Assembly: GCF_000819865.1 (NCBI RefSeq)
Contig: NZ_CDDF01000005.1
Location: 108,924-172,923, forward strand
DNA from: Aeromonas eucrenophila
GTDB taxonomy: Bacteria > Pseudomonadota > Gammaproteobacteria > Enterobacterales > Aeromonadaceae
Direction: 5' to 3'
DNA length: 64,000 nt
Shown: positions 1 through 64,000 of the stretch, piece by piece
Layout: every line of letters begins with the position of its first letter
Position numbering within the stretch: position 1 is the first letter of the stretch
The notes under the pieces: model-generated
Told to the model about the DNA's origin: nothing
Databases searched by the model: none
The model's input: the letters and a program-made list of their open reading frames with translations, nothing else
Translations under genes and position numbers: made by a program

Positions 1-2
1 CC

Positions 3-2720
<2,718 letters not shown>

Positions 2721-2736
2721 AGGATCTATTGTCCCT

Positions 2737-3687
2737 ATGAGTCTTTTTCTGGATTTTGAACAGCCGATCGCCGAATTGCAGGCGCAGATCGATGAACTTC
2801 GCCATGTGAGCGAGCATAACAATGCCGTGGATCTGAGCGAAGACATTCGCCGGCTGGAGAAGAAAAACGAAGAGCTGACCAAGAAGATCTTCGGCGATCT
2901 GGGGGCCTGGCAGGTATCCCAGATGGCGCGTCATCCCCAGCGCCCCTACACCCTCGACTACATCGAGCAGATCTTCACCGACTTCGACGAACTGGCTGGC
3001 GATCGCGCCTATGCCGATGACAAGGCCATCGTCGGCGGCATCGCCCGTCTCGACGGCGAGCCCGTGATGATCATCGGCCACCAGAAGGGTCGCGAGACCA
3101 AGGAGAAGATCAAGCGCAACTTCGGCATGCCGCGCCCGGAAGGGTACCGCAAGGCCCTGCGCCTGATGGAGATGGCCGAGCGCTTCAAGATGCCGATCAT
3201 CACCTTCATCGACACCCCTGGTGCCTATCCAGGCGTGGGTGCCGAGGAGCGTGGCCAGTCCGAGGCCATCGCCCGCAACCTGAAGGTCATGGCCGGTCTG
3301 ACCGTGCCGGTGGTCTGCACCGTCATCGGTGAAGGCGGCTCCGGCGGCGCCCTGGCCATCGGCGTTGGCGATCGCGTCAACATGCTGCAGTACTCCACCT
3401 ACTCCGTCATCTCGCCGGAAGGTTGCGCCTCCATCCTGTGGAAGAGTGCCGACAAGGCACCGGTGGCCGCCGATGCCATGGGCATCACGGCCCAGCGTCT
3501 GAAAGAGCTGAAACTCATCGACAACATCGTCGAGGAGCCGCTCGGTGGCGCCCACCGCGATGTGGAGAAGATGGCCAAGGGCCTCAAGGCCCGCATCAAG
3601 CAGGATCTGGATGCCTTGCGTCCGCTGGACAGCGAGCAACTGCTGGAGCAGCGCTACCAGCGTCTGCTGGGTTACGGCTACTGCTGA
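2737..3687 (+). CDS. accA: Acetyl-CoA carboxylase carboxyltransferase subunit alpha
   Basis: With AccD it transfers the carboxyl group from carboxybiotin to acetyl-CoA, giving malonyl-CoA for fatty acid synthesis. At 316 aa it is close to E. coli AccA (319 aa). The N-terminus [18 protein letters not shown] is family-typical and fixes the start at ATG 2737, with AGAGGA a little upstream; an upstream in-frame extension into dnaE lacks support. The carboxyltransferase core is clear ([33 protein letters not shown]). Its short spacing from dnaE suggests cotranscription, possibly with a promoter in the AT-richer dnaE 3' end. An intrinsic terminator follows. Confidence 0.98.
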
Positions 3688-3710
3688 TCCCGTCGGCAGT
3701 GCGAGCCAAG

Positions 3711-3741
3711 AAAAAGTCCCCGCCATGCGGGGACTTTTTTT
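3711..3741. terminator. Bidirectional intrinsic terminator
   Basis: Stem AAGTCCCCGC / GCGGGGACTT with loop CAT flanked by A-run and T-run, so it can end accA on plus and the MATE gene on minus. Confidence 0.9.
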
Positions 3742-3774
3742 ATGGGCAATCTTGGTGAGGCGAGGCAGCGGGTC

Positions 3775-5181
3775 TTATCCCGGAGTGACCCCCTGGCGTT
3801 GCCGGGTGGTCAAGGGGCCGGGTCGTCTGGCTGTGCTGGCCGGGGCCAGGGCGCGCCACTCTCGCCACAGCAGGTAGCACAGCGGCAGGGCCAGCAGCAG
3901 TATGCTGGCGGGCTGAGCCAGCAGCACACCGTCACGGCCCCACCAGAGCGGCAGCAGGGTGATCATCGGCAGCAGCAGCAGGGTCTTGCCAAGGGAGAGC
4001 ACCAGCGCCTGGCGGGTACGGGCCATGGATTGCAGCAGCACTATGCCAAACAGCAGCACCCCCTCCAGCGGAATGGCGGCCAGGTTGAGGGTCAGGCTGC
4101 GCACCGCCGCCGCCAGCAGCTCGGGATCCTGAACGCCGGTATAGAGCATGGCGACCTGGCGTGGCAACAGCTGGATCAGCAGCCAGACCGCCATGCCGTA
4201 AATCACCGTGATCTTGAGCCCCATCATCATCAGGAATCGCAGATCCCGGTGTCGCCCAGCCCCTGCCGCCTGGCCGATGAGGGGCTGAATGCCGAACGCC
4301 AACCCCTGCAGGATCACCACGAACACCGCCTCCGTGTAGCCGGCCACGGTGAAACCGGCCAGATCCTTGACCGAGCCGTGGACCATCAGCTGGCTGTTGT
4401 GCAGCAGCAACAAGAGCCCCAGGTTGAACTGGGCGATGAGGCTCGGCAGGCCGCAGAACAGCAGGCTTGGCATGGCGCCGACCCTGGGCAGCAGCATGGA
4501 CGGGGAGAGCCGCAGGCGGGCATAGGGGGTGAAGAAGTACCCGAGTCCGAGCAGGCTGACCACCGCCTCGGAGATGAGCGTCGCCTGGGCGGTGCCCACC
4601 AGTCCCAGCCCCAGCCGACCGACCATGAGGTAGTTGAGGAGGATGTTGAGCACGGCGCCGCTGCTGACCAGGATCATGGCGAGCCTGGGGCGCCCGTCAT
4701 TGCGCAGCAGATAGGGTACCGCCAGGTTGGCGGCCAGCAGCAGGGTACCGCCACCAATCCAGGTGAGGTAGTCGCTGGCCTGTTGCCAGATGGCCGAGCC
4801 TGGCTCGATTCCCAGCGCGAGCAGGATGTCGCCGTGCCAGTGGTGCAGCAGCAGCGGCGCGATCGCGCCCAGGATCAGCACCAGCCAGAGGACATTGACC
4901 AGGGTCTGGCGGGCCGACGTTAACTGCCTGGCCCCTTGCTGGAGGGAGATGGTGGTGGCGGCCCCCATGGCGAGCATGGCGGCGAGGCCGATCAGCACCA
5001 TGATGACCGGATAGACCAGGTTGATGCCGGCGAGGCCGGCGGCCCCCACGTAGTGGCCGACGAAGATGCCATCGACCAGGTAATAGGCGCCGGAGACCAG
5101 CATGGCGAGGATGGAAGGGAGCGCGTAGCCCCAGAAGCGCCGGGTCATGGCCCGCGGGCGTTGGATGAAATAGGCTGACAT
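3775..5181 (-). CDS. MATE family multidrug/metabolite exporter
   Basis: Inner-membrane MatE (NorM/MepA-like) efflux protein of 468 aa, predicted to use an ion gradient to export cationic drugs or metabolites. About twelve hydrophobic segments are visible, with the characteristic paired MatE repeats (WGYALPSILAMLVSGAYYLVD near residue 17, and a second repeat near 240 with FCGLPSLIAQFNLGLLLLLHN). Start ATG 5181 is preferred over an in-frame GTG at 5196, because GGTGAG lies upstream of the ATG while nothing precedes the GTG. It lies downstream of a LysR gene on the same strand, which may control it. Substrate unknown. Confidence 0.88.
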   Translation of the reverse strand: MSAYFIQRPRAMTRRFWGYALPSILAMLVSGAYYLVDGIFVGHYVGAAGLAGINLVYPVIMVLIGLAAMLAMGAATTISLQQGARQLTSARQTLVNVLWLVLILGAIAPLLLHHWHGDILLALGIEPGSAIWQQASDYLTWIGGGTLLLAANLAVPYLLRNDGRPRLAMILVSSGAVLNILLNYLMVGRLGLGLVGTAQATLISEAVVSLLGLGYFFTPYARLRLSPSMLLPRVGAMPSLLFCGLPSLIAQFNLGLLLLLHNSQLMVHGSVKDLAGFTVAGYTEAVFVVILQGLAFGIQPLIGQAAGAGRHRDLRFLMMMGLKITVIYGMAVWLLIQLLPRQVAMLYTGVQDPELLAAAVRSLTLNLAAIPLEGVLLFGIVLLQSMARTRQALVLSLGKTLLLLPMITLLPLWWGRDGVLLAQPASILLLALPLCYLLWREWRALAPASTARRPGPLTTRQRQGVTPG

Positions 5182-5288
5182 GTCTGTGCTTCTCACCGAA
5201 TGCAGGGATCGAAGCCACAGTGTAGATTGTCACATTTTAATTGATAATCCGGCTTTTACTTTATGAATTACTGAGTGTAACTCATCAA

Positions 5289-6194
5289 TCAAGACTGGCG
5301 ATGGTGCGCCTTCAACATGTCGATCAGGGCTCGCAGGCCGCTGCCGAGCTGGTGGCGACTGGGATAGAAGAGATTGAAACCGGCAAAAACGGGGCTCCAG
5401 GGGGCCAGCACCGTCACCAGCCGACCCGCCGCCAACGCCTCCTTCACCTCCTCCTCGTAGCAATAGGCCAGCCCCAATCCCGCCTCGGCTGCCCCCAGAT
5501 AGAGCGCCGGGGTGCTGGTGGTGAGGGGCCCGCTCACCTCTATCTCCAGCAACTCGTCGTCGGCGGCGAAGGCCCAGCGATAGTGGTGATGGGGCGTGAG
5601 GCGATACCCAATGCAATCATGCTGGGTCAGCTCGGACGGGTGGTGGGGTGTGCCACGACGAGCAAGATAATCAGGTGATCCCACTACCAGATAGCGGTGC
5701 AGCGGGCCAAGCGGCACCGCGATCATCTCCTTGGGCAAGAGGTCGCCATAGAAGAGGGCGGCGTCGTAGCCATCCTCGATGAGACGGGGCATCAGCTCCT
5801 GCTCCACCACTTCCACCTGCATGCGCGGATAGCGGATCAGATAGTCGATCAGTACCGGGGCCAGCAGATCGTGGATGGCGGCGCGCGGCGCGCAGATCTT
5901 CAATCTACCGACCGGTTCATCGCCGTGGCGGGTCAACTCCTCGAGGGCCCCCTCCAGTTGGCTCAGGGTCGGCAGCAGTTGTGCCAGCAGCCGTTGGCCG
6001 GCGTCGGTCGCTACCACGGCTCTGGTGCTGCGATTGAGCAACCTGACACCCAGACGACGCTCAAAACCTTTGAGGGAGTGACTCAGGGCCGAGGCCGAGA
6101 CCCCGAGCTCGAGCGCCGCCTTGCTGAAACTCTGATGGCGGGCGACGGCGGCAAATACCGCGAGTTCGGCGAGGTCGGTGCGGGTGATGGTCAT
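5289..6194 (-). CDS. LysR family transcriptional regulator
   Basis: DNA-binding regulator of 301 aa. The N-terminal winged HTH (residues ~5-65: LAVFAAVARHQSFSKAALELGVSASALSHSLKGFERRLG) is followed by a LysR substrate-binding domain (~90-290). The start is set at ATG 6194 from the usual LysR N-terminus; 22 further in-frame residues upstream look non-coding and no strong ribosome site is seen. It precedes the MATE exporter by ~107 bp on the same strand, so it is a plausible regulator of that exporter. The inducer cannot be read from the sequence. Confidence 0.88.
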   Translation of the reverse strand: MTITRTDLAELAVFAAVARHQSFSKAALELGVSASALSHSLKGFERRLGVRLLNRSTRAVVATDAGQRLLAQLLPTLSQLEGALEELTRHGDEPVGRLKICAPRAAIHDLLAPVLIDYLIRYPRMQVEVVEQELMPRLIEDGYDAALFYGDLLPKEMIAVPLGPLHRYLVVGSPDYLARRGTPHHPSELTQHDCIGYRLTPHHHYRWAFAADDELLEIEVSGPLTTSTPALYLGAAEAGLGLAYCYEEEVKEALAAGRLVTVLAPWSPVFAGFNLFYPSRHQLGSGLRALIDMLKAHHRQS

Positions 6195-6694
6195 CGTAAT
6201 TAAGCAAAGGGGAGGGGGAAAACTAGGGTACGCCATGGCAGGACGGGACACAATCAGCACGCTAAAACGGAACTTGTGAACGAATTGTTGTTGCCCTCAG
6301 GCCATAGAATCCAGTGAAACAAATTTGATTTGTTAAAAAAATCTAACAAATCGGCGCCTGCAATGTGATCTTGCGCGATTGAAAGGCGACTGGAGTCAAA
6401 CTTTGGTTGATTAATTCAAAAAAACGCTGTGATTAATAGCCCCTTTTAATTAGAGTCAGCCCATCGAATGAGGTGGTCGTTGCGAAGTTGTTAAAAAGGC
6501 GCGCGACACACATCAGCATCACGATCTCATACCTTCGTTTGTTGCGATTTGGTTGCCACAAGGAGTGATGGCCCGATTGCCGGGGTGTGAGAGTTAAAAG
6601 GACGAAGAGCAGGCGTTCCAGGGAGATGGAACCGGGCCCATGGCCCACACCCGACTAGTAAGATTCCACTTTCCTTGATGACAGGAACAACCCT
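6195..6694. other. 500-bp intergenic region between lysR and sdaC-like gene
   Basis: AT-richer divergent region. It holds a 9-bp inverted repeat at 6327-6352 and a 6-bp one, GTTCCA/TGGAAC, near 6613-6630. A nine-codon ORF at 6568-6597 has AAGGAG too close to its ATG to be convincing. No longer gene is supported. Confidence 0.6.
6327..6352. promoter_or_regulatory. Inverted repeat, candidate operator
   Basis: GATTTGTTA (6327-6335) and TAACAAATC (6344-6352) are perfect 9-bp arms separated by 8 A-rich bases. It lies between lysR and the serine transporter gene and could bind the LysR protein or a regulator of the transporter. No U-tract follows, so a terminator is unlikely. Confidence 0.4.
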
Positions 6695-7990
6695 ATGTCT
6701 GACATGAATATTGCAGTTGAAGGCAGCTTAGCCAGTAATGCATCTTCCCGTGGCATCAACAAGGCCGATCTGGTCTGGATGCTGGGCCTGTACGGTACCG
6801 CCATCGGTGCCGGTGTCCTCTTCCTGCCGATCAACGCCGGTGTCGGTGGTCTGTGGCCGCTGGTGGCCATGCTGGTCCTGGCCCTGCCGCTGACCTTCTT
6901 CGCACACCGCGGCCTGACCCGCTTCGTGCTGTCCGGCTCCACCCGTGATGGCGACATCACCGAGGTGGTGGAAGAACACTTCGGCAAGACCGCAGGCAAG
7001 TTCATCACCCTGCTCTACTTCTTCGCCATCTACCCGATCCTGTTGATGTACTCTGTTGCCATCACCAACACGGTCGAGAGCCTGATGGTGCACCAGCTGG
7101 GCATGTCTGCTCCGCCCCGTGCCATCCTGTCGCTGGTGCTGATCCTGGGTCTGATGGCGATCGTTCGTCTCGGCGGCCAGGTCATCGTCAAGGCGATGAG
7201 CGTGATGGTGTTCCCGTTCGTCATCACCCTGATGGGTCTGGCACTCTACCTGATCCCCCATTGGAATGGTGCCATCATCACCGAAGCGCCGGCCCTGTCC
7301 GATGCCTTCAACGGTGACTTCATCAAGACCCTGTGGCTGGCGATCCCGGTAATGGTGTTCTCCTTCAACCACTCCCCGATCATCTCCTCCTTCGCGGTGG
7401 ACAACAAAGGCCGCTACGGCGAGAACGCCGAGAAGAAGTGCAGCAACATCCTGCTGGGCGCCCACGTCATGATGGTCATGACAGTGATGTTCTTCGTGTT
7501 CAGCTGCGTACTGAGCCTGTCCCCGGCCGACCTGGCTGCCGCCAAGGAACAGAACATCTCCATCCTGTCCTACCTGGCCAACCACTTCGACAACCCGGTT
7601 ATCGCCACCGTAGCACCGCTGATCGCCCTGGTCGCCATCAGCAAGTCCTTCCTGGGTCACTACCTGGGTGCACAAGAAGGCATGAACGGCCTGATGGCCA
7701 AGGCACTGCGTGAGAAGGGCAAGAAGGTCGAGATCAAGCAGCTCAACAAAGTGACCGCTATCTTCATGATCCTGACCACCTGGGCCATCGCCACCATCAA
7801 CCCGAGCATCCTCGGCATGATCGAAGACCTGGGCGGCCCCATCATCGCGATGCTGCTGTTCCTGATGCCGATGTACGCCATCACCAAGGTGCCTGCCATG
7901 CGCAAATACGCTGGCAACATCAGCAACGGCTTCGTGACCCTGATTGGCCTGATCGCCATGTCCGGCATCATCTACAAGCTGATTGCCTGA
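6695..7990 (+). CDS. sdaC: SdaC-type serine/threonine:proton symporter (HAAAP family)
   Basis: Inner-membrane amino-acid permease of 431 aa with about eleven membrane segments. The sequence is typical of the SdaC/TdcC branch: LVWMLGLYGTAIGAGVLFLPINAG at residues ~24-47, FSFNHSPIISSFA near 223, and the SKSFLGHYLGAQEGMNGL segment near 315. It probably imports L-serine with protons; a threonine preference cannot be excluded. Start ATG 6695 has AGGAAC upstream. A long 500-bp upstream region carries a dyad, and an intrinsic terminator follows, so it is monocistronic. No serine deaminase gene is adjacent, unlike the sdaCB arrangement of E. coli. Confidence 0.85.
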   Translation: MSDMNIAVEGSLASNASSRGINKADLVWMLGLYGTAIGAGVLFLPINAGVGGLWPLVAMLVLALPLTFFAHRGLTRFVLSGSTRDGDITEVVEEHFGKTAGKFITLLYFFAIYPILLMYSVAITNTVESLMVHQLGMSAPPRAILSLVLILGLMAIVRLGGQVIVKAMSVMVFPFVITLMGLALYLIPHWNGAIITEAPALSDAFNGDFIKTLWLAIPVMVFSFNHSPIISSFAVDNKGRYGENAEKKCSNILLGAHVMMVMTVMFFVFSCVLSLSPADLAAAKEQNISILSYLANHFDNPVIATVAPLIALVAISKSFLGHYLGAQEGMNGLMAKALREKGKKVEIKQLNKVTAIFMILTTWAIATINPSILGMIEDLGGPIIAMLLFLMPMYAITKVPAMRKYAGNISNGFVTLIGLIAMSGIIYKLIA

Positions 7991-8012
7991 TAACAAAGCA
8001 AAACCTTGTGAG

Positions 8013-8043
8013 AAAGCCGCCTCGAAAGAGGCGGCTTTTTTTA
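8013..8043 (+). terminator. Intrinsic terminator of sdaC-like gene
   Basis: Eleven-bp stem AAGCCGCCTC...GAGGCGGCTT with a GAAA loop followed by a run of T. Confidence 0.92.
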
Positions 8044-8124
8044 TGGGAGCACGATAGCCCTTAACAAGCGCGTGATGGCGGCCTAACATGGCGGGATGTT
8101 TTTTTGAGTCGGGACAAAAGGAAT

Positions 8125-9411
8125 ATGTCTGCGTTGAAAAAAGAGCTCGGGCTCTGGCAGGGGATGGGGCTGCTCGCCACCTCCCTGCTCGGTACCGGGA
8201 TCTTTGTGGTACCGGCGACCGCGGCGTCGCTGGCGGGGGGCGCCTCGCTCTGGGCCTGGGTGTTGCTGATCGTGCTGGTGCTGCCCATCGCCTTCACCTT
8301 CGCCCGCCTCGGCCGCCGCTACCCTCATGCCGGCGGTGCGCCGCACCTCATCGGCCTAGCCTTTGGCAACGGCGCCGAGCGCTTCTCCGCCTTCCTGTTC
8401 CTGGCGGTGCTGCCGGTGGGCTTGCCCGCCGCCCTCACCATAGCCGCCGGCTTCTGGCATGCCCTGTTTGACATGGGGGAGTGGACCCTGTGGGGCATTC
8501 AGCTGCTGACCCTGCTCGGGGTATTCTTGCTCGGCCTGCGCGGCGCGCGCTCCTCGGGCAACCTGCAACTGCTGATCGCCCTGGCCATCCTGGGGCTGAC
8601 CCTGCTCATCTGGTTCAAGGGGGATCTCGGCTGGCGCGATGCCGCCCAGCCGCTGCCGACCGAGGCGCAGTGGCCCGCCATGGGCACGGCGCTGGCGGTG
8701 ATGTTCTGGTGCTTCGTGGGGCTGGAAGCCTTCGCCCACATGGGGGAGGAGTTCAAGCGCCCAGAGCGGGATTACCCCTTGGCACTGCTCGGCGGCGTGC
8801 TGCTGGCGGGGCTCATCTACTGGATCCACTCCCTGGTGGTGCTGAAATACGGCCTCTACGGGGACGAGGCGACCAATGCCACCGCCATCCCGGCCCTGCT
8901 GTCGCTGCTGTTCGGGCCGACCGCCAAGTGGCTGGTGGCGATCCTGGGTTATCTCTCCTGTTTTGCCAGCATCAACATCTATCTGCAGGGCTTTGCGCGC
9001 CTGATCTGGAGCATGGCGCGGGAGGGCAAACTGCCGGTCTCCCTCTCCCGCCTCTCGGCCCGGGGGGCGCCGCTGGTGGCCCTGTGCTGGGTGCTCGTCA
9101 TCTGCCTCATCTCCATCACCCTGATCCTCTGGCTCAAGCTGCCGCTCGATGAGCTCATCCGCTATGCCAACGGCAACTTCGTGCTGGTCTATCTGCTCTG
9201 CATGGCGGCGGGCTGGCGCCTGCTCGGCGGCATGGGCAAGGGGCTGGCGGGGCTCAGCGTACTGCTCTGCCTCGCCGTGCTGGTGGCGCTCGCCTCCCAG
9301 GTGCTCTACGCCGTGCTGCTGAGCGCGGGTTACGGCCTGTTCTCCCTGTGGCGGCGCATGCGTCGCCGTCGGCGCCTGCACGATGAGGGCAGCCTCTCCG
9401 CCATCAAGTAA
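8125..9411 (+). CDS. yjeH: YjeH-type methionine/branched-chain amino acid exporter (APC family)
   Basis: APC-superfamily transporter of 428 aa with ~12 membrane helices; E. coli YjeH exports L-methionine and branched-chain amino acids. The N-terminus MSALKKELGLWQGMGLLATS resembles that of E. coli YjeH as I recall it, which sets the start at ATG 8125 rather than an in-frame TTG at 8104; AAAAGG precedes the ATG, somewhat close. The GTGIFVVPA motif of APC helix 1 is at residues ~23-31. The C-terminus is very basic (RRMRRRRRLHDEG). It is monocistronic, between two terminators. Confidence 0.85.
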   Translation: MSALKKELGLWQGMGLLATSLLGTGIFVVPATAASLAGGASLWAWVLLIVLVLPIAFTFARLGRRYPHAGGAPHLIGLAFGNGAERFSAFLFLAVLPVGLPAALTIAAGFWHALFDMGEWTLWGIQLLTLLGVFLLGLRGARSSGNLQLLIALAILGLTLLIWFKGDLGWRDAAQPLPTEAQWPAMGTALAVMFWCFVGLEAFAHMGEEFKRPERDYPLALLGGVLLAGLIYWIHSLVVLKYGLYGDEATNATAIPALLSLLFGPTAKWLVAILGYLSCFASINIYLQGFARLIWSMAREGKLPVSLSRLSARGAPLVALCWVLVICLISITLILWLKLPLDELIRYANGNFVLVYLLCMAAGWRLLGGMGKGLAGLSVLLCLAVLVALASQVLYAVLLSAGYGLFSLWRRMRRRRRLHDEGSLSAIK

Positions 9412-9433
9412 CCCCAGTCGGCAACCCGATAGC

Positions 9434-9460
9434 AAAAGCCCCGCAGTGCGGGGCTTTTTG
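9434..9460. terminator. Bidirectional intrinsic terminator
   Basis: AAAAGCCCCGC / GCGGGGCTTTTT with a short loop, lying between convergent yjeH and the acetyltransferase gene. Confidence 0.9.
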
Positions 9461-9464
9461 TTGG

Positions 9465-10004
9465 CTACTGATTGCCTGGCAGGTCACTGCGCAAGATGGC
9501 GTATTGGTGCAGGGAGATGAAGCCACCGGCCTTGATTTCGCACTCCCGCGCCGTGCCTTCATAGTGAAAACCGGCCCGCTCGAGCAGGCGCGCCGAGGGG
9601 GTATTGGGCTCCTCGACCACCGCCAGCAGTCGATGCAGATCCGTGGTGTGGTAGATCAGGGCCAGCGCCTGCCGCAGGGCCTCGCCCATGATCCCCTTGC
9701 CCCAGTATTCGGGATAGAGCCAGTAGCCGAGCTCGGCGCACTTGTGGCGCGGGTCGGCGTCGTTGTAGCCGATGGCCCCCATTGGCTCATGGGTATCCGG
9801 GTTGCGGATCAGGAACCAGGCGCCGCTGCCGGTCCGGGTTATTTCGGCGTACCAGTCCATCTGTTCCTCGCAGGCCGCGAGGCTGTGGTAACTGACGCCG
9901 TAGTAGGCGATGACGTCGGGATCCGACAGGCCGCGATAGATGTGGATCAGATCGCTGGCCTGGATGGGGCTTAGCTTCAGGGTCGCCGTTGATGGGTGTG
10001 ACAT
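9465..10004 (-). CDS. GNAT N-acetyltransferase (RimJ/RimL-like)
   Basis: A 179-aa acetyl-CoA-dependent acetyltransferase of the Acetyltransf_3 type. Visible features are the beta4 segment MGAIGYNDADPRHKCAELGY, the acetyl-CoA loop PEYWGKGIMGEALR (Q/RxxGxG-like, residues ~98-111) and the C-terminal NTPSARLLERAGFHYEG motif. RimJ-like members modify ribosomal protein N-termini, but many acetylate other amines, so the substrate is open. It lies 66 bp downstream of the ABC-F gene on the same strand and may be expressed with it. Confidence 0.85.
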   Translation of the reverse strand: MSHPSTATLKLSPIQASDLIHIYRGLSDPDVIAYYGVSYHSLAACEEQMDWYAEITRTGSGAWFLIRNPDTHEPMGAIGYNDADPRHKCAELGYWLYPEYWGKGIMGEALRQALALIYHTTDLHRLLAVVEEPNTPSARLLERAGFHYEGTARECEIKAGGFISLHQYAILRSDLPGNQ

Positions 10005-10070
10005 GGGTGTCTCCTGGCGGCCACTGCTGGCCGCCTTGGGTTAATGGGGTAGATGGAACGGGTGGGGGGA

Positions 10071-11801
10071 TCAGCACTCGTTGAGGCCAAGATGCGCGGT
10101 AAGCTGGTGCAATTCGTCGCGCCATACCTGTTGCAGTCTTGGAGTCTGGTGCTTGGGCCTGCGGGCGAGATCGGCGGCCAGCAAGGCCTCCAGCTCATAC
10201 CAGCGCGCCAGCTGCGCCTCTTCGTCATCCCCGGCCCCGCTCGGCTGCTCGGCGGCCGCGTCGGGCGAATCGCTCACCTTGTCCTCTTCTTGCGTGCCGA
10301 GCAGTTCGGCATAGGCCCGCTCGGCGCTGTGCGCCTCGTGGATCCACCCGTCTCGTATCAGCCAGAAGCGGTTGCAACTGCGCTCGATCAGATCCCGGTC
10401 GTGGGAGATCAGCAAGACCCCGCCGGCAAACTGAAGCAGGGCCTCGGCCAGCTCCTCCTTGCCCTCCAGATCCAGGTGGTTGGTGGGCTCATCGAGCCAG
10501 AGCAGATGATGATTGGCCAGCGACAGGGCGAGAAACAGCAGTCTGGCCCGCTCGCCACCACTCAAGGCCTGCACCTGCTGGCCGTGCCTGGAGTAGGGGA
10601 AGCCCGCGCGGATCAAGGCCTGGCGCAGCGTCACCCCCGGCAGGGGTGCCAGGGAGTAGAGGGCGTCGGTCAGGCTGGCGCCATCGTCGAGCTGCTGCAG
10701 GGCCTGATCGTAGTAGGCGATGCTGGCACCGGGGTGGTGGTACCAGCCCTCGGGTGGCACTTGCTCGCAAAGCTCGCGCCAGCACTGGCGCAGCAGAGAG
10801 GACTTGCCCGTGCCGTTGGCGCCGAGCAAGGCGACCCTGTCCCCCGAGCGGAGCCTGAGCCCCTCGGCTCGCAGCAAGGGGGGCAGTCCGGGGGCCGGAC
10901 GCACCTCGAGCGCCTCCAGCCGCAGCAGGGCGTCGGCTTGCAGCCCCAGCCCGTGCAGCTCGAGCCGCCAGGGGGCACCGGCGCCAACCTGGCTCTGCTC
11001 CTCCTGCAGCCGGACGATGCGTTTCTCCATGGACTTGGCCTGGCGCACCAGCTTCTCGTTGTCGTGCTCCCGCCCCCAGATGGCGAGCCGCTTGCTGCTG
11101 GCACTCAGTCTGTCTATCTCCTTCTGCTCGTCGGCCCGGCGCTGGCGGGCATTGTCGTCCTCCTCGGCCAGCGCCACCCTGGCCTGACTGCAGGGCAGGG
11201 CGAAACGATAGAGCCGCCTGTCCCGCAGGATGAGGGTGTCGCTGGTCACCCGATCGAGCAGACGAGCGTCGTGGGAGACCAGCACCAGGGCGCCGCGCCA
11301 GCCCAGCAGGAAGCGCTCGAGCCAGAGCAGGGAGGGCAGATCCAGGTGGTTGCTGGGCTCGTCGAGCAGCAGCAGGTTGGGTTGGCGCAGCAGGGCGCGC
11401 CCTATCTGCAAGCGGCTGTGCTGGCCACCGCTCAGGGCACTGACCGGCACTGCCGCCTGTTCGCTCAGTTGCAGTTCGGTCAGCATCTTGTCCACCTGCC
11501 AGTCTAGGCCGGGGTCGAATGCCAGGGTTTCTGCCAGCACGTCGCGGGTACTGAGTGTCTGCAACTGCGCGGGCAGATGCTGGGACACGAACTCGCAGCG
11601 GCAGGGGGCGGCTCTGTGTATGCGTCCGTCATGGGGCGGGATCTGGCCGGCCAGCAGGGCGAGCAGGGTGCTCTTGCCACTGCCATTGGCGCCGATGAGG
11701 CCGATGCGATCGCCGCTCTGGATGCTGAGTTCGAGGCCGTCGAATAAGGGAAGGTGTCCTGCAGTCATCTGCAGGGAGTGGGTACTCATCAGGGTTGTCA
11801 T
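10071..11801 (-). CDS. ABC-F family ATPase, probable ribosome-acting (translation/antibiotic protection) factor
   Basis: A 576-aa soluble protein with two ABC domains in tandem and no membrane segments. Walker A GANGSGKS (residues ~37-44), signature ALSGGQHSRLQ, Walker B LLLDEPSNHLD and SHD switch form ABC1. A ~70-residue charged linker (EEDDNARQRRADEQKEID onward) follows. ABC2 has GANGTGKS, LSGGERARLL and LWLDEPTNHLD. The long arm insertion of EttA is not evident, and the C-terminus carries an acidic plus helical extension of ~75 residues. ABC-F proteins enter the ribosomal E site; some give drug resistance. The upstream leader peptide and RBS-masking helix suggest induction by ribosome stalling. 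It is not clearly Uup, EttA, YbiT or YheS. Confidence 0.88.
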   Translation of the reverse strand: MTTLMSTHSLQMTAGHLPLFDGLELSIQSGDRIGLIGANGSGKSTLLALLAGQIPPHDGRIHRAAPCRCEFVSQHLPAQLQTLSTRDVLAETLAFDPGLDWQVDKMLTELQLSEQAAVPVSALSGGQHSRLQIGRALLRQPNLLLLDEPSNHLDLPSLLWLERFLLGWRGALVLVSHDARLLDRVTSDTLILRDRRLYRFALPCSQARVALAEEDDNARQRRADEQKEIDRLSASSKRLAIWGREHDNEKLVRQAKSMEKRIVRLQEEQSQVGAGAPWRLELHGLGLQADALLRLEALEVRPAPGLPPLLRAEGLRLRSGDRVALLGANGTGKSSLLRQCWRELCEQVPPEGWYHHPGASIAYYDQALQQLDDGASLTDALYSLAPLPGVTLRQALIRAGFPYSRHGQQVQALSGGERARLLFLALSLANHHLLWLDEPTNHLDLEGKEELAEALLQFAGGVLLISHDRDLIERSCNRFWLIRDGWIHEAHSAERAYAELLGTQEEDKVSDSPDAAAEQPSGAGDDEEAQLARWYELEALLAADLARRPKHQTPRLQQVWRDELHQLTAHLGLNEC

Positions 11802-12030
11802 GCTCTTGCTCTCTTAAATCACGGGATCGGAGATCCCTGTCATCAGGAGCGCTGGCGACAACGGTCGAGAAAGGTCTCGGTTTGAAAGGAGTCGGCTTTG
11901 CTCGAACCCGCTATCGCAGCGCGATGGTGTGCAGGCAAGAGCACTCGAATGTGCCGAACAGGCGGGCCGAGAACATCGGACACGCTTGGATAACCATTTT
12001 TTACCTCCTTGTGTTTCGTTATGGCAATGT
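11802..12030 (-). promoter_or_regulatory. Structured mRNA leader, candidate translational attenuator of the ABC-F gene
   Basis: The mRNA leader of ~230 nt contains a 28-codon ORF (11911-11997) with an ideal Shine-Dalgarno site. Its codons 19-21 (TGCTCTTGC, plus-strand 11935-11943) are perfectly complementary to GCAAGAGCA, which ends in the A of the ABC-F start codon (plus-strand 11801-11809). Pairing would cover the weak AGAGAG ribosome site and the start. A second hairpin GGGATC-TCC-GATCCC lies at 11823-11837. No U-run follows any hairpin, so control would be translational rather than by termination. This is inference from sequence; no expression data. Confidence 0.7.
11911..11997 (-). CDS. 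Leader peptide (28 aa) upstream of ABC-F gene
   Basis: ATG 11997 is preceded by AAGGAGG with 5-6 nt spacing, the strongest ribosome site in the neighbourhood. The 28-residue product begins MVIQACPMF, has Cys-Ser-Cys at 19-21 and ends with TIALR then TAG. It is not a signal peptide. Size, position ~110 nt ahead of an ABC-F gene, and complementarity of codons 19-21 to the downstream start region all fit a regulatory leader peptide whose translation senses ribosome-targeting compounds. I do not recognise the peptide sequence. Confidence 0.7.
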   Translation of the reverse strand: MVIQACPMFSARLFGTFECSCLHTIALR

Positions 12031-12036
12031 GCGGCG

Positions 12037-12065
12037 ATTATAGGCGGAGAAAAAATAGCCGTCTA
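12037..12065 (-). promoter_or_regulatory. Sigma-70 promoter of ABC-F leader transcript
   Basis: Perfect -10 TATAAT (12037-12042) and TAGACG as -35 (12060-12065) with 17-bp spacing. Predicted transcription start is near 12030, about 20 nt ahead of the leader-peptide ribosome site. Confidence 0.75.
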
Positions 12066-12141
12066 TCGAGGGATGGGGGGGTATCGGGTTGTGATGAGGG
12101 GATCTGGTCGTGAAAAGGAGCCTTCATCGCGGCCGCCGGAA

Positions 12142-12172
12142 AAACAAGAGCCCCGCGGGGCGGGGCTCTTTT
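12142..12172. terminator. Intrinsic terminator downstream of pliI
   Basis: Stem AAGAGCCCCGC / GCGGGGCTCTT with T-rich sequence on both sides; it ends the minus-strand pliI transcript. Confidence 0.85.
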
Positions 12173-12187
12173 CGCAGCGGTGCGGGA

Positions 12188-12625
12188 TCAGTCGCGCGGG
12201 GTCTTGAGCGCCTGGATTAGGTCCTCGCCCGGGGCCAGTCCCTCCACATGGTTGAAGCTGTCGAGCCCCTCCTGTGGGTTGATGGTGAAGGCATCGGCGC
12301 TGCGATAGCTGCCGCTGCCGGCGCTCTCGACGATGACGATGAGCTCGGGCTGTTTGTCACCGTTGAGATCCTGCAGCTTCAGCTCCTTGATGCTGCCATC
12401 CCGCGGCAGCACCTTGCCGTCGATGAACTGATCGAGGGGAAACTCGGGGTTGGCACCGGAGTAGAGGCGCACGTCGTAGCTGCCGGTGGAGGCAGGCTCG
12501 CCGCGCCCTTCGCTGACGGTGATCACCTGGCCGGAGGGCAGCGTCAGCTGTTTGAAGAGACCGTCCGCCGCTTGTGTGGTCAGTGGCAGGCTAAGCAGAC
12601 CGAGAGTAATAAATAAGGCTTTCAT
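12188..12625 (-). CDS. pliI: Periplasmic inhibitor of i-type (invertebrate) lysozyme, PliI
   Basis: Secreted 145-aa protein with a classic signal peptide (MKALFITLGLLSLPLTTQA, cleavage before ADG), acting in the periplasm. The loop SAGSGSY at residues 101-107 gives Ser104 and Tyr107. As I recall, these are the positions important in the PliI protein of Aeromonas hydrophila, where the loop enters the lysozyme active site. The start is set at ATG 12625 from the signal peptide; 40 upstream in-frame residues run through a hairpin and are rejected. It would protect the cell against i-type lysozymes of invertebrate hosts. An MliC-type inhibitor is also in this window (45943-46302). Confidence 0.78.
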   Translation of the reverse strand: MKALFITLGLLSLPLTTQAADGLFKQLTLPSGQVITVSEGRGEPASTGSYDVRLYSGANPEFPLDQFIDGKVLPRDGSIKELKLQDLNGDKQPELIVIVESAGSGSYRSADAFTINPQEGLDSFNHVEGLAPGEDLIQALKTPRD

Positions 12626-12653
12626 GGATGTGACCCTTGTTGCTGCTATTGAT

Positions 12654-12674
12654 GGCGGGGACTGGGTCCCCGCC
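12654..12674. repeat. Perfect hairpin in pliI-pepO intergenic region
   Basis: GGCGGGGAC and GTCCCCGCC are 9-bp arms with a 3-nt loop. There is no T-run on either side, so this is not a standard terminator. It lies in the pliI 5' region or the M13 peptidase 3' region and may stabilise the mRNA end. Confidence 0.5.
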
Positions 12675-12738
12675 GTATACCGGCCCTCGACAGGGACGCC
12701 GACAGCCTCTGCTGAGCCGCGCCTTGTCGAGTGCCTCA

Positions 12739-14772
12739 TTACCATATCTTGACTCGCTTGGCCGGGTCCAGATAGAGCTTGTCACCCGGCTGTATGTTGA
12801 ACGCCTCATAGAAGGCGGGGATGTTCGGCACCACGCCGTTGACCCGGTATTCGGGCGGGGAGTGGGGATCCGAGGAGAGCAGCATCTGCATCAGCTCGGG
12901 TCTGTACATTCCCTTCCACACCTGGGCCCAGCCGAGGAAGAAGCGCTGCTCGCCGGTGAAGCCGTCAAGCACCGGGGCCTCCTTGCCATCGAGGGACAGC
13001 AGGTAGGCCTTGTGGGCTATGGTGAGGCCGCCGAGATCGCCGATGTTTTCCCCCAGGGTAAACTGGCCGTTGACGTACTGACCCTTGATGGGCTCGAAGC
13101 GGTTGTACTGGGCCACCAGCCGGCTGGTACGGAAGCGGAATTCCTTGAGATCCTGCGGCGTCCACCAGTCGCGCATCAGACCGTTGCCGTCTGACTTGGC
13201 CCCCTGATCGTCGAAGCCGTGGCCCATCTCGTGGCCTATCACCCCGCCGATGGCGCCGTAGTTGACCGCATCATCCGCCGTCATGTCGAAGAAGGGCGGC
13301 TGCAGTATGGCGGCCGGGAACACTATCTCGTTGTTGCTCGGGTTGTAGTAGGCATTCACCGTCTGCGGCGACATGTGCCACTCATCCCTGTCTACCGGCT
13401 TGCCGAGGCGCGCCAGGTTGTCGGCATATTCGAAGGCGCGGGCCCGCTGCAGGTTGCCCATCAGATCATCGGGCCGGATCTCGATGGCGCTGTAATCCTT
13501 CCACTTGTCCGGGTAGCCGATCTTGGGCCTGAACTTGGCCAGTTTTTCCAGCGCCTGGGCCTTGGTGGCCGGCGACATCCAGTCCAGCTCCTGGATGCTC
13601 TGGCCGTAGGCGGTGCGCAGGTTCTCCACCAGCTGCTCCATGCGGGCCTTGGCCTCTGGCGGGAAGTAGCGCTCCACGTAGAGCTGGCCGACCGCTTCGC
13701 CCAGGTTGTTGTCCAGCACGCCGAGGGCGCGCTCCCAGGGGGCCCGCTGCTTGGGAGTGCCGCTCAGGGTGGTGCCGTAGAAGGCGAAGTTCTGGGCATC
13801 GGTCTGGCTGTCGAGATAGGGGGCGTAATCGGTGATGAGGTGCCACTTGAGGTAGGCTTGCCAGTCACCGATCGGGGTTTGGCGCATCAGGCCATCCAGG
13901 GCCGTCAGGTAGCTCGGCTGACCGATGACCAGGCTGCTTTGATCGGCGAGGCCGGCCTGGTTGAGATAGGCGTCCCAGTCGATGCTGGGGGAGAGGCGTT
14001 TGAGCTCGCTCACCGGCCCCTTGTTGTAGTTCTTCTCCCGATCCCGCAGGGCCACGTTGTCCCACTGGATGCGGGCGATCTGGGTCTCGAGGGCCAGGAT
14101 GCGCTTGGCCTTGGCCCCCGCATTCACCTCGCCGAAGCGGCTCAGCATGGCGGTGATATGCTGTTCGTATTTCTGGCGCAGGGCCTCACTGGCCGCATCC
14201 GTCTTGAGGTAATAGTCCCTGTCCGGCAGGCCGAGACCGGATTGAGAGAGGTAGACCGCATAGCTGTCCGGCGCCTTGGCGTCGGCGCCTATCCAGAAAC
14301 CGAAGGGGGCATCACCGCCGGTGCGACCGGCCTGGGCGAAGGCCCTGGCCAGCGCACTCTTGTCGCGGATCTGGTCGATGTCGCCGAGCAGGGGCAGCAG
14401 CGGGGCCGAGCCTCTGGCATCCCGGGTCCCCTGATCCAGATAGCTCCGGTAGAGATCGTGGATCTGCTGGGCCGGGGTGCCGGGGGCTGCCGACTTGCCG
14501 TCCAGCCCCTCCACCAGCACGCGTACATCGGCCAGGGATTTGTCCCGCAGCATGTAGAAGGCGCCGTCGGCGGGCCTGTCGTCCGGGATCTTGGCGGTGC
14601 CGAGCCAGTGGCCGTTCACGTAGCGGAAGAAGTCGTCGCCGGGTTTGACCTTGGTATCCATGTTGGCCAGCGCGAGGCCGGAATGCTTGTTGCCGTTGTC
14701 CGGTGCCTGACTACAACCGGCCAGCAGGGCCAGCCCGATGAGGCCAGCCAGTATGCTCTTCTTATTGTTCAT
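12739..14772 (-). CDS. pepO: M13 family zinc metallopeptidase lipoprotein (PepO/neprilysin-like)
   Basis: A 677-aa endopeptidase exported as a lipoprotein: hydrophobic signal ending LLAGC with the lipidated Cys near residue 20. The zinc site HEMGH lies in GGVIGHEMGHGFDDQGAKSDGNG around residue 512, and the family NAYYNPSNNEIVFPAAIL segment lies about 45 residues earlier. The N-terminal Peptidase_M13_N domain begins at KVKPGDDFFRYVNGHW. It ends in KRVKIW, close to the family C-terminal CxxW-type ending but without the Cys. Start ATG 14772 is preferred over an upstream TTG. Probable role: periplasmic or surface oligopeptide cleavage. Not operonic with pliI by any clear sign (113-bp gap). Confidence 0.9.
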   Translation of the reverse strand: MNNKKSILAGLIGLALLAGCSQAPDNGNKHSGLALANMDTKVKPGDDFFRYVNGHWLGTAKIPDDRPADGAFYMLRDKSLADVRVLVEGLDGKSAAPGTPAQQIHDLYRSYLDQGTRDARGSAPLLPLLGDIDQIRDKSALARAFAQAGRTGGDAPFGFWIGADAKAPDSYAVYLSQSGLGLPDRDYYLKTDAASEALRQKYEQHITAMLSRFGEVNAGAKAKRILALETQIARIQWDNVALRDREKNYNKGPVSELKRLSPSIDWDAYLNQAGLADQSSLVIGQPSYLTALDGLMRQTPIGDWQAYLKWHLITDYAPYLDSQTDAQNFAFYGTTLSGTPKQRAPWERALGVLDNNLGEAVGQLYVERYFPPEAKARMEQLVENLRTAYGQSIQELDWMSPATKAQALEKLAKFRPKIGYPDKWKDYSAIEIRPDDLMGNLQRARAFEYADNLARLGKPVDRDEWHMSPQTVNAYYNPSNNEIVFPAAILQPPFFDMTADDAVNYGAIGGVIGHEMGHGFDDQGAKSDGNGLMRDWWTPQDLKEFRFRTSRLVAQYNRFEPIKGQYVNGQFTLGENIGDLGGLTIAHKAYLLSLDGKEAPVLDGFTGEQRFFLGWAQVWKGMYRPELMQMLLSSDPHSPPEYRVNGVVPNIPAFYEAFNIQPGDKLYLDPAKRVKIW

Positions 14773-15043
14773 TCTGCTTGATTCCAATTCGGGTTATTCA
14801 GTTTCCCTGGCATGCCGGGAGGAGGCTCACTCTAGCAGCCGGATCGGGGCTTGATAAGCCCGACGCCGCCAGGCACTCGCCTCTGGTGTGCGATCAGGCC
14901 CTGCTCCGGGTGAAGGCACCGCTCGGAATTCTCCCTTATTGGTATAAACTCCGGTGCCTGTGGGGATCGAAAGCGGGTTGACGATCTCCCGTGATCGTTC
15001 GTGAGCAGGGGCCAGGTTCGGCCCGGCTATGTTGGGGAAGCCA

Positions 15044-16381
15044 ATGATTTCTCGTATGTATTCTCGCTTTTGTCAGACTCTGCCAGCGCCGGAAGGTTCC
15101 AATGGCGTGCTGGTGGCCTTCAGTGGCGGGCTCGACTCCACCGTCTTGCTGGTGCTGGCGGCGCAATTTGCCCGCGAGCAGGGGCTCCGGCTGCGCGCCC
15201 TGCACGTGCACCACGGCCTGAGCCCCCATGCCGATGCCTGGGTGCGCCACTGCGAAGGGGTCTGTCAGCAACTGGCGGTGCCGCTCATCGTCGAGTGGGT
15301 GACCCTGGAGCGTGGCAACGGCGAGAGCCTGGAGGCGCAGGCGCGCAAGGTGCGCTACCAGCGCCTCGCCGCCCGGCTGGGAGAGGGGGAGTGGCTGCTC
15401 ACCGCCCACCATCAGGACGATCAACTGGAGACTCTGTTGCTGGCCCTCAAGCGCGGCGCCGGCTTGCGGGGGCTGGCGGGGATAGTGCCGAACCAGCCGT
15501 TTGCCGCCGGCCGCCTGCTGCGCCCGCTGCTCGAGGTGAGCCGCGACGAGCTGGCGGAGCTGGCCGCCAGTCTGCCTTATGGCTGGGTGGAGGATGAGAG
15601 CAATCAGGACACCGAATACGATCGCAACTTCCTGCGCCAGACGCTTATCCCGCAGCTCAAGGCGCGCTGGCCCGCCATGGCCCAGACGGCGGCCCGCAGC
15701 ATGGCGCTGTGCGCCGAGCAAGAGGCGTTGATCACCGAGCTGGCGGAGGCCGACTGGCAGGGGGCCGGAGAGGGAGAGTCGCTGCACATAGCGCCGCTGC
15801 TGGCCCTGTCCCCTGTGCGGCGCAATAACCTGCTGCGCCACTGGATCCGCCTGCAGGGGGAGGAGATGCCGTCGCGGGAGCTGCTCGGCCTGCTCTGGCA
15901 GGAGGTGGCGCTGGCGCGGGAGGATGCCAACCCCTGCCTGAGTCTGAAGGGGCGGGATTGCCGCCGTTTTCAGGGGCGGCTCTATCTGGTGCGGCCGGGC
16001 TTGTTGCCGCGCCAGGAGGTGCTGCCCATCCGGATCGGCGAGACTATCTCATTGCCGGACGAGCTGGGGCTGATCAGCCTGCTGTCGTGCGCGGCGGGGG
16101 AGGGGTTGCGTCTGCCGCGGGAGGACGAGCCGCTCACGGTGCGCTTCGGGGTGGCGGCGGGCAGCATGCTCAAACCCGTGGGGCGCGGCGGTAGCCGGCG
16201 ACTCAAGAAGCTGCTGCAAGAATACGGGGTGCCCTCCTGGCAGCGGGGCCGCATTCCCATCCTCTATTACGGCGAGCAGGTGGCGGCGATGGCGGGGCTC
16301 TTCATCTGTGACGGTTTTCTGGCGCCAAGGGGCGGCATCGACTTGCACTGGCAACGAGCTATCACCCCCGACAACCTGTAA
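15044..16381 (+). CDS. tilS: tRNA(Ile)-lysidine synthase
   Basis: Converts C34 of the CAU-anticodon tRNA-Ile to lysidine using ATP and lysine, which is essential for decoding AUA. The PP-loop SGGLDS is at residues 27-32, HVHHGLSPHADAW and AHHQDDQLETLLL follow, and C-terminal TilS domains reach 445 aa, near the family norm. Start ATG 15044 has GGGGAAG directly upstream; an ATG at 15029 is in frame but lacks a ribosome site. The C-terminal end contains GRGGSRRLKKLLQE, the substrate-lysine/tRNA acceptor binding region. In E. coli tilS also lies a few genes past accA. Confidence 0.95.
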   Translation: MISRMYSRFCQTLPAPEGSNGVLVAFSGGLDSTVLLVLAAQFAREQGLRLRALHVHHGLSPHADAWVRHCEGVCQQLAVPLIVEWVTLERGNGESLEAQARKVRYQRLAARLGEGEWLLTAHHQDDQLETLLLALKRGAGLRGLAGIVPNQPFAAGRLLRPLLEVSRDELAELAASLPYGWVEDESNQDTEYDRNFLRQTLIPQLKARWPAMAQTAARSMALCAEQEALITELAEADWQGAGEGESLHIAPLLALSPVRRNNLLRHWIRLQGEEMPSRELLGLLWQEVALAREDANPCLSLKGRDCRRFQGRLYLVRPGLLPRQEVLPIRIGETISLPDELGLISLLSCAAGEGLRLPREDEPLTVRFGVAAGSMLKPVGRGGSRRLKKLLQEYGVPSWQRGRIPILYYGEQVAAMAGLFICDGFLAPRGGIDLHWQRAITPDNL

Positions 16382-16416
16382 GCCACATCCTGTCACGGCG
16401 GCGAGCCCGCGATGCT

Positions 16417-16450
16417 GGCCTTCTTGGGGGCATGGAAAGGGGCATCTGCC
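16417..16450 (-). repeat. Degenerate second copy of diguanylate cyclase 3' end
   Basis: The minus strand reads ADAPFHAPKKA, matching the C-terminal ADAHLYARKKA of the neighbouring GGDEF protein and sharing PFHA with the nearer copy at 16486. It no longer has the in-frame stop and fades into unrelated sequence beside tilS. Confidence 0.6.
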
Positions 16451-16485
16451 GGTGGAACGATACGCCCTTCGATCTGGAATGAGGT

Positions 16486-16533
16486 TTAGTCGATCATCCC
16501 GGTTTTCTTGCGGGCATGGAAAGGGGCATCCAC
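16486..16533 (-). repeat. Degenerate first copy of diguanylate cyclase 3' end, stop codon included
   Basis: Matches 39 of 48 positions of the real gene end (16555-16602) with no gap, 69 bp further downstream. The minus-strand reading keeps frame and stop: VDAPFHARKKTGMID then TAA, against ADAHLYARKKAGMID then TGA in the gene. It has no start or preceding coding sequence. Confidence 0.75.
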
Positions 16534-16554
16534 GCCCCTCGAGATGGCATGACG

Positions 16555-17472
16555 TCAGTCGATCATCCCGGCCTTCTTGCGAGCATAGAGGTGGGCATCC
16601 GCCGACTCGTACAGGCTCTGCACGTCCAGCCCCGAGTGCCAGCTGGCGGCCCCCAGGCTGCAGCCCACCGCGAAGGCGCTGAGCTCCTTGTGGCTGTGCA
16701 GCACATGTTGCAGCCGCAGCCAGACCGGGCGCCAGGCTTCGGGCTCGGCCGGTTGCAACAGCAGGGCGAACTCGTCACCCCCGAGGCGAAACGCCTGATC
16801 CGTGCTGCGGATGCAGCCGGTGAGCAGCTGGGCGAAGCGGCTGAGCACCAGATCCCCCACCGGATGACCCCAGGTGTCGTTCACCTGCTTGAACCTGTCC
16901 AAGTCCAGCAACACCAGCACCAGACCATGGGACTCCCGGCAGTGCTGCTCTACCGCGCGGCCGATGGCCTCGTCGAAATAGGAGCGATTGCCGAGGCCGG
17001 TCAGGTGATCGAGCCGCACCTGCTGCTCCAGCCCATCGAGGCGCAGATAGAGGGGCAGCGGCAGACTGAGCACCTGATGATACTGCTGCAGGATCCGCTG
17101 CTGGCTGCTGCTCATGGGCTGCTCCAGCTCGTATTGCAGCTGGCCGAGCCGCAGATCGTGCTGACCGCGCAGCTCGAAGCTGTAGCTGTGCAGCACCTGT
17201 CTGGCCTGGGGAGGGTGAGAGATGAGGGCGTGGGGCTGGCCGGCGTCAAAATGGAGTGACTGGATCCGGACAATGCTTGCCGCTCGCTCGGCAAAGATTG
17301 CCAGCAGTGCGCCCAGATCCCGTTGTGCCAACAACTGCTCGAGCAACAGGTTGCGATCCTGGCTGACCAGCGGCGTGAGCCGCTCCATCTGCTGGACCCA
17401 CTGCTCTATGCCATGCCCGAAGCCATTCAATGACGATGTGTTTTCCACGTTGCAGCCCTTCAGCCTCTCCAC
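16555..17472 (-). CDS. Diguanylate cyclase (GGDEF), cytoplasmic
   Basis: A 305-aa enzyme predicted to make cyclic di-GMP from two GTP. The active-site motif GGDEF is at ~230-234, with an intact RxxD inhibitory site (RSTD) five residues before it. The domain begins near DHLTGLGNRSYFDEAI. The N-terminal ~150 residues are helical, without membrane segments, and may sense a signal or dimerise. The start is GTG 17472 with AAGGGG upstream at good spacing. The gene's 3' end is followed by two degenerate copies of itself (16417-16533). It is monocistronic. Confidence 0.88.
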   Translation of the reverse strand: MERLKGCNVENTSSLNGFGHGIEQWVQQMERLTPLVSQDRNLLLEQLLAQRDLGALLAIFAERAASIVRIQSLHFDAGQPHALISHPPQARQVLHSYSFELRGQHDLRLGQLQYELEQPMSSSQQRILQQYHQVLSLPLPLYLRLDGLEQQVRLDHLTGLGNRSYFDEAIGRAVEQHCRESHGLVLVLLDLDRFKQVNDTWGHPVGDLVLSRFAQLLTGCIRSTDQAFRLGGDEFALLLQPAEPEAWRPVWLRLQHVLHSHKELSAFAVGCSLGAASWHSGLDVQSLYESADAHLYARKKAGMID

Positions 17473-17862
17473 TCATTGCCCCTTCACTTGCAATCCTTGT
17501 GCCCAAAATATGCGCGATGAGAAACAAGAGGCTAACTAGGCTTAATGAAATAAAAAGAGAGGAGAAAGGGGGCCATGGCCCCGGTGTTTTCCCCTCGGCT
17601 ATCCCGCCGCAGGAGGGCTGCCGCTTCATCTCGCCCCGCAATATTTGACCGGCTAAGGGGAGGTGCGGGGTGGTTCACCGAACCCGTGATGGCGGGAGAT
17701 GTCGCCGGAGGCAGTCCGTCTTGGCAGATCGAAGGGGTCGACGGGAGGCGAGAGGTGGAGGTGGTCCCGGACGTTTGATAGCGGGACATGCTGCCAGGTG
17801 ACGGTAGATGGCAGTGTGTTATGTGGTTGGGTGTTGCGCCGGTAGAGGGAAAGGAGGGGAAA
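17473..17862. other. 390-bp region between divergent GGDEF and antiporter genes
   Basis: No gene is called. A palindrome, GGGGCCATGGCCCC, sits near 17570, and an Arg-rich 67-codon frame (17575-17778) starts inside it after purine-rich sequence, but there is no codon pattern or homology I recognise. Promoters for both flanking genes must lie here. Confidence 0.5.
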
Positions 17863-19815
17863 GTGTATGCAGACGTGCTGATCCTGCTGCTTGCCGCCGT
17901 CTTGTTGGTGGCGATTTTCCGGCGTCTCGGTCAGCCGGTGATCCTCGCCTACCTGTTTGCCGGCATGTTGCTCGGCCCCCACGGGGCGGCCATCGTCACC
18001 GGCCAGGCCATGATGCAGACTATAGGGGAGCTGGGGATCGTCTTCCTGATGTTCTCCCTCGGCCTCGAATTCTCGCTGCCAAGGCTGCTCTCCATGCGCA
18101 AGCTGGTGCTGGGGGTTGGCGGCCTGCAGGTGCTGCTCACCACCTCGCTGTTCTTCGGGCTCGCCTGGTGGTGGGGGCTGAGCCTGGCCCAGGCGCTGGT
18201 GGTGGCGGGCACCCTGGCGCTCTCCTCCACCGCCGTGGTGATCAAGCAGCTCGGCGAGCAGAAGCAGCTGCACACCCGGCGTGCCCAGCTCGGGGTGAGC
18301 GTCCTGCTGTTTCAGGATCTGGCGGTAGTGCCGCTGCTGGTGATGATCCCCATCCTGGCACGGCCCGAGGTGCAGGGCAGCGCCCTGCTGGTGGAGATCG
18401 CCTGGGCCTCCCTCAAGGGGCTGATCGCCCTGATCGTCCTGCTTGCCGTGGGCAAATGGCTGTTGCCCATGGTGTTTCACGAGGTGGCGCGGGCCCGCTC
18501 CGACGAGCTGTTCGTGCTCAGCGCCCTGCTGGTGGCCCTGCTCGCCGCCTCTCTCACCCAGTGGATGGGGCTCTCCATGGCCCTCGGCGCCTTCCTGGCC
18601 GGCATGATGCTGGGGGAGTCTCACTATCGCCACCAGCTCGAGGTCGACATCAAGCCGTTTCGGGACGTACTGATGGGGCTCTTCTTCATCACCATCGGCA
18701 TGACCATGGATTGGCAGCTGGTGGCGCGTTTCTGGTGGCAGGTCATCGCCTGCGTGCTCGGGCTCATCCTGTTCAAGTCCCTGCTGGTGCTGCTGGCGGG
18801 CCGGCTGATGGGGGAGCGCAAGCGCGATGCGATGGCCGCTGGCATCATGCTGAGCCAGGTTGGCGAGTTCGGCTTCGTGCTGCTGGCGCTGGCGAGCCAC
18901 CACGGCCTGCTCAGCCACCAGCAGGTCTCCCTGCTCATCGGCATCGGGGTCACCTCCATCGCCCTGACCCCCTGGCTGGTGCAGCAGGCGCAGGGGTTGG
19001 CCCACTCCCTCACCGACACGGCGCTGCTGTCGCGCTCCGAGGTCGCCCAGTCGGGCCTGAGCAAACACCAGCATGTGATCATCGCCGGTTTCGGCCGCAC
19101 CGGCCAAACCTGTGCCCGCTTCCTGAAACTCGAGGAGCTGCCCTTCCTGGCGCTGGATCTCGACCCCGAGCGGGTGAGCGAGGCCAAGCTCGCGGGGGAG
19201 CAGGTGGCGTTCGGCGATGCCAGCCGGCGCGACATCCTGCTGGCGGCCGGCCTGATGCGGGCGCGGCTGGTGATCATCACCTTCGACGATCGCAAGCGGG
19301 TCGACGCCATGCTGATGCTGGTGCGGGAGCTGGCGAGCGGGGTCAAGGTGCTGGTGCGCACTCGGGATGACAGCTTCCTCGAGCACTACAAGCAGGGCGG
19401 GGCCTTCGAGGTGATCCCGGAATCCCAGGAGGGGGCCCTGATGCTGGTGTCCCACCTGCTGCTGAACTGCGACATCCCCATCGGCCGGGTGATACGGCGC
19501 ATGGAGCACGAGCGCAGCAGTCAGTACCGCTTCCTGCACGGCTTCTACTGGGGGGATCAGAGCGCCAGCAATCTGGAGACGGATCAGCAGCTCGAGCGGC
19601 TGCACCCCGTGCTGCTGCACGATCAGGCCTGGGCGGTGGGGCGCCGGGTGCAGGAGCTGCCGCTCGGGGAGGTGCGGGTCAAGGCGGTTCATCGCGGGGA
19701 GCAGAGCCTCGAGGCCAGACCCGAGCTGCGGCTGGCCGCGGGGGACAGATTGGTGCTGTTTGGCAATGCGGTGGCCATGGAGCAGGCCGAGCAGCGGCTG
19801 CTGGAGGGTTACTAG
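17863..19815 (+). CDS. CPA2 monovalent cation:proton antiporter with TrkA-N/C domains (KefB/YbaL-like)
   Basis: A 650-aa inner-membrane antiporter. The N-terminal ~390 residues form the Na/H exchanger (KefB) membrane domain, with ARRLGQPV-type helix 1, LALSSTAVVIKQL and FRDVLMGLFFITIGM. A TrkA-N Rossmann domain follows (HVIIAGFGRTGQTCARFL, with D at the end of beta2 in LDLDPE), then a TrkA-C-like end. It probably exchanges K+ or Na+ for protons under nucleotide control. GTG 17863 is chosen because AAGGAGG stands 5 nt before it; an upstream ATG at 17788 lacks a ribosome site. The next gene, patatin, is convergent. Confidence 0.88.
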   Translation: MYADVLILLLAAVLLVAIFRRLGQPVILAYLFAGMLLGPHGAAIVTGQAMMQTIGELGIVFLMFSLGLEFSLPRLLSMRKLVLGVGGLQVLLTTSLFFGLAWWWGLSLAQALVVAGTLALSSTAVVIKQLGEQKQLHTRRAQLGVSVLLFQDLAVVPLLVMIPILARPEVQGSALLVEIAWASLKGLIALIVLLAVGKWLLPMVFHEVARARSDELFVLSALLVALLAASLTQWMGLSMALGAFLAGMMLGESHYRHQLEVDIKPFRDVLMGLFFITIGMTMDWQLVARFWWQVIACVLGLILFKSLLVLLAGRLMGERKRDAMAAGIMLSQVGEFGFVLLALASHHGLLSHQQVSLLIGIGVTSIALTPWLVQQAQGLAHSLTDTALLSRSEVAQSGLSKHQHVIIAGFGRTGQTCARFLKLEELPFLALDLDPERVSEAKLAGEQVAFGDASRRDILLAAGLMRARLVIITFDDRKRVDAMLMLVRELASGVKVLVRTRDDSFLEHYKQGGAFEVIPESQEGALMLVSHLLLNCDIPIGRVIRRMEHERSSQYRFLHGFYWGDQSASNLETDQQLERLHPVLLHDQAWAVGRRVQELPLGEVRVKAVHRGEQSLEARPELRLAAGDRLVLFGNAVAMEQAEQRLLEGY

Positions 19816-19829
19816 GCTCCTTCCAACCC

Positions 19830-20975
19830 TCAAGCCTCCTCGCGGATGCGCTCTTCTATGTCCAGGAAGGCCTCTATGCGCTGACGCTCGTTCAGCGCGT
19901 CCTGATACCCCAGCTTGATCAACTGCTGGCAATACCCCGGATGAAACATCAGGAAGCTGGCCAGGCTGCTGCTCTCGTGGCCGTTCACCCCCAGCACCCG
20001 CAGCAGGCGGCGCAGCTGGGTCGGCAGCTTGTGCAGGTAGTCGAGGGCGAGGAGATCCAGATCCTGGCTCGGCCTTATCACGCAGGTCTCCACCTGGCGC
20101 AGCTTGAGGCGATTGCGCTCCCGCTCCGGGATGAGGGACAGGGTCTGGTTGATGCGCCCCAGCCGCTCCAGATCCGAGTTGAGGGTGTCGGAGAAGACGG
20201 TATTGAGCAGGTGCCCGGCGATGTTGGAGCTGGTCAGGTGACCCTGGCGAGGCGCTGTGCTCCCCTGATGGGGGGAGTCCAGGGTCACCAGCAGGATCCG
20301 CTCCGCCCCCAGGTGAATGGCGGGGCTCAAGGGGCTCAGCTGGTGGATGGAGCCATCCCCGTAGAAGCGCTCGCCGATGCGGGTGGCCGGGAAGACGAAG
20401 GGCAGCGCCGAGGAGGCCAGCAGGTGATCCGAGGTGAGCAGGGTGCGCAGGCCGCGCCGTCGGGCCCGCTCCCAGGGCTGGTGCTCGGCCCGCCCCTGGA
20501 AGAAGGTGGTGGAGAGGCCGTCGTCATAGTCGGAGGCCGTGATGGCGATGGCCTCCAGGCTGCCGTAGAGGATGTTGTCGTCGATGCGGTGATAGTCGAT
20601 GAGCTGATCCAGCAGGCGGCGCAGGGGGGCGTTGTCGAACAGGTGGAAGGCGCGGTTGCTGTCCGGGCTGATGAGGCCGGCCGAGCCCTGATACAGGGTG
20701 CGCCACAGCAGCTGGCAGGGGTGGAAGTCGAAGATGTGGTGGGTCTCGAAGCGGCGCCAGACCCACTCCAGTTTGCGCACCCCCAGGTGGAAACAGGAGG
20801 CATAACAGGCCAGCGCCGTGATGTTGAGCGCCCCGGCCGAGGTGCCGCACAGGATGGGAAAGGGGATGCCGAGGTTGCGGGGGTAGAGCTCGGCCACCGC
20901 CTTGAGGACACCGACCTGATAGGCGGCGCGAGCACCGCCGCCGGTCAACAGAAGAGCTGTGTTGGGTCTGGCCAT
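19830..20975 (-). CDS. Patatin-like phospholipase
   Basis: A 381-aa serine lipid acyl hydrolase. The oxyanion motif GGGARAAYQVG is at residues 12-22, the nucleophile elbow GTSAG near 44-48, and the catalytic Asp in YGDGSIHQ near 210, giving the Ser-Asp dyad. There is no signal peptide, so it is predicted to be cytoplasmic or membrane-associated. The extended C-terminal region (~270-381) is basic and helical. Substrate is probably phospholipid fatty-acyl esters. The 14-bp gap to the antiporter gene is convergent; the start ATG 20975 is clear. Confidence 0.9.
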   Translation of the reverse strand: MARPNTALLLTGGGARAAYQVGVLKAVAELYPRNLGIPFPILCGTSAGALNITALACYASCFHLGVRKLEWVWRRFETHHIFDFHPCQLLWRTLYQGSAGLISPDSNRAFHLFDNAPLRRLLDQLIDYHRIDDNILYGSLEAIAITASDYDDGLSTTFFQGRAEHQPWERARRRGLRTLLTSDHLLASSALPFVFPATRIGERFYGDGSIHQLSPLSPAIHLGAERILLVTLDSPHQGSTAPRQGHLTSSNIAGHLLNTVFSDTLNSDLERLGRINQTLSLIPERERNRLKLRQVETCVIRPSQDLDLLALDYLHKLPTQLRRLLRVLGVNGHESSSLASFLMFHPGYCQQLIKLGYQDALNERQRIEAFLDIEERIREEA

Positions 20976-21052
20976 GATGGAGCGCCTTATTGTGATTGCA
21001 AGGGCGGGTTGCCACCGCGCAATTTAACTATAAGGCGCTGTATCAAATATAA

Positions 21053-21090
21053 AAATGGGCCGCATCATCATTTTTTGGGGCGGCCCATTT
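21053..21090 (-). terminator. Intrinsic terminator of alpha/beta hydrolase gene
   Basis: AAATGGGCCGC / GCGGCCCATTT arms of 11 bp with a 16-nt loop, followed on the minus strand by T-rich sequence. Confidence 0.75.
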
Positions 21091-21112
21091 GCGATAGGAG
21101 CAGGGGGCGGGA

Positions 21113-21970
21113 TCAGGCCGGCTGGTGCGGCTGGATCAGCTGATCGAAAGCGGCGAACACCGGCGGGCTGGCGAGGATGCGACCGTGGCCGAGGCCGCGG
21201 GTGCTCACCAGCCGGGTACGGCCGTCCTGGGCCGCGCGCAGGGAGTCTTGGTGGGGGGCGAATCTGTCTTCCTCATCGTGGACGATCAGCGCCAGCCCTT
21301 CGCGATCCGCGAGCCGACCGAGGGGATCCACTGTGCTGAGGGGGTGCTGGTATTCGCGCTCGATCTCTTTGACCACCGCATCGAACAGCCGGATGGAGTA
21401 GCCGGAGCGCGCCACCATGCCATAGAGCTGGGGCACGTAGTCGAGCACCGGCGAGATGAGCAGCAGCGGCAGCTTGTCGAGGGCGGGGTGATGACTCGCC
21501 AGGGTGACGGCGCCCCCCATGCTGTGGGTGATGACCCCCTCGATGGGGCCAAAGCGTTCGAGCAGTTCATCGAAGGCGCGCACGAAACGGGGCAGATGAC
21601 CGGTGTGACCGTCGCTCTGGCCGTGGGCGGGGTGATCGTAGGCCAGCGCCGTGTAGCCCTGGGCGGCGATGTGGCTCATCAGCGAGTAGAACTGGCTGGC
21701 GCTGCCGGACCAGCCGTGCATCAGCAGCCAGACCGGGCCTTGCCCGAGCCGATAGCTCATCAGCCCCCCTTCGCTGGTGTGCACCGCCTGCTGCACCAAG
21801 CCCGTTGGCGCTTCAGTGTCACGGCTGGGCCGCTGCGGGGTCAGCAGCAACTTGCTGGCGGTGCGCCTGGCGTGGGCCGGGGCCAACGCGTGGTGCAAAC
21901 GGGTGCCGAGCCCCAGCAGCAATTTGCTCGGGCTGAAGCGGCGGGTGTTGAAGTAGATCTTGCTGCTCAT
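21113..21970 (-). CDS. Alpha/beta hydrolase
   Basis: A 285-aa hydrolase of the abhydrolase_1 type. HGWSGSASQF provides the oxyanion hole region (~80-89), THSMGGAV the nucleophile Ser, HDEEDRFAPH the acid and GLGHGRIL the catalytic His. An N-terminal ~55-residue basic extension lacks a signal peptide. ATG 21970 has AGGAT upstream at proper spacing; an ATG at 21976 is too close to it. It lies 57 bp downstream of the TetR gene on the same strand and is probably the TetR-controlled gene. Ester substrate unknown. Confidence 0.85.
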   Translation of the reverse strand: MSSKIYFNTRRFSPSKLLLGLGTRLHHALAPAHARRTASKLLLTPQRPSRDTEAPTGLVQQAVHTSEGGLMSYRLGQGPVWLLMHGWSGSASQFYSLMSHIAAQGYTALAYDHPAHGQSDGHTGHLPRFVRAFDELLERFGPIEGVITHSMGGAVTLASHHPALDKLPLLLISPVLDYVPQLYGMVARSGYSIRLFDAVVKEIEREYQHPLSTVDPLGRLADREGLALIVHDEEDRFAPHQDSLRAAQDGRTRLVSTRGLGHGRILASPPVFAAFDQLIQPHQPA

Positions 21971-22027
21971 GGTCATCCTGTCGTTTTTATGTGCGAACGG
22001 TCGTGCTTTTTATCGAGTTTTTAAAAA

Positions 22028-22609
22028 CTAGCGCCAGCTCATCAGCAGATTTTCCACTTCAGGCCAGAAGTGGCGGGCCGGATCCTGACACAGGTCCAGG
22101 GCATTGAACACCTGATCCCCGAGATAGAGGCCATAAAGCCGATAAACGGCGCGCCAGGGATCGAGTTCACTGCGCCACTCACCCTGGGCCTGGCCCTGCA
22201 CCACCTGGCGGGCCAGGTAGTCGAGCCAGAAGCGCACCAGCCGGCGGGCGGCTTGCTGCACCTCTCCCTCCTGGGCCGAGGTCCAGGCGTCGAGGAACAT
22301 ACAGCGGCCGGCGAAGCTCTGGTTCCAGGCCAGCCAGGCCTGGAGCAGGGCGACCAGCTTGGCCTGCTGGGTCTGGTGTTGCTGCTGGCGCACCGGCTGG
22401 ATCACCCGCTCGCGGAACACCTCGGCGGAATAAGCCAGCACGGCTATTTGCAGGTTGTCGCGGGACTGGAAATGAGCAAACAGACCGCTCTTGGACATCT
22501 CGCAGGCGCTGGCAAGGGAGCCGATGGTCAGGCTCTCCAGCCCCTGCTGGCTGGCCTGCTCGAATGCCGTCTGCAAAATACTCTCGCGGGTCAACCGGCC
22601 TTTGCTCAT
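22028..22609 (-). CDS. TetR family transcriptional regulator
   Basis: A 193-aa repressor. The N-terminal HTH (residues ~8-50: RESILQTAFEQASQQGLESLTIGSLASACEMSKSGLFAHFQSRDNL) is textbook TetR, and the C-terminal half is a ligand-binding helix bundle of the TetR_C type. ATG 22609 has AGGAG six bases upstream; the extra GTG codon before it is not needed. A perfect palindromic operator stands 31 bp upstream of the start, so autoregulation plus control of the downstream hydrolase is likely. Confidence 0.92.
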   Translation of the reverse strand: MSKGRLTRESILQTAFEQASQQGLESLTIGSLASACEMSKSGLFAHFQSRDNLQIAVLAYSAEVFRERVIQPVRQQQHQTQQAKLVALLQAWLAWNQSFAGRCMFLDAWTSAQEGEVQQAARRLVRFWLDYLARQVVQGQAQGEWRSELDPWRAVYRLYGLYLGDQVFNALDLCQDPARHFWPEVENLLMSWR

Positions 22610-22640
22610 CACACGCTCCTTGATATTGTCAGCAGCATAA

Positions 22641-22654
22641 AGTACGACCGTACT
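22641..22654. promoter_or_regulatory. Palindromic operator upstream of tetR
   Basis: AGTACG-AC-CGTACT, a perfect 6-2-6 palindrome in the promoter region of the TetR gene, where self-repressors of this family usually bind. Confidence 0.65.
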
Positions 22655-22697
22655 ATTTGTCGAGGGATGACTGCCAGAGGATGATCGTCCGTCTGGA

Positions 22698-22794
22698 TCA
22701 GTCGTCCTTGATGCCCATCTGCTGCAGGGCTATGACAGCCCGGGTGCGGTTTTTGACGCCGAGTTTGCGGAAGGTTGTGGTGATGTGGGTCTCG
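22698..22794 (-). repeat. Second degenerate 3'-tail copy of NarL-type regulator
   Basis: Identical to the real gene end (22929-23025) at 86 of 97 positions, without gaps. The minus-strand reading retains frame and stop, ending FRKLGVKNRTRAVIALQQMG then IKDD and TGA. Divergence is concentrated at its 5' edge. No start codon or receiver domain precedes it. Confidence 0.85.
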
Positions 22795-22808
22795 TGGGTA
22801 GCACGGGC

Positions 22809-22905
22809 TCAATCGTCCTTGATGCCCATCTGCTGCAGGGCTATGACAGCCTGGGTACGGTTTTTGACGCCGAGTTTGCGGAAGATGGCGGTGATATGGG
22901 CCTTG
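22809..22905 (-). repeat. First 3'-tail copy of NarL-type regulator
   Basis: Identical to the gene end (22929-23025) at 93 of 97 positions; the four differences are silent in the shared frame, which reads from HITAIFRKLGVKNRTQAVIA to the same IKDD stop. A 23-bp unrelated spacer separates it from the gene and 14 bp separate it from the second copy. Confidence 0.9.
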
Positions 22906-22928
22906 GACGGGTTTTATCTGTTACAGCA

Positions 22929-23573
22929 TCAATCGTCCTTGATGCCCATCTGCTGCAGAGCTATGACAGCCTGGGTGCGGTTCTTGACCCCGAGTTTGCG
23001 GAAGATGGCGGTGATATGGGCCTTGATGGTGGCCTCGGAGACGTTGAGCTCCCAGGCGATCTGCTTGTTGAGGCTGCCGTCCCGCAACATGATCAGCACC
23101 TTGTATTGCTGGGGGGTGAGGCTGGCCAGCTTGCTCGCGAAATCGGGGCCATCCTCGGACTCGGGGTGCAGGGAGATCCCCTCCGGTATCCAGTTATCCC
23201 CGCCGATCACCGTATTGAGGGCGCTGACCAGCTCCTTCATGGGCACGGATTTGGGGATGAAGCCGAGCGCACCGAGCCGCAGCACTTGCTGGATGATGGC
23301 GGGATCTTCCGAGGCGGAGACCACGACGATCGGCAAGTCCGGGTATTGGCCGCGCAGATAGGCGAGCCCTTCGAAGCCGTTGGCCCCCGGCATCTTGAGA
23401 TCGAGCAGCAGCAAATCCACCTCGGGATGCTCTCCCAGCAGGCGGGTCAGGCTGTCGATGGAGTCGGCCTCCAGCAGCCGGGCCTCGTCGATGGCCATGT
23501 GCACCGCTTGATAGAGGGCGCCCCGAAACAGGGGGTGGTCATCTGCGATGACGATGGTAAATTGGCTATCCAT
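22929..23573 (-). CDS. NarL/FixJ-type response regulator (orphan)
   Basis: A 214-aa two-component output regulator. The receiver domain has the acidic pair DD at 11-12, phosphoacceptor Asp58 (LLLLDLKMPG) and Lys in FIPKSV near 109. The C-terminal LuxR-type HTH (~148-210) includes SLNKQIAWELNVSEATIKAH. No histidine kinase is nearby, so its partner is encoded elsewhere or it acts without one. Two 97-bp copies of its 3' end lie immediately downstream. Start ATG 23573 agrees with the family N-terminus. Targets unknown. Confidence 0.92.
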   Translation of the reverse strand: MDSQFTIVIADDHPLFRGALYQAVHMAIDEARLLEADSIDSLTRLLGEHPEVDLLLLDLKMPGANGFEGLAYLRGQYPDLPIVVVSASEDPAIIQQVLRLGALGFIPKSVPMKELVSALNTVIGGDNWIPEGISLHPESEDGPDFASKLASLTPQQYKVLIMLRDGSLNKQIAWELNVSEATIKAHITAIFRKLGVKNRTQAVIALQQMGIKDD

Positions 23574-23729
23574 TGCTCACATTATTGCTAACTGATTGTT
23601 TTGAAAAATCAAACTAGCACCGCGCCCCTGAGGGGTCAAACCCGCAGGTGTGCAAATGTGAGGAGACCATGAGATGTCGTGCCAACAGGGCCGACCTTGG
23701 TCATCAACAACCCAAGCAGGAGGCAATAG

Positions 23730-24356
23730 ATGGGATCCTTGGTATTGACGGTGGGCACCGGCTCCACCTGGGCGATGCGGGCGGCGCTGGTGCTCGGTCT
23801 GAGCGGGCTGATGTGGCAGGAGCAGGTATTCGATCTGGAAGACGCCAAGGCGCTGGCACGGCTGAAGCGGGTCTCGCCGACCGGGCTGGTGCCCTGGCTG
23901 GATCACGGGGATCTGCGCATCCACGACTCCCTGGCCATCGCCGAATACCTGCATGAGCTGTGTCCGGCGCGGCGACTCTATCCCGCCGATCAGGCAGAGC
24001 GGGCGCTGGCCCGCAGCCTGTGCGCCGAGCTGCACTCGGGCTATGGCCAGATCCGCAGCCGCCTGCCGTTCTTCCTGGGGGCGCCGACCCAGAGTGAGCC
24101 GCCGGTAGAGACTATCGCCGAGCTGGCCCGCCTGCAGACGCTCTGGGCCCAGGCGAAGGGATCCTTCTATTTCGAGGAGGCGGGGATCATCGACGCCTTC
24201 TACGCGGTGATGGCCTACCGGTTGGCGAGTTACGGCATCCAGTTGCCCGGTCAGGCGGGGGCTTATCAGCAGGCCCTGCTGGCCTGGCCCCTGTGGCAGG
24301 AAACCCTGGTCAAGGCGCGGCTGCAGTGGCCGGAGCAGGCCCGCCAGCCAGCCTGA
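23730..24356 (+). CDS. Glutathione S-transferase family protein
   Basis: A 208-aa GST-fold protein. The N-terminal thioredoxin-like domain (~3-80) has the VSPTGLVPWLDHG segment with cis-Pro and IHDSLAIAEYL, which contacts the glutathione gamma-glutamyl group. The C-terminal helical domain follows. ATG 23730 is preceded by AGGAGG with good spacing. It is monocistronic and ends in a terminator shared with malS. Conjugation substrate unknown; roles in stress or maleylacetoacetate-type isomerisation are possible. Confidence 0.87.
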   Translation: MGSLVLTVGTGSTWAMRAALVLGLSGLMWQEQVFDLEDAKALARLKRVSPTGLVPWLDHGDLRIHDSLAIAEYLHELCPARRLYPADQAERALARSLCAELHSGYGQIRSRLPFFLGAPTQSEPPVETIAELARLQTLWAQAKGSFYFEEAGIIDAFYAVMAYRLASYGIQLPGQAGAYQQALLAWPLWQETLVKARLQWPEQARQPA

Positions 24357-24369
24357 GGTACGAAATATG

Positions 24370-24396
24370 AAGGGGAGCCCATGGCTCCCCTTTCTG
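24370..24396. terminator. Bidirectional terminator between GST gene and malS
   Basis: AAGGGGAGCC / GGCTCCCCTT stem with loop CAT, followed by a T-rich tail on plus. Confidence 0.82.
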
Positions 24397-24420
24397 TCTT
24401 CTTGTCAGGCTCGCGGCCGG

Positions 24421-26544
24421 TCATTTCTGCCGTCCGGCGAAGACCACCACCACCTTGTCGGCCCCCTTCTCGCGCACGAAGCTGTAAGGGGCATCCGAAA
24501 GCTTCTGGTGGCTACCTGCCGCCACCGCCGGGTGGGCTGCCCTGAACTGGCCTAGGCGCTGCCAGTGTTTGACCAACTCGGCCTTGTCACCGCTCGCCAG
24601 CTCCTGCCAGTTCATGTCGCTGCGTACGCTTTGATCGAACACGCCCCCGTCCTTGGCCAGCCCCCGGCCGGACTCGTCACCGTAGTAGAGCTGGATGCCG
24701 CCCGGCAGCAGCATGAAGCTGTTCGCCACCCTGCGTTGCAGCGACACATCCTGATAGTCGCCGAAGAACAGCTTGGTGTCGTGGGAGCTGATGTAGCTCA
24801 GCACGTTGAACTCGGGATCCTGGTTGATGCGGCTGGCGTAGCTGGCATAGGTCGGCTCGGCACCGGCCATGCACTGGGCCTGGGGCAGGGCGAACTCACG
24901 CTGATAGTCGAAGTTGATCAGGGAATCGAAGCCGTTCTGATACCAGAAGTCCTTGGCCACCCCGTGATCCCACACCTCGCCCACCATGTAGAACGGCAGC
25001 GCATCCAGGGCCTTGGCCGGGTTGGCGGCCTTCCACTCCTTGAGCGCCGCCGTGCCTTCCTGCTTGAGTTTGGCCCAGACCGCCGGCTCCAGGTGCTTGA
25101 CGGTGTCGGCGCGGAAGCCGTCGATGCCAAAGCGCCGCACCCAGTCGGTGTGCCAGGCGATGAGGTAGTCGCTCACGCTGGCATTGGGCAGCGGCTTGGC
25201 CCGGGTATCGCCCTTGTGGGCGAGCAGGGGAGGCAAGCCTACCGGCTTGCTGGATTCGGTCAGGAAGTCCGGCAGTCCGGCCACCGAGCCGGTCACGTCG
25301 TCGGTGCCGGGTTGCGGATAACCGGGCAGACCGGCGCGCACCCAGTCTTTGCCCCACCACTGATCCCAGTTCGGGGACTGGTAGTCGATAAACTGGTTGT
25401 AACCATGCCAGTTGAGGCCGCCGCTCGGGCGCCAGTCGTTCCAGCGGGCAGGGAGCTTGCCAGTGTTCTGGGTCAGACTCTCGAGCCCCAGATCCTGCAA
25501 GTCGGCCAGGGTGGCGTAACCGGCGTGGTTCATCACCACGTCGAGGATGATGCGCATGCCGCGCTTGTGGGCCTCGTCCACCAGGATCTTGAAGCTATCT
25601 TCATCGCCGTAGTTGGGATCTATTTTGGTGAAGTCCAGCGCCCAGTAGCCGTGGTAGGCGTAGAAGGGGAAGTTGCCCTGTTCACCGCCGCCGATGAAGC
25701 CGTGCACCTGCTCCACCATGGGGGTGATCCAGATGGCATTCATGCCCAGCGACTTGATGTAGTCGAGCTTCTCGGTCAAGCCCTTGAAGTCGCCGCCGTG
25801 CCAGGTGGCGACCTCGTCCTGACCATCCTTCTGGCGGCCGAAGCTGTGATCGTTGCTGGGGTCGCCGTTGTGGAAGCGGTCGGTCAGCAGGAAATAGACG
25901 CTGGCCTGATCCCAGCTGAAGGGCTCAGCCTTCGCTGCCGCCACAGGCTCGAGCAGCAGCAGGCCGCCGCTCTCTTTCGATGGGGTCAGCGTCAGCTTGC
26001 CCCCCTTGACCACCGCCTCCTGTTTTGAGTAGGCATCCCGCAGTCTGGTGCCATCCGGCCAGACCCCTTTGAGCGAGACGGTGACCGGGCCGCCATCCCA
26101 GGCGATGCAGGGCTCCTCGGGTGGCTGGCGCTTGAATTCACTCTTCTTGGTGGCTCTGAGCACCTTGAGGCTGGGGGTATCCGGGTTGAAGGTGAACTCA
26201 TAATCCCCCGCCAGCATCACCCTCAGGGTGAAGCTCTGATCCTTGGCGCACTTGTCCATGGGCTGGGCCGTGCCGAACGGCAACGGCTTGGCTTCGCTCG
26301 GGCCGAAGCTGGTGCCGCAGCTGTTGGCGGCGTCGCCGATGCGGATCTGGTGGCTGCCCTTGTCAAGCTTGTGGGTCAGGCTGACGGTGCCCTTGTTCAG
26401 CGTCAACGCCTCGGCCACCGGTTTGCCATCCACATAGAGGTGGACCGCCGGTGCGGCCAGTGCCTGGCCGACAAACAGGGGGGTGGCCAGCACGGCGAGC
26501 CACAGAGGCGAGAGGCGGCGATCGAGGCGAACAGAGGGGCGCAT
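24421..26544 (-). CDS. malS: Periplasmic alpha-amylase MalS
   Basis: Endo-acting glycoside hydrolase family 13 enzyme, 707 aa, cleaving maltodextrins in the periplasm. A signal peptide (~30 residues, ending GQALA) is followed by beta-rich N-terminal modules containing several Cys, then the GH13 barrel from SWDQASVYFLLTDRFHNGD. The four GH13 regions are present: DVVMNHAG, GFRADTVKH (nucleophile Asp), GEVWDHG (acid/base Glu) and SSHDT. E. coli MalS is 676 aa. No other mal gene is adjacent. The C-terminus ends FAGRQK, so the usual C-terminal beta-domain is short. Confidence 0.92.
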   Translation of the reverse strand: MRPSVRLDRRLSPLWLAVLATPLFVGQALAAPAVHLYVDGKPVAEALTLNKGTVSLTHKLDKGSHQIRIGDAANSCGTSFGPSEAKPLPFGTAQPMDKCAKDQSFTLRVMLAGDYEFTFNPDTPSLKVLRATKKSEFKRQPPEEPCIAWDGGPVTVSLKGVWPDGTRLRDAYSKQEAVVKGGKLTLTPSKESGGLLLLEPVAAAKAEPFSWDQASVYFLLTDRFHNGDPSNDHSFGRQKDGQDEVATWHGGDFKGLTEKLDYIKSLGMNAIWITPMVEQVHGFIGGGEQGNFPFYAYHGYWALDFTKIDPNYGDEDSFKILVDEAHKRGMRIILDVVMNHAGYATLADLQDLGLESLTQNTGKLPARWNDWRPSGGLNWHGYNQFIDYQSPNWDQWWGKDWVRAGLPGYPQPGTDDVTGSVAGLPDFLTESSKPVGLPPLLAHKGDTRAKPLPNASVSDYLIAWHTDWVRRFGIDGFRADTVKHLEPAVWAKLKQEGTAALKEWKAANPAKALDALPFYMVGEVWDHGVAKDFWYQNGFDSLINFDYQREFALPQAQCMAGAEPTYASYASRINQDPEFNVLSYISSHDTKLFFGDYQDVSLQRRVANSFMLLPGGIQLYYGDESGRGLAKDGGVFDQSVRSDMNWQELASGDKAELVKHWQRLGQFRAAHPAVAAGSHQKLSDAPYSFVREKGADKVVVVFAGRQK

Positions 26545-26718
26545 AAGCCATTCCTTGAGCTGAGGGTGAGCAGGGTTCCGTTAAGGCACTCATTCTAGGG
26601 GGCATGGCGAGGGGATATGGATCGGCAAAATTCCGATTTGTGACGTCAGTTCAAATGGTTACGTTTTCAAGCTGAGCAAAGTGTGACGCCAACCGTGCGG
26701 GTCTCCGGGCGAGGCCCA

Positions 26719-26749
26719 TAAAAAATGCCGGTCATGGGACCGGCATTGT
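26719..26749 (-). terminator. Intrinsic terminator of the gtr-like operon
   Basis: AATGCCGGTC / GACCGGCATT stem with loop ATGG, followed on minus by a run of T. Confidence 0.9.
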
Positions 26750-26765
26750 TGGATCGGGGTCTTCG

Positions 26766-27926
26766 TCAGACGGTGAAGAACTTGAAGTTGACGAAGGCCA
26801 CCGCGATGAAGGAGGCAACCATGCCGCTGACACACAGGATGGCCGGGCGGATGGCGGGCCAGCGGTGGGCCAGCAGTATGATGGCCAAGAGGGTCGGATA
26901 GAGGCCGAACATGTAGCGCGGCATCGCATTGAGCCCTGTCATCAGCGGTATGGTGGTGCAGATGAACATCAGAGTCGCCTCGGCCCAGCGCTTCTGGCTG
27001 AACAGGTAGCCGTTCAGGCACCAGCCGAAGATCACCATGATGGAGAGGTAGGCCTTGCGTCCGCCGAGCTCGAAGCCGCTGAGCCACCAGTCCAGCGGGC
27101 TGTCCATGTAGCGACCCCAGGCGACCTGGATGTGCTTGAAGGCGAGCGCATCCCCGGTCAGGTGGTAGAGATAGACCATGTAGGCGAACAGGCCAAACGG
27201 GATGACCCAGAGGGTGAAGACCACCTTGAAGGCCCGTTCGGTGAAGCGGAAGAACTCGCGCCAGCCATAGGCTTGCAGCGCCAGGATCAGCACCGGGAAG
27301 ACCATCATCACCCCCAGGTTGCGAGTCCCGGAGATGAAGAGGCCGAACAGGGCCACCATCAGCCACTGCTCCCGATAGGCAAACAGGAACATGCCCAGCA
27401 TCAGCGCCATGAACATGGGTTCGGTGTAGCCGGACACGAAGTAGGCGGAGAAGGGGGAGAAGGCCAGCAACCAGACCCCGAAGCGGGCGGTCTCATCCCC
27501 CAGCTTGAGCTGGCGCAGCACCAGCAGCATCAGCGGCAGGCTGAGGAAGAAGGCGATGTTGGCCACCAGCATCAGGCCGATCAGGCTCTCGATGTTGAGC
27601 AGGCTGGAGAGTGCCCCCGAGATCATCGGGTAGAGCGGCATAAAGGCCCAGTTTGCCGCGTTGCCCTTGCTGAGCCAGCGCGGATAGAGGTCATAGCCGT
27701 TCTCGATGATGCGCTGGAACCAGACGCAGTCGAACTGGCAGTAAGCCTGCAGGGGACCTATGTCGGTCGTGCCATAGAGCTGGACGCCGAAGTAGCCCAT
27801 GCCGTAGAGGGCGGCCCGGCTCAGCACGAAGGCGGCGATGATCATCAACCAGTCGCGGCCGCTGATCCGTAAGGAAGGACGGTAGGGGCCCGCGGTGGCG
27901 GGAGTCGGAATTGTCATGTCATCCAT
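26766..27926 (-). CDS. Polytopic GT-C glycosyltransferase (PIG-V/Gpi18-like mannosyltransferase family)
   Basis: A 386-aa membrane protein with ~9-10 hydrophobic helices. The loop after helix 1 has FDCVWFQRIIENGY, resembling the DxxWY..I..GY motif of PIG-V-type transferases that use polyprenyl-phosphate sugars. WAFMPLYPM and SGYTEPMF also fit this group. It is the last gene of a four-gene operon, and its start overlaps the gtrA stop by one base (TGATG), so translation is coupled. It probably transfers the sugar that GtrB and GtrA supply at the periplasmic face onto O-antigen or another glycan. Sugar identity unknown. Confidence 0.75.
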   Translation of the reverse strand: MDDMTIPTPATAGPYRPSLRISGRDWLMIIAAFVLSRAALYGMGYFGVQLYGTTDIGPLQAYCQFDCVWFQRIIENGYDLYPRWLSKGNAANWAFMPLYPMISGALSSLLNIESLIGLMLVANIAFFLSLPLMLLVLRQLKLGDETARFGVWLLAFSPFSAYFVSGYTEPMFMALMLGMFLFAYREQWLMVALFGLFISGTRNLGVMMVFPVLILALQAYGWREFFRFTERAFKVVFTLWVIPFGLFAYMVYLYHLTGDALAFKHIQVAWGRYMDSPLDWWLSGFELGGRKAYLSIMVIFGWCLNGYLFSQKRWAEATLMFICTTIPLMTGLNAMPRYMFGLYPTLLAIILLAHRWPAIRPAILCVSGMVASFIAVAFVNFKFFTV

Positions 27927-28297
27927 CAGGCAAATACCCAGACGCGAGAGAGGATATAGGTGAGCACGGTCACCGTCAGGGTGGCGATCACTACGGGCAG
28001 CAAGCCGGAGAGGCCTGCAAACAGCAGGCCGCTCAACAGCAGGTTACGCACCGCCAGGGAGAAGAGGGCCACCAGCAGGAACTTGCCGGCCGCTCCCTGC
28101 TTCTGGAAGGTGATGTAACGATGACCAAAGAAGGAGAACCAGAACGCCACCGCGAATGCCAGGGTGGTGACCAGGTGTTCCGAGATGGTAGGCCAACTGC
28201 GAAACAGCGCGAACGAGGTGCCGAGATCGACGAGGGTTGCCCCCCCGCCGACGAAACCGAAGCGAACCAGACGCCAGAATTCCTCACGGGAGATCAT
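27926..28297 (-). CDS. gtrA: GtrA-like polyprenyl-phosphate-sugar flippase
   Basis: A 123-aa protein with four membrane helices, GtrA family (FVGGGATLVDLGTSFALF at the start, and FWFSFFGHRYITF, typical of the family). GtrA proteins are thought to flip undecaprenyl-phosphate-linked glucose across the inner membrane. It overlaps gtrB by four bases (ATGA) upstream and the transferase by one base downstream. Confidence 0.87.
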   Translation of the reverse strand: MISREEFWRLVRFGFVGGGATLVDLGTSFALFRSWPTISEHLVTTLAFAVAFWFSFFGHRYITFQKQGAAGKFLLVALFSLAVRNLLLSGLLFAGLSGLLPVVIATLTVTVLTYILSRVWVFA

Positions 28298-29304
28298 TGA
28301 GGCGTCGGCTCCTGCTTGTCTGCAGCTTGTGCCTTGTCAGCCTCTGGCGCCTTGCCAGCATACTGGCCATAGACCCCTTCGATGAGGTAGACGGGGCGTT
28401 GCTTCACCTCGACGAACATGCGGCCTATATATTCGCCGATGATGCCAAGGGAGAGCAGCTGGATGCCGCCGAGGAACAACATCACGGACATCAGGGAGGC
28501 GTAACCCGGGACGTCTATGCCGAAGAACACCACCTGAGTGATGATCTTGAGGATATAGAGGAAGGCGATGAGGGAGACGCCGACCCCGACGTAGCTCCAT
28601 ACCCGCAGCGGCCAGCTGGAGAAGCTGAGCAGACCGTCGAGGGCGAAGTTCCACAGTTTCCAGTAGTTGAACTTGGTCTCACCGGCGTGACGGGCGGGGC
28701 GCTCATAGGGCACGCCGACGGCGCGGAAGCCCGCCCAGGCGAACAGCCCTTTCATGAAGCGGTTGCGCTCGGGCAACTGCTTGATCGCCTCGACCACCTT
28801 GCGGTCGATCAGACGGAAGTCACCGGCGTTCTCCGGCAGCTTGGTGCTGGTGGAGAGCGCGTTGAAGAAGCGGTAGAAGCCGCCGGCGGTCAGGCGCTTC
28901 ATCGGGGTGTCGGCACTGCGATCCACCCGGATGCCGAAGACGGTGTCGTAGTCACCGGTCTGCCACAGCTTGACGAATTCCAGGATGAGGGCGGGGGGAT
29001 CTTGCAGATCCACGTCCATCGGGACTATGGCATCGCCTCTGGCATGGTGCAGGCCGGCGGTCATGGCCGCTTCCTTGCCGAAGTTGCGGGCCAGGTTGAC
29101 CAGGGTGACGCGGGGATCGCGGGCGATGGCCTGCTCGACCACTTCGCGGGTGCGATCGCGACTGCCGTCGTTGACGAACACGATTTCAAGCTGGTCTTTG
29201 AGCGGGGCCAGTTCGTCATCTATCGCGCTGATGAAGGCGTCAATGCTCTCTTCCTCGTTATAAACGGGCACGACCAGAGAGAGTCGAAAATCGGCACGGG
29301 ACAT
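28294..29304 (-). CDS. gtrB: GtrB-type polyprenyl-phosphate glycosyltransferase (GT2)
   Basis: A 336-aa transferase that would load a sugar from a nucleotide donor onto undecaprenyl phosphate at the cytoplasmic face. The GT2 domain (residues ~8-170) has LVVPVYNEEESI, FVNDGSRDRT, and the DxD-like DVDLQDP motif; RHAGETKFNYWKL marks the DPM1/GtrB group. Two C-terminal membrane helices (~230-255, ~265-290) match GtrB. The tail is Ala/Glu/Lys-rich. It is the second gene of the operon and overlaps gtrA by ATGA. Confidence 0.88.
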   Translation of the reverse strand: MSRADFRLSLVVPVYNEEESIDAFISAIDDELAPLKDQLEIVFVNDGSRDRTREVVEQAIARDPRVTLVNLARNFGKEAAMTAGLHHARGDAIVPMDVDLQDPPALILEFVKLWQTGDYDTVFGIRVDRSADTPMKRLTAGGFYRFFNALSTSTKLPENAGDFRLIDRKVVEAIKQLPERNRFMKGLFAWAGFRAVGVPYERPARHAGETKFNYWKLWNFALDGLLSFSSWPLRVWSYVGVGVSLIAFLYILKIITQVVFFGIDVPGYASLMSVMLFLGGIQLLSLGIIGEYIGRMFVEVKQRPVYLIEGVYGQYAGKAPEADKAQAADKQEPTPQ

Positions 29305-29359
29305 GGGAACTTCCTTATTAAAGAATTATTTAATAAAACTGATTCTTATCGTTTTAGCT

Positions 29360-29905
29360 TCACTGGGCGACGGTCAGACGCACCGACTGGACGTTGAGTG
29401 GCGTCGGGGCGGACAGGGCCAGGAAGTTGGGGCGCTTGGGATCGGCGGTCAGGGAGTCACCCGGCAGGCTGAGACGGATCTCGTTGATACCCGCCTTGGC
29501 CAGCTTGACCGTGGTGGTGAAGTCATGACCTAGGGCCACCTTGAGCAGGGTGCCCGCTTGCGGGCTGTTGATCCTGGCCTGGATGGTGAGCTGTTCCGGT
29601 TGTGCCTGCTGCTTGGGCAGCACGAAATAGAGGCCACCCTGGCCGCTGAGTTCGGTGCCTTCGGCGCTCGGCTTCTTGGCCCAGCCTTCGCTGGAAAGGA
29701 AGCGGCTCGGCTTGGTCAGGTTGAGTTCGTTACCCGGCTGGTAGGTCATGCTGGAGTTGTGCTCCCAGAAGCGGGTCTTGCCTTCCAGGTAATAGAGCTT
29801 GTAAGCCAGGCTCACGTTGGGGTGAGCGGCCAGATAGAGGGTGTAGAGGTAAAAACCGCTCAGTGCCAGGATGGCAGCCAGAAAACCAAACTTTTTGTAG
29901 GTCAT
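29360..29905 (-). CDS. Membrane-anchored protein of unknown function, first gene of gtr-like operon
   Basis: A 181-aa protein with one N-terminal membrane helix (FGFLAAILALSGFYLYTLYLAA, residues ~5-26 in part) and a ~150-residue predicted periplasmic beta-rich domain (SGQGGLYFVLPKQ, TIQARINSPQAGTLLKVALG, INEIRLSLPGD) that looks like a carbohydrate-binding-type sandwich. I recognise no named family. ATG 29905 is chosen because the membrane helix starts right after it; the 38 upstream in-frame residues are improbable. It lies 55 bp ahead of gtrB and is presumably cotranscribed, suggesting a role in the same sugar transfer. Confidence 0.7.
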   Translation of the reverse strand: MTYKKFGFLAAILALSGFYLYTLYLAAHPNVSLAYKLYYLEGKTRFWEHNSSMTYQPGNELNLTKPSRFLSSEGWAKKPSAEGTELSGQGGLYFVLPKQQAQPEQLTIQARINSPQAGTLLKVALGHDFTTTVKLAKAGINEIRLSLPGDSLTADPKRPNFLALSAPTPLNVQSVRLTVAQ

Positions 29906-30411
29906 ATTACTCACTCGACGCCTGACGGATGGGTAGGCAGATTTCGCGCATATGCTAATCCAATTGCAAAAAAAGCATAGTAGATCACAAAAATATATTT
30001 GCTCAGATATTAACCCCAATATCCCTGCTCACCAAATGCCTTTGGCACCCTGTGGATCCGCGGGTGGCGACAGGCATCTGAGTGTCTGGACAGCAGCCAC
30101 GGCTAGTAGCAAGGCCCTGATCTTATCAGGCAAATGACTGATATTGCACATTGCTGTGGCAGGATCTGTCGCCATTTATCAAAAGCGGCTTATAAAATGG
30201 CGGCTCCCGTCGTCAGGAGAGTCGGGCGCGCGATAGTCGGCAGGTTGTTTGTCCCAATGGCCCAGTGCTCGTGCCCCTGACAAGGGAGGCGAGCAGGCGC
30301 CTATCTGGCGCCGTGACGCGCCCGCACGCTAGCAAAGTCAACGCCATTCACGCATCATGGGTTTCTGACCGTTGCGCCTGACAGGCCGAAGTGAACCGTT
30401 TTGAGGTAAGC
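29906..30411. other. 506-bp region between gtr-like operon and ldtD
   Basis: AT-rich near the operon side (29950-30020), GC-rich nearer ldtD. A GGCGCC-TATCT-GGCGCC hairpin lies near 30297-30313. Promoters for both divergent transcripts are expected here. I see no gene or known RNA. Confidence 0.5.
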
Positions 30412-31896
30412 ATGGGTAAGAAGTATTGGTTGGCATTGGCGAATCTTATCTGGCTGGGTTGCTGGCCGGCTGGCATGGCGCATGCCAGCGAAGGGCAAAT
30501 CCTGGTGGCCAGCCCCAGTGTCCAGCACGACTGGTATCAGAACAGCACCGCGGAGCAGGCGCGCCACGAGCTGGAGAGCCAGTTGCAGGAGGCGGTGCTC
30601 GCCCAGTTGCACCCGGATTTCTACCGGCTCTGGCAGCAGTTGCAGAAAACCCCTATGGACAAGCGCGGCGCGCTTTACGATGAAGCCTTTGGCAAGCTGG
30701 CCCGTTTTCAGCAGGCCTGGCGCGCCATGGATCTGGTCGCCCGTGAGCAGATGCAGACCCTCAAGCTGGACTTGACCAAGCCCCTGGCCCACGAGCCGGT
30801 GGGCGACAATCTGCTGGATCAGGTCAAACAGCTCAGGCCCCAGGTCGCCGAGTACGAGGCGGTGCGCGGGGAAGTGCGCAAGTTGCTGGCCATGCCCATG
30901 GCCAAGCACTGGCCCAGCCTGGACATACCCACCCTGCGCTCTGGCGAGAGCTCGGCCGAGCTCGGCCAGATCCGCGCCATCCTCAATGCGTTGGGGGACG
31001 GTGCCACGGGCAGTGATGAGGAAGTCATCTATGATGCGGACACCGAAGCGGCCATCAAGCAGTTCCAGCGCCGCCACGGCCTGACCGCCGATGGCATCAT
31101 AGGCCGTCAGACCCGCTCCTGGCTCAACACCGGACCGCAAGTGCGCGCCAGCCTGCTGCTGCGCAACCTGTGGCGCCGGGATCTGGTGGATCACCTGGCC
31201 GGTCGCTATGTGCTGGTCAACATCCCGGATTACCGCCTGAGCGTGGTGGAGTCCGGCAACGAGGTCTTCACTAGTAGAGTCATCGTCGGCAAGGAGCAGC
31301 GGGCCACCCCCATCCTCGCCAGCGAGATCCGCTCCATCGTCCTCAACCCGGCCTGGCACGTGCCGCGCTCCATCCTGAGCAAGGACATTCTGCCCAAGCT
31401 GGGGCGGGATCCTGCTTACCTCGATCGGGAGCAGTTCGAGGTGATCGATGGGGAGGGCAATCCGGTGCAGTTCAGTGAAGATGGCTGGCACCAGGCGCTG
31501 GCATCGGGCTTCCCCTATCGGCTGCGGCAAAAGCCCGGCGATCACAACGCCCTGGGTCGCTACAAGTTCTACCTGCCCAACAACGACGCCATCTATCTGC
31601 ACTCGACGCCGCGCAAGGCGCTGTTCGAGCAGGGCGCGCGCGCCTTCAGCTCGGGCTGCATCCGGGTCGAGCATGCGGACGATCTGGCGGAGCTGTTGCT
31701 GGCGGATTCCCGCTACCAGCCGGACAAGGTCGCCAACATCCTGAAGGAGACCCAGACCAAGTGGCTGCCGCTGACCAGCCCGATCCCGGTGTTCACCGTC
31801 TATTGGAGCAGCTGGATCGACGAAGAGGGACGCCAGCAGTTGCGCAATGATATTTACGGTTTCGATCGAGTTAGCTTCCAGAGCCGCTTGTTGTGA
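30412..31896 (+). CDS. ldtD: L,D-transpeptidase (YcbB/LdtD type)
   Basis: A 494-aa periplasmic enzyme making 3-3 (mDAP-mDAP) cross-links in peptidoglycan. A signal sequence (~1-25, ending AHA) precedes a scaffold domain, a peptidoglycan-binding module (YDADTEAAIKQFQRRHGLTADGIIG, ~207-235) and the YkuD catalytic domain with HSTPRKALFEQGARAFSSGC; the nucleophile is Cys416 in SSGCIRV. ATG 30412 has GAGG five bases upstream; a GTG at 30391 is in frame but less likely. mepK, which cleaves 3-3 links, follows, the same pairing as ycbB-ycbK in E. coli. Confidence 0.93.
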   Translation: MGKKYWLALANLIWLGCWPAGMAHASEGQILVASPSVQHDWYQNSTAEQARHELESQLQEAVLAQLHPDFYRLWQQLQKTPMDKRGALYDEAFGKLARFQQAWRAMDLVAREQMQTLKLDLTKPLAHEPVGDNLLDQVKQLRPQVAEYEAVRGEVRKLLAMPMAKHWPSLDIPTLRSGESSAELGQIRAILNALGDGATGSDEEVIYDADTEAAIKQFQRRHGLTADGIIGRQTRSWLNTGPQVRASLLLRNLWRRDLVDHLAGRYVLVNIPDYRLSVVESGNEVFTSRVIVGKEQRATPILASEIRSIVLNPAWHVPRSILSKDILPKLGRDPAYLDREQFEVIDGEGNPVQFSEDGWHQALASGFPYRLRQKPGDHNALGRYKFYLPNNDAIYLHSTPRKALFEQGARAFSSGCIRVEHADDLAELLLADSRYQPDKVANILKETQTKWLPLTSPIPVFTVYWSSWIDEEGRQQLRNDIYGFDRVSFQSRLL

Positions 31897-31912
31897 TCCT
31901 CGCCACAGAGTG

Positions 31913-31940
31913 AAAAGCCCGGCCCATGCCGGGCTTTTCT
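31913..31940 (+). terminator. Intrinsic terminator of ldtD
   Basis: AAAGCCCGGC / GCCGGGCTTT stem with CCAT loop and T-run. Confidence 0.9.
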
Positions 31941-32042
31941 ATGGGCGATTGCGGTTTGACAGGGCTTTTATCGACAGGTAGTTTCAGGCGTCTGTATCAA
32001 ATTTACTCATCAGTTTTACTTAACTATGCGATGGACGGACAG

Positions 32043-32588
32043 ATGCTGGAACAAGAGATAAGCCGACGCCGTCTGCTGTTGGGAGCCGGTTGCCTGATGG
32101 GGGCCAGCCTGTTGTCGTTCCCGGCCATGGCGAGCCGCAGTACCTCGGGGCGTGAACTGAGCTTCTTCAACCTCAATACCGGCGAGCGGGTGCAGGCCAG
32201 CTACTGGGAGAATGGGCGTTACCTGAGCGATGGCCTGGCCGAGCTCAACCATATCTTCCGCGACTACCGTCGCAACGAGGTGTTCAACATCGACAAGAAG
32301 CTGTTTGATCAGCTGTTTCTGTTGCAACACAAGCTGGGCCGCCAGGGCGAGATCCAGCTTATCTCCGGTTATCGTTCTCCCCAGACGAACAACCAGAAGC
32401 GTCGCAAGAGCCGGGGCGTCGCCAAGCACAGCTATCACACCCTGGGGCAGGCGGTGGACGTGCGCATCCCCGGCGTACAGCTGGCACATCTGCGCAAGGC
32501 GGCCCTGAACCTCAAGGTGGGCGGGGTAGGTTACTACCCGTCGGATAACTTCGTGCACCTCGATACAGGCCCGGTTCGTAGCTGGTAG
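32043..32588 (+). CDS. mepK: Murein endopeptidase MepK (YcbK, DUF882/peptidase M15 family)
   Basis: A 181-aa periplasmic enzyme; the E. coli homologue (182 aa) cleaves mDAP-mDAP cross-links. A Tat-like signal (SRRRLLLGAGCLMGASLLSF) leads to the zinc hydrolase domain with LISGYRSPQTN, KHSYHTLGQAVDV (zinc His/Asp) and the terminal FVHLDTGPVRSW (zinc His). ATG 32043 gives the E. coli-like distance to the twin Arg; ATG 32031 is also in frame. It is separated from ldtD by a terminator, so it has its own promoter. A decayed copy of its last codons lies at 32624-32660. Confidence 0.92.
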   Translation: MLEQEISRRRLLLGAGCLMGASLLSFPAMASRSTSGRELSFFNLNTGERVQASYWENGRYLSDGLAELNHIFRDYRRNEVFNIDKKLFDQLFLLQHKLGRQGEIQLISGYRSPQTNNQKRRKSRGVAKHSYHTLGQAVDVRIPGVQLAHLRKAALNLKVGGVGYYPSDNFVHLDTGPVRSW

Positions 32589-32623
32589 TCCCTGGCGTTG
32601 TCTGACCCAAGGGATAGCGCCAT

Positions 32624-32660
32624 ACACTCGGACGAAGGCCCCGTTCGCAGCTGGTCATGA
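32624..32660 (+). repeat. Degenerate 3'-tail copy of mepK
   Basis: Reads IHSDEGPVRSWS then TGA in frame, against VHLDTGPVRSW then TAG at the mepK end: eight of eleven residues are kept and 16 of the 18 bases from GGCCC to AGCTGG match. It sits 36 bp past the real stop. The ten-base unit ACTGGTCATG is then repeated nearly exactly. Confidence 0.65.
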
Positions 32661-32717
32661 CTGGTCATGAGGGGAGGCGAGCTGCTAGGCTCTGGTCTCT
32701 AGCCAGAGGAGAAGCAG

Positions 32718-32969
32718 ATGAAGCAGATTCTGATCGGGGGCTTGATCGCCCTGCTACTGACCGGTTGCAGCAAGTTGAACCGGGAGAACTACGACAAGCT
32801 GAAGATGGGCATGAGCTACGCCGAGGCGAGCACCGTCCTTGGCAAGGCGGAGCGCTGCGACGATGCGCTCGGCACCACCAGCTGCATCTGGGGCGGAGAG
32901 GGCAAGAATATCCAGATCCGTTTCATCGCCGACAAGGCCACCTTCTTCAGCTCGGAAGGGATCAACTGA
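32718..32969 (+). CDS. Small outer-membrane-type lipoprotein (SmpA/OmlA-like, DUF3862)
   Basis: An 83-aa lipoprotein: signal MKQILIGGLIALLLTGC with lipobox LTGC (Cys17), then a BamE/SmpA-like mini-fold (NYDKLKMGMSYAEASTVLGK; CIWGGEGKNIQIRF; DKATFFSSEGI). Asp is absent at +2 (Ser), so sorting to the outer membrane is expected. AGGAG stands before ATG 32718. Function unknown; two Cys (CDDALGTTSC) could form a disulfide. It may be cotranscribed with mepK and ends at a terminator. Confidence 0.82.
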   Translation: MKQILIGGLIALLLTGCSKLNRENYDKLKMGMSYAEASTVLGKAERCDDALGTTSCIWGGEGKNIQIRFIADKATFFSSEGIN

Positions 32970-32992
32970 GTTCAGTTTGGGTCGTCATCTCC

Positions 32993-33026
32993 AACAAAAA
33001 AGCGCCATCAGGCGCTTTTTTGTTGG
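32993..33026. terminator. Bidirectional intrinsic terminator
   Basis: CAACAAAAAAGCGCC / GGCGCTTTTTTGTTG nearly perfect stem with ATCA loop, between convergent lipoprotein gene and yicG. Confidence 0.92.
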
Positions 33027-33062
33027 TCGTTATCCACTCAGGAGGGCCAGAAACTGGCGCGC

Positions 33063-33677
33063 TCAGTGGGTGGCATACTGGTAGTTGAAGGTGGGTAGTC
33101 CCCACTTGAAGCGTACCGCCAGCAGCCGCATCACGAAGCCGATGCCCAGGGCGCCGAAGGCGGCCCAATCATTGGGGAGCCCCTGATCCAGCGCGAGGCA
33201 ATAGAGCCCTGCGGTCACCAGGGAGACGGCGGCATAGAGCTCGCGGCGAAACACCAGCGGGATGCGTTGGCACAGCAAGTCCCGCAGCACGCCGCCGAAC
33301 ACCCCGGTCACCACCGCCATGATGCAGGCGATGCCGGCCCCGTGGCCCATCTCCAGCGCCCGGGCGGCGCCGAAGATGGAAAACACCACCAGCCCCAGGG
33401 CATCGAGGGCCATGAACAGCTTGCCGAGATAGCGCATCAGCGGCGCCGAAATGACGCCCACCATGGCGGCGCCGGCCACCAGCAGCACGTATTCGGGGTG
33501 CTCCACCCAGAGCAGGGGATAGTGCCCCAGCAGCACATCCCGGATGGTGCCGCCACCTATGGCGGTCGCCGAGGCGATGATCACCACGCCAAACAGATCC
33601 ATCCGTCGCCGACCCGCCGCCAGCGCGCCAGTCATCCCTTCGGCCACCAGGCCGAGCAAGAAGAGTGCATGTAACAT
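33063..33677 (-). CDS. yicG: TRIC-type cation channel family protein YicG (UPF0126)
   Basis: A 204-aa inner-membrane protein with seven hydrophobic segments and two UPF0126 repeats (ATAIGGGTIRDVLLG near residue 39 and TGVFGGVLRDLLCQ near 123, each with the GGG..RD motif). Prokaryotic TRIC homologues are trimeric monovalent-cation channels; YicG in E. coli has been linked to glycine transport by some workers, so the substrate is open. Starts at ATG 33677, monocistronic. Confidence 0.88.
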   Translation of the reverse strand: MLHALFLLGLVAEGMTGALAAGRRRMDLFGVVIIASATAIGGGTIRDVLLGHYPLLWVEHPEYVLLVAGAAMVGVISAPLMRYLGKLFMALDALGLVVFSIFGAARALEMGHGAGIACIMAVVTGVFGGVLRDLLCQRIPLVFRRELYAAVSLVTAGLYCLALDQGLPNDWAAFGALGIGFVMRLLAVRFKWGLPTFNYQYATH

Positions 33678-33767
33678 GAGATATCCCAGGGTGCGAGAAA
33701 GGCCCGCATCCTAACAAGCCTGTGCTGGCTGGACAAGCTATCTCATATTGGCATTAGATTAAGTAAT

Positions 33768-33796
33768 GAAAAGGGGGCTTTCGCCCCCTCTTTTGG
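33768..33796 (-). terminator. Intrinsic terminator of cysZ
   Basis: GGGGGC / GCCCCC stem with TTTC loop extended by AAAAG/CTTTT pairs; T-run follows on minus. Confidence 0.85.
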
Positions 33797-33812
33797 TTAT
33801 CTCAAAGCCGGC

Positions 33813-34577
33813 CTAGCGGCGTAGCTGTTCGGCTCGGTATTGATCCACCCACATGGCGGTGGCGCCACAGATGGCGACCGGCATCACGAACAGGTTCACC
33901 ACCGGAATGGCGGAGAAGAGGGTGACCAGAGCGCCGAAGCTCAGGCACTTGCCGCGGCGCTGCTTGAGGGCGTCGCGCATGGTGATGAAGTCGATCTTGT
34001 GGTTGTCGAACGGGTAATCCACGTACTGGATCGCCATCATCCAGGCGCTGAACAGGAACCAGAGCACGGGGGCGAGCGTCTGGCCGACCACCGGGATGAG
34101 GAACAGGATCAGGCAGCCGATGGCCTTGGGCAGGTAGTACTTCAGCTTGGTCCACTCGCGACCGAAGGTGCGCGGCACATCCTTGACCACATCCAGCATG
34201 CCGGTGTCGCTCACCGTCTCACCGGTGAGAACCTGCTCCACCTTCTCCGCCAGCAGGCCGTTGAAGGGGGCCGCGATCCAGTTCGTCACCGAACTGAAGA
34301 TGAAGGAGAACACCACCAGTATGGTGACCAGGGCGATGGGCCACAGCAGGTAGTCGAGCCAGCTGAGCCAGGACGGGATCTGCTGGTGCAACCAGGCGAA
34401 CAGGCCATCGAGTTGCAGCAGGAGCGCATAGAAGGCGCCGGCAAACAGCACCACGTTGACCAGCAGGGGGATCAGCACGAAGGTGCGGATGCCGGGTTGA
34501 CGGATGAGCGTAAAGCCGCGCAGGAAGTAGTCTGCGCCGCTGACCGAATCTTTGGCAATGTGGGGGGATTGGCTCAT
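33813..34577 (-). CDS. cysZ: Sulfate transporter CysZ
   Basis: A 254-aa inner-membrane protein for sulfate uptake feeding cysteine synthesis. The family-typical N-terminus ([22 protein letters not shown]) and four main hydrophobic stretches are present, with [22 protein letters not shown] (~90-110) and [10 protein letters not shown] (~198). Length matches E. coli CysZ (253 aa). It is divergent from smc. In E. coli cysZ also adjoins zipA and ligA, so neighbourhood supports the call. Confidence 0.93.
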
Positions 34578-34789
34578 CGGAGCTCCATCTGTTAATGGGA
34601 AACTGCCTGCATATTACAAACAAGCCTTTGATTTGGTAAAGTCGCCTGTCCATTCCTCTTCCTGTCCGGTGCCTTCGGATGTCGGACGTTGATGGACAAG
34701 TGCCAGCCGATGACCAGCCGACGCTGAGTTGGATGGGGTCAAGCCGGCAACCCGCCTCGCCCTTTATTTCGTTACCCAGATAGGCCCTC

Positions 34790-38161
<3,372 letters not shown>

Positions 38162-38176
38162 AAAGAGAAGCAGCTA

Positions 38177-39310
38177 ATGCAGGAATTGCGTTACATCTTG
38201 GTTGCCCTGGGCGGAATTGCCATCGCGGCATTGCTCATTCACGGGTTGTGGAGCAACAGAAAAAACCGTCAGGCACCGATCAAAGAGAAACCAATGGGCC
38301 GGATGGAATCCAAGTCACGGGAACGTGACAACGATTCGTTCGACAAGGATGGCGTAGGCCAGGTACGTGTGGTCAGCGGGGGGCGTCGTGCCGAGCCCAA
38401 GCTGCACAACGATGAGGCTCGCCAGCCTGAGGTCAGCCGTCGCGCCGCCGTTCCCGCCTTCGATGACGAAGACGATGAAGTCGACGATCTGCCGCCGCCC
38501 GTGGTTCGCAAGCCTGCTGCCCGCCCGGTAGCGCCGCCCCCCGTCTATGAAGAAGACGAGGAGGAGTATGATGCGCCGACGGCCGATCCCCTGGAAGAAG
38601 TGCCTGCCGCACCGGTACGCAAGCCTGCCCAGGTGATCCGTCGCACCCCGGTGCACCGCTCCCGTCCCCAGCGCGAACCCATGATGCAGCCCCTCGATGA
38701 CGAGCCGCTGGTGGAGCCGGCCTACGCCCAGGCGCCAACCTTCGGCGCACGGGAACCTGCTCCCGTGCATCAGCCCCGTCAGGCGGCGCCGGCTCCCGCG
38801 TATGAAGAGCCAGCTTACGACGACGAGCCGGCCTATGAAGCGCCCGTCGTGGCCGAGCCCCGCTTTGAACAGCCGCCGGTCGAGAAGATCTGGCAGGATG
38901 TCTATGTCATCAACCTGATGGCACGCCCAGGTCACGATCTGCAAGGCGCGACCCTGCTTTCTTCCCTGCTGGCGTTGGGCTTCAAGTTTGGCGAGATGGA
39001 TATCTTCCACCGTCACGAGGATCTGGGTGGCAAGGGTGAAGTGCTCTTCTCCATGATCAACATGGTCAAGCCGGGCACCTTCAACCCTTACCGCATGGAA
39101 CAGTTCAGCACCCCGGGTGTCTCCCTGTTCATGCAGTTGCCTCTGCGCAGCAACGCGGCCTTTGCGTTCGAGCACATGTTGCAGGCGGCGGATCAGCTGG
39201 CGAGCGATCTCGATGCCATGCTGACCGATGCCAGCCGCAGCCCCCTGAGCGACGACGACATCGCCCGTTGCCGTCACGAGCTGGCGGCCTACGAGGCGAG
39301 CCGCGACTAA
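38177..39310 (+). CDS. zipA: Cell division protein ZipA
   Basis: A 377-aa FtsZ-membrane tether of the septal ring. An N-terminal membrane anchor (LRYILVALGGIAIAALLIHGLW, N-out) is followed by a basic stretch, a long Pro/Glu/Ala-rich flexible linker (~70-230) and the FtsZ-binding ZipA_C domain (~235-375, DVYVINLMARPGHDLQGATL; FKFGEMDIFHRH; SMINMVKPGTF). It begins 15 bp after smc and probably shares its transcript; AGAGAAGCAG precedes ATG 38177. Confidence 0.96.
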   Translation: MQELRYILVALGGIAIAALLIHGLWSNRKNRQAPIKEKPMGRMESKSRERDNDSFDKDGVGQVRVVSGGRRAEPKLHNDEARQPEVSRRAAVPAFDDEDDEVDDLPPPVVRKPAARPVAPPPVYEEDEEEYDAPTADPLEEVPAAPVRKPAQVIRRTPVHRSRPQREPMMQPLDDEPLVEPAYAQAPTFGAREPAPVHQPRQAAPAPAYEEPAYDDEPAYEAPVVAEPRFEQPPVEKIWQDVYVINLMARPGHDLQGATLLSSLLALGFKFGEMDIFHRHEDLGGKGEVLFSMINMVKPGTFNPYRMEQFSTPGVSLFMQLPLRSNAAFAFEHMLQAADQLASDLDAMLTDASRSPLSDDDIARCRHELAAYEASRD

Positions 39311-39334
39311 GGCAGTCTGCGGGTCGATGAGAGT

Positions 39335-41418
<2,084 letters not shown>

Positions 41419-41439
41419 TGGGGGTGGATAGCACCAAAA

Positions 41440-41466
41440 ACAAACCCGGCTCATGGCCGGGTTTGT
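41440..41466. terminator. Bidirectional terminator after ligA
   Basis: ACAAACCCGGC / GCCGGGTTTGT stem, loop TCATG, T-rich beyond; shared with the convergent binding-protein gene. Confidence 0.9.
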
Positions 41467-41478
41467 CGTTTTCAGGGC

Positions 41479-42456
41479 TCAGTTGTGCCATTGGATCTTC
41501 GTCTGCCACTTCGGCGGCACCTCGAGTTGCCAGCGGGCCAGCTCGTCCCGGCTGAACACGTATTCACCGCGCAGGGCGGCGCGGGGTGACAGGGCGCCGG
41601 GGGTGGTGCCCGCCAGTATGGTATTGACCAGCTCCGCCGCCTTCTCCCCCTGTGCGTGGCCGTTGAGCACCAGGCCGCCGATGGCCCTGCCTTTGCCGAC
41701 CGAGAATTCCCAGAAGGAGAACAGCGGGACCGGGCTGTGCTGGTTGGTCCATTCGATCACCTGCTGCTCGCTCACATGGGCCCCCTGCTCGTCTACCAGG
41801 GTGTGATACAGACCGATGAAGAGCGCCCCGTAGCCGCGCTCCCGGCTGGTGAGCACTATCTCTTGCCAGCGTTTGTAGTCATCGATCTGCTGGTTGCTGA
41901 CCAGGGTATGGCCCACCCGTTGATCCGTGCTGCTGTTGAATTCATCTTCGATGGCGGTGCGCGAGACCTCGCTTTTATCGAACAGCACCAGCGCCTTGTC
42001 GAGCCCGCCCATCAGCTGGCTCATCTCGCTGATGTTGCGTTTGAGCAGCGGTCGTTCCAGCACGCCGGTGATGTTGGGGTGACCGACCAGCCCCTTGTGG
42101 CGGGGATTCTCGTTCATGCCGAGGAACACCACGGGGGTGCCCTGGGCCGCGATCCGGCGGGCCAGGGCGTTGATGGCATTGTCGTCGCCGAGCACCACCA
42201 GATCCGGTTTGAGCTGCCGATAGGTGTCCATCGCCCGTTCGGCGATCCGGGCCAGCTCCTGGCTGGGCTGACGCTTGGTGTCCATGTAGAAGTAGCTGAG
42301 CTGGTGATCTCCCTTGAGGTGCTCCTTCAGGCTGGCGCTATAGCTCTGATCCCACAGATTGGCGGGATGATAGCTGCTGATCACCAGGATCTGGGCGGCC
42401 CAGAGCGGGAGAGGCAGCAGAAGTATTAGCAGTAGCCACACCTTGGTCACATTCAT
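41479..42456 (-). CDS. ABC-transporter-type substrate-binding protein (ABC_sub_bind-like)
   Basis: A ~325-aa exported protein with two Rossmann-like lobes: signal peptide (VWLLLILLLPLPLWAA) then ILVISSYHPANLWDQSY, DLVVLGDDNAINALARRI, PVVFLGMNENPR and GALFIGLYHTLVDE. Such proteins are found as solute receptors or as sensory partners. No permease, ATPase or kinase lies beside it. The start is uncertain: ATG 42456 immediately follows GGGGA, and GTG 42450 has that site at ideal 6-nt spacing. Ligand unknown. Confidence 0.72.
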   Translation of the reverse strand: MNVTKVWLLLILLLPLPLWAAQILVISSYHPANLWDQSYSASLKEHLKGDHQLSYFYMDTKRQPSQELARIAERAMDTYRQLKPDLVVLGDDNAINALARRIAAQGTPVVFLGMNENPRHKGLVGHPNITGVLERPLLKRNISEMSQLMGGLDKALVLFDKSEVSRTAIEDEFNSSTDQRVGHTLVSNQQIDDYKRWQEIVLTSRERGYGALFIGLYHTLVDEQGAHVSEQQVIEWTNQHSPVPLFSFWEFSVGKGRAIGGLVLNGHAQGEKAAELVNTILAGTTPGALSPRAALRGEYVFSRDELARWQLEVPPKWQTKIQWHN

Positions 42457-42642
42457 TCCCCGTTGGCGGAAGACTGCCCCCATTATGTGTGTTTTGTGCC
42501 AAACCTGCCTTGGTCAATTGCTGTCGGATGACAAGGCTGTGAGGTCAAGGCCCCGATCGGACGCTAGCCCGCACCCCGTCTGGGATCGCCCCGAAAGGGC
42601 GTTTTTTTGACTGGTCGTGAACTGCTCCACTCCTCTTAAAAC

Positions 42643-42656
42643 CTGTTCTGGATCAA
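42643..42656 (+). promoter_or_regulatory. Candidate FNR box upstream of nrdD
   Basis: CTGTT-CTGG-ATCAA matches TTGAT-N4-ATCAA at eight of ten positions. It lies ~30 bp ahead of the first NrdR box. Anaerobic nrdD is FNR-activated in E. coli, so it is a plausible site but not a perfect one. Confidence 0.45.
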
Positions 42657-42686
42657 GAAATGCGGTATCGCTTTGGTGCCTAATAG

Positions 42687-42733
42687 ACACCACATATAGG
42701 GGCGCATTCATAAAAAACACCCATATATTGTGT
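42687..42733 (+). promoter_or_regulatory. Pair of NrdR boxes upstream of nrdDG
   Basis: Box 1 (42687-42702, ACACCACATATAGGGG) and box 2 (42718-42733, CACCCATATATTGTGT) resemble the NrdR consensus ACACwAkATATwGTGT. Their starts are 31 bp apart, about three helical turns, as usual for NrdR pairs. They fit ATP/dATP-dependent repression of nrdDG. Confidence 0.75.
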
Positions 42734-42888
42734 TGTTAAGCTGTGTATAAGCTGTTTCCTTCTCACCGTCAGCCCAGGCTTGTCAAGCCTCGGCTGAATT
42801 TATTTGCGCCGGGGACTGGGCGTGGAGGAGGGGACTAAACAAGGGTAAGCCGAGGGCGATAGCCTGGCCTTTAAAACGGGGAAAACGC

Positions 42889-45006
42889 ATGAAACCGGTT
42901 GTGATCAAACGTGATGGATGTCGCGCACCATTCAATGCCCAGCTGATTGCCGAGGCGGTGGGCCGAGCGGCAGCGGCGGTCGGCCAGGCCAATCCGACGC
43001 TGGGGGAGCGGGTTGCCGCCGCCGTCAGCCAGGAGCTGGAAGGGCGCGGTGAGGTGGACATCCACGAGATCCAGAACCGGGTCGAGAACCATCTGATGGC
43101 GTCCGACGACAAGGCCATCGCCCGTGCCTACATCGAGTATCGTCACGACCGGGATCAGGCCCGCGAGGCCCGTGGCCGCCTGGCCCAGGAAATTCGCGGC
43201 CTGGTGGAGCAGACCAACGCTGCCCTGCTCAACGAGAACGCCAACAAGGACTCCAAGGTGATACCGACCCAGCGCGACCTGCTGGCCGGCATCGTCGCCA
43301 AGCACTACGCCACCAGCCACATGCTGCCCCGTGACGTGGTGCAGGCCCATGAGAGCGGCGATCTGCATTTCCACGATCTCGACTACTCCCCCTTCTTCCC
43401 CATGTTCAACTGCATGCTGATCGACTTGCAGGGCATGCTGACCCACGGCTTCAAGATGGGCAATGCGGAGATCGACACCCCGAAATCCATCAGCACCGCC
43501 ACCGCGGTGACCGCCCAGATCATCGCCCAGGTGGCGAGCCACATCTATGGCGGCACCACCATCAACCGCATCGACGAGGTGCTGGCACCCTATGTGACCA
43601 TCAGCTGGCAGAAACACAAGGAAGTGGCCGAGGAGTGGGGCATCGCGGACGTGGACGCCTATGCCATGGCCCGCACCGAGAAGGAGTGTCACGACGCCTT
43701 CCAGTCGCTGGAATACGAGGTGAACACCCTGCACACCGCCAACGGCCAGACGCCCTTCGTCACCTTTGGCTTCGGTCTGGGGAAAAGCTGGGAGTCTCGC
43801 CTGATCCAGCGCGCCATCCTCGGCAACCGCATCGCCGGCCTTGGCAAGAATCGCAAGACCGCCGTGTTCCCGAAACTGGTGTTCGCCATCCGTGATGGCC
43901 TCAACCACAAGGTCGGGGATCCGAACTACGACATCAAGCAGCTGGCGCTGGAGTGTGCCTCCAAGCGCATGTACCCGGACATCCTCAACTACGACCAGGT
44001 GGTCAAGGTGACCGGCTCCTTCAAGACCCCCATGGGCTGCCGCTCCTTCCTCGGTGCCTACGAGGAGAATGGCGAGCTCGTCCACGAGGGGCGCAACAAC
44101 ATCGGGGTGGTGAGTCTCAACCTGCCGCGCATCGCCTTGAAATCCAGGGACGAGGCGGACTTCTGGGACAAGCTGGATGCCGCGCTGGCGGTCGCCAAGA
44201 CGGCGCTCATGTATCGCATCGAGCGGCTCGACGGCGTCAAGGCGCGGGTCGCCCCCATCCTCTACATGGAAGGGGCCTGCGGGGTGCGTTTGAAAGCCGA
44301 CGATAACGTCAGCGAGATCTTCAAACACGGCCGCGCCTCCATTTCCCTTGGCTATATCGGGGTGCACGAGACCATCAACGCCCTGTTCGGTGCAAAGACT
44401 CATCTGTTCGACAGCGCCGTGCTGCGCGAGAAGGCCATCGAGATCATCGCCCGCCTCAAGGCGGCCACCGACGCCTGGCGGGAGGAGACCGGCTACGGTT
44501 TCAGCCTCTATTCCACCCCGAGCGAGAACCTCTGCACCCGCTTCTGCCGCATCGACGCCAAGGAGTTTGGCGTGGTGGCCGGAGTGACCGACAAGGGTTA
44601 CTACACCAACAGCTTCCACCTCGACGTGGAGAAGCAGGTGAACCCTTATGACAAGCTGGACTTCGAGGCGCCCTATCCGCCCATCGCCAGTGGTGGCTTC
44701 ATCTGCTACGGCGAATACCCCAACATCCAGCACAACCTGGAGGCGCTGGAGAACGTCTGGGACTACAGCTATGACAAGGTGCCCTACTACGGCACCAACA
44801 CCCCCATCGACGAGTGCTACGACTGCGGCTTTACCGGCGAGTTCGAGTGCACCTCCAAGGGCTTCACCTGCCCCCGCTGCGGCAACCACGATCCGGCCAA
44901 GGTGTCGGTGACCCGTCGGGTGTGCGGTTACCTCGGCAGCCCGGATGCGCGCCCCTTCAACGCGGGCAAGCAGGAAGAGGTCAAGCGCCGGGTCAAACAT
45001 ATGTAA
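42889..45006 (+). CDS. nrdD: Anaerobic class III ribonucleoside-triphosphate reductase
   Basis: A 705-aa glycyl-radical enzyme reducing NTPs to dNTPs without oxygen, using formate. The N-terminal ATP cone (MKPVVIKRDGCRAPFN, ~1-95) gives allosteric control. The C-terminus has a zinc-binding set (CYDCG ... CPRCGN) and the radical site Gly680 in RRVCGYLG, matching Gly681 of E. coli. Active-site residues lie in the core segment MFNCMLIDLQGML. ATG 42889 is clear. A ~400-bp upstream region carries NrdR and FNR-like sites; nrdG follows beyond an internal terminator. Confidence 0.97.
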   Translation: MKPVVIKRDGCRAPFNAQLIAEAVGRAAAAVGQANPTLGERVAAAVSQELEGRGEVDIHEIQNRVENHLMASDDKAIARAYIEYRHDRDQAREARGRLAQEIRGLVEQTNAALLNENANKDSKVIPTQRDLLAGIVAKHYATSHMLPRDVVQAHESGDLHFHDLDYSPFFPMFNCMLIDLQGMLTHGFKMGNAEIDTPKSISTATAVTAQIIAQVASHIYGGTTINRIDEVLAPYVTISWQKHKEVAEEWGIADVDAYAMARTEKECHDAFQSLEYEVNTLHTANGQTPFVTFGFGLGKSWESRLIQRAILGNRIAGLGKNRKTAVFPKLVFAIRDGLNHKVGDPNYDIKQLALECASKRMYPDILNYDQVVKVTGSFKTPMGCRSFLGAYEENGELVHEGRNNIGVVSLNLPRIALKSRDEADFWDKLDAALAVAKTALMYRIERLDGVKARVAPILYMEGACGVRLKADDNVSEIFKHGRASISLGYIGVHETINALFGAKTHLFDSAVLREKAIEIIARLKAATDAWREETGYGFSLYSTPSENLCTRFCRIDAKEFGVVAGVTDKGYYTNSFHLDVEKQVNPYDKLDFEAPYPPIASGGFICYGEYPNIQHNLEALENVWDYSYDKVPYYGTNTPIDECYDCGFTGEFECTSKGFTCPRCGNHDPAKVSVTRRVCGYLGSPDARPFNAGKQEEVKRRVKHM

Positions 45007-45027
45007 GCCGGGCGGCTGAGCGACGAG

Positions 45028-45058
45028 ATGGCTCCCGATGATGAGGGAGCCATTTTTA
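45028..45058 (+). terminator. Attenuating terminator between nrdD and nrdG
   Basis: ATGGCTCCC / GGGAGCCAT 9-bp stem with an 8-nt loop and TTTTATT tail inside the 91-bp nrdD-nrdG gap. It would lower nrdG relative to nrdD, suiting the catalytic role of the activase. Confidence 0.8.
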
Positions 45059-45097
45059 TTGGCGAACCCGGCCCGCGATGGGTTGAGGAGAGACGAG

Positions 45098-45607
45098 ATG
45101 CACTACCACCAGTACTACCCGGTCGATGTGATCAATGGCCCCGGCACTCGGGCCACCCTGTTCGTATCGGGCTGCGAGCACCAGTGCCCCGGTTGCTACA
45201 ACCAGAGCACCTGGCGGCTCGACGGGGGCAAGCCGTTCGATGAGGTTATGAGCGATCGCATCATCAGCGATCTCAACGACGTGCGCATCAAACGGCGGGG
45301 TCTGTCGCTGTCGGGCGGCGATCCGCTGCACCCCGCCAACGTCCCCCATGTGCTGGCGCTGGTGAAACGGGTGCGAGCCGAGTGCCCTGGCAAAGACATC
45401 TGGTGCTGGACCGGTTATCTGCTCAGCGAGCTCAGCCTGGCCCAGCGCGAGCTGGTGGCCTTGCTGGATGTGCTGGTGGATGGCAAGTTCGAGAAGGGGC
45501 TGGCGGATCCCGGTTTGTTGTGGCGCGGCAGCAGCAATCAGCTGATCCACGATCTCAAGGCCTGGCGAAATAATGGAGAACTTATCCCCTGTCTGGTTTG
45601 CAGTTGA
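45098..45607 (+). CDS. nrdG: Anaerobic RNR-activating radical SAM protein NrdG
   Basis: A 169-aa iron-sulfur enzyme that generates the NrdD glycyl radical from S-adenosylmethionine. The N-terminus MHYHQYYPVDVINGPGTRAT and the radical SAM cluster motif in SGCEHQCPGCYN (CxxxCxxC) are clear, with LSLSGGDPLHP as the SAM motif. ATG 45098 has GAGGAG upstream; a 20-residue in-frame extension is rejected. It is ~15 residues longer than E. coli NrdG (154 aa), with an extra tail ending ELIPCLVCS. Confidence 0.95.
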   Translation: MHYHQYYPVDVINGPGTRATLFVSGCEHQCPGCYNQSTWRLDGGKPFDEVMSDRIISDLNDVRIKRRGLSLSGGDPLHPANVPHVLALVKRVRAECPGKDIWCWTGYLLSELSLAQRELVALLDVLVDGKFEKGLADPGLLWRGSSNQLIHDLKAWRNNGELIPCLVCS

Positions 45608-45665
45608 AGCCAAGGCTGTTTATGGTTAGCCCAACCCTGACACATCTTTGACGAGGAGAGACGAG

Positions 45666-45836
45666 ATGAACAATCTGCTCAAGATCCTGCTGGCCATCTT
45701 CCTGCCCCCCGTGTGCGCCTTTATCCAGGTGGGGTTGAGCCTCCATTTCTTTATCAACATAGTGCTGACCCTGCTCGGCGGTCTGCCCGGCATGGTGCAT
45801 GCGCTCTGGCTGGTGGTCACCGACAAGCGTGCCTGA
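45666..45836 (+). CDS. yqaE: Pmp3/YqaE family small membrane protein
   Basis: A 56-aa hydrophobic peptide with two membrane helices (LKILLAIFLPPVCAFIQVGL; FFINIVLTLLGGLPGMVHAL), the PPVxxFxxxG signature and LGxxPGxxHAxW of the UPF0057/Pmp3 family, tied to membrane potential and salt or cold stress. ATG 45666 follows GAGGAGAGACGAG, the same 13 bases that precede nrdG's ATG. Own transcript likely; terminators follow. Confidence 0.88.
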   Translation: MNNLLKILLAIFLPPVCAFIQVGLSLHFFINIVLTLLGGLPGMVHALWLVVTDKRA

Positions 45837-45852
45837 GCCATCGGGCGTGCAA

Positions 45853-45876
45853 GAAAGCCCCTCCGGGCCTTTTCAA
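45853..45876 (+). terminator. Weak terminator after yqaE
   Basis: AAAGCCC-CTCC-GGGCCTTTT short stem with T-run; a stronger shared hairpin follows at 45881. Confidence 0.6.
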
Positions 45877-45880
45877 TAAC

Positions 45881-45907
45881 AAACACCCCGGCCTGGCCGG
45901 GGTGTTT
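45881..45907. terminator. Bidirectional terminator between yqaE and mliC-like gene
   Basis: Perfect 13-bp arms AAACACCCCGGCC / GGCCGGGGTGTTT around a single T, between convergent genes. Confidence 0.85.
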
Positions 45908-45942
45908 CGTTTAGGGGAAAGGGCGGCGCAGCAGTCTGCCGA

Positions 45943-46302
45943 TCACTGCTCTTTGCAGTCGTTGTAGAGGCTCTGCCACTCGCCCTCCTGATCCCGCATC
46001 TCCACGAAACCCTCCTTCCCCTTGTTCCACCAGACCACCTCGTGATCGTCGGTATAGCGGGCGCCGGAGGCGGAGACCGCCTGGGGCAGGGTGTAGTCCT
46101 TGCCATCGGGCAGGGCCAGCTTGATGAAGTTCAGGCTGTCGTCCGAGAGGGCGAAGTAGCGCACCTGTACCTTCTTGTTCTGCTCACAGAGGTAGGTGAT
46201 AGGGTCGCCGCCAGTCACCCCCAGCTTGCCGGCCCCCAGATCGCAGCCACTGAGCAGGGTCAGGGTGCCCATCGCCAGTAGAGAGAGCTTGGCCTGTTTC
46301 AT
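45943..46302 (-). CDS. mliC: MliC-type lysozyme inhibitor lipoprotein
   Basis: A 119-aa lipoprotein (signal ending LLSGC, Cys ~20) with a C-type lysozyme inhibitor domain: YLCEQNKKVQVRYF at the start, LPQAVSASGARYTDDHEVVWWNKGKEGFVE at the core. The SASGARY segment and the following Lys correspond to the conserved MliC inhibitor motifs. Two more Cys (YLC, NDC) can form the family disulfide. Start at ATG 46302, judged by the signal peptide; the 45 residues upstream are rejected. It would shield peptidoglycan from host c-type lysozyme. Confidence 0.85.
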   Translation of the reverse strand: MKQAKLSLLAMGTLTLLSGCDLGAGKLGVTGGDPITYLCEQNKKVQVRYFALSDDSLNFIKLALPDGKDYTLPQAVSASGARYTDDHEVVWWNKGKEGFVEMRDQEGEWQSLYNDCKEQ

Positions 46303-46420
46303 GTTGGATCCTCCATTGGTGTCATATGGCCTTGAGCCTAACAGCTTGAAGCCTTGGCGCAATGCCCCCGGGGCACCACTGCGTCGGGATGCGTCCGTCG
46401 GGTGGCCGCGGCTGGCGGAC

Positions 46421-46450
46421 AAAAAAACGCCCCGCAAAGATGGCGGGGCG
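46421..46450 (-). terminator. Intrinsic terminator of marR-hlyD-DUF2955 operon
   Basis: CGCCCCGC / GCGGGGCG stem with 7-nt loop; seven T follow on minus. Confidence 0.92.
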
Positions 46451-46485
46451 AAAAGGCAGCAGATCCTTTGCTATTGGAAAAGGGT

Positions 46486-47523
46486 TCAATAACCGAAGCG
46501 TGTCGCCTCGAAGCGGTTGAGCAGACGGTGGATGAGATAGCAGGCCAGCAGGGTGGCGACGATGGCAAACAGTATGCTGCTCACCCGATAGAGTGCGCTG
46601 AACACCAGATCGTTGCCCGGGGTCAGGTACTGGCCAAACAGGATGCCGAGGGTGGTGAGGGCGCCGAAACCGACCCCGGATCCGCTGGCCTCCTTCACGT
46701 GGGCATAGCTGAACAGCATGGCGCCGAGCCAGAGCAGCGGGGTGACGAGCAGCAGCAAGCCGGACCAGTCGTAGAGCACCAGCTGGCCGAGGATGCCGAA
46801 GCTCACCCCCAGCAGGGTGCCCATGGCCCGCTTGCGGGCATAACTCAGCGCCCCGTCCCAGTGCATGGGGAAGAGCACCAGCAGGGTGGTGGCCTGGGCG
46901 GACATGGAGTCGCGCAGGTCGAACAGCTGGAACACCAGAAACGACAGGGTGGCGATGCTGGCACCGAGCAGCGCCTCGTGGCGCATCCGGTGCGGCGCCT
47001 TGGGGGAGGCGGCGGGCTTGGGCCGCTCCTCCACGTCCGGGATCAGGGCCGTCATCAGGTAGGCGATCAGCACCGACAGCACGCTGGCCCAGATGTTGCT
47101 GAAGATGAGATCGTTCAGATCCGTCTGCGGGTAGCTGGCGAAGTGCAGCATGATGCTGAGGCTCAGCACCCCGTTGGCGCCGAACAGGAACAGGCTGCCA
47201 CGGGACATGGCGGCGAAGCGATAGAGAAACAGCAGGAAGACGATGGGCAGCATCAGCCCGGGGTGGCCGCCGAACAGGCCTCCCAGCAGGCCCACCTCCA
47301 GCCCGCACATCACGGCGGACGCGATGAGCTGGCGGGCGGCATGGCCGTTCATCACCGGGATCATGCCGAGCAGCAGCACCGGGGTCACGGTGAAGAAGAC
47401 CCCGTTGCTCCAGCCGAAGGTCTTGCACAGCAGGAAGCCAAGCGTGCAGCCGAAGGCGATGCGCAGACACTGGCGCAGCTCGTTGGCGGTGAGGGGCCTG
47501 TGCCACAGGTTCATGGTCGTCAT
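46486..47523 (-). CDS. DUF2955 (FUSC-like) inner-membrane efflux component
   Basis: A ~345-aa membrane protein with two sets of about five helices, DUF2955/FUSC type, related to AaeB-like exporters but lacking a large cytoplasmic domain. The core segment NELRQCLRIAFGCTLGFLLCKTFGWSNGVFFTVTPVLLLG and the repeat near DGALSYARKRAMGTLLGVSFGI fit. Start ATG 47523 is one base past the stop of the upstream hlyD gene (TGAGATG), so translation is coupled; ATG 47514 is an alternative. With HlyD it forms an efflux pair of unknown substrate. Confidence 0.8.
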   Translation of the reverse strand: MTTMNLWHRPLTANELRQCLRIAFGCTLGFLLCKTFGWSNGVFFTVTPVLLLGMIPVMNGHAARQLIASAVMCGLEVGLLGGLFGGHPGLMLPIVFLLFLYRFAAMSRGSLFLFGANGVLSLSIMLHFASYPQTDLNDLIFSNIWASVLSVLIAYLMTALIPDVEERPKPAASPKAPHRMRHEALLGASIATLSFLVFQLFDLRDSMSAQATTLLVLFPMHWDGALSYARKRAMGTLLGVSFGILGQLVLYDWSGLLLLVTPLLWLGAMLFSYAHVKEASGSGVGFGALTTLGILFGQYLTPGNDLVFSALYRVSSILFAIVATLLACYLIHRLLNRFEATRFGY

Positions 47524-47524
47524 C

Positions 47525-48580
47525 TCAGTAGATGTAGTGCAGCAGGCTGAGCAGGCGGATCTGGCCGCGGGCAAACAGGGCGCTCAGGGCGTTGTCCGGC
47601 AACAGCTGGACGGTGGCACGGGCCCCGGCCGGCAGATGCTCGGGCAACTGCTCGAGCGCCAGATGCAGGCGCAGGCGCTGGGCATCGCGCACCCAGCGAT
47701 CCGATTCGATGGGGTTGGCCAGCAGGCCGTTGGCATCGAACTGGCCGGCGCTGACCCCGGCATCCAGGCTGGCGACGCGGGCAGGGTAGAGGCGGCCGGG
47801 CTCGCCGTCGAAGGCGATCAGGGCGCGGCTACCTGTGCTGACATGACGCAGGCTCTTCTCGCGAAAATCGGCGATCACGTCCACCTGCTCCGACACCAGC
47901 GCCAGCAGGGGAGCCCCCGCCGTGGCGACGCTACCGGGCTTGAGTTGCAGGTTGGTGATGATGCCATCCTGGCTCGCGTGGACCTGGCTGTAGGTGAGGT
48001 TCAACTCGGCCTGGGCGAGGCGGTTGCGGGCCTGGCGCAGCAGCAGGTTGTCGTCGCCGGGCAGCCCCCGGGTGACTTTGGTCTGCTCCATGCGGGCCTG
48101 GCTTGCCAGCAGGTTGGCGTGGGCGGTGCGAGCGGCGCTGTCCGCATCGTCTTTCTGCTGCTCGGAGACCATATGACGGCCATAGAGCGCATCGATACGC
48201 GCCGCTTCCCGCTGTTTCTGGGCACTCAGGGTCTGCAGCGCGCTATATTCGGCGAGGGAGGCACTCAAGGTCGCATCGAGCTGGTGGTTCTGCTGCTCCG
48301 CCTGGGCCAGGGCGAGGCGAGCCTGTTCGACCGCGAGCTCGAAGGGGACGGGATCCAGCGTGAACAGCAGATCCCCCTGCTTGACGTGCTGGTTGTTGTC
48401 CACCGCGACCGAGACCACCTTGCCGCTGACCTGGGGGGCCATCTTGGTGACGACCCGGGTCGCCATGGCTTGCGGGGTGAGCGGCATCTTGAGATCGGCT
48501 AGCAGGAAGTAGCCGAACACCAGGACGAAGCATGCAATGGCCCACTTGATCCAGCGCTTGAATTGTTGATCCGGGGTCAT
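47525..48580 (-). CDS. HlyD/EmrA-type membrane fusion protein
   Basis: A 351-aa periplasmic adaptor: one N-terminal membrane helix (WAIACFVLVFGYFLLAD, ~12-28), a biotinyl-lipoyl-like segment (APQVSGKVVSVAVDNNQHVKQGDLLFTLD), an alpha-helical hairpin (~85-190) and a second half-motif (SQDGIITNLQLKPGSVATAG). It links the DUF2955 exporter toward the outer membrane. ATG 48580 lies one base after the marR stop (TAAGATG), so the three genes are an operon. Confidence 0.88.
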   Translation of the reverse strand: MTPDQQFKRWIKWAIACFVLVFGYFLLADLKMPLTPQAMATRVVTKMAPQVSGKVVSVAVDNNQHVKQGDLLFTLDPVPFELAVEQARLALAQAEQQNHQLDATLSASLAEYSALQTLSAQKQREAARIDALYGRHMVSEQQKDDADSAARTAHANLLASQARMEQTKVTRGLPGDDNLLLRQARNRLAQAELNLTYSQVHASQDGIITNLQLKPGSVATAGAPLLALVSEQVDVIADFREKSLRHVSTGSRALIAFDGEPGRLYPARVASLDAGVSAGQFDANGLLANPIESDRWVRDAQRLRLHLALEQLPEHLPAGARATVQLLPDNALSALFARGQIRLLSLLHYIY

Positions 48581-48581
48581 C

Positions 48582-49055
48582 TTATTCTCTCTCTTTGTGC
48601 TGGGCGCCGATCTTGCCAAGGGCGTTGGCGCTGATGCGGTGCACTATGTCTTCAAATTGTGTCAGCTCTTGCTGGCTGATGCCGGCGAGCAGCTCCCGAC
48701 GTACCCCTATGATGCGATCCTCGATCTGATCGAGCAGCGCCTTGCCGGCCTCGGTCAGGGTGACGATGCGGGCCCGCTTGTCCTGGCTGCAGCAGTGGCG
48801 CTCGATCAGGGCCTGCTCTTCCAGCTGGCCCAAGGTGCGCATCAGGGAGGGCAGCTCAATCTCGAGCGCCTCGGCCAGGGTCTTCTGGCTGAGGTGGCCG
48901 CCGAGCTGGCTGAGCTTCCACAGCGCCGTCCAGCGCGGGTGGGTCAGGCCAAGGGGGGCGAGTTCGAGATCGGCCACGGTGCGCCACAGCCGGTGCAGTC
49001 GCCCAAGGCGCTCGGCGAGCGACAACTCCCGCAGCATTTCCAGATCTTTTCCCAT
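48582..49055 (-). CDS. MarR/SlyA family transcriptional regulator
   Basis: A 157-aa dimeric winged-helix regulator: LTHPRWTALWKLSQLGGHLSQKTLAEALEIELPSLMRTLGQLEEQALIER is the HTH (~37-86) and DKRARIVTLTEAGKALLDQIE the wing and dimer helix. It is the first gene of the efflux operon. A strong operator with 14-bp arms covers its promoter, so ligand-released autorepression of the operon is likely. Ligand unknown. Confidence 0.92.
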   Translation of the reverse strand: MGKDLEMLRELSLAERLGRLHRLWRTVADLELAPLGLTHPRWTALWKLSQLGGHLSQKTLAEALEIELPSLMRTLGQLEEQALIERHCCSQDKRARIVTLTEAGKALLDQIEDRIIGVRRELLAGISQQELTQFEDIVHRISANALGKIGAQHKERE

Positions 49056-49068
49056 GACGGACGCTCCA

Positions 49069-49115
49069 TTTACTTAGCCTGCTAAGCATTATATGTATTT
49101 CGCAGGCTAAGTAAA
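49069..49115 (-). promoter_or_regulatory. MarR-type operator around the -10 of the efflux operon
   Basis: Perfect 14-bp arms TTTACTTAGCCTGC (49069-49082) and GCAGGCTAAGTAAA (49102-49115) flank TATAAT (49088-49093, minus strand). The upstream arm contains a TTTACT -35-like element at 16-bp spacing; the other covers the transcription start. CTTAG-CCTG-CTAAG inside the downstream arm is itself a dyad. Confidence 0.8.
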
Positions 49116-49118
49116 TAC

Positions 49119-49134
49119 TGTGATACAGCTCACG
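49119..49134. promoter_or_regulatory. CRP-like site beside marR promoter
   Basis: TGTGA-TACAGC-TCACG matches the CRP consensus at nine of ten half-site positions. It is centred ~45 bp upstream of the predicted marR start and ~210 bp before the malate transporter gene, so it could serve either. Confidence 0.5.
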
Positions 49135-49336
49135 TTCAGGTTTCTGGGTGGGGGATGCGCAAATGGACCCCGGCACGAGCAGGAAAGAGACCTGGGATGG
49201 CTCCCGGCCAGGCCAGGCGCCACCTGGGAATGGTGCTTAAGGTTTCAATGTTTTTATATGGCTTTGCAAGGTCGCTAACCGACAGCGACGGGGGGGATCA
49301 GTAGAGTGGCGCCACACCACAAGTTGGAGCATAACA

Positions 49337-50647
49337 ATGAAAAACCTCTCTACCCCCCAAGTACAAGTCAAGGCCGCCTGGAGCGACCAACAGATTGCCG
49401 GCATGCCCATGATGATCTTCCTCGGACTCGCCACCTGCGTGCTGTTTTCGGGCTGGAACGGCTCCCTGCCCCTCGGCATGGTCGGTGCCCTGGCGCTGAT
49501 GTTCGTGCTCGGCACCCTGCTGACCGAACTCGGCGAGCGCATCCCCCCTATCCGCGAATACCTGGGGGGCGGCACCATACTCGCCATCTTCGGCGGCGCC
49601 GCCCTGTTTGAATACCGGATCCTGCCGGCCGAGGCGGGTCAGGTCATCACCGGCTTCATGAAGGAAGGGGGCTTCCTCAACTTCTTCATCGCCAGCCTGG
49701 TGACCGGCTCTGTGTTCGGCATGAGCGGCTCTTTGCTCAAGAATGCCGCCATGCGCTACCTGCCGGTGATCCTGGGCGGGGTGGCGCTGGCGCTGCTCAG
49801 CGTCGGTCTGGTGGGTACTCTGCTGGGCTACGGCTTCAAGAATGCGGTGCTACTCATCGGCCTGCCCATCATGGGCGGTGGCATGGGGGCTGGCGCCGTG
49901 CCGCTGGTGGAGATCCTCTCCGGCCCCTTGCAGATGTCCAGCGCCGACTTGCTGTCACGCATGGTGCCCGCCGTGGTGATCGCCAACACCCTGGCCATCC
50001 TGGTAGGCACCATGCTGGCCCGCCTCGGCCGCCGTTACCCCTCCCTGACCGGCAACGGCAAGCTGATGATCAACGAGAGTGACGCGCGGGTGGCCGACGA
50101 ACAGGTCCAGGCTCCGACCCTGGAGAGCCTGGGCCTCGGCCTCTTCATCAGCTCCAGCATGTTCGTGCTGGGCTCCCTGCTCGGCAACTTCATCCCCATG
50201 CACCCCTTCGCCCTGATGATACTGGCGGTCGCCATCATCAAGGTGAGCGGCGTGTTGCCCCGTCGCTACGAGCAGGCCGCCGCCGACTGGTATCAGTTCG
50301 TGGTCGGCAACCTCACCCCCTCCCTGCTGGTGGGGATCGGGGTCGCCTACACCAGCATCCCCGAGCTCATCGGCGCCTTCTCGGTCAACTACTTCATCAT
50401 GGTGCTGACCACTGTCGTGGGCGGCGCCCTGGGGGCGGCCATCGTCGGGCGCATGATAGGGTTTTATCCCATCGAGGCGGCCATCACCGGCGGCCTGTGC
50501 ATGGCCAACATGGGGGGCACCGGCGACGTGGCGGTGCTGTCGGCGGCCCAGCGCATGAAGCTGATGCCGTTCGCCCAGATCTCGTCCCGTCTCGGGGGGG
50601 CCGTGATGTTGATCCTGGCCACCCTGCTCATCTCGCTGCTGGCATAA
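49337..50647 (+). CDS. 2-hydroxycarboxylate transporter (2HCT/CCS family), probable malate carrier
   Basis: A 436-aa inner-membrane carrier of the CitS/MaeN/CimH family, with ~11 helices and the two re-entrant-loop signatures: GLPIMGGGMGAGAVPL (~172-187) and GLCMANMGGTGDVAVLS (~388-404). Family members carry malate, citrate or lactate with Na+ or H+ or in exchange. The immediately following malic enzyme gene (10-bp gap) makes malate the best guess. AGTTGGAG-type ribosome site before ATG 49337. Confidence 0.87.
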   Translation: MKNLSTPQVQVKAAWSDQQIAGMPMMIFLGLATCVLFSGWNGSLPLGMVGALALMFVLGTLLTELGERIPPIREYLGGGTILAIFGGAALFEYRILPAEAGQVITGFMKEGGFLNFFIASLVTGSVFGMSGSLLKNAAMRYLPVILGGVALALLSVGLVGTLLGYGFKNAVLLIGLPIMGGGMGAGAVPLVEILSGPLQMSSADLLSRMVPAVVIANTLAILVGTMLARLGRRYPSLTGNGKLMINESDARVADEQVQAPTLESLGLGLFISSSMFVLGSLLGNFIPMHPFALMILAVAIIKVSGVLPRRYEQAAADWYQFVVGNLTPSLLVGIGVAYTSIPELIGAFSVNYFIMVLTTVVGGALGAAIVGRMIGFYPIEAAITGGLCMANMGGTGDVAVLSAAQRMKLMPFAQISSRLGGAVMLILATLLISLLA

Positions 50648-50657
50648 GGAATCGAAC

Positions 50658-52208
50658 ATGAACGACATGATGATGGGCACCAGTCTGCCCTATGCCGAAC
50701 GCAAGCGTCAGGGCCTGATGGGGCGCATGCCCCACAAGGAGGAATCCCTCTCCCAGCAGCGCCGCCGCATCTATCGGCTGGTGTCTGCCATGCAGAGCCC
50801 CTTCGATCAGCATCTGCTGCTGCGCCAACTGCAGGAAGACAATCCGGTGCTGTTTTACGATCTGGTGCGCCACCACCTGCCTGAGCTGCTGCCGATCATC
50901 TACACCCCCGTAGTGGGGGAGGCCTGCCAGCGCCACAGCGATCTCTACCTGCGCAGCCACGGCCTCTACCTCTCCTGGCACGACAGGGACGATCTGGACG
51001 ACATCTTCGCCGCCGTGGAGCAGGAGGTGGATGTCATCGTCATCTCCGACGGGGAGCGGGTGCTGGGGCTCGGCGATCTCGGCATCGGCGGCATGGGGAT
51101 CTGCATCGGCAAGCTGGCGCTCTACTCCGCCGCCGGCGGCATCAACCCGGCCCGCACCCTGCCCCTGTGCGTGGACGTGGGCACCAACAACCCGGAGCTC
51201 TTGGAAGATGATTCCTACCTCGGCTGGCAGGCGCCCCGGGTGGATGGGGAGCCCTATTACCACTTCATGGACTTGGTGGTGGCAGCCATTCGCCGGCGCT
51301 GGCCCCAGGTGGTGTTGCAGTTCGAGGACTTCGCCGGCAAGCATGCCGCCAACCTCCTGGCTCGCTACCGGGACGAGCTGTGCATGTTCAACGACGACAT
51401 CCAGGGCACGGCGGCGGTGGCGTCGGCCTGCGTGCTGGCGGGCTTGCAGCAGGCGGGCAGTCAGCTTGCCGATACCCCAGTGCTGATCGTCGGCGCGGGC
51501 TCGGCGGGCTGCGGCATCGCCGCCATGCTGGCCCAGCTGGCGGGCAGCCCGGAGCAGATCTGGCTGTTCGATCAGGACGGCCTAGTGTGCCGGGATCGCG
51601 CCAACCTGACACCGTCCCAGCAGCCCTTCGCCCGCTCGGCGGAGGAGGCCTGCGCCGAGCTGCCCGCGCTGATTTCGCGCCAGCGCCCCGGGGTGCTGAT
51701 CGGGGTGAGCGGCCAGGGCGGCCTCTTCAACAACGAGGTGCTGACGGCCATGGGGGCCGCGTGCGAGCGACCGGTGATCCTGCCGCTCTCCAACCCGACC
51801 CGCAGCGCCGAGGCGACCCCGGCCGAGGTGTGGCAGGCCACGGGCGGGCGCGCCCTGCTCGCCACCGGCAGCCCCTTCCCGCCGGTGGCGGTGGCGGGGG
51901 AGGCGCGGGTGGTCTCCCAGTGCAACAACGTCTACGTCTTCCCCGGCATCGGCCTCGGTGCCTGCGCGGTCAAGGCGCGCCGCATCAGCGATGGCATGTT
52001 GCTGGCGGCGGTGCGGGCGGTGGGGGCCTATCCCCTGGCCGAGGGGCGGCTGCTGCCTCCCATCGAGCAGGTGGGGGAGGTGGCCCGCGCCGTGGCGAGG
52101 GCGGTGGCGCTCTGTGCTCGCGACGAAGGCTTGGCGGATTTTGCCGGCGATCCCGCCCCGCTCATTGACCAGACCTGGTGGCGCCCGCACTATTGGTCCG
52201 TCCCCTGA
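50658..52208 (+). CDS. NAD-type malic enzyme
   Basis: A 516-aa oxidative decarboxylase converting malate to pyruvate and CO2. IYTPVVGEACQRHSDLY, ISDGERVLGLGDLGIGGMGI and QFEDFAGKHA (metal/malate site), the NAD Rossmann motif VGAGSAGCGIA (~275-285) and IGVSGQGGLF are family hallmarks, close to E. coli MaeA though ~50 aa shorter. A malolactic reaction cannot be excluded from sequence. It lies in an operon with the 2HCT carrier and probably feeds carrier-imported malate into pyruvate. Confidence 0.88.
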   Translation: MNDMMMGTSLPYAERKRQGLMGRMPHKEESLSQQRRRIYRLVSAMQSPFDQHLLLRQLQEDNPVLFYDLVRHHLPELLPIIYTPVVGEACQRHSDLYLRSHGLYLSWHDRDDLDDIFAAVEQEVDVIVISDGERVLGLGDLGIGGMGICIGKLALYSAAGGINPARTLPLCVDVGTNNPELLEDDSYLGWQAPRVDGEPYYHFMDLVVAAIRRRWPQVVLQFEDFAGKHAANLLARYRDELCMFNDDIQGTAAVASACVLAGLQQAGSQLADTPVLIVGAGSAGCGIAAMLAQLAGSPEQIWLFDQDGLVCRDRANLTPSQQPFARSAEEACAELPALISRQRPGVLIGVSGQGGLFNNEVLTAMGAACERPVILPLSNPTRSAEATPAEVWQATGGRALLATGSPFPPVAVAGEARVVSQCNNVYVFPGIGLGACAVKARRISDGMLLAAVRAVGAYPLAEGRLLPPIEQVGEVARAVARAVALCARDEGLADFAGDPAPLIDQTWWRPHYWSVP

Positions 52209-52225
52209 GTCTGCAAGGTTATTAG

Positions 52226-53791
52226 ATGAAACTGCGCCATCAACTGGTCACCCTCTCCCTCGGCATGTCGCTGCTGCTGATCCTGATCCTCGGCGGCTTG
52301 CTCGCCCTCTTCATCCGCCACCTGCTGGAGAGCAACCTGCAGGAGAAGGGCAGCGATCTGGCGCGGGTGCTGGCGGCGGATACCCGGGTGGTGCAGGCCC
52401 TGCAGCAGGGCGAGGATCCGGGTCTGCGGGACTATGTGCAGGGGATCTGCAAGCGCACCGACGCCGCCTACATGGTGGTGACGGACGAGCACGCCCGCCG
52501 CCTCAGCCACCCTTCCCCCGAGCTGGTGGGCCAGATCTTCCGCGGCGACGACATCTGGCCGGCGATCCAGGAGCTGCGCAGCTACTGCTCCAAGGACGAG
52601 GGCACGCTCGGGCCGGCCATTCGCTGCTTCTCGCCGGTGATCGGCGCCGATGGACGCGCCATAGGCGCGGTGGCGGTGGGTTACCTGATGAAGGCGGTGG
52701 AGGGTACCTATCTGGAGCGAATCGCCCTGCTCATCAGCGCCATCGGCGCCGTGCTGGGCTGCGGCCTGTTGCTGGCGTTCTGGCTGCAGCACCGGCTGAA
52801 ACGCACCCTGCTGGATCTGGAGCCGGAGACCATAGTCAATCGCTTCGCCCAGCAGGATCTGGTGTTGGAGGGCATCTCGGAGGGGATAGTGGCCCTCGAT
52901 GGCAACCATCGCATCAAGATGCTCAACAGCGCGGCCTTCTACCAGTTGCGGCTGCCGGGCACCGGCCGCCACGCCCTGCTGGGGCAATCCCTGGCCGAGC
53001 TGGCCCCGAGCCTGCTGCCTGCTCTGGATCAGCAGGGCGGGGTGAACTTCACCGTGCAGGGGGAGGCCTTCGTCGGCCACTGGCAGGAACTCAGCGGCCG
53101 GGAGCCGGGCCGGATGCTGATCTTCAGCCGGCCGGATGGCACCGGCAGCCTCGGCATGCAGGTGACCCACCTGCGTCAGTATGCCGAGATGCTGCGCATC
53201 CAGACCCACGAGTTTGCCAACAAGCTGGGCAGCCTCTCCGGTCTGCTGCAGCTCGGCCACGTGGATCAGGCGGTGGAGCTCATCCAGCAGGAGAACGAGG
53301 CCTGCCAGACCATGCTGCAGGACTTGCTGCGCTCCATCGAGAACAAGCCGGTGGCCGGGCTCATCCTCGGCAAGTTCAGCCGGGCGCGGGAGCTCGGGGT
53401 CGAACTGGTGCTGGATCCCGGCTCGGCGCTCGGGGAGTACCCGGCCGAGGTGTCGGCGGATCTCATCACCTGCATCGGCAACCTGCTGGACAACGGCCTG
53501 CGCGCCGCCTGGGCTAATCGCGAGCATTGCCCCCCTAGGGTGTTGCTCTCCGTCGATGATTTCGGCCGACGGCTGGTGATCGAGGTGGAGGACAGTGGTG
53601 TGGGGGTGGACGAGGCGCTGGCGGATCACCTGTTCGATTACGGTATCAGCCGTCAGACCGGAGATCATGGCGTAGGTCTCTTTCTGGTCAAGAAGACCGT
53701 GGCCCGTCGTGGGGGTGTGATAGAATGGCGACGCACCGCCGAGCAGACGACACTGTTCGGTATCTATTTGAATAAAAACCAATTGGTGTGA
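52226..53791 (+). CDS. CitA/DcuS-type sensor histidine kinase
   Basis: A 521-aa membrane kinase. Two helices (~8-30, ~168-190) bracket a periplasmic PAS-like (sCache) sensor of ~135 residues with two Cys. A cytoplasmic PAS domain follows (EGISEGIVALDGNHRIKMLN), then the SPOB-like H-box LRIQTHEFANKLG (His328) and HATPase with NLLDNGLRAAW, EVEDSGVGVD and GVGLFLVKK. This subfamily senses C4-dicarboxylates or citrate; here probably malate. It is 17 bp downstream of the malic enzyme gene, with its regulator 3 bp on. Confidence 0.92.
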   Translation: MKLRHQLVTLSLGMSLLLILILGGLLALFIRHLLESNLQEKGSDLARVLAADTRVVQALQQGEDPGLRDYVQGICKRTDAAYMVVTDEHARRLSHPSPELVGQIFRGDDIWPAIQELRSYCSKDEGTLGPAIRCFSPVIGADGRAIGAVAVGYLMKAVEGTYLERIALLISAIGAVLGCGLLLAFWLQHRLKRTLLDLEPETIVNRFAQQDLVLEGISEGIVALDGNHRIKMLNSAAFYQLRLPGTGRHALLGQSLAELAPSLLPALDQQGGVNFTVQGEAFVGHWQELSGREPGRMLIFSRPDGTGSLGMQVTHLRQYAEMLRIQTHEFANKLGSLSGLLQLGHVDQAVELIQQENEACQTMLQDLLRSIENKPVAGLILGKFSRARELGVELVLDPGSALGEYPAEVSADLITCIGNLLDNGLRAAWANREHCPPRVLLSVDDFGRRLVIEVEDSGVGVDEALADHLFDYGISRQTGDHGVGLFLVKKTVARRGGVIEWRRTAEQTTLFGIYLNKNQLV

Positions 53792-53794
53792 GCC

Positions 53795-54487
53795 ATGAAG
53801 CCACTTTTCACCCTTATTATCGAGGACGACGAGCGGATCGGTGCCATCTTGGCCGAGCTGGTTTCCTCGACCCCGGGTTACTCTCTGCTGGGGCGGGCCG
53901 AGAGCCTGGCCCAGGCAGATCTCATGCTGCGTGCCACCGAACCCCAACTGCTGGTGGTGGACATCTCCCTGCCCGATGGCTCCGGGCTGGAGTGGGTCAA
54001 CCGGCTGCGCAACCACAACCGTGAGGTGTTCGTGGTGATGGTCACCGCCTCCTGCGACGTGGAGACCATACAGCAGGCCCTGAACCTGGGGGTGCAGGAT
54101 TACATCATCAAGCCGCTGCGGTTGTTTCGCATCCAGCAGAGTCTGGACGAGATCCTGACCCTGCACCGCCGCCTGTGCGAGCGCGGTCTGCTGGAGCAGA
54201 GCGATCTCGACCGGCTGATGGGCAAGGGCCGCATCCAGCCGAGGGAGATCCGCGACACCCCCAAGGGCATAGACGCCATTACCTTGCGCCAGGTGCTAGA
54301 GCTGCTGGCCGGGGAGCCGGACACGGCCTTTTCCACCGATACGGTGGCGCTGCGCCTGTCCCTGAGCCGTACCACGGCGCGCCGCTATCTGGAGTTTCTG
54401 GAGTCCGAAGACAAGCTGGACGTGGATCTCAACTACGGCCAGCGCGGCCGGCCGGAGCGCCGTTATCACTGGCGCCGTGCAAGCTAG
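53795..54487 (+). CDS. CitB/DcuR-type response regulator
   Basis: A 230-aa regulator. The receiver has acidic EDDE at 10-13, phosphoacceptor Asp56 (LLVVDISLPDG) and Lys in YIIKPL (~107). The C-terminal HTH (~165-225; DTVALRLSLSRTTARRYLEFLES) is the CitB/MalR type. It begins 3 bp after the kinase gene and is the end of the carrier-enzyme-kinase-regulator operon, which resembles the mae loci of lactic acid bacteria in content. Confidence 0.93.
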   Translation: MKPLFTLIIEDDERIGAILAELVSSTPGYSLLGRAESLAQADLMLRATEPQLLVVDISLPDGSGLEWVNRLRNHNREVFVVMVTASCDVETIQQALNLGVQDYIIKPLRLFRIQQSLDEILTLHRRLCERGLLEQSDLDRLMGKGRIQPREIRDTPKGIDAITLRQVLELLAGEPDTAFSTDTVALRLSLSRTTARRYLEFLESEDKLDVDLNYGQRGRPERRYHWRRAS

Positions 54488-54522
54488 GAATACGGCGAAA
54501 ACGAGTCGCGGCAATAGAAGTC

Positions 54523-54558
54523 AAAACAACGAGGGAGCCTGGGCTCCCTCGTTGTTTT
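54523..54558. terminator. Strong bidirectional terminator
   Basis: A perfect 17-bp stem (AAAACAACGAGGGAGCC arm) around a 2-nt TG centre with T-runs both ways, between the malate operon and the convergent DMT exporter gene. Confidence 0.93.
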
Positions 54559-54618
54559 AGTGCGTTTTTTGCAGCATAGGCTGTCGATTTTTACAGGAAT
54601 GCCTGCGTGTTTCGCTGC

Positions 54619-55518
54619 CTAGGCCTCTTCCAGTAGTGGGGTACGTCGTCTCCCCTTGAGCTGGGAGCACATGACGCCGCCGAGGATGAGGCCGCCGCCG
54701 AGCAGGTGATAGCCGTGGATGGGCTCCCCCAGGCTGATGACCGCGATCAGCGCCGTAAACAGCGGGATCAGGTTCATGAACACCGAGGTGCGCTCGGCCC
54801 CGAGACTGGCGAGGCCGCGCATCCAGCTGTAGGCCGCCAAGAGAGAGGAGGCGAGCCCAGCGAACAGCACCATGCTCCAGCCTTCCTGCGGCACTGCGAG
54901 GGAGTCTGCGCTGAGGGCGACCGGGATGAGCAGCAGCACCGCCAGCAGGATCTGCACATAGAGGTTGAGCCAGGGGCCGAACGGCAGCTGCCAGCGGCGG
55001 ATCAAGAGGCCATAGAGCGCATAGCTGGCCGCCCCCAGCAGCATCATGCCGTCCCCCGGGTTGATGCCGTTGTGCAAGAGTGCCAGCGGCTGGCCCTGGC
55101 TCAGCAGCCAGAACACCCCGAACAACGACACGCTCATGCCCGCCAGCGCCTGCTTGCCGGGCTTCTGGCCGAAGAAGCAGGCCCCGATCAGCAGGGTCAG
55201 CAGTGGCAGCAGTGAGCCGATGACCCCCATGTTGGTGGCCGAGGTGCTGTGGGCGGCGTAGTAGGCGAGGCACTGATAGAGCACCATGCCGAGCAGGGAG
55301 AGCACCAGCAGCTTGCCGAGCCAGGGGCGAAACTCGGCGCGGCGACGCCACAGCTGGGGCAGGCAGAACGGCGACAGGGCCAGGGCGGCGAGCACCCAAC
55401 GGTAGAACGAGATGGCGGCGGGATCCACCACGCCGGCCGCCGCCTTGGAGACGACGGTGTTGGTGGCCCAGATAAGCACCGCCAGCAGGGGAAACAGGAG
55501 GGGGGAGAAGAGACGCAT
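54619..55518 (-). CDS. DMT-superfamily (EamA) exporter
   Basis: A 299-aa membrane protein with ten helices and two EamA repeats (LLAVLIWATNTVVSKAAAG; GDGMMLLGAASYALYGLLIRRW). Such proteins export amino acids or metabolites. ATG 55518 is followed immediately by helix 1. A divergent AraC gene lies 165 bp away and may control it. Substrate unknown. Confidence 0.88.
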   Translation of the reverse strand: MRLFSPLLFPLLAVLIWATNTVVSKAAAGVVDPAAISFYRWVLAALALSPFCLPQLWRRRAEFRPWLGKLLVLSLLGMVLYQCLAYYAAHSTSATNMGVIGSLLPLLTLLIGACFFGQKPGKQALAGMSVSLFGVFWLLSQGQPLALLHNGINPGDGMMLLGAASYALYGLLIRRWQLPFGPWLNLYVQILLAVLLLIPVALSADSLAVPQEGWSMVLFAGLASSLLAAYSWMRGLASLGAERTSVFMNLIPLFTALIAVISLGEPIHGYHLLGGGLILGGVMCSQLKGRRRTPLLEEA

Positions 55519-55683
55519 GGAAGACTCCTTTAATGTCAGGTTGCTAGTCTACCCCTGTCTTTCTCATGTGAAGTAACGTAAAACTGACAATCTATCCCGC
55601 AGAAAGGACAACCCAGGCCCCGGTCTCTGTCAGGGGCCTCTGCGGGGCAGGGCATGTTTCTCACACAGCACAGGCAACTCAAG

Positions 55684-56475
55684 ATGGCGCATCACTATCA
55701 CCCCAGGGATCTCGAACTGCCGGAGCCCAATCCGCTCTACCTGCGTTATCAGCAGATCCAGGCCGACAGCGCCTGCGCCCCCCACAGCCACCCCTGGGGT
55801 CAGTTCAGCATGATAAGCCTGGGGGTGATGGAAATCGTGCTGGACGAGCAGCGGCTGGTGGCGCCGGCGGATTACCTCATCTGGGTGCCCGCCCATCTGG
55901 AGCACGCCTCCTACAACCAGCAGGCGCTGGACTACACCTCCATCTATGTCAGCAACGCCCTGGCCGCCAGACTGCCCGCCGAGCCCAGGCTGCTGGAGAT
56001 GACGCCGCTCATCCGCGCCCTGCTGACGGATTTTTGTGAGCGACGGCTCGGCCACATGCAGGACGAGTGGGACATGCGTCAGGCCGAGCTGCTGGTGGAG
56101 AAGCTCGCCCACACCCGCTGCCAGGAGAGCTACCTGCCCATGAGTCAGGACAAGCTGCTGGCCCCCATGCTGGCGGCCCTGCGCAGTGATCCCGCCGATC
56201 CCCGCACCCTGGCCCAGTGGGCCGAGCAGTTGCACAGCACCGAGCGCACCCTGGCCCGGCGCTGCGTGCGGGAGCTCGGCATGAACTTCGGTCAGTGGCG
56301 GGCCCGGCTGCGGCTGCTCAAGGCGCTGGCCTGGCTCAAGGGGGAGCTGCCTATTCAGGAGATAGGCTGGCGGCTCGGTTATGGCTCCACCTCCGCCTTC
56401 ATCGCCATGTTCAATCGGGAACTGGGATGCTCCCCCCAGCGCTATCGCCAGCAGCTGGCCCAGCCCGGCAACTAA
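55684..56475 (+). CDS. AraC family transcriptional regulator
   Basis: A ~263-aa regulator. The N-terminal cupin sensor (HSHPWGQFSMISLGVMEIVL; YLIWVPAHLEHASYN) is followed by the two-HTH AraC domain (~160-260; LHSTERTLARRCVRELGMNFGQWRARLRLLKALAWL; GYGSTSAFIAMFNRELGCSPQRYR). The start is uncertain: ATG 55684 fits the family, while ATG 55654 is in frame; neither has a good ribosome site. It is divergent from the DMT exporter, a common regulator-target pairing. Confidence 0.9.
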   Translation: MAHHYHPRDLELPEPNPLYLRYQQIQADSACAPHSHPWGQFSMISLGVMEIVLDEQRLVAPADYLIWVPAHLEHASYNQQALDYTSIYVSNALAARLPAEPRLLEMTPLIRALLTDFCERRLGHMQDEWDMRQAELLVEKLAHTRCQESYLPMSQDKLLAPMLAALRSDPADPRTLAQWAEQLHSTERTLARRCVRELGMNFGQWRARLRLLKALAWLKGELPIQEIGWRLGYGSTSAFIAMFNRELGCSPQRYRQQLAQPGN

Positions 56476-56493
56476 GCGGCCGATAGGTGGATA

Positions 56494-56521
56494 AAAAGAG
56501 GGCGCCTTATGGGCGCCCTCT
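56494..56521. terminator. Bidirectional terminator
   Basis: AGAGGGCGCC / GGCGCCCTCT stem with TTAT-type loop; A-run before and T-run on minus. It ends araC and aldB. Confidence 0.9.
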
Positions 56522-56546
56522 GGTTCTGTCTCGATCGTGCTTCTGA

Positions 56547-58064
56547 TCAGAAGAAGCCGAGGGGGTTGATGTCGTGGCTTATCAGCAGGTTCTTGGTGTT
56601 CTGGTAGTGATCCAGCATCATCTTGTGGGTCTCGCGGCCGATCCCCGACTTTTTGTAACCGCCGAACGCCGCGTGGGCCGGGTAGGCGTGGTAGCAGTTG
56701 ATCCAGACCCGGCCGGCCTGGATGCCGCGCCCCATGCGCCATGCAAGGTTGCTGTCCCGGGTCCACAGACCGGCTCCCAAGCCGTACTGGGTGTCGTTGG
56801 CAATAGCCAGGGCGTCCGCCTCGTTCTTGAAGGTGGTGACCCCGAGCGCCGGCCCGAAGATCTCCTCCTGGAATACCCGCATCTTGTTCTGGCCGTGGAA
56901 GATGGTGGGCTGGATGTAGAAGCCCCCCTCCAGCCCGCTCACCCTGGCGGCATTGCCGCCGATCAGCATCCTGGCCCCCTCGCCGCGACCTATCTCCATG
57001 TAGCTCAGGATCTTGTCGTACTGCTCGCGGGAGACCTGGGCCCCGACCTGGGTGGTGGTGTCGAGGGGGTTGCCCTGCACGATTGTGCGGGCGCGGGCCA
57101 GCACCCGATCCATGAAGTCGTCGTAGATGCTCTCCTGCACCAGGGCGCGGGAGGGGCAGGTGCACACCTCACCCTGATTGAAGAAGGTCATCAGCATGCC
57201 CTCCACCGCCTTGTCGATGTACTGGCTCTCGTGTTGCATCACGTCGGCGAAGTAGATGTTGGGGGACTTGCCCCCCAGCTCCACGGTGGAGGGGATCAGC
57301 TTCTCGGCGGCGCAGCGCAGTATATGGGCGCCGATTTCGGTAGAACCTGTGAAGGCGAGCTTCTGGATCCGATCGCTGGTGGCGAGCGCCTGGCCGGCCT
57401 CGTTGCCAAAGCCGTTGACCACGTTGACCACGCCGGGGGGCAATATGTCCTTGATGAGATCCATCAGCAGCATGATGGTGACCGGGGTCTGCTCGGCGGG
57501 CTTGAGCACGCTGCAACAGCCAGCCGCCAGCACGGGTGCCAGCTTCCAGGCCGCCATCAGCAGCGGGAAGTTCCAGGGGATGATCTGGCCGACCACCCCG
57601 ATGGGCTCCTTGAAGTGGTAGCTGACGGTGTTCTGATCCAGCTCGGCGGCCGAGCCCTCCTGGGCGCGGATGCAGCCGGCGAAGTAGCGGAAGTGATCCA
57701 CCACCAGGGGCAAGTCGGCGGCCAGGGTCTCGCGCACCGCCTTGCCATTCTCCCAGGTCTCGGCGACCGCGAGCCGCTCGATGTTTTGCTCGATGCGATC
57801 GGCGATGCGCAGCAGCAGGTTGCTGCGCTCGGTGACGCTGGTCTTGCTCCAGCTGGCAAACGCCTTGTGGGCGGCATCCAGCGCGAGATCGATGTCGGCG
57901 GCATCGGAGCGGGCCACCTCGCAGAACACCCGGCCATCCACGGGTGAGATGTTCTCGAAATAGCGCCCGGCGCGGGGAGCCACCCAGTCGCCACCGATGA
58001 AGTTGTCGTAACGGGACTTGAAGCTGACCAGGGCGCCTGCCTGGCCGGGAGCGGTATAGATCAT
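56547..58064 (-). CDS. aldB: NAD(P)-dependent aldehyde dehydrogenase (AldB/ExaC type)
   Basis: A 505-aa cytoplasmic dehydrogenase oxidising aldehydes such as acetaldehyde to acids. [23 protein letters not shown] binds cofactor, FTGSTEIG is the glycine motif, [11 protein letters not shown] holds the general-base Glu, and [11 protein letters not shown] the catalytic Cys. The adjacent Cys-Thr-Cys pair is characteristic of this branch. AGGAT precedes ATG 58064. A consensus sigma-54 promoter lies ~65 bp upstream and a divergent enhancer-binding regulator gene beyond it, so expression needs RpoN. Confidence 0.92.
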
Positions 58065-58128
58065 CTCATTATCCTTATGTGTGTGGTCCTGGCCGGCCTA
58101 TCGGGAGGGCCGGTTGCGATCCGTTATC

Positions 58129-58143
58129 GCAAGGGCCGTGCCA
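58129..58143 (-). promoter_or_regulatory. Sigma-54 promoter of aldB
   Basis: TGGCACG-GCCC-TTGC on the minus strand matches the -24/-12 consensus TGGCACG-N4-TTGC exactly. Predicted start is near 58117, about 53 nt before the aldB ATG. Confidence 0.88.
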
Positions 58144-58253
58144 GAGGGTCTGACCAGCGAGCAAAAGTTACAAAAACGTTATCAAAAAGGGCGCGGCGGC
58201 GTATCTTGATTAACCAATGACCCCGGTCGTGGCGATGAGACTGTGCCGTTTCT

Positions 58254-58276
58254 GGACAGTGGCCGCGACACTGTCC
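58254..58276. promoter_or_regulatory. Dyad, candidate upstream activator site for the enhancer-binding regulator
   Basis: GGACAGTG / CACTGTCC perfect 8-bp arms with a 7-nt centre, ~150 bp upstream of the predicted aldB start, a usual distance for sigma-54 activators. Confidence 0.55.
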
Positions 58277-58281
58277 CCTTT

Positions 58282-59943
58282 GTGAACAGGAGGCCCGATG
58301 AGCGAACTTCCCCCATCCAGCGCTCATGGCAGCGCTGCCTGCATCAGGGGCTCAGCCGCCAGCAGAGCGCCGAGCTGGACCTGCTGCCTCAGGGGGAGCT
58401 CAGGGCCAGGCTGGAGGAGCACAGGGAACTCATCGCCTGTTTCCAGCGTTTCGTGCTGCCGCTGTTCACCCAACTGCTGGCCGGGCGACCCTGCCGGTTG
58501 CTGCTGTGCGACGCCGAGGGCGCCATACTGGCGGCCAGTGGCGACGACGGCTTCGCCCGCCACGCCGAGCGCATCTTCCTGCGCAGCGGCGCTCGCTGGG
58601 GGGAGGGGAGCAAGGGCACCAATGCCATAGGCACCGCGTTGGCAGAACAGAGCGAGGTGCAGGTGCTCGGCGCCCAGCACTTCTTCGCCCAGCACAGCTT
58701 CTTGAGCTGCAGCGCCAGCCCGCTGCTCGGCCCGGATGGCAGCCTGCTCGGGGTGCTCGACATCTCCACCGATGCGGCCCACCACGGCGGCGACATGCTG
58801 GGCACGGTGCGACTGCTCGCCATGACCCTGGAGAATGCACTGTTGGCCTGCCAACCGGGCTGGCTGGTGGATCTGGAGCCCCAGAGCCTCTGGTCGGCCC
58901 GATTGCTGCTGGGGGAGGCGGGGGAGTTGCTCGGTGCCAACCGGGCCGGGCGGCTCTGGCTCGGCCAGTATCCCTTCGATGGGCGGCAACTGCTGCGTGA
59001 ACGGCGCGGCTTGTACTTGGCGGCGGAGTCTTTGGCGTCGGCTCGCCAGGTAGGGACCCCGGTGCCGCTCAAGATGCTGGAGCGGGGTATCTCCTTGCTG
59101 ATCGAGGGGGAGACCGGCAGTGGCAAGGAGCACCTGGTGCGGGCACTGCATCGCCAGTCGAGCCGGCAGGCGCAACCGCTGGTGTGCGTCAACTGTGGCG
59201 CCCTGCCGGCGGATCTGGTGGAAGCCGAGCTGTTTGGTTACGTGGGTGGTGCCTTCAGCGGTGCCCGCAGCCAGGGCAGTCAGGGCTACCTGCGCGCGGC
59301 CCACGGAGGCATCCTGATGCTCGATGAGATTGGTGAATTACCGCTGCTGGCCCAGACCCGGCTGCTGCGGGTGTTGCAGGAGCGGGCCGTCACCCCGGTC
59401 GGCAGCCACAAACCGGAAGCTGTGGATTTCTGGCTGGTCAGCGCCAGCCACCGGGATCTGGCCGCCATGGTGCAGGCCGGCACCTTTCGCGAGGATCTCT
59501 ATTACCGCATCTGCGGCTGGCGCCAGTCGCAGGCCCCGCTGCGGCAGTGGCCTGCGTGGGAGCGGCAGGGGTTGATCCAGCGCCTGCTGGCGGAGATGGA
59601 CCCGGCGCTGCGCCTGACGGATGAAGCAGAGCAGCAACTGCTTGCCCATCCGCTGCCCGGCAACGTGCGCCAGCTCAAGCAGGTGTTGGAGGTGGCCTGC
59701 GTACTGGCGGAGGGACAGGGCTGGATAGGGCCCGCCCACCTGCATCTGCACTCAGCGCCGCAGTTGCCCGGGGGCGCGCCAATCGCCATGGCGCCGCAGG
59801 CGGAGGGCGTGACGCTGCGCGAGCAGAGTCGGCGGCGGGTGCAGCAGACCCTGGTGGCCTGCGATGGCAACGTGAGCGAGGCGGCGCGCCGCCTCGGCAT
59901 CAGCCGCACTACCCTGTATCGGGCGCTCAGAGAAGAAGGCTGA
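58282..59943 (+). CDS. Sigma-54-dependent enhancer-binding regulator (AcoR-like), 5' end uncertain
   Basis: A ~553-aa activator. The N-terminal GAF-like sensor (~40-200) has the AcoR hallmark GSKGTNAIGTALAE. The AAA+ domain has Walker A GETGSGKE, GAFSGA in place of the usual GAFTGA sigma-54 contact loop, and Walker B GILMLDEIGELP. The Fis-type HTH is at the C-terminus (GNVSEAARRLGISRTTLYRAL). The best ribosome site (AGGAGG, before ATG 58298) is one base out of frame; a sixth C in the C5 tract at 58309-58313 would join it to the main frame. As given, GTG 58282 or 58243 must start the protein. It is divergent from aldB, its likely target. Confidence 0.85.
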   Translation: MNRRPDERTSPIQRSWQRCLHQGLSRQQSAELDLLPQGELRARLEEHRELIACFQRFVLPLFTQLLAGRPCRLLLCDAEGAILAASGDDGFARHAERIFLRSGARWGEGSKGTNAIGTALAEQSEVQVLGAQHFFAQHSFLSCSASPLLGPDGSLLGVLDISTDAAHHGGDMLGTVRLLAMTLENALLACQPGWLVDLEPQSLWSARLLLGEAGELLGANRAGRLWLGQYPFDGRQLLRERRGLYLAAESLASARQVGTPVPLKMLERGISLLIEGETGSGKEHLVRALHRQSSRQAQPLVCVNCGALPADLVEAELFGYVGGAFSGARSQGSQGYLRAAHGGILMLDEIGELPLLAQTRLLRVLQERAVTPVGSHKPEAVDFWLVSASHRDLAAMVQAGTFREDLYYRICGWRQSQAPLRQWPAWERQGLIQRLLAEMDPALRLTDEAEQQLLAHPLPGNVRQLKQVLEVACVLAEGQGWIGPAHLHLHSAPQLPGGAPIAMAPQAEGVTLREQSRRRVQQTLVACDGNVSEAARRLGISRTTLYRALREEG

Positions 59944-60068
59944 AAGAAGGGCGCTGGGGGTGCTGTTACTTCGCATTTTGCTTGTGTAAGATGGGCCGGC
60001 GAAAATACCTGTTTTTCTTTATTTTTCCATGGCATGGAGTGCTGCATCGTGAAAAATCCCAGGCTTTT

Positions 60069-60152
60069 GGCGGCTGGCTGAGCCAGTCGCCCTCGGCGCC
60101 CCGGCGGCGCGTGTAATAACGCCTCTGGTGCCGGGCTGCACCGGATCCGGTG
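60069..60152 (+). promoter_or_regulatory. Structured leader of diguanylate cyclase gene
   Basis: GGCGGCTGGC-TGA-GCCAGTCGCC (60069-60091) is a 10-bp stem with one G-U pair. Further on, GGTGC can pair with GCACC, while the same CACC can instead pair in CACCGGATCCGGTG (60139-60152); the two helices exclude each other. No known riboswitch motif is recognised. Confidence 0.4.
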
Positions 60153-60183
60153 GGCGTAGAGTCAAGATTTTCCTGTAGGTGTG

Positions 60184-61467
60184 ATGCTCATGCTCCCTTC
60201 CTATTTTCGTGTGACCAATCAGTTGTTCTGGGCCCTGCTGGGCATCAGCCTGTTGGCCATAGTGCTGTTCGAGTTTGGCCCTGAGCGCAGGCTGGACATC
60301 CTGGCCAATGCCGAATTGTCCGCCAAGGCGCAGGACGATCGCGGCCAGAGTGGCCATTCGGTCGCGACCCTGGTCCCGCAGGGTGGCAAACCGGCCATCG
60401 ACTGTCAGCTGCGCGCCGGTGCCGACAGCCCCTTCTGCGAGCTGATCCTGACCCTGACCAAACCGGAGCGCGGGATCGATCTCTCCTATTTCAGCGGCAT
60501 GCGGGTCAAGCTGCGGGTCGAGGGGGAGGGGCCGCAATACTGGCACCTCTACCTGCGCAACTATGATCCCAGCTACTCAAGGCTCGGGGATGGCGTCTCC
60601 CACAAGTTCAACGAGGTGATCTTCCGCCCCAATGACTATGGCCAGCTGCAAGAGATGCCCCTCAGCGTGTTCACCCCGGCCGCCTGGTGGGTGCAGGAAT
60701 ACGGGATCCCGCTGGCAGAGCAGGGGCCGGATCTGCGCCGGGTCTATGCCATCGAGATAGCCTCGGTCGGCATGAAGCCAGGCACCTATCGGCTGGCGCT
60801 GGAGCAGATGGAGTTCTACGGCCGCTGGGTGCGACCGGGGGACTTCTATCGCGGTTTGCTGTTGAGCTGGTTGGCGTACGGAGTGCTGCTGTTCCTGATC
60901 GAGCACCTGCTGGTGGGAGACAAGCTGCGCAAGGCCAAGGCGGCCAAGCTGGCGGCCGAGGAGCTCAGTCAGAGCCTGAGCGAGCAGAACAGGCGCACCG
61001 AGGAGGAGGCCCGCTACGATCCTCTGACCGGGGCCCTCAACCGGCTCGGGGGCGAGAAGCTGCTCGGCGAGCTCGGCGAGATACCGCTCTCCTTCATCTA
61101 TATCGACATCGATCACTTCAAGCAGGTCAATGACAACCACGGCCACCCCATGGGGGACGAGGTGCTAAAGCACATGGTGAGCGAGGTGCTGAACCATTGT
61201 GACAGCCTGTGCCGCCTGGTGCGCTGGGGGGGAGAGGAGTTCGTGCTGGTCTGCCTGCACTACGAACAGGCGAGGGCAGAGGGACTGGCCGAGCGGATCA
61301 GGAGGGGGCTGGAGTCCTATCCGGGCTGGCCGCTTGGACTTAAGATCACCGCCTCCTTCGGGGTGGCGGAGCGGCGCGGCGATCCGCTGGAAAGGGCGCT
61401 CAAGCGGGCCGACGAGGCGCTCTATCAGGCCAAGAAACGGGGCCGCAACCGGGTCGAGGTGGAATAA
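60184..61467 (+). CDS. Membrane-bound diguanylate cyclase (GGEEF)
   Basis: A ~427-aa enzyme predicted to make cyclic di-GMP. Helix 1 (LFWALLGISLLAIVLFEF, ~12-30) and helix 2 (~220-238, LLLSWLAYGVLLFLIEHLLV) enclose a ~185-residue periplasmic beta-rich domain that looks sugar-binding-like (YWHLYLRNYDPSYSRLGD; GTYRLALEQMEFYGRWV). A short coiled coil leads to GGDEF (YDPLTGALNRLGGEKLL), with active-site GGEEF ~348-352 and no RxxD inhibitory site at the usual place. Start uncertain among GTG 60181, ATG 60184 and ATG 60190, with AGGTG just upstream. Confidence 0.88.
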   Translation: MLMLPSYFRVTNQLFWALLGISLLAIVLFEFGPERRLDILANAELSAKAQDDRGQSGHSVATLVPQGGKPAIDCQLRAGADSPFCELILTLTKPERGIDLSYFSGMRVKLRVEGEGPQYWHLYLRNYDPSYSRLGDGVSHKFNEVIFRPNDYGQLQEMPLSVFTPAAWWVQEYGIPLAEQGPDLRRVYAIEIASVGMKPGTYRLALEQMEFYGRWVRPGDFYRGLLLSWLAYGVLLFLIEHLLVGDKLRKAKAAKLAAEELSQSLSEQNRRTEEEARYDPLTGALNRLGGEKLLGELGEIPLSFIYIDIDHFKQVNDNHGHPMGDEVLKHMVSEVLNHCDSLCRLVRWGGEEFVLVCLHYEQARAEGLAERIRRGLESYPGWPLGLKITASFGVAERRGDPLERALKRADEALYQAKKRGRNRVEVE

Positions 61468-61558
61468 GTCCTGTCGGGCTGGCGACGGAGCCGGCTTGCC
61501 GTTATGCTGCGCCCGCCTGGCGCCCTGCGCCTTTGTCCATCTGACGAGGAACCTCTGC

Positions 61559-61969
61559 ATGTCACAACACCTTGGCGCCCTGACCCTGCTGGTGGCCGAC
61601 TACGATGCGGCCATCGCCTTCTTCACCCAAGGCCTTGGCTTCGAACTGCTCGAAGACAGTCTCCTCGACGAGCTAGGCAAACCGGGCAAGCGCTGGGTGC
61701 GGGTCGCCCCGCAAGGCGCGCCGGGGTCGGCCCTGCTGCTGGCCCGCGCCGCCAATCCAGAGCAAGCGGTCGCCATCGGCCAGCAGGGCGGTGGCCGGGT
61801 CTTCCTGTTCCTCGAGACCGACGACTTCTGGGGGGATTACCAGCGGATGCAGGCTTATGGTGTGCATTTTTGTGAACAGCCCCGTCTCGAGCCTTACGGC
61901 ACTGTGGTGGTGTTCGAGGACATCAGCGGCAATCGCTGGGACCTGCTGCAACGCACCGCTGCCAACTGA
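61559..61969 (+). CDS. VOC (glyoxalase/bleomycin-resistance-like) family protein
   Basis: A 136-aa protein with two beta-alpha-beta-beta-beta modules: LGALTLLVADYDAAIAFFTQGLGFELLED (1-30) and FLFLETDDFWGDYQRMQAYGVHFCEQP (~80-106), ending FEDISGNRWDLLQR. ATG 61559 has GAGGAA upstream. The family holds metal-dependent lyases, dioxygenases and resistance proteins; the substrate cannot be assigned. It sits between the cyclase and phoB with no clear link. Confidence 0.85.
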   Translation: MSQHLGALTLLVADYDAAIAFFTQGLGFELLEDSLLDELGKPGKRWVRVAPQGAPGSALLLARAANPEQAVAIGQQGGGRVFLFLETDDFWGDYQRMQAYGVHFCEQPRLEPYGTVVVFEDISGNRWDLLQRTAAN

Positions 61970-62001
61970 AACTGAAAACGTTTATCATCCCGCCTGTCAT
62001 A

Positions 62002-62034
62002 AAGTCATAAAAGTGTCACAGAAAGTTCTAATAA
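62002..62034 (+). promoter_or_regulatory. Pho box and -10 of phoBR
   Basis: AAGTCAT-AAAA-GTGTCAC (62002-62019) is a Pho box with 11-bp repeat spacing; an additional CTGTCAT lies at 61994-62000. TAATAA (62029-62034) follows at the distance expected for a PhoB-dependent -10. It supports autoregulation. Confidence 0.82.
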
Positions 62035-62071
62035 TTGGCGCACCCATCTTCACAGAGGAGAGAGAAGGGAT

Positions 62072-62761
62072 ATGGCTAAGCGAATTCTGGTGGTCGAGGA
62101 CGAGGCACCCATCCGCGAAATGCTCTGCTTCGTGCTGGAGCAAAAAGGATATGAAACGGTTGAAGCGGAAGACTATGCCGATGGACTGGCGAAGGTGCGC
62201 GAGCCCTACCCCGAGCTCATCGTGCTGGACTGGATGATGCCAGGTGGCAGCGGCATCCAGTTCATCAAGCAGCTCAAGCAGGATGAGCTGACCCGCCAGA
62301 TCCCGGTGGTGATGCTGACCGCCCGCGGTGAAGAGGAGGACAAGGTCCGTGGCCTGGAGGCGGGGGCCGATGACTACATCACCAAGCCGTTCTCTCCCAA
62401 GGAGCTGACCGCCCGCCTGCACGCCGTGATGCGCCGGGTCTCCCCCACCTCGGTGGACGAGGTGATCGAGGTACAGGGGCTCAAGCTGGATCCGGTGTCC
62501 CACCGCGTCAGCGCCGAGGACAAGGCGCTGGACATGGGGCCGACCGAGTTCAAGCTGCTGCACTTCTTCATGACCCACCCGGAGCGTGTCTACAGCCGTG
62601 AGCAGTTGCTGAACAACGTCTGGGGCACCAATGTCTATGTGGAAGACAGAACCGTGGACGTGCACATCCGTCGCCTGCGCAAGGCCATCGAAGAGACGGG
62701 GCACGACAAGTTGATCCAGACGGTGCGTGGAGCCGGATACCGCTTCTCAATCCGCCTCTAG
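62072..62761 (+). CDS. phoB: Phosphate regulon response regulator PhoB
   Basis: A 229-aa regulator, same length as E. coli PhoB. The receiver has Asp53 ([12 protein letters not shown]), EDE at 9-11 and Lys in YITKPFSP; the C-terminal OmpR-type winged helix (~130-229) ends [10 protein letters not shown]. It activates genes for phosphate scavenging under phosphate limitation. GAGAGAAGG precedes ATG 62072. phoR begins 8 bp after its stop. Confidence 0.97.
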
Positions 62762-62769
62762 GGGACGAT

Positions 62770-64000
62770 ATGTTGCAACCTTACGCCTGGCGGCGACAGT
62801 TGTGGCGAATGGCGTTCTTCTACGCCCCCTTCGTCCTGGTCGGCTGGCTGGTCGATCACCTTGCCCTCTGCCTGCTGGTGGCAACGCTGCTGCACCTGGG
62901 CTGGCACTACCGCTTCCAGAAGCGGCTGTCGGACTGGCTGTGGCACGATCGCAGCCTGGTGCCTCCCAATGGCAGCGGCAGCTGGGAATACATCTTCAAC
63001 GGTATCTACAAGCTGCAACAGCGCCACCGGGCCCGTCGCCGCGAGCTGGCGGGCCTCATCCGCCGCTTTCGGGAGGGGGCCGAGGCCCTGCCCGATGCGG
63101 CCGTGGTGTTTCGCACCGATGGCAGCATCCTTTGGTGCAACCGGCTGGCGGAGCAACTGCTCGGCTTTCGCTGGCCGGAGGATGCCGGTCAGCACATCGG
63201 CAACCTCATCCGCCATCCCGCCTTCGTCGCCTACCTGAACAAGGGGCTCTATGACGAGCCCTTCGAGATGAGCTCCCCCATCAACGAGGAGAAGTTTCTC
63301 GAGTTTCGGATCATGCCCTATGCCGAGGATCAGGCGATGCTGGTGGTGCGGGACGTGACCCGGCTGCGCAGTCTGGAGAAGACCCGCAAGCACTTCGTCT
63401 CCAACGTCTCCCACGAGTTGCGCACCCCGCTCACCGTGCTCAAGGGCTATCTGGAGATGACCGAGGAGCCGCCGCCGCCCGCCATGTGGGCCAAGGCGCA
63501 CAGGGTGATGATGGAGCAGACCATCCGCATGGATAATCTGGTCAATCAGCTGCTCACCCTGTCGCGCATCGAGGCGGCGCCCTCGGTGGATCTCTCCCAT
63601 CTGGTGGACATGCCCGCCATGCTGGGGCTGCTTGAGCAGGAGGCGCGGGCACTGTCGGGAGAGAGCGCGCATCAGTTTGAGTTCAAGGTGCAGTCCAACC
63701 TGTTCGTGCGCGGCGACCGGGATCAACTGCGCAGCGCCGTCTCCAACCTGGTCTACAACGCCATTCATTACACCCCGGCGGGTCGCAAGATCAGCGTGGA
63801 GTGGCGCAAGCAGGGGGCCATGGCGCTGTTCCTGGTGCAGGACGAGGGGGAGGGGATAGCCCCCGAACATCTGACGCGGCTCACCGAGCGCTTCTATCGG
63901 GTCGACAAGGCGCGCTCTCGCCACACCGGCGGCTCCGGGCTCGGCCTTGCCATCGTCAAGCACGCCCTCAGTCATCACGATGCCCAGCTCGAGATTGAGA
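62770..64000 (+). CDS. phoR: Phosphate regulon sensor kinase PhoR (3' truncated by window edge)
   Basis: The first 410 codons of PhoR (usually ~430). Two close N-terminal helices without a large periplasmic domain, a PAS domain (~95-190; ALPDAAVVFRTDGSILWCN) and the H-box FVSNVSHELRTPLTVLKGYL with His215, followed by HATPase boxes SNLVYNAIHYTP, DEGEGI and GGSGLGLAIVKH. AGGGGA precedes ATG 62770. It is cotranscribed with phoB. The frame is still open at base 64000. Confidence 0.96.
   Translation, partial: MLQPYAWRRQLWRMAFFYAPFVLVGWLVDHLALCLLVATLLHLGWHYRFQKRLSDWLWHDRSLVPPNGSGSWEYIFNGIYKLQQRHRARRRELAGLIRRFREGAEALPDAAVVFRTDGSILWCNRLAEQLLGFRWPEDAGQHIGNLIRHPAFVAYLNKGLYDEPFEMSSPINEEKFLEFRIMPYAEDQAMLVVRDVTRLRSLEKTRKHFVSNVSHELRTPLTVLKGYLEMTEEPPPPAMWAKAHRVMMEQTIRMDNLVNQLLTLSRIEAAPSVDLSHLVDMPAMLGLLEQEARALSGESAHQFEFKVQSNLFVRGDRDQLRSAVSNLVYNAIHYTPAGRKISVEWRKQGAMALFLVQDEGEGIAPEHLTRLTERFYRVDKARSRHTGGSGLGLAIVKHALSHHDAQLEIE

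Follow-up and report, generated by a model that had tools for sequence, protein, structure and literature searches.

A probable ribosome-arrest-sensing leader element upstream of an ABC-F gene in Aeromonas and its relatives

We investigated the region upstream of an ABC-F ATPase gene in a 64,000-nt window of the Aeromonas eucrenophila genome (contig NZ_CDDF01000005.1, positions 108,924 to 172,923) and conclude that it probably carries a translational attenuator responsive to the arrest of ribosomes. Comparison across orthologues shows the parts from which such an attenuator would be built, namely, a conserved leader ORF, RNA arms that co-evolve between clades, two mutually exclusive predicted folds, and a position solely before the ABC-F gene. 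In the proposed OFF state, arm 1 of the leader would pair with arm 4 across the ABC-F ribosome site and start, with helix L (joining the leader end to the middle of the spacer) and helix 2:3 stacked inside helix 1:4 to form one long rod, whereas a ribosome halted at about leader codons 15–20 would mask arm 1, freeing arm 4 and allowing ABC-F translation.

All features of the element, as read from the sequence and ORFs of the window, lie on the minus strand. Motif search identified a sigma-70-like promoter, TAGACG-17 nt-TATAAT (12037..12065), the one promoter-like match found against a shuffle mean of 0.2, and alignment showed its TATAAT to be retained in 21 of the 23 Aeromonas orthologues. The leader Shine-Dalgarno (SD) sequence AAGGAGG (12004..12010) precedes a 28-aa leader ORF, MVIQACPMFSARLFGTFECSCLHTIALR-stop (11911..11997; ATG at 11997, TAG at 11913..11911), and 109 nt separate the leader stop from the ATG, at 11801, of the 576-aa regulated gene (10071..11801). 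The initial annotation had described this same arrangement of promoter, AAGGAGG-ATG, 28-codon ORF, and spacer of about 110 nt, and we confirm it in full. Arm 1, UGCUCUUGC (11935..11943), comprises leader codons 19–21, TGC TCT TGC. Complementarity and alignment folds place arm 4, GCAAGAGCA, at 11801..11809, its last base being the A of the ABC-F AUG. The 9-nt complementarity that had been claimed between these codons (11943..11935) and the start region (11809..11801) proved to be perfect; perfect complements of at least 9 nt between leader and start region appeared in 18 of 4000 shuffles.

Arm 1 has an alternative partner in arm 2 (11896..11908), which directly follows the leader stop and can itself pair with arm 3, CUUUCUCGA (11865..11873). 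Helix L joins GCGCUGCGAUAGCGG (11908..11922), covering the leader end and stop, to a 3' strand, CCGUUGUCGCCAGCGC (11849..11864), delineated in the alignment folds, with 98.9% of its cells paired (n=44 sequences). The rival 1:2 fold further includes an apical hairpin, AUCG/CGAU (11925..11913), and the spacer contains hairpin III, GGGAU..AUCCC (11823..11837), paired in 75.3% of cells across 30 non-Aeromonas rows and varying to GGGAC..GUCCC in Burkholderia and GGCAU..AUGCC in Klebsiella and others. The attenuator reading of the initial annotation is partly supported: it survived comparison of the leader and its pairing across orthologues, but had missed the competing partner and two more helices.

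The RNA of the element yielded a fold z-score of -2.51, with 5 of 200 shuffles equally stable. In pairwise comparison of the window with 8 of 22 other Aeromonas orthologues, conservation is higher in the non-coding spacer (identity 0.86–0.99) than at the fourfold-degenerate sites of the gene (0.62–0.91), and in these 8 pairs the 80 bases upstream showed identities of 0.17–0.66 in seven cases and 0.84 in one. Rfam searches of window positions 10000–15000 (up to E 1) and of 9 related loci (up to E 0.1) returned no match. In the window, the stretch from the promoter to the ABC-F gene contains no intrinsic terminator, the sole terminator-like site in the scan (12170..12146) being upstream of the promoter, and we therefore reject intrinsic-terminator attenuation of the kind known from the transcription attenuators of ARE ABC-F genes. 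The same absence favors a candidate route via Rho or transcript stability, in which an untranslated ABC-F message would be terminated early inside the gene and the mRNA level would be the readout; such a route could form a second layer compatible with the attenuator, and topAI, which is governed by toiL, is described in the accessible text on this system as using Rho in E. coli (PMC12121999). We regard this route as possible, although on balance we lean against it.

The initial annotation had proposed to look for the leader ORF in orthologues. A leader of 26–28 aa is present in all 54 orthologues first examined, that is, 23/23 from Aeromonas and 31/31 relatives outside the genus (1 Burkholderia and 30 others), so the element is not confined to Aeromonas, a point not seen in the initial annotation. 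It also occurs in 8/8 hold-outs, which were read from 40 plasmid-collection records with E<=1e-100 and include two leaders (Vibrio campbellii, Aeromonas caviae) identical to ones already in the set. All 62 orthologues read have GGAG at the SD position and an open frame of 26–28 codons. Six of the 85 records of another search had already been read, a fragmented Pseudomonas silvicola match was left out, and a contig scan with generic ABC motifs gave 1 useful locus (L096) of 80. Three more distant loci, L200–L202 (36–39% identity), have no comparable leader and no significant match to a covariance model of the element (a single match, to the L201 minus strand, had E 0.28), and were excluded from all leader statistics.

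The covariance model produced 37 strong matches in 345 genomes, every one immediately upstream of this ABC-F gene, and the genomes concerned are exactly the 37 that carry an orthologue at or above 48%. Elsewhere, matches were at noise level only, in 4 of the 345 genomes (E 5e-4 to 0.009), and further scans with the model gave noise-level matches in 2 of 369 besides the element's own genome, which had one. Within the genus, the gene is present in 23 of 37 genomes, and gene and element are jointly missing in the other 14. That the leader peptide is a small protein working in trans has a precedent in peTrpL of Sinorhizobium (per the available text of PMC7298713), but appears most improbable here, given a peptide that diverges between clades over a conserved cis-RNA geometry and a single strong copy per genome that invariably precedes the ABC-F gene.

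Selection on the leader frame differs among the clades. Over codons 2 to end-11 of the 23 Aeromonas leaders, pN/pS was 0.15 in frame vs 2.13 and 1.48 off-frame, and group V (n=7) gave 0.45 in frame, off-frame values in Aeromonas and group V being at least 0.95; in group E, represented by 18 non-Aeromonas leaders of 27 aa, in-frame selection was absent (0.72 vs 0.75 and 1.05). That the leader is translated is suggested by its SD and open frame, to which the pN/pS values add for Aeromonas and group V. The lack of in-frame selection in group E would fit a conserved block that is a mere structured 5' UTR (a stability element or protein site) with an incidental ORF, as would the conserved C-terminal residues I(A/V)LR, which RNA pairing can explain. 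For these residues we prefer RNA pairing over selection on the peptide, because in L196 a compensatory AUUG/CAAU change keeps the hairpin while altering the amino acid. As an account of the entire element, the structured UTR is nevertheless very unlikely, considering the SD and open frame found throughout, the constraint on the reading frame of the Aeromonas and group V leaders, and the placement of arm 1 inside the ORF, on the path of any translating ribosome.

Comparison of arms between clades shows that 1:4 and 1:2 are two mutually exclusive putative folds whose arms co-evolve. In permutations that ignore relatedness, and with helix models drawn up with these same sequences in view, arm 1 bound its own arm 4 at -16.6 kcal/mol vs -12.6 with swapped partners across all clades, and at -16.1 vs -13.8 in group E, with 0/5000 permutations as stable in either case. 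Pairing of arm 1 with the arm 2 of the same sequence gave -14.8 vs -12.1 for swapped partners (0/5000) across all clades, and 11/5000 permutations were as stable within group E. In group V, the own 1:4 duplex was no better than the swapped ones, the group V arms binding group E start regions (-16.7) better than their own (-14.1), and it was weaker than swapped in 3 of the 8 hold-outs (Proteus and two Pantoea). The initial annotation had asked for a check of arm covariation in other Aeromonas. Both arms change between clades, but within Aeromonas covariation cannot be demonstrated because the arms are nearly invariant.

Alignments for folding comprised A2, with 30 rows (L096 excluded), and A4, with 44 of the 54 sequences (ten near-identical rows excluded). 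Helix 1:4 alone, in 30 non-Aeromonas sequences, showed covariation no higher than shuffles (0.103 vs 0.102; 198/500), whereas helices L and 2:3 were 95.6% paired with covariation exceeding all 500 shuffles, and helix 1:2 with the apical hairpin likewise exceeded all of them. Unsupervised RNAalifold recovered the 1:2 fold from the 30 non-Aeromonas sequences and the 1:4/L/2:3 rod from Aeromonas plus Burkholderia. In all but one of the 15 Aeromonas/Burkholderia rows, two positions of the arm 1:arm 2 pairing are mismatched, and one pair between arms 2 and 3 is A-U in 15/15 of these rows vs G-C in 24/29 others. At equilibrium with no ribosome, P(1:4) exceeded 0.5 in 35 of 54 sequences and P(1:2) did so in 17; the leader RNA accordingly has in the 1:2 fold an alternative that frees the ABC-F start from arm 1.

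To follow the element during translation, we modeled folding with the ribosome at successive leader positions. With the ribosome at end-13 to end-6, the mean cost of opening the ABC-F start fell below the no-ribosome value in 46/54 sequences (by at least 1 kcal/mol in 38), below that at early codons in 49/54, and below that at the leader stop in 51/54; in the remaining 8/54, a mid-leader ribosome failed to lower the mean cost relative to none. By computation, then, a mid-leader ribosome lowers the opening cost, and the effective halt window is predicted to lie at about codons 15–20. The dip is uneven in Aeromonas (6.2 at both end-13 and end-10, 9.5 at end-11, 10.0 at end-7), where the start region also becomes no more unpaired on average (mean probability 0.30–0.48 with the ribosome at end-14 to end-6, 0.39 with none); other pairings therefore partly take over. 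These models do not favor the leader stop as the stall site that triggers the ON state: the opening cost there is above the no-ribosome value in three clade means and equal to it within 0.1 in Burkholderia. In the proposed scheme, a ribosome at the stop would instead mask arm 2, leaving arm 1 free behind it and the start shut, and until transcription reaches arm 4, arm 1 would be captured by arm 2.

An extended version of this scheme is a two-input switch, in which drug stalls at either the start or the middle of the leader would release the ABC-F start, the former by leaving arm 1 in its co-transcriptional pairing with arm 2 and the latter by masking arm 1, and only finishing ribosomes, which clear arm 1 and mask arm 2, would set the OFF fold, such that the leader reports 'elongation completed'. 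This version would explain why leader length and RNA arms are retained across clades although the peptide sequence drifts. Folding supports parts of it: 1:2 probability exceeded 0.8 in 52 of 54 transcripts ending after arm 2, and P(1:4) rose from 0.48 to 0.73 in group E and from 0.41 to 0.61 in group V once a ribosome occupied the stop. Equilibrium folding in Aeromonas opposes it, with P(1:4) moving in the opposite direction, from 0.91 to 0.46, with the ribosome at the stop, and staying at 0.96 on an early stall at codon 5. We consider this extension rather doubtful.

For the attenuator as such, we infer that ribosomes do halt in the leader and that the usual trigger would be a ribosome-acting antibiotic. 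The identical element could, alternatively, respond to general translation stress, such as amino-acid shortage, slow elongation, or assembly defects. Several observations fit this signal: clades differ strongly in the leader peptide yet retain its position and the RNA arms, the folding models allow many codons of the predicted halt range to serve as the stall site, and the E. coli toiL uORF, in the accessible account, responds to drugs of several unrelated classes and has been proposed to report slow ribosomes (PMC12121999). Set against it are the patchy occurrence of the gene within the genus, in which it resembles resistance ABC-Fs (which tend toward such occurrence, according to the available text of PMC6723617), and the absence of any amino acid consistently enriched across the leaders, with Cys in Aeromonas, Arg in group V and Ser in group E. 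We judge a general-stress signal unlikely. Amino-acid attenuation is rejected because no amino-acid run is common to the leaders.

In erm-type attenuators (ermC/ErmCL), a leader ORF with a strong SD is translated from a leader RNA that hides the downstream start, and an arrested ribosome frees that start. The available text of PMC10219788 presents ermC as an example of such attenuation. Our element shares the strong SD and the start-hiding leader RNA, but differs in that arm 1 itself contacts the ABC-F start by pairing that closes a long rod, a competing partner of arm 1 follows the leader stop, and the target is an ABC-F ATPase rather than a methyltransferase. The toiL-topAI system of E. coli is similar in being Gram-negative, with uORF RNA hiding a downstream ribosome site and relief by stalled ribosomes proposed, but gene and peptide are different, and the toiL pairing, as described, spans the length of the uORF (PMC12121999), whereas in our element only a short stretch is paired and a competing fold is present.

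As in the ARE ABC-F leaders of vmlR, cplR, vga(A), msrD, are5sc, and tiaA, which have antibiotic-responsive uORFs, a uORF here precedes an ABC-F gene, in this case a predicted resistance one; in the portions of these reports available, cplR and vmlR are described as translationally controlled, and tiaA is constitutive in transcriptional reporters (PMC10201436, PMC12421871, PMC9226507, PMC10314930). Those leaders, as far as described there, are Gram-positive, with mostly very short uORFs (MRI, MIN, MLV; MVGDDDISG in tiaA) and often start-codon stalling plus a transcription terminator; ours is from Proteobacteria, has 26–28 codons, and shows no terminator in the window. The motifs of Brewer et al. 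2021 are likewise uORF elements with RNA structure, including one upstream of hflX, and the accessible part of that paper names none before an ABC-F gene and mentions neither 'Aeromonas' nor 'ABC transporter' (PMC8632094).

The ABC-F gene probably belongs to PAF1, an assignment that rests on species distribution, not a tree. As given in the text available, PAF1 is a predicted novel resistance group in Proteobacteria, found in Vibrio, Enterobacter, Klebsiella, Serratia, and Citrobacter but not Escherichia, and the word 'leader' does not occur in the main text (Murina et al. 2019, PMC6723617). Named homologues of our gene come from Klebsiella, Vibrio, Proteus, Pantoea, Rahnella, Morganella, and Photobacterium, and the Klebsiella copy had no DNA match in the E. 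coli collection; so far as it reaches, this agrees with the PAF1 distribution for Klebsiella, Vibrio, and Escherichia. The protein may protect the ribosome and give resistance, and the element offers a testable regulatory circuit for a subfamily hitherto only predicted as a resistance factor, with relatives known in Klebsiella, Vibrio, Proteus, Pantoea, and Aeromonas. If the gene is silent until ribosomes stall, routine susceptibility and expression surveys could overlook it; the leader indicates the condition to look under, and a reporter could answer what the subfamily protects against. With 62 natural variants read, the element also provides a comparative model of a putative ribosome-operated bistable RNA. 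Among solved structures, the closest match to the protein by sequence is YheS (193 bits), and its best NCBIfam model, 'ribosomal protection-like ABC-F', scores 299 bits, under the cut-off of 380, with similar scores for the Klebsiella (309) and Burkholderia (300 bits) homologues.

On the minus strand of the window, a TAGACG-17-TATAAT promoter (12065..12037) lies 5' of AAGGAGG and the ATG, at 11997, of a 28-codon leader ORF ending at 11911, and a 109-nt spacer leads from there to the start of the ABC-F gene at 11801. The nine bases that run up to and include the A of the ABC-F start codon perfectly complement leader codons 19–21, an extent of pairing reached in 18 of 4,000 shuffled controls. 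The initial annotation had been exact on all of these elements: promoter, AAGGAGG-ATG, 28 codons, a gap of ~110 nt and the 9-nt complementarity. Directly upstream of the promoter, a strong terminator-like hairpin with a T run (12146..12170, minus strand) probably ends the neighboring gene. Based on sequence comparison and folding models, we consider it likely that the element is a translational attenuator sensing ribosome arrest; its response to drugs, the site of stalling and a role in resistance are predictions.

We searched 61 genomes, 37 of them Aeromonas, and found a close ABC-F orthologue (72–100%) in 23 of the latter. Queried at the DNA level, the 256 bases upstream matched strongly in the same 23 genomes, with a best E value of only 0.019 in the remaining 14. 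All 23 orthologues are preceded by the 28-aa leader, which is nearly invariant. The spacer was more conserved than the silent sites of the ABC-F gene in all eight pairs compared; the 80 bases upstream were less conserved in seven of the eight.

Beyond Aeromonas, a 26–28-codon leader precedes all homologues of 50–52% from Klebsiella, Photobacterium, Rahnella, Morganella, Ewingella and Pantoea, as well as 24 further homologues (48–54%) from 345 genomes sampled evenly across the order. These leaders have a GGAG-bearing Shine-Dalgarno (SD) sequence in front and stop 104–138 nt before the ABC-F gene, as does the 26–28-codon leader of Burkholderia lata. Counting Aeromonas, the leader is present in 54 of 54 orthologues, and it was not found in three distant homologues (36–39%). 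The Morganella morganii copy resides on a 50,644-base record filed as a plasmid and typed non-mobilizable (NZ_CP070536.1), next to two acetyltransferase genes and ada/alkB; this record could be mobile or a misfiled piece of chromosome. For averages, sequences from neither Aeromonas nor Burkholderia were divided by similarity, under labels of our own, into group V (one Photobacterium and six others, one with a leader equal to that of Vibrio campbellii) and group E (the remaining 23), which may include other vibrios, Vibrio THAF64 being nearest to one of its members.

A covariance model gave 37 strong matches in the 345 genomes, each the only one in its genome and directly before this ABC-F gene; the genomes concerned are precisely those 37 that have an orthologue of 48% or more. 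Because the model was built from these same or near-identical sequences, the informative part is that there were no other strong copies in the 345 genomes, including the three with a distant homologue. The other matches were at noise level: four in the 345 genomes and two in a set of 369 genomes from the class. Eight more named records, examined once the model was complete, all carried the leader and matched the model (E of 2.5e-14 or better), two of these leaders being identical to ones already seen.

Four arms, together with further helices, recur across the sequences. Arm 1, at about leader codons end-10 to end-6, has two possible partners: arm 4, at the ABC-F start, and arm 2, immediately past the leader stop. 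In helix L, the end of the leader pairs with the mid-spacer, and arm 2 can alternatively pair with arm 3; since L and 2:3 nest within 1:4, the three form a single long rod. In the rival fold, 1:2 is accompanied by a small hairpin spanning the end of the leader and by local hairpins beyond. Without a hint, RNAalifold returned the 1:2 fold for the 30 non-Aeromonas sequences and the rod for Aeromonas with Burkholderia. In the 30-sequence prediction, the leader's SD (GGAGG) pairs with a pyrimidine tract of the arm-3 region (columns 11–15/173–177), so that translation of the leader may be gated too; the proposed switch does not explain this pairing.

Covariation exceeded that of shuffles for the inner helices of the rod and for the rival fold: L and 2:3 were 95.6% paired with 26 cells changed on both sides (9.6 in shuffles), and 1:2 with its apical hairpin was 91.3% paired with 9 such cells (2.0 in shuffles). 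Next to a covarying pair, helix 2:3 retains a 1x1 mismatch (columns 49/106), where C faces C or U in 40 of 44 aligned rows and one row is paired. For helix 1:4 alone, covariation among the 30 non-Aeromonas sequences did not exceed that of shuffles, and pairing was poor in Proteus and two Pantoea among the later-read records. The pairing arms read CUCUUGC/GCAAGAG in Aeromonas and Burkholderia, CUCAAG/CUUGAG in most of group E and CUCAGG/CCUGAG in Rahnella aceris. On average, own arms paired more stably than swapped ones in permutation tests uncorrected for relatedness; within group V there was no signal, and group V arms bound group E start regions more strongly (-16.7) than their own (-14.1).

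We then refolded the RNA with the region occupied by a ribosome (P site -14 to +16) masked, and computed the energy cost, in kcal/mol, of exposing the ABC-F start. In Aeromonas, this cost was 10.1 without a ribosome, 6.2 for a P site at codon 15 or 18 (end-13, end-10) and 10.6 at the last codon, the dip being ragged (9.5 at end-11, 10.0 at end-7). The window sequence had its minimum, 4.6 versus 9.3 without a ribosome, at codons 18 and 19, with 7.8–8.1 at codons 16–17. Without a ribosome, with one at mid-leader and with one at the last codon, the corresponding costs were 11.7, 6.0 (end-11) and 11.6 in Burkholderia, 7.1, 3.9–5.0 (end-13 to end-3) and 8.9 in group V, and 7.8, 5.5–5.8 (end-13 to end-5) and 9.0 in group E; in 8 of 54 sequences, a mid-leader ribosome did not lower the mean cost. 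In Aeromonas, the start region was on average no more likely to be unpaired with a ribosome than without one (0.39); this mean probability rose from 0.37 to 0.42–0.51 in group V and from 0.40 to 0.49–0.53 in group E. Helix 1:4 was lost with a ribosome at end-10 in all 54 sequences, a direct consequence of the mask. When growing transcripts were folded, 1:2 formed first (>0.8 in 52 of 54); with greater length, L, 2:3 and 1:4 displaced it in the Aeromonas and Burkholderia sequences and came near balance with it in groups V and E.

After setting aside residues lying in paired RNA (Ser at -8 and the I(A/V)LR end), the sole peptide motif shared across clades was [A/P/S]-[mostly R/H]-x-[F/Y/L]-[mostly G/S] (positions -17 to -13 relative to the C-terminus; A-R-L-F-G, codons 11–15, in Aeromonas). 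Located directly before or at the start of the mid-leader window of lowered opening cost, it is a candidate arrest motif.

A further-reaching version, in which the leader would report completed elongation and early and mid-leader stalls would both release the ABC-F start, finds partial support in the folding models, and we regard it as rather doubtful. We place the odds of both the attenuator and this two-input switch slightly lower because the start does not become more unpaired in Aeromonas and group V arms prefer group E start regions. In the sources consulted, described ABC-F leaders come from Gram-positive hosts, mostly have very short uORFs and often involve a transcription terminator, with translational control described for cplR and vmlR (PMC10201436, PMC12421871, PMC10314930, PMC9226507); the nearest Gram-negative parallel is E. 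coli toiL (PMC12121999). Among the matches listed from the open-access literature, outside which most subscription journals and preprints lie, there was no account of this leader or of any proteobacterial ABC-F leader, and we therefore take it as a new form within a known class of regulators.

The nearest NCBIfam model of the gene is a ribosomal-protection ABC-F (299 bits, below the cut-off of 380). The gene fits PAF1, which Murina et al. 2019 (PMC6723617) place among predicted novel resistance ABC-Fs, on grounds of distribution, not of a tree: relatives identified by name in Vibrio, Klebsiella, Proteus and other genera, patchiness within Aeromonas, and no DNA match to the Klebsiella copy in an E. 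coli collection of 20,395 records (blastn, which a strongly diverged copy would escape). The interdomain linker (residues 235–255) ranks with the most conserved parts of the protein, with S235, S236, R238, W242, D247, R253 and A255 invariant in 52 sequences, as if it contacted something fixed such as the peptidyl-transferase center. On the same strand, a GNAT acetyltransferase gene (Pfam Acetyltransf_3; 9465..10004, minus) begins 66 nt past the ABC-F stop. A scan of the 1.5-kb flanks found a homologue of it (57–100% identity) at 19 of 23 Aeromonas loci, whereas the 24 non-Aeromonas loci gave none; in Aeromonas this gene may share the switch.
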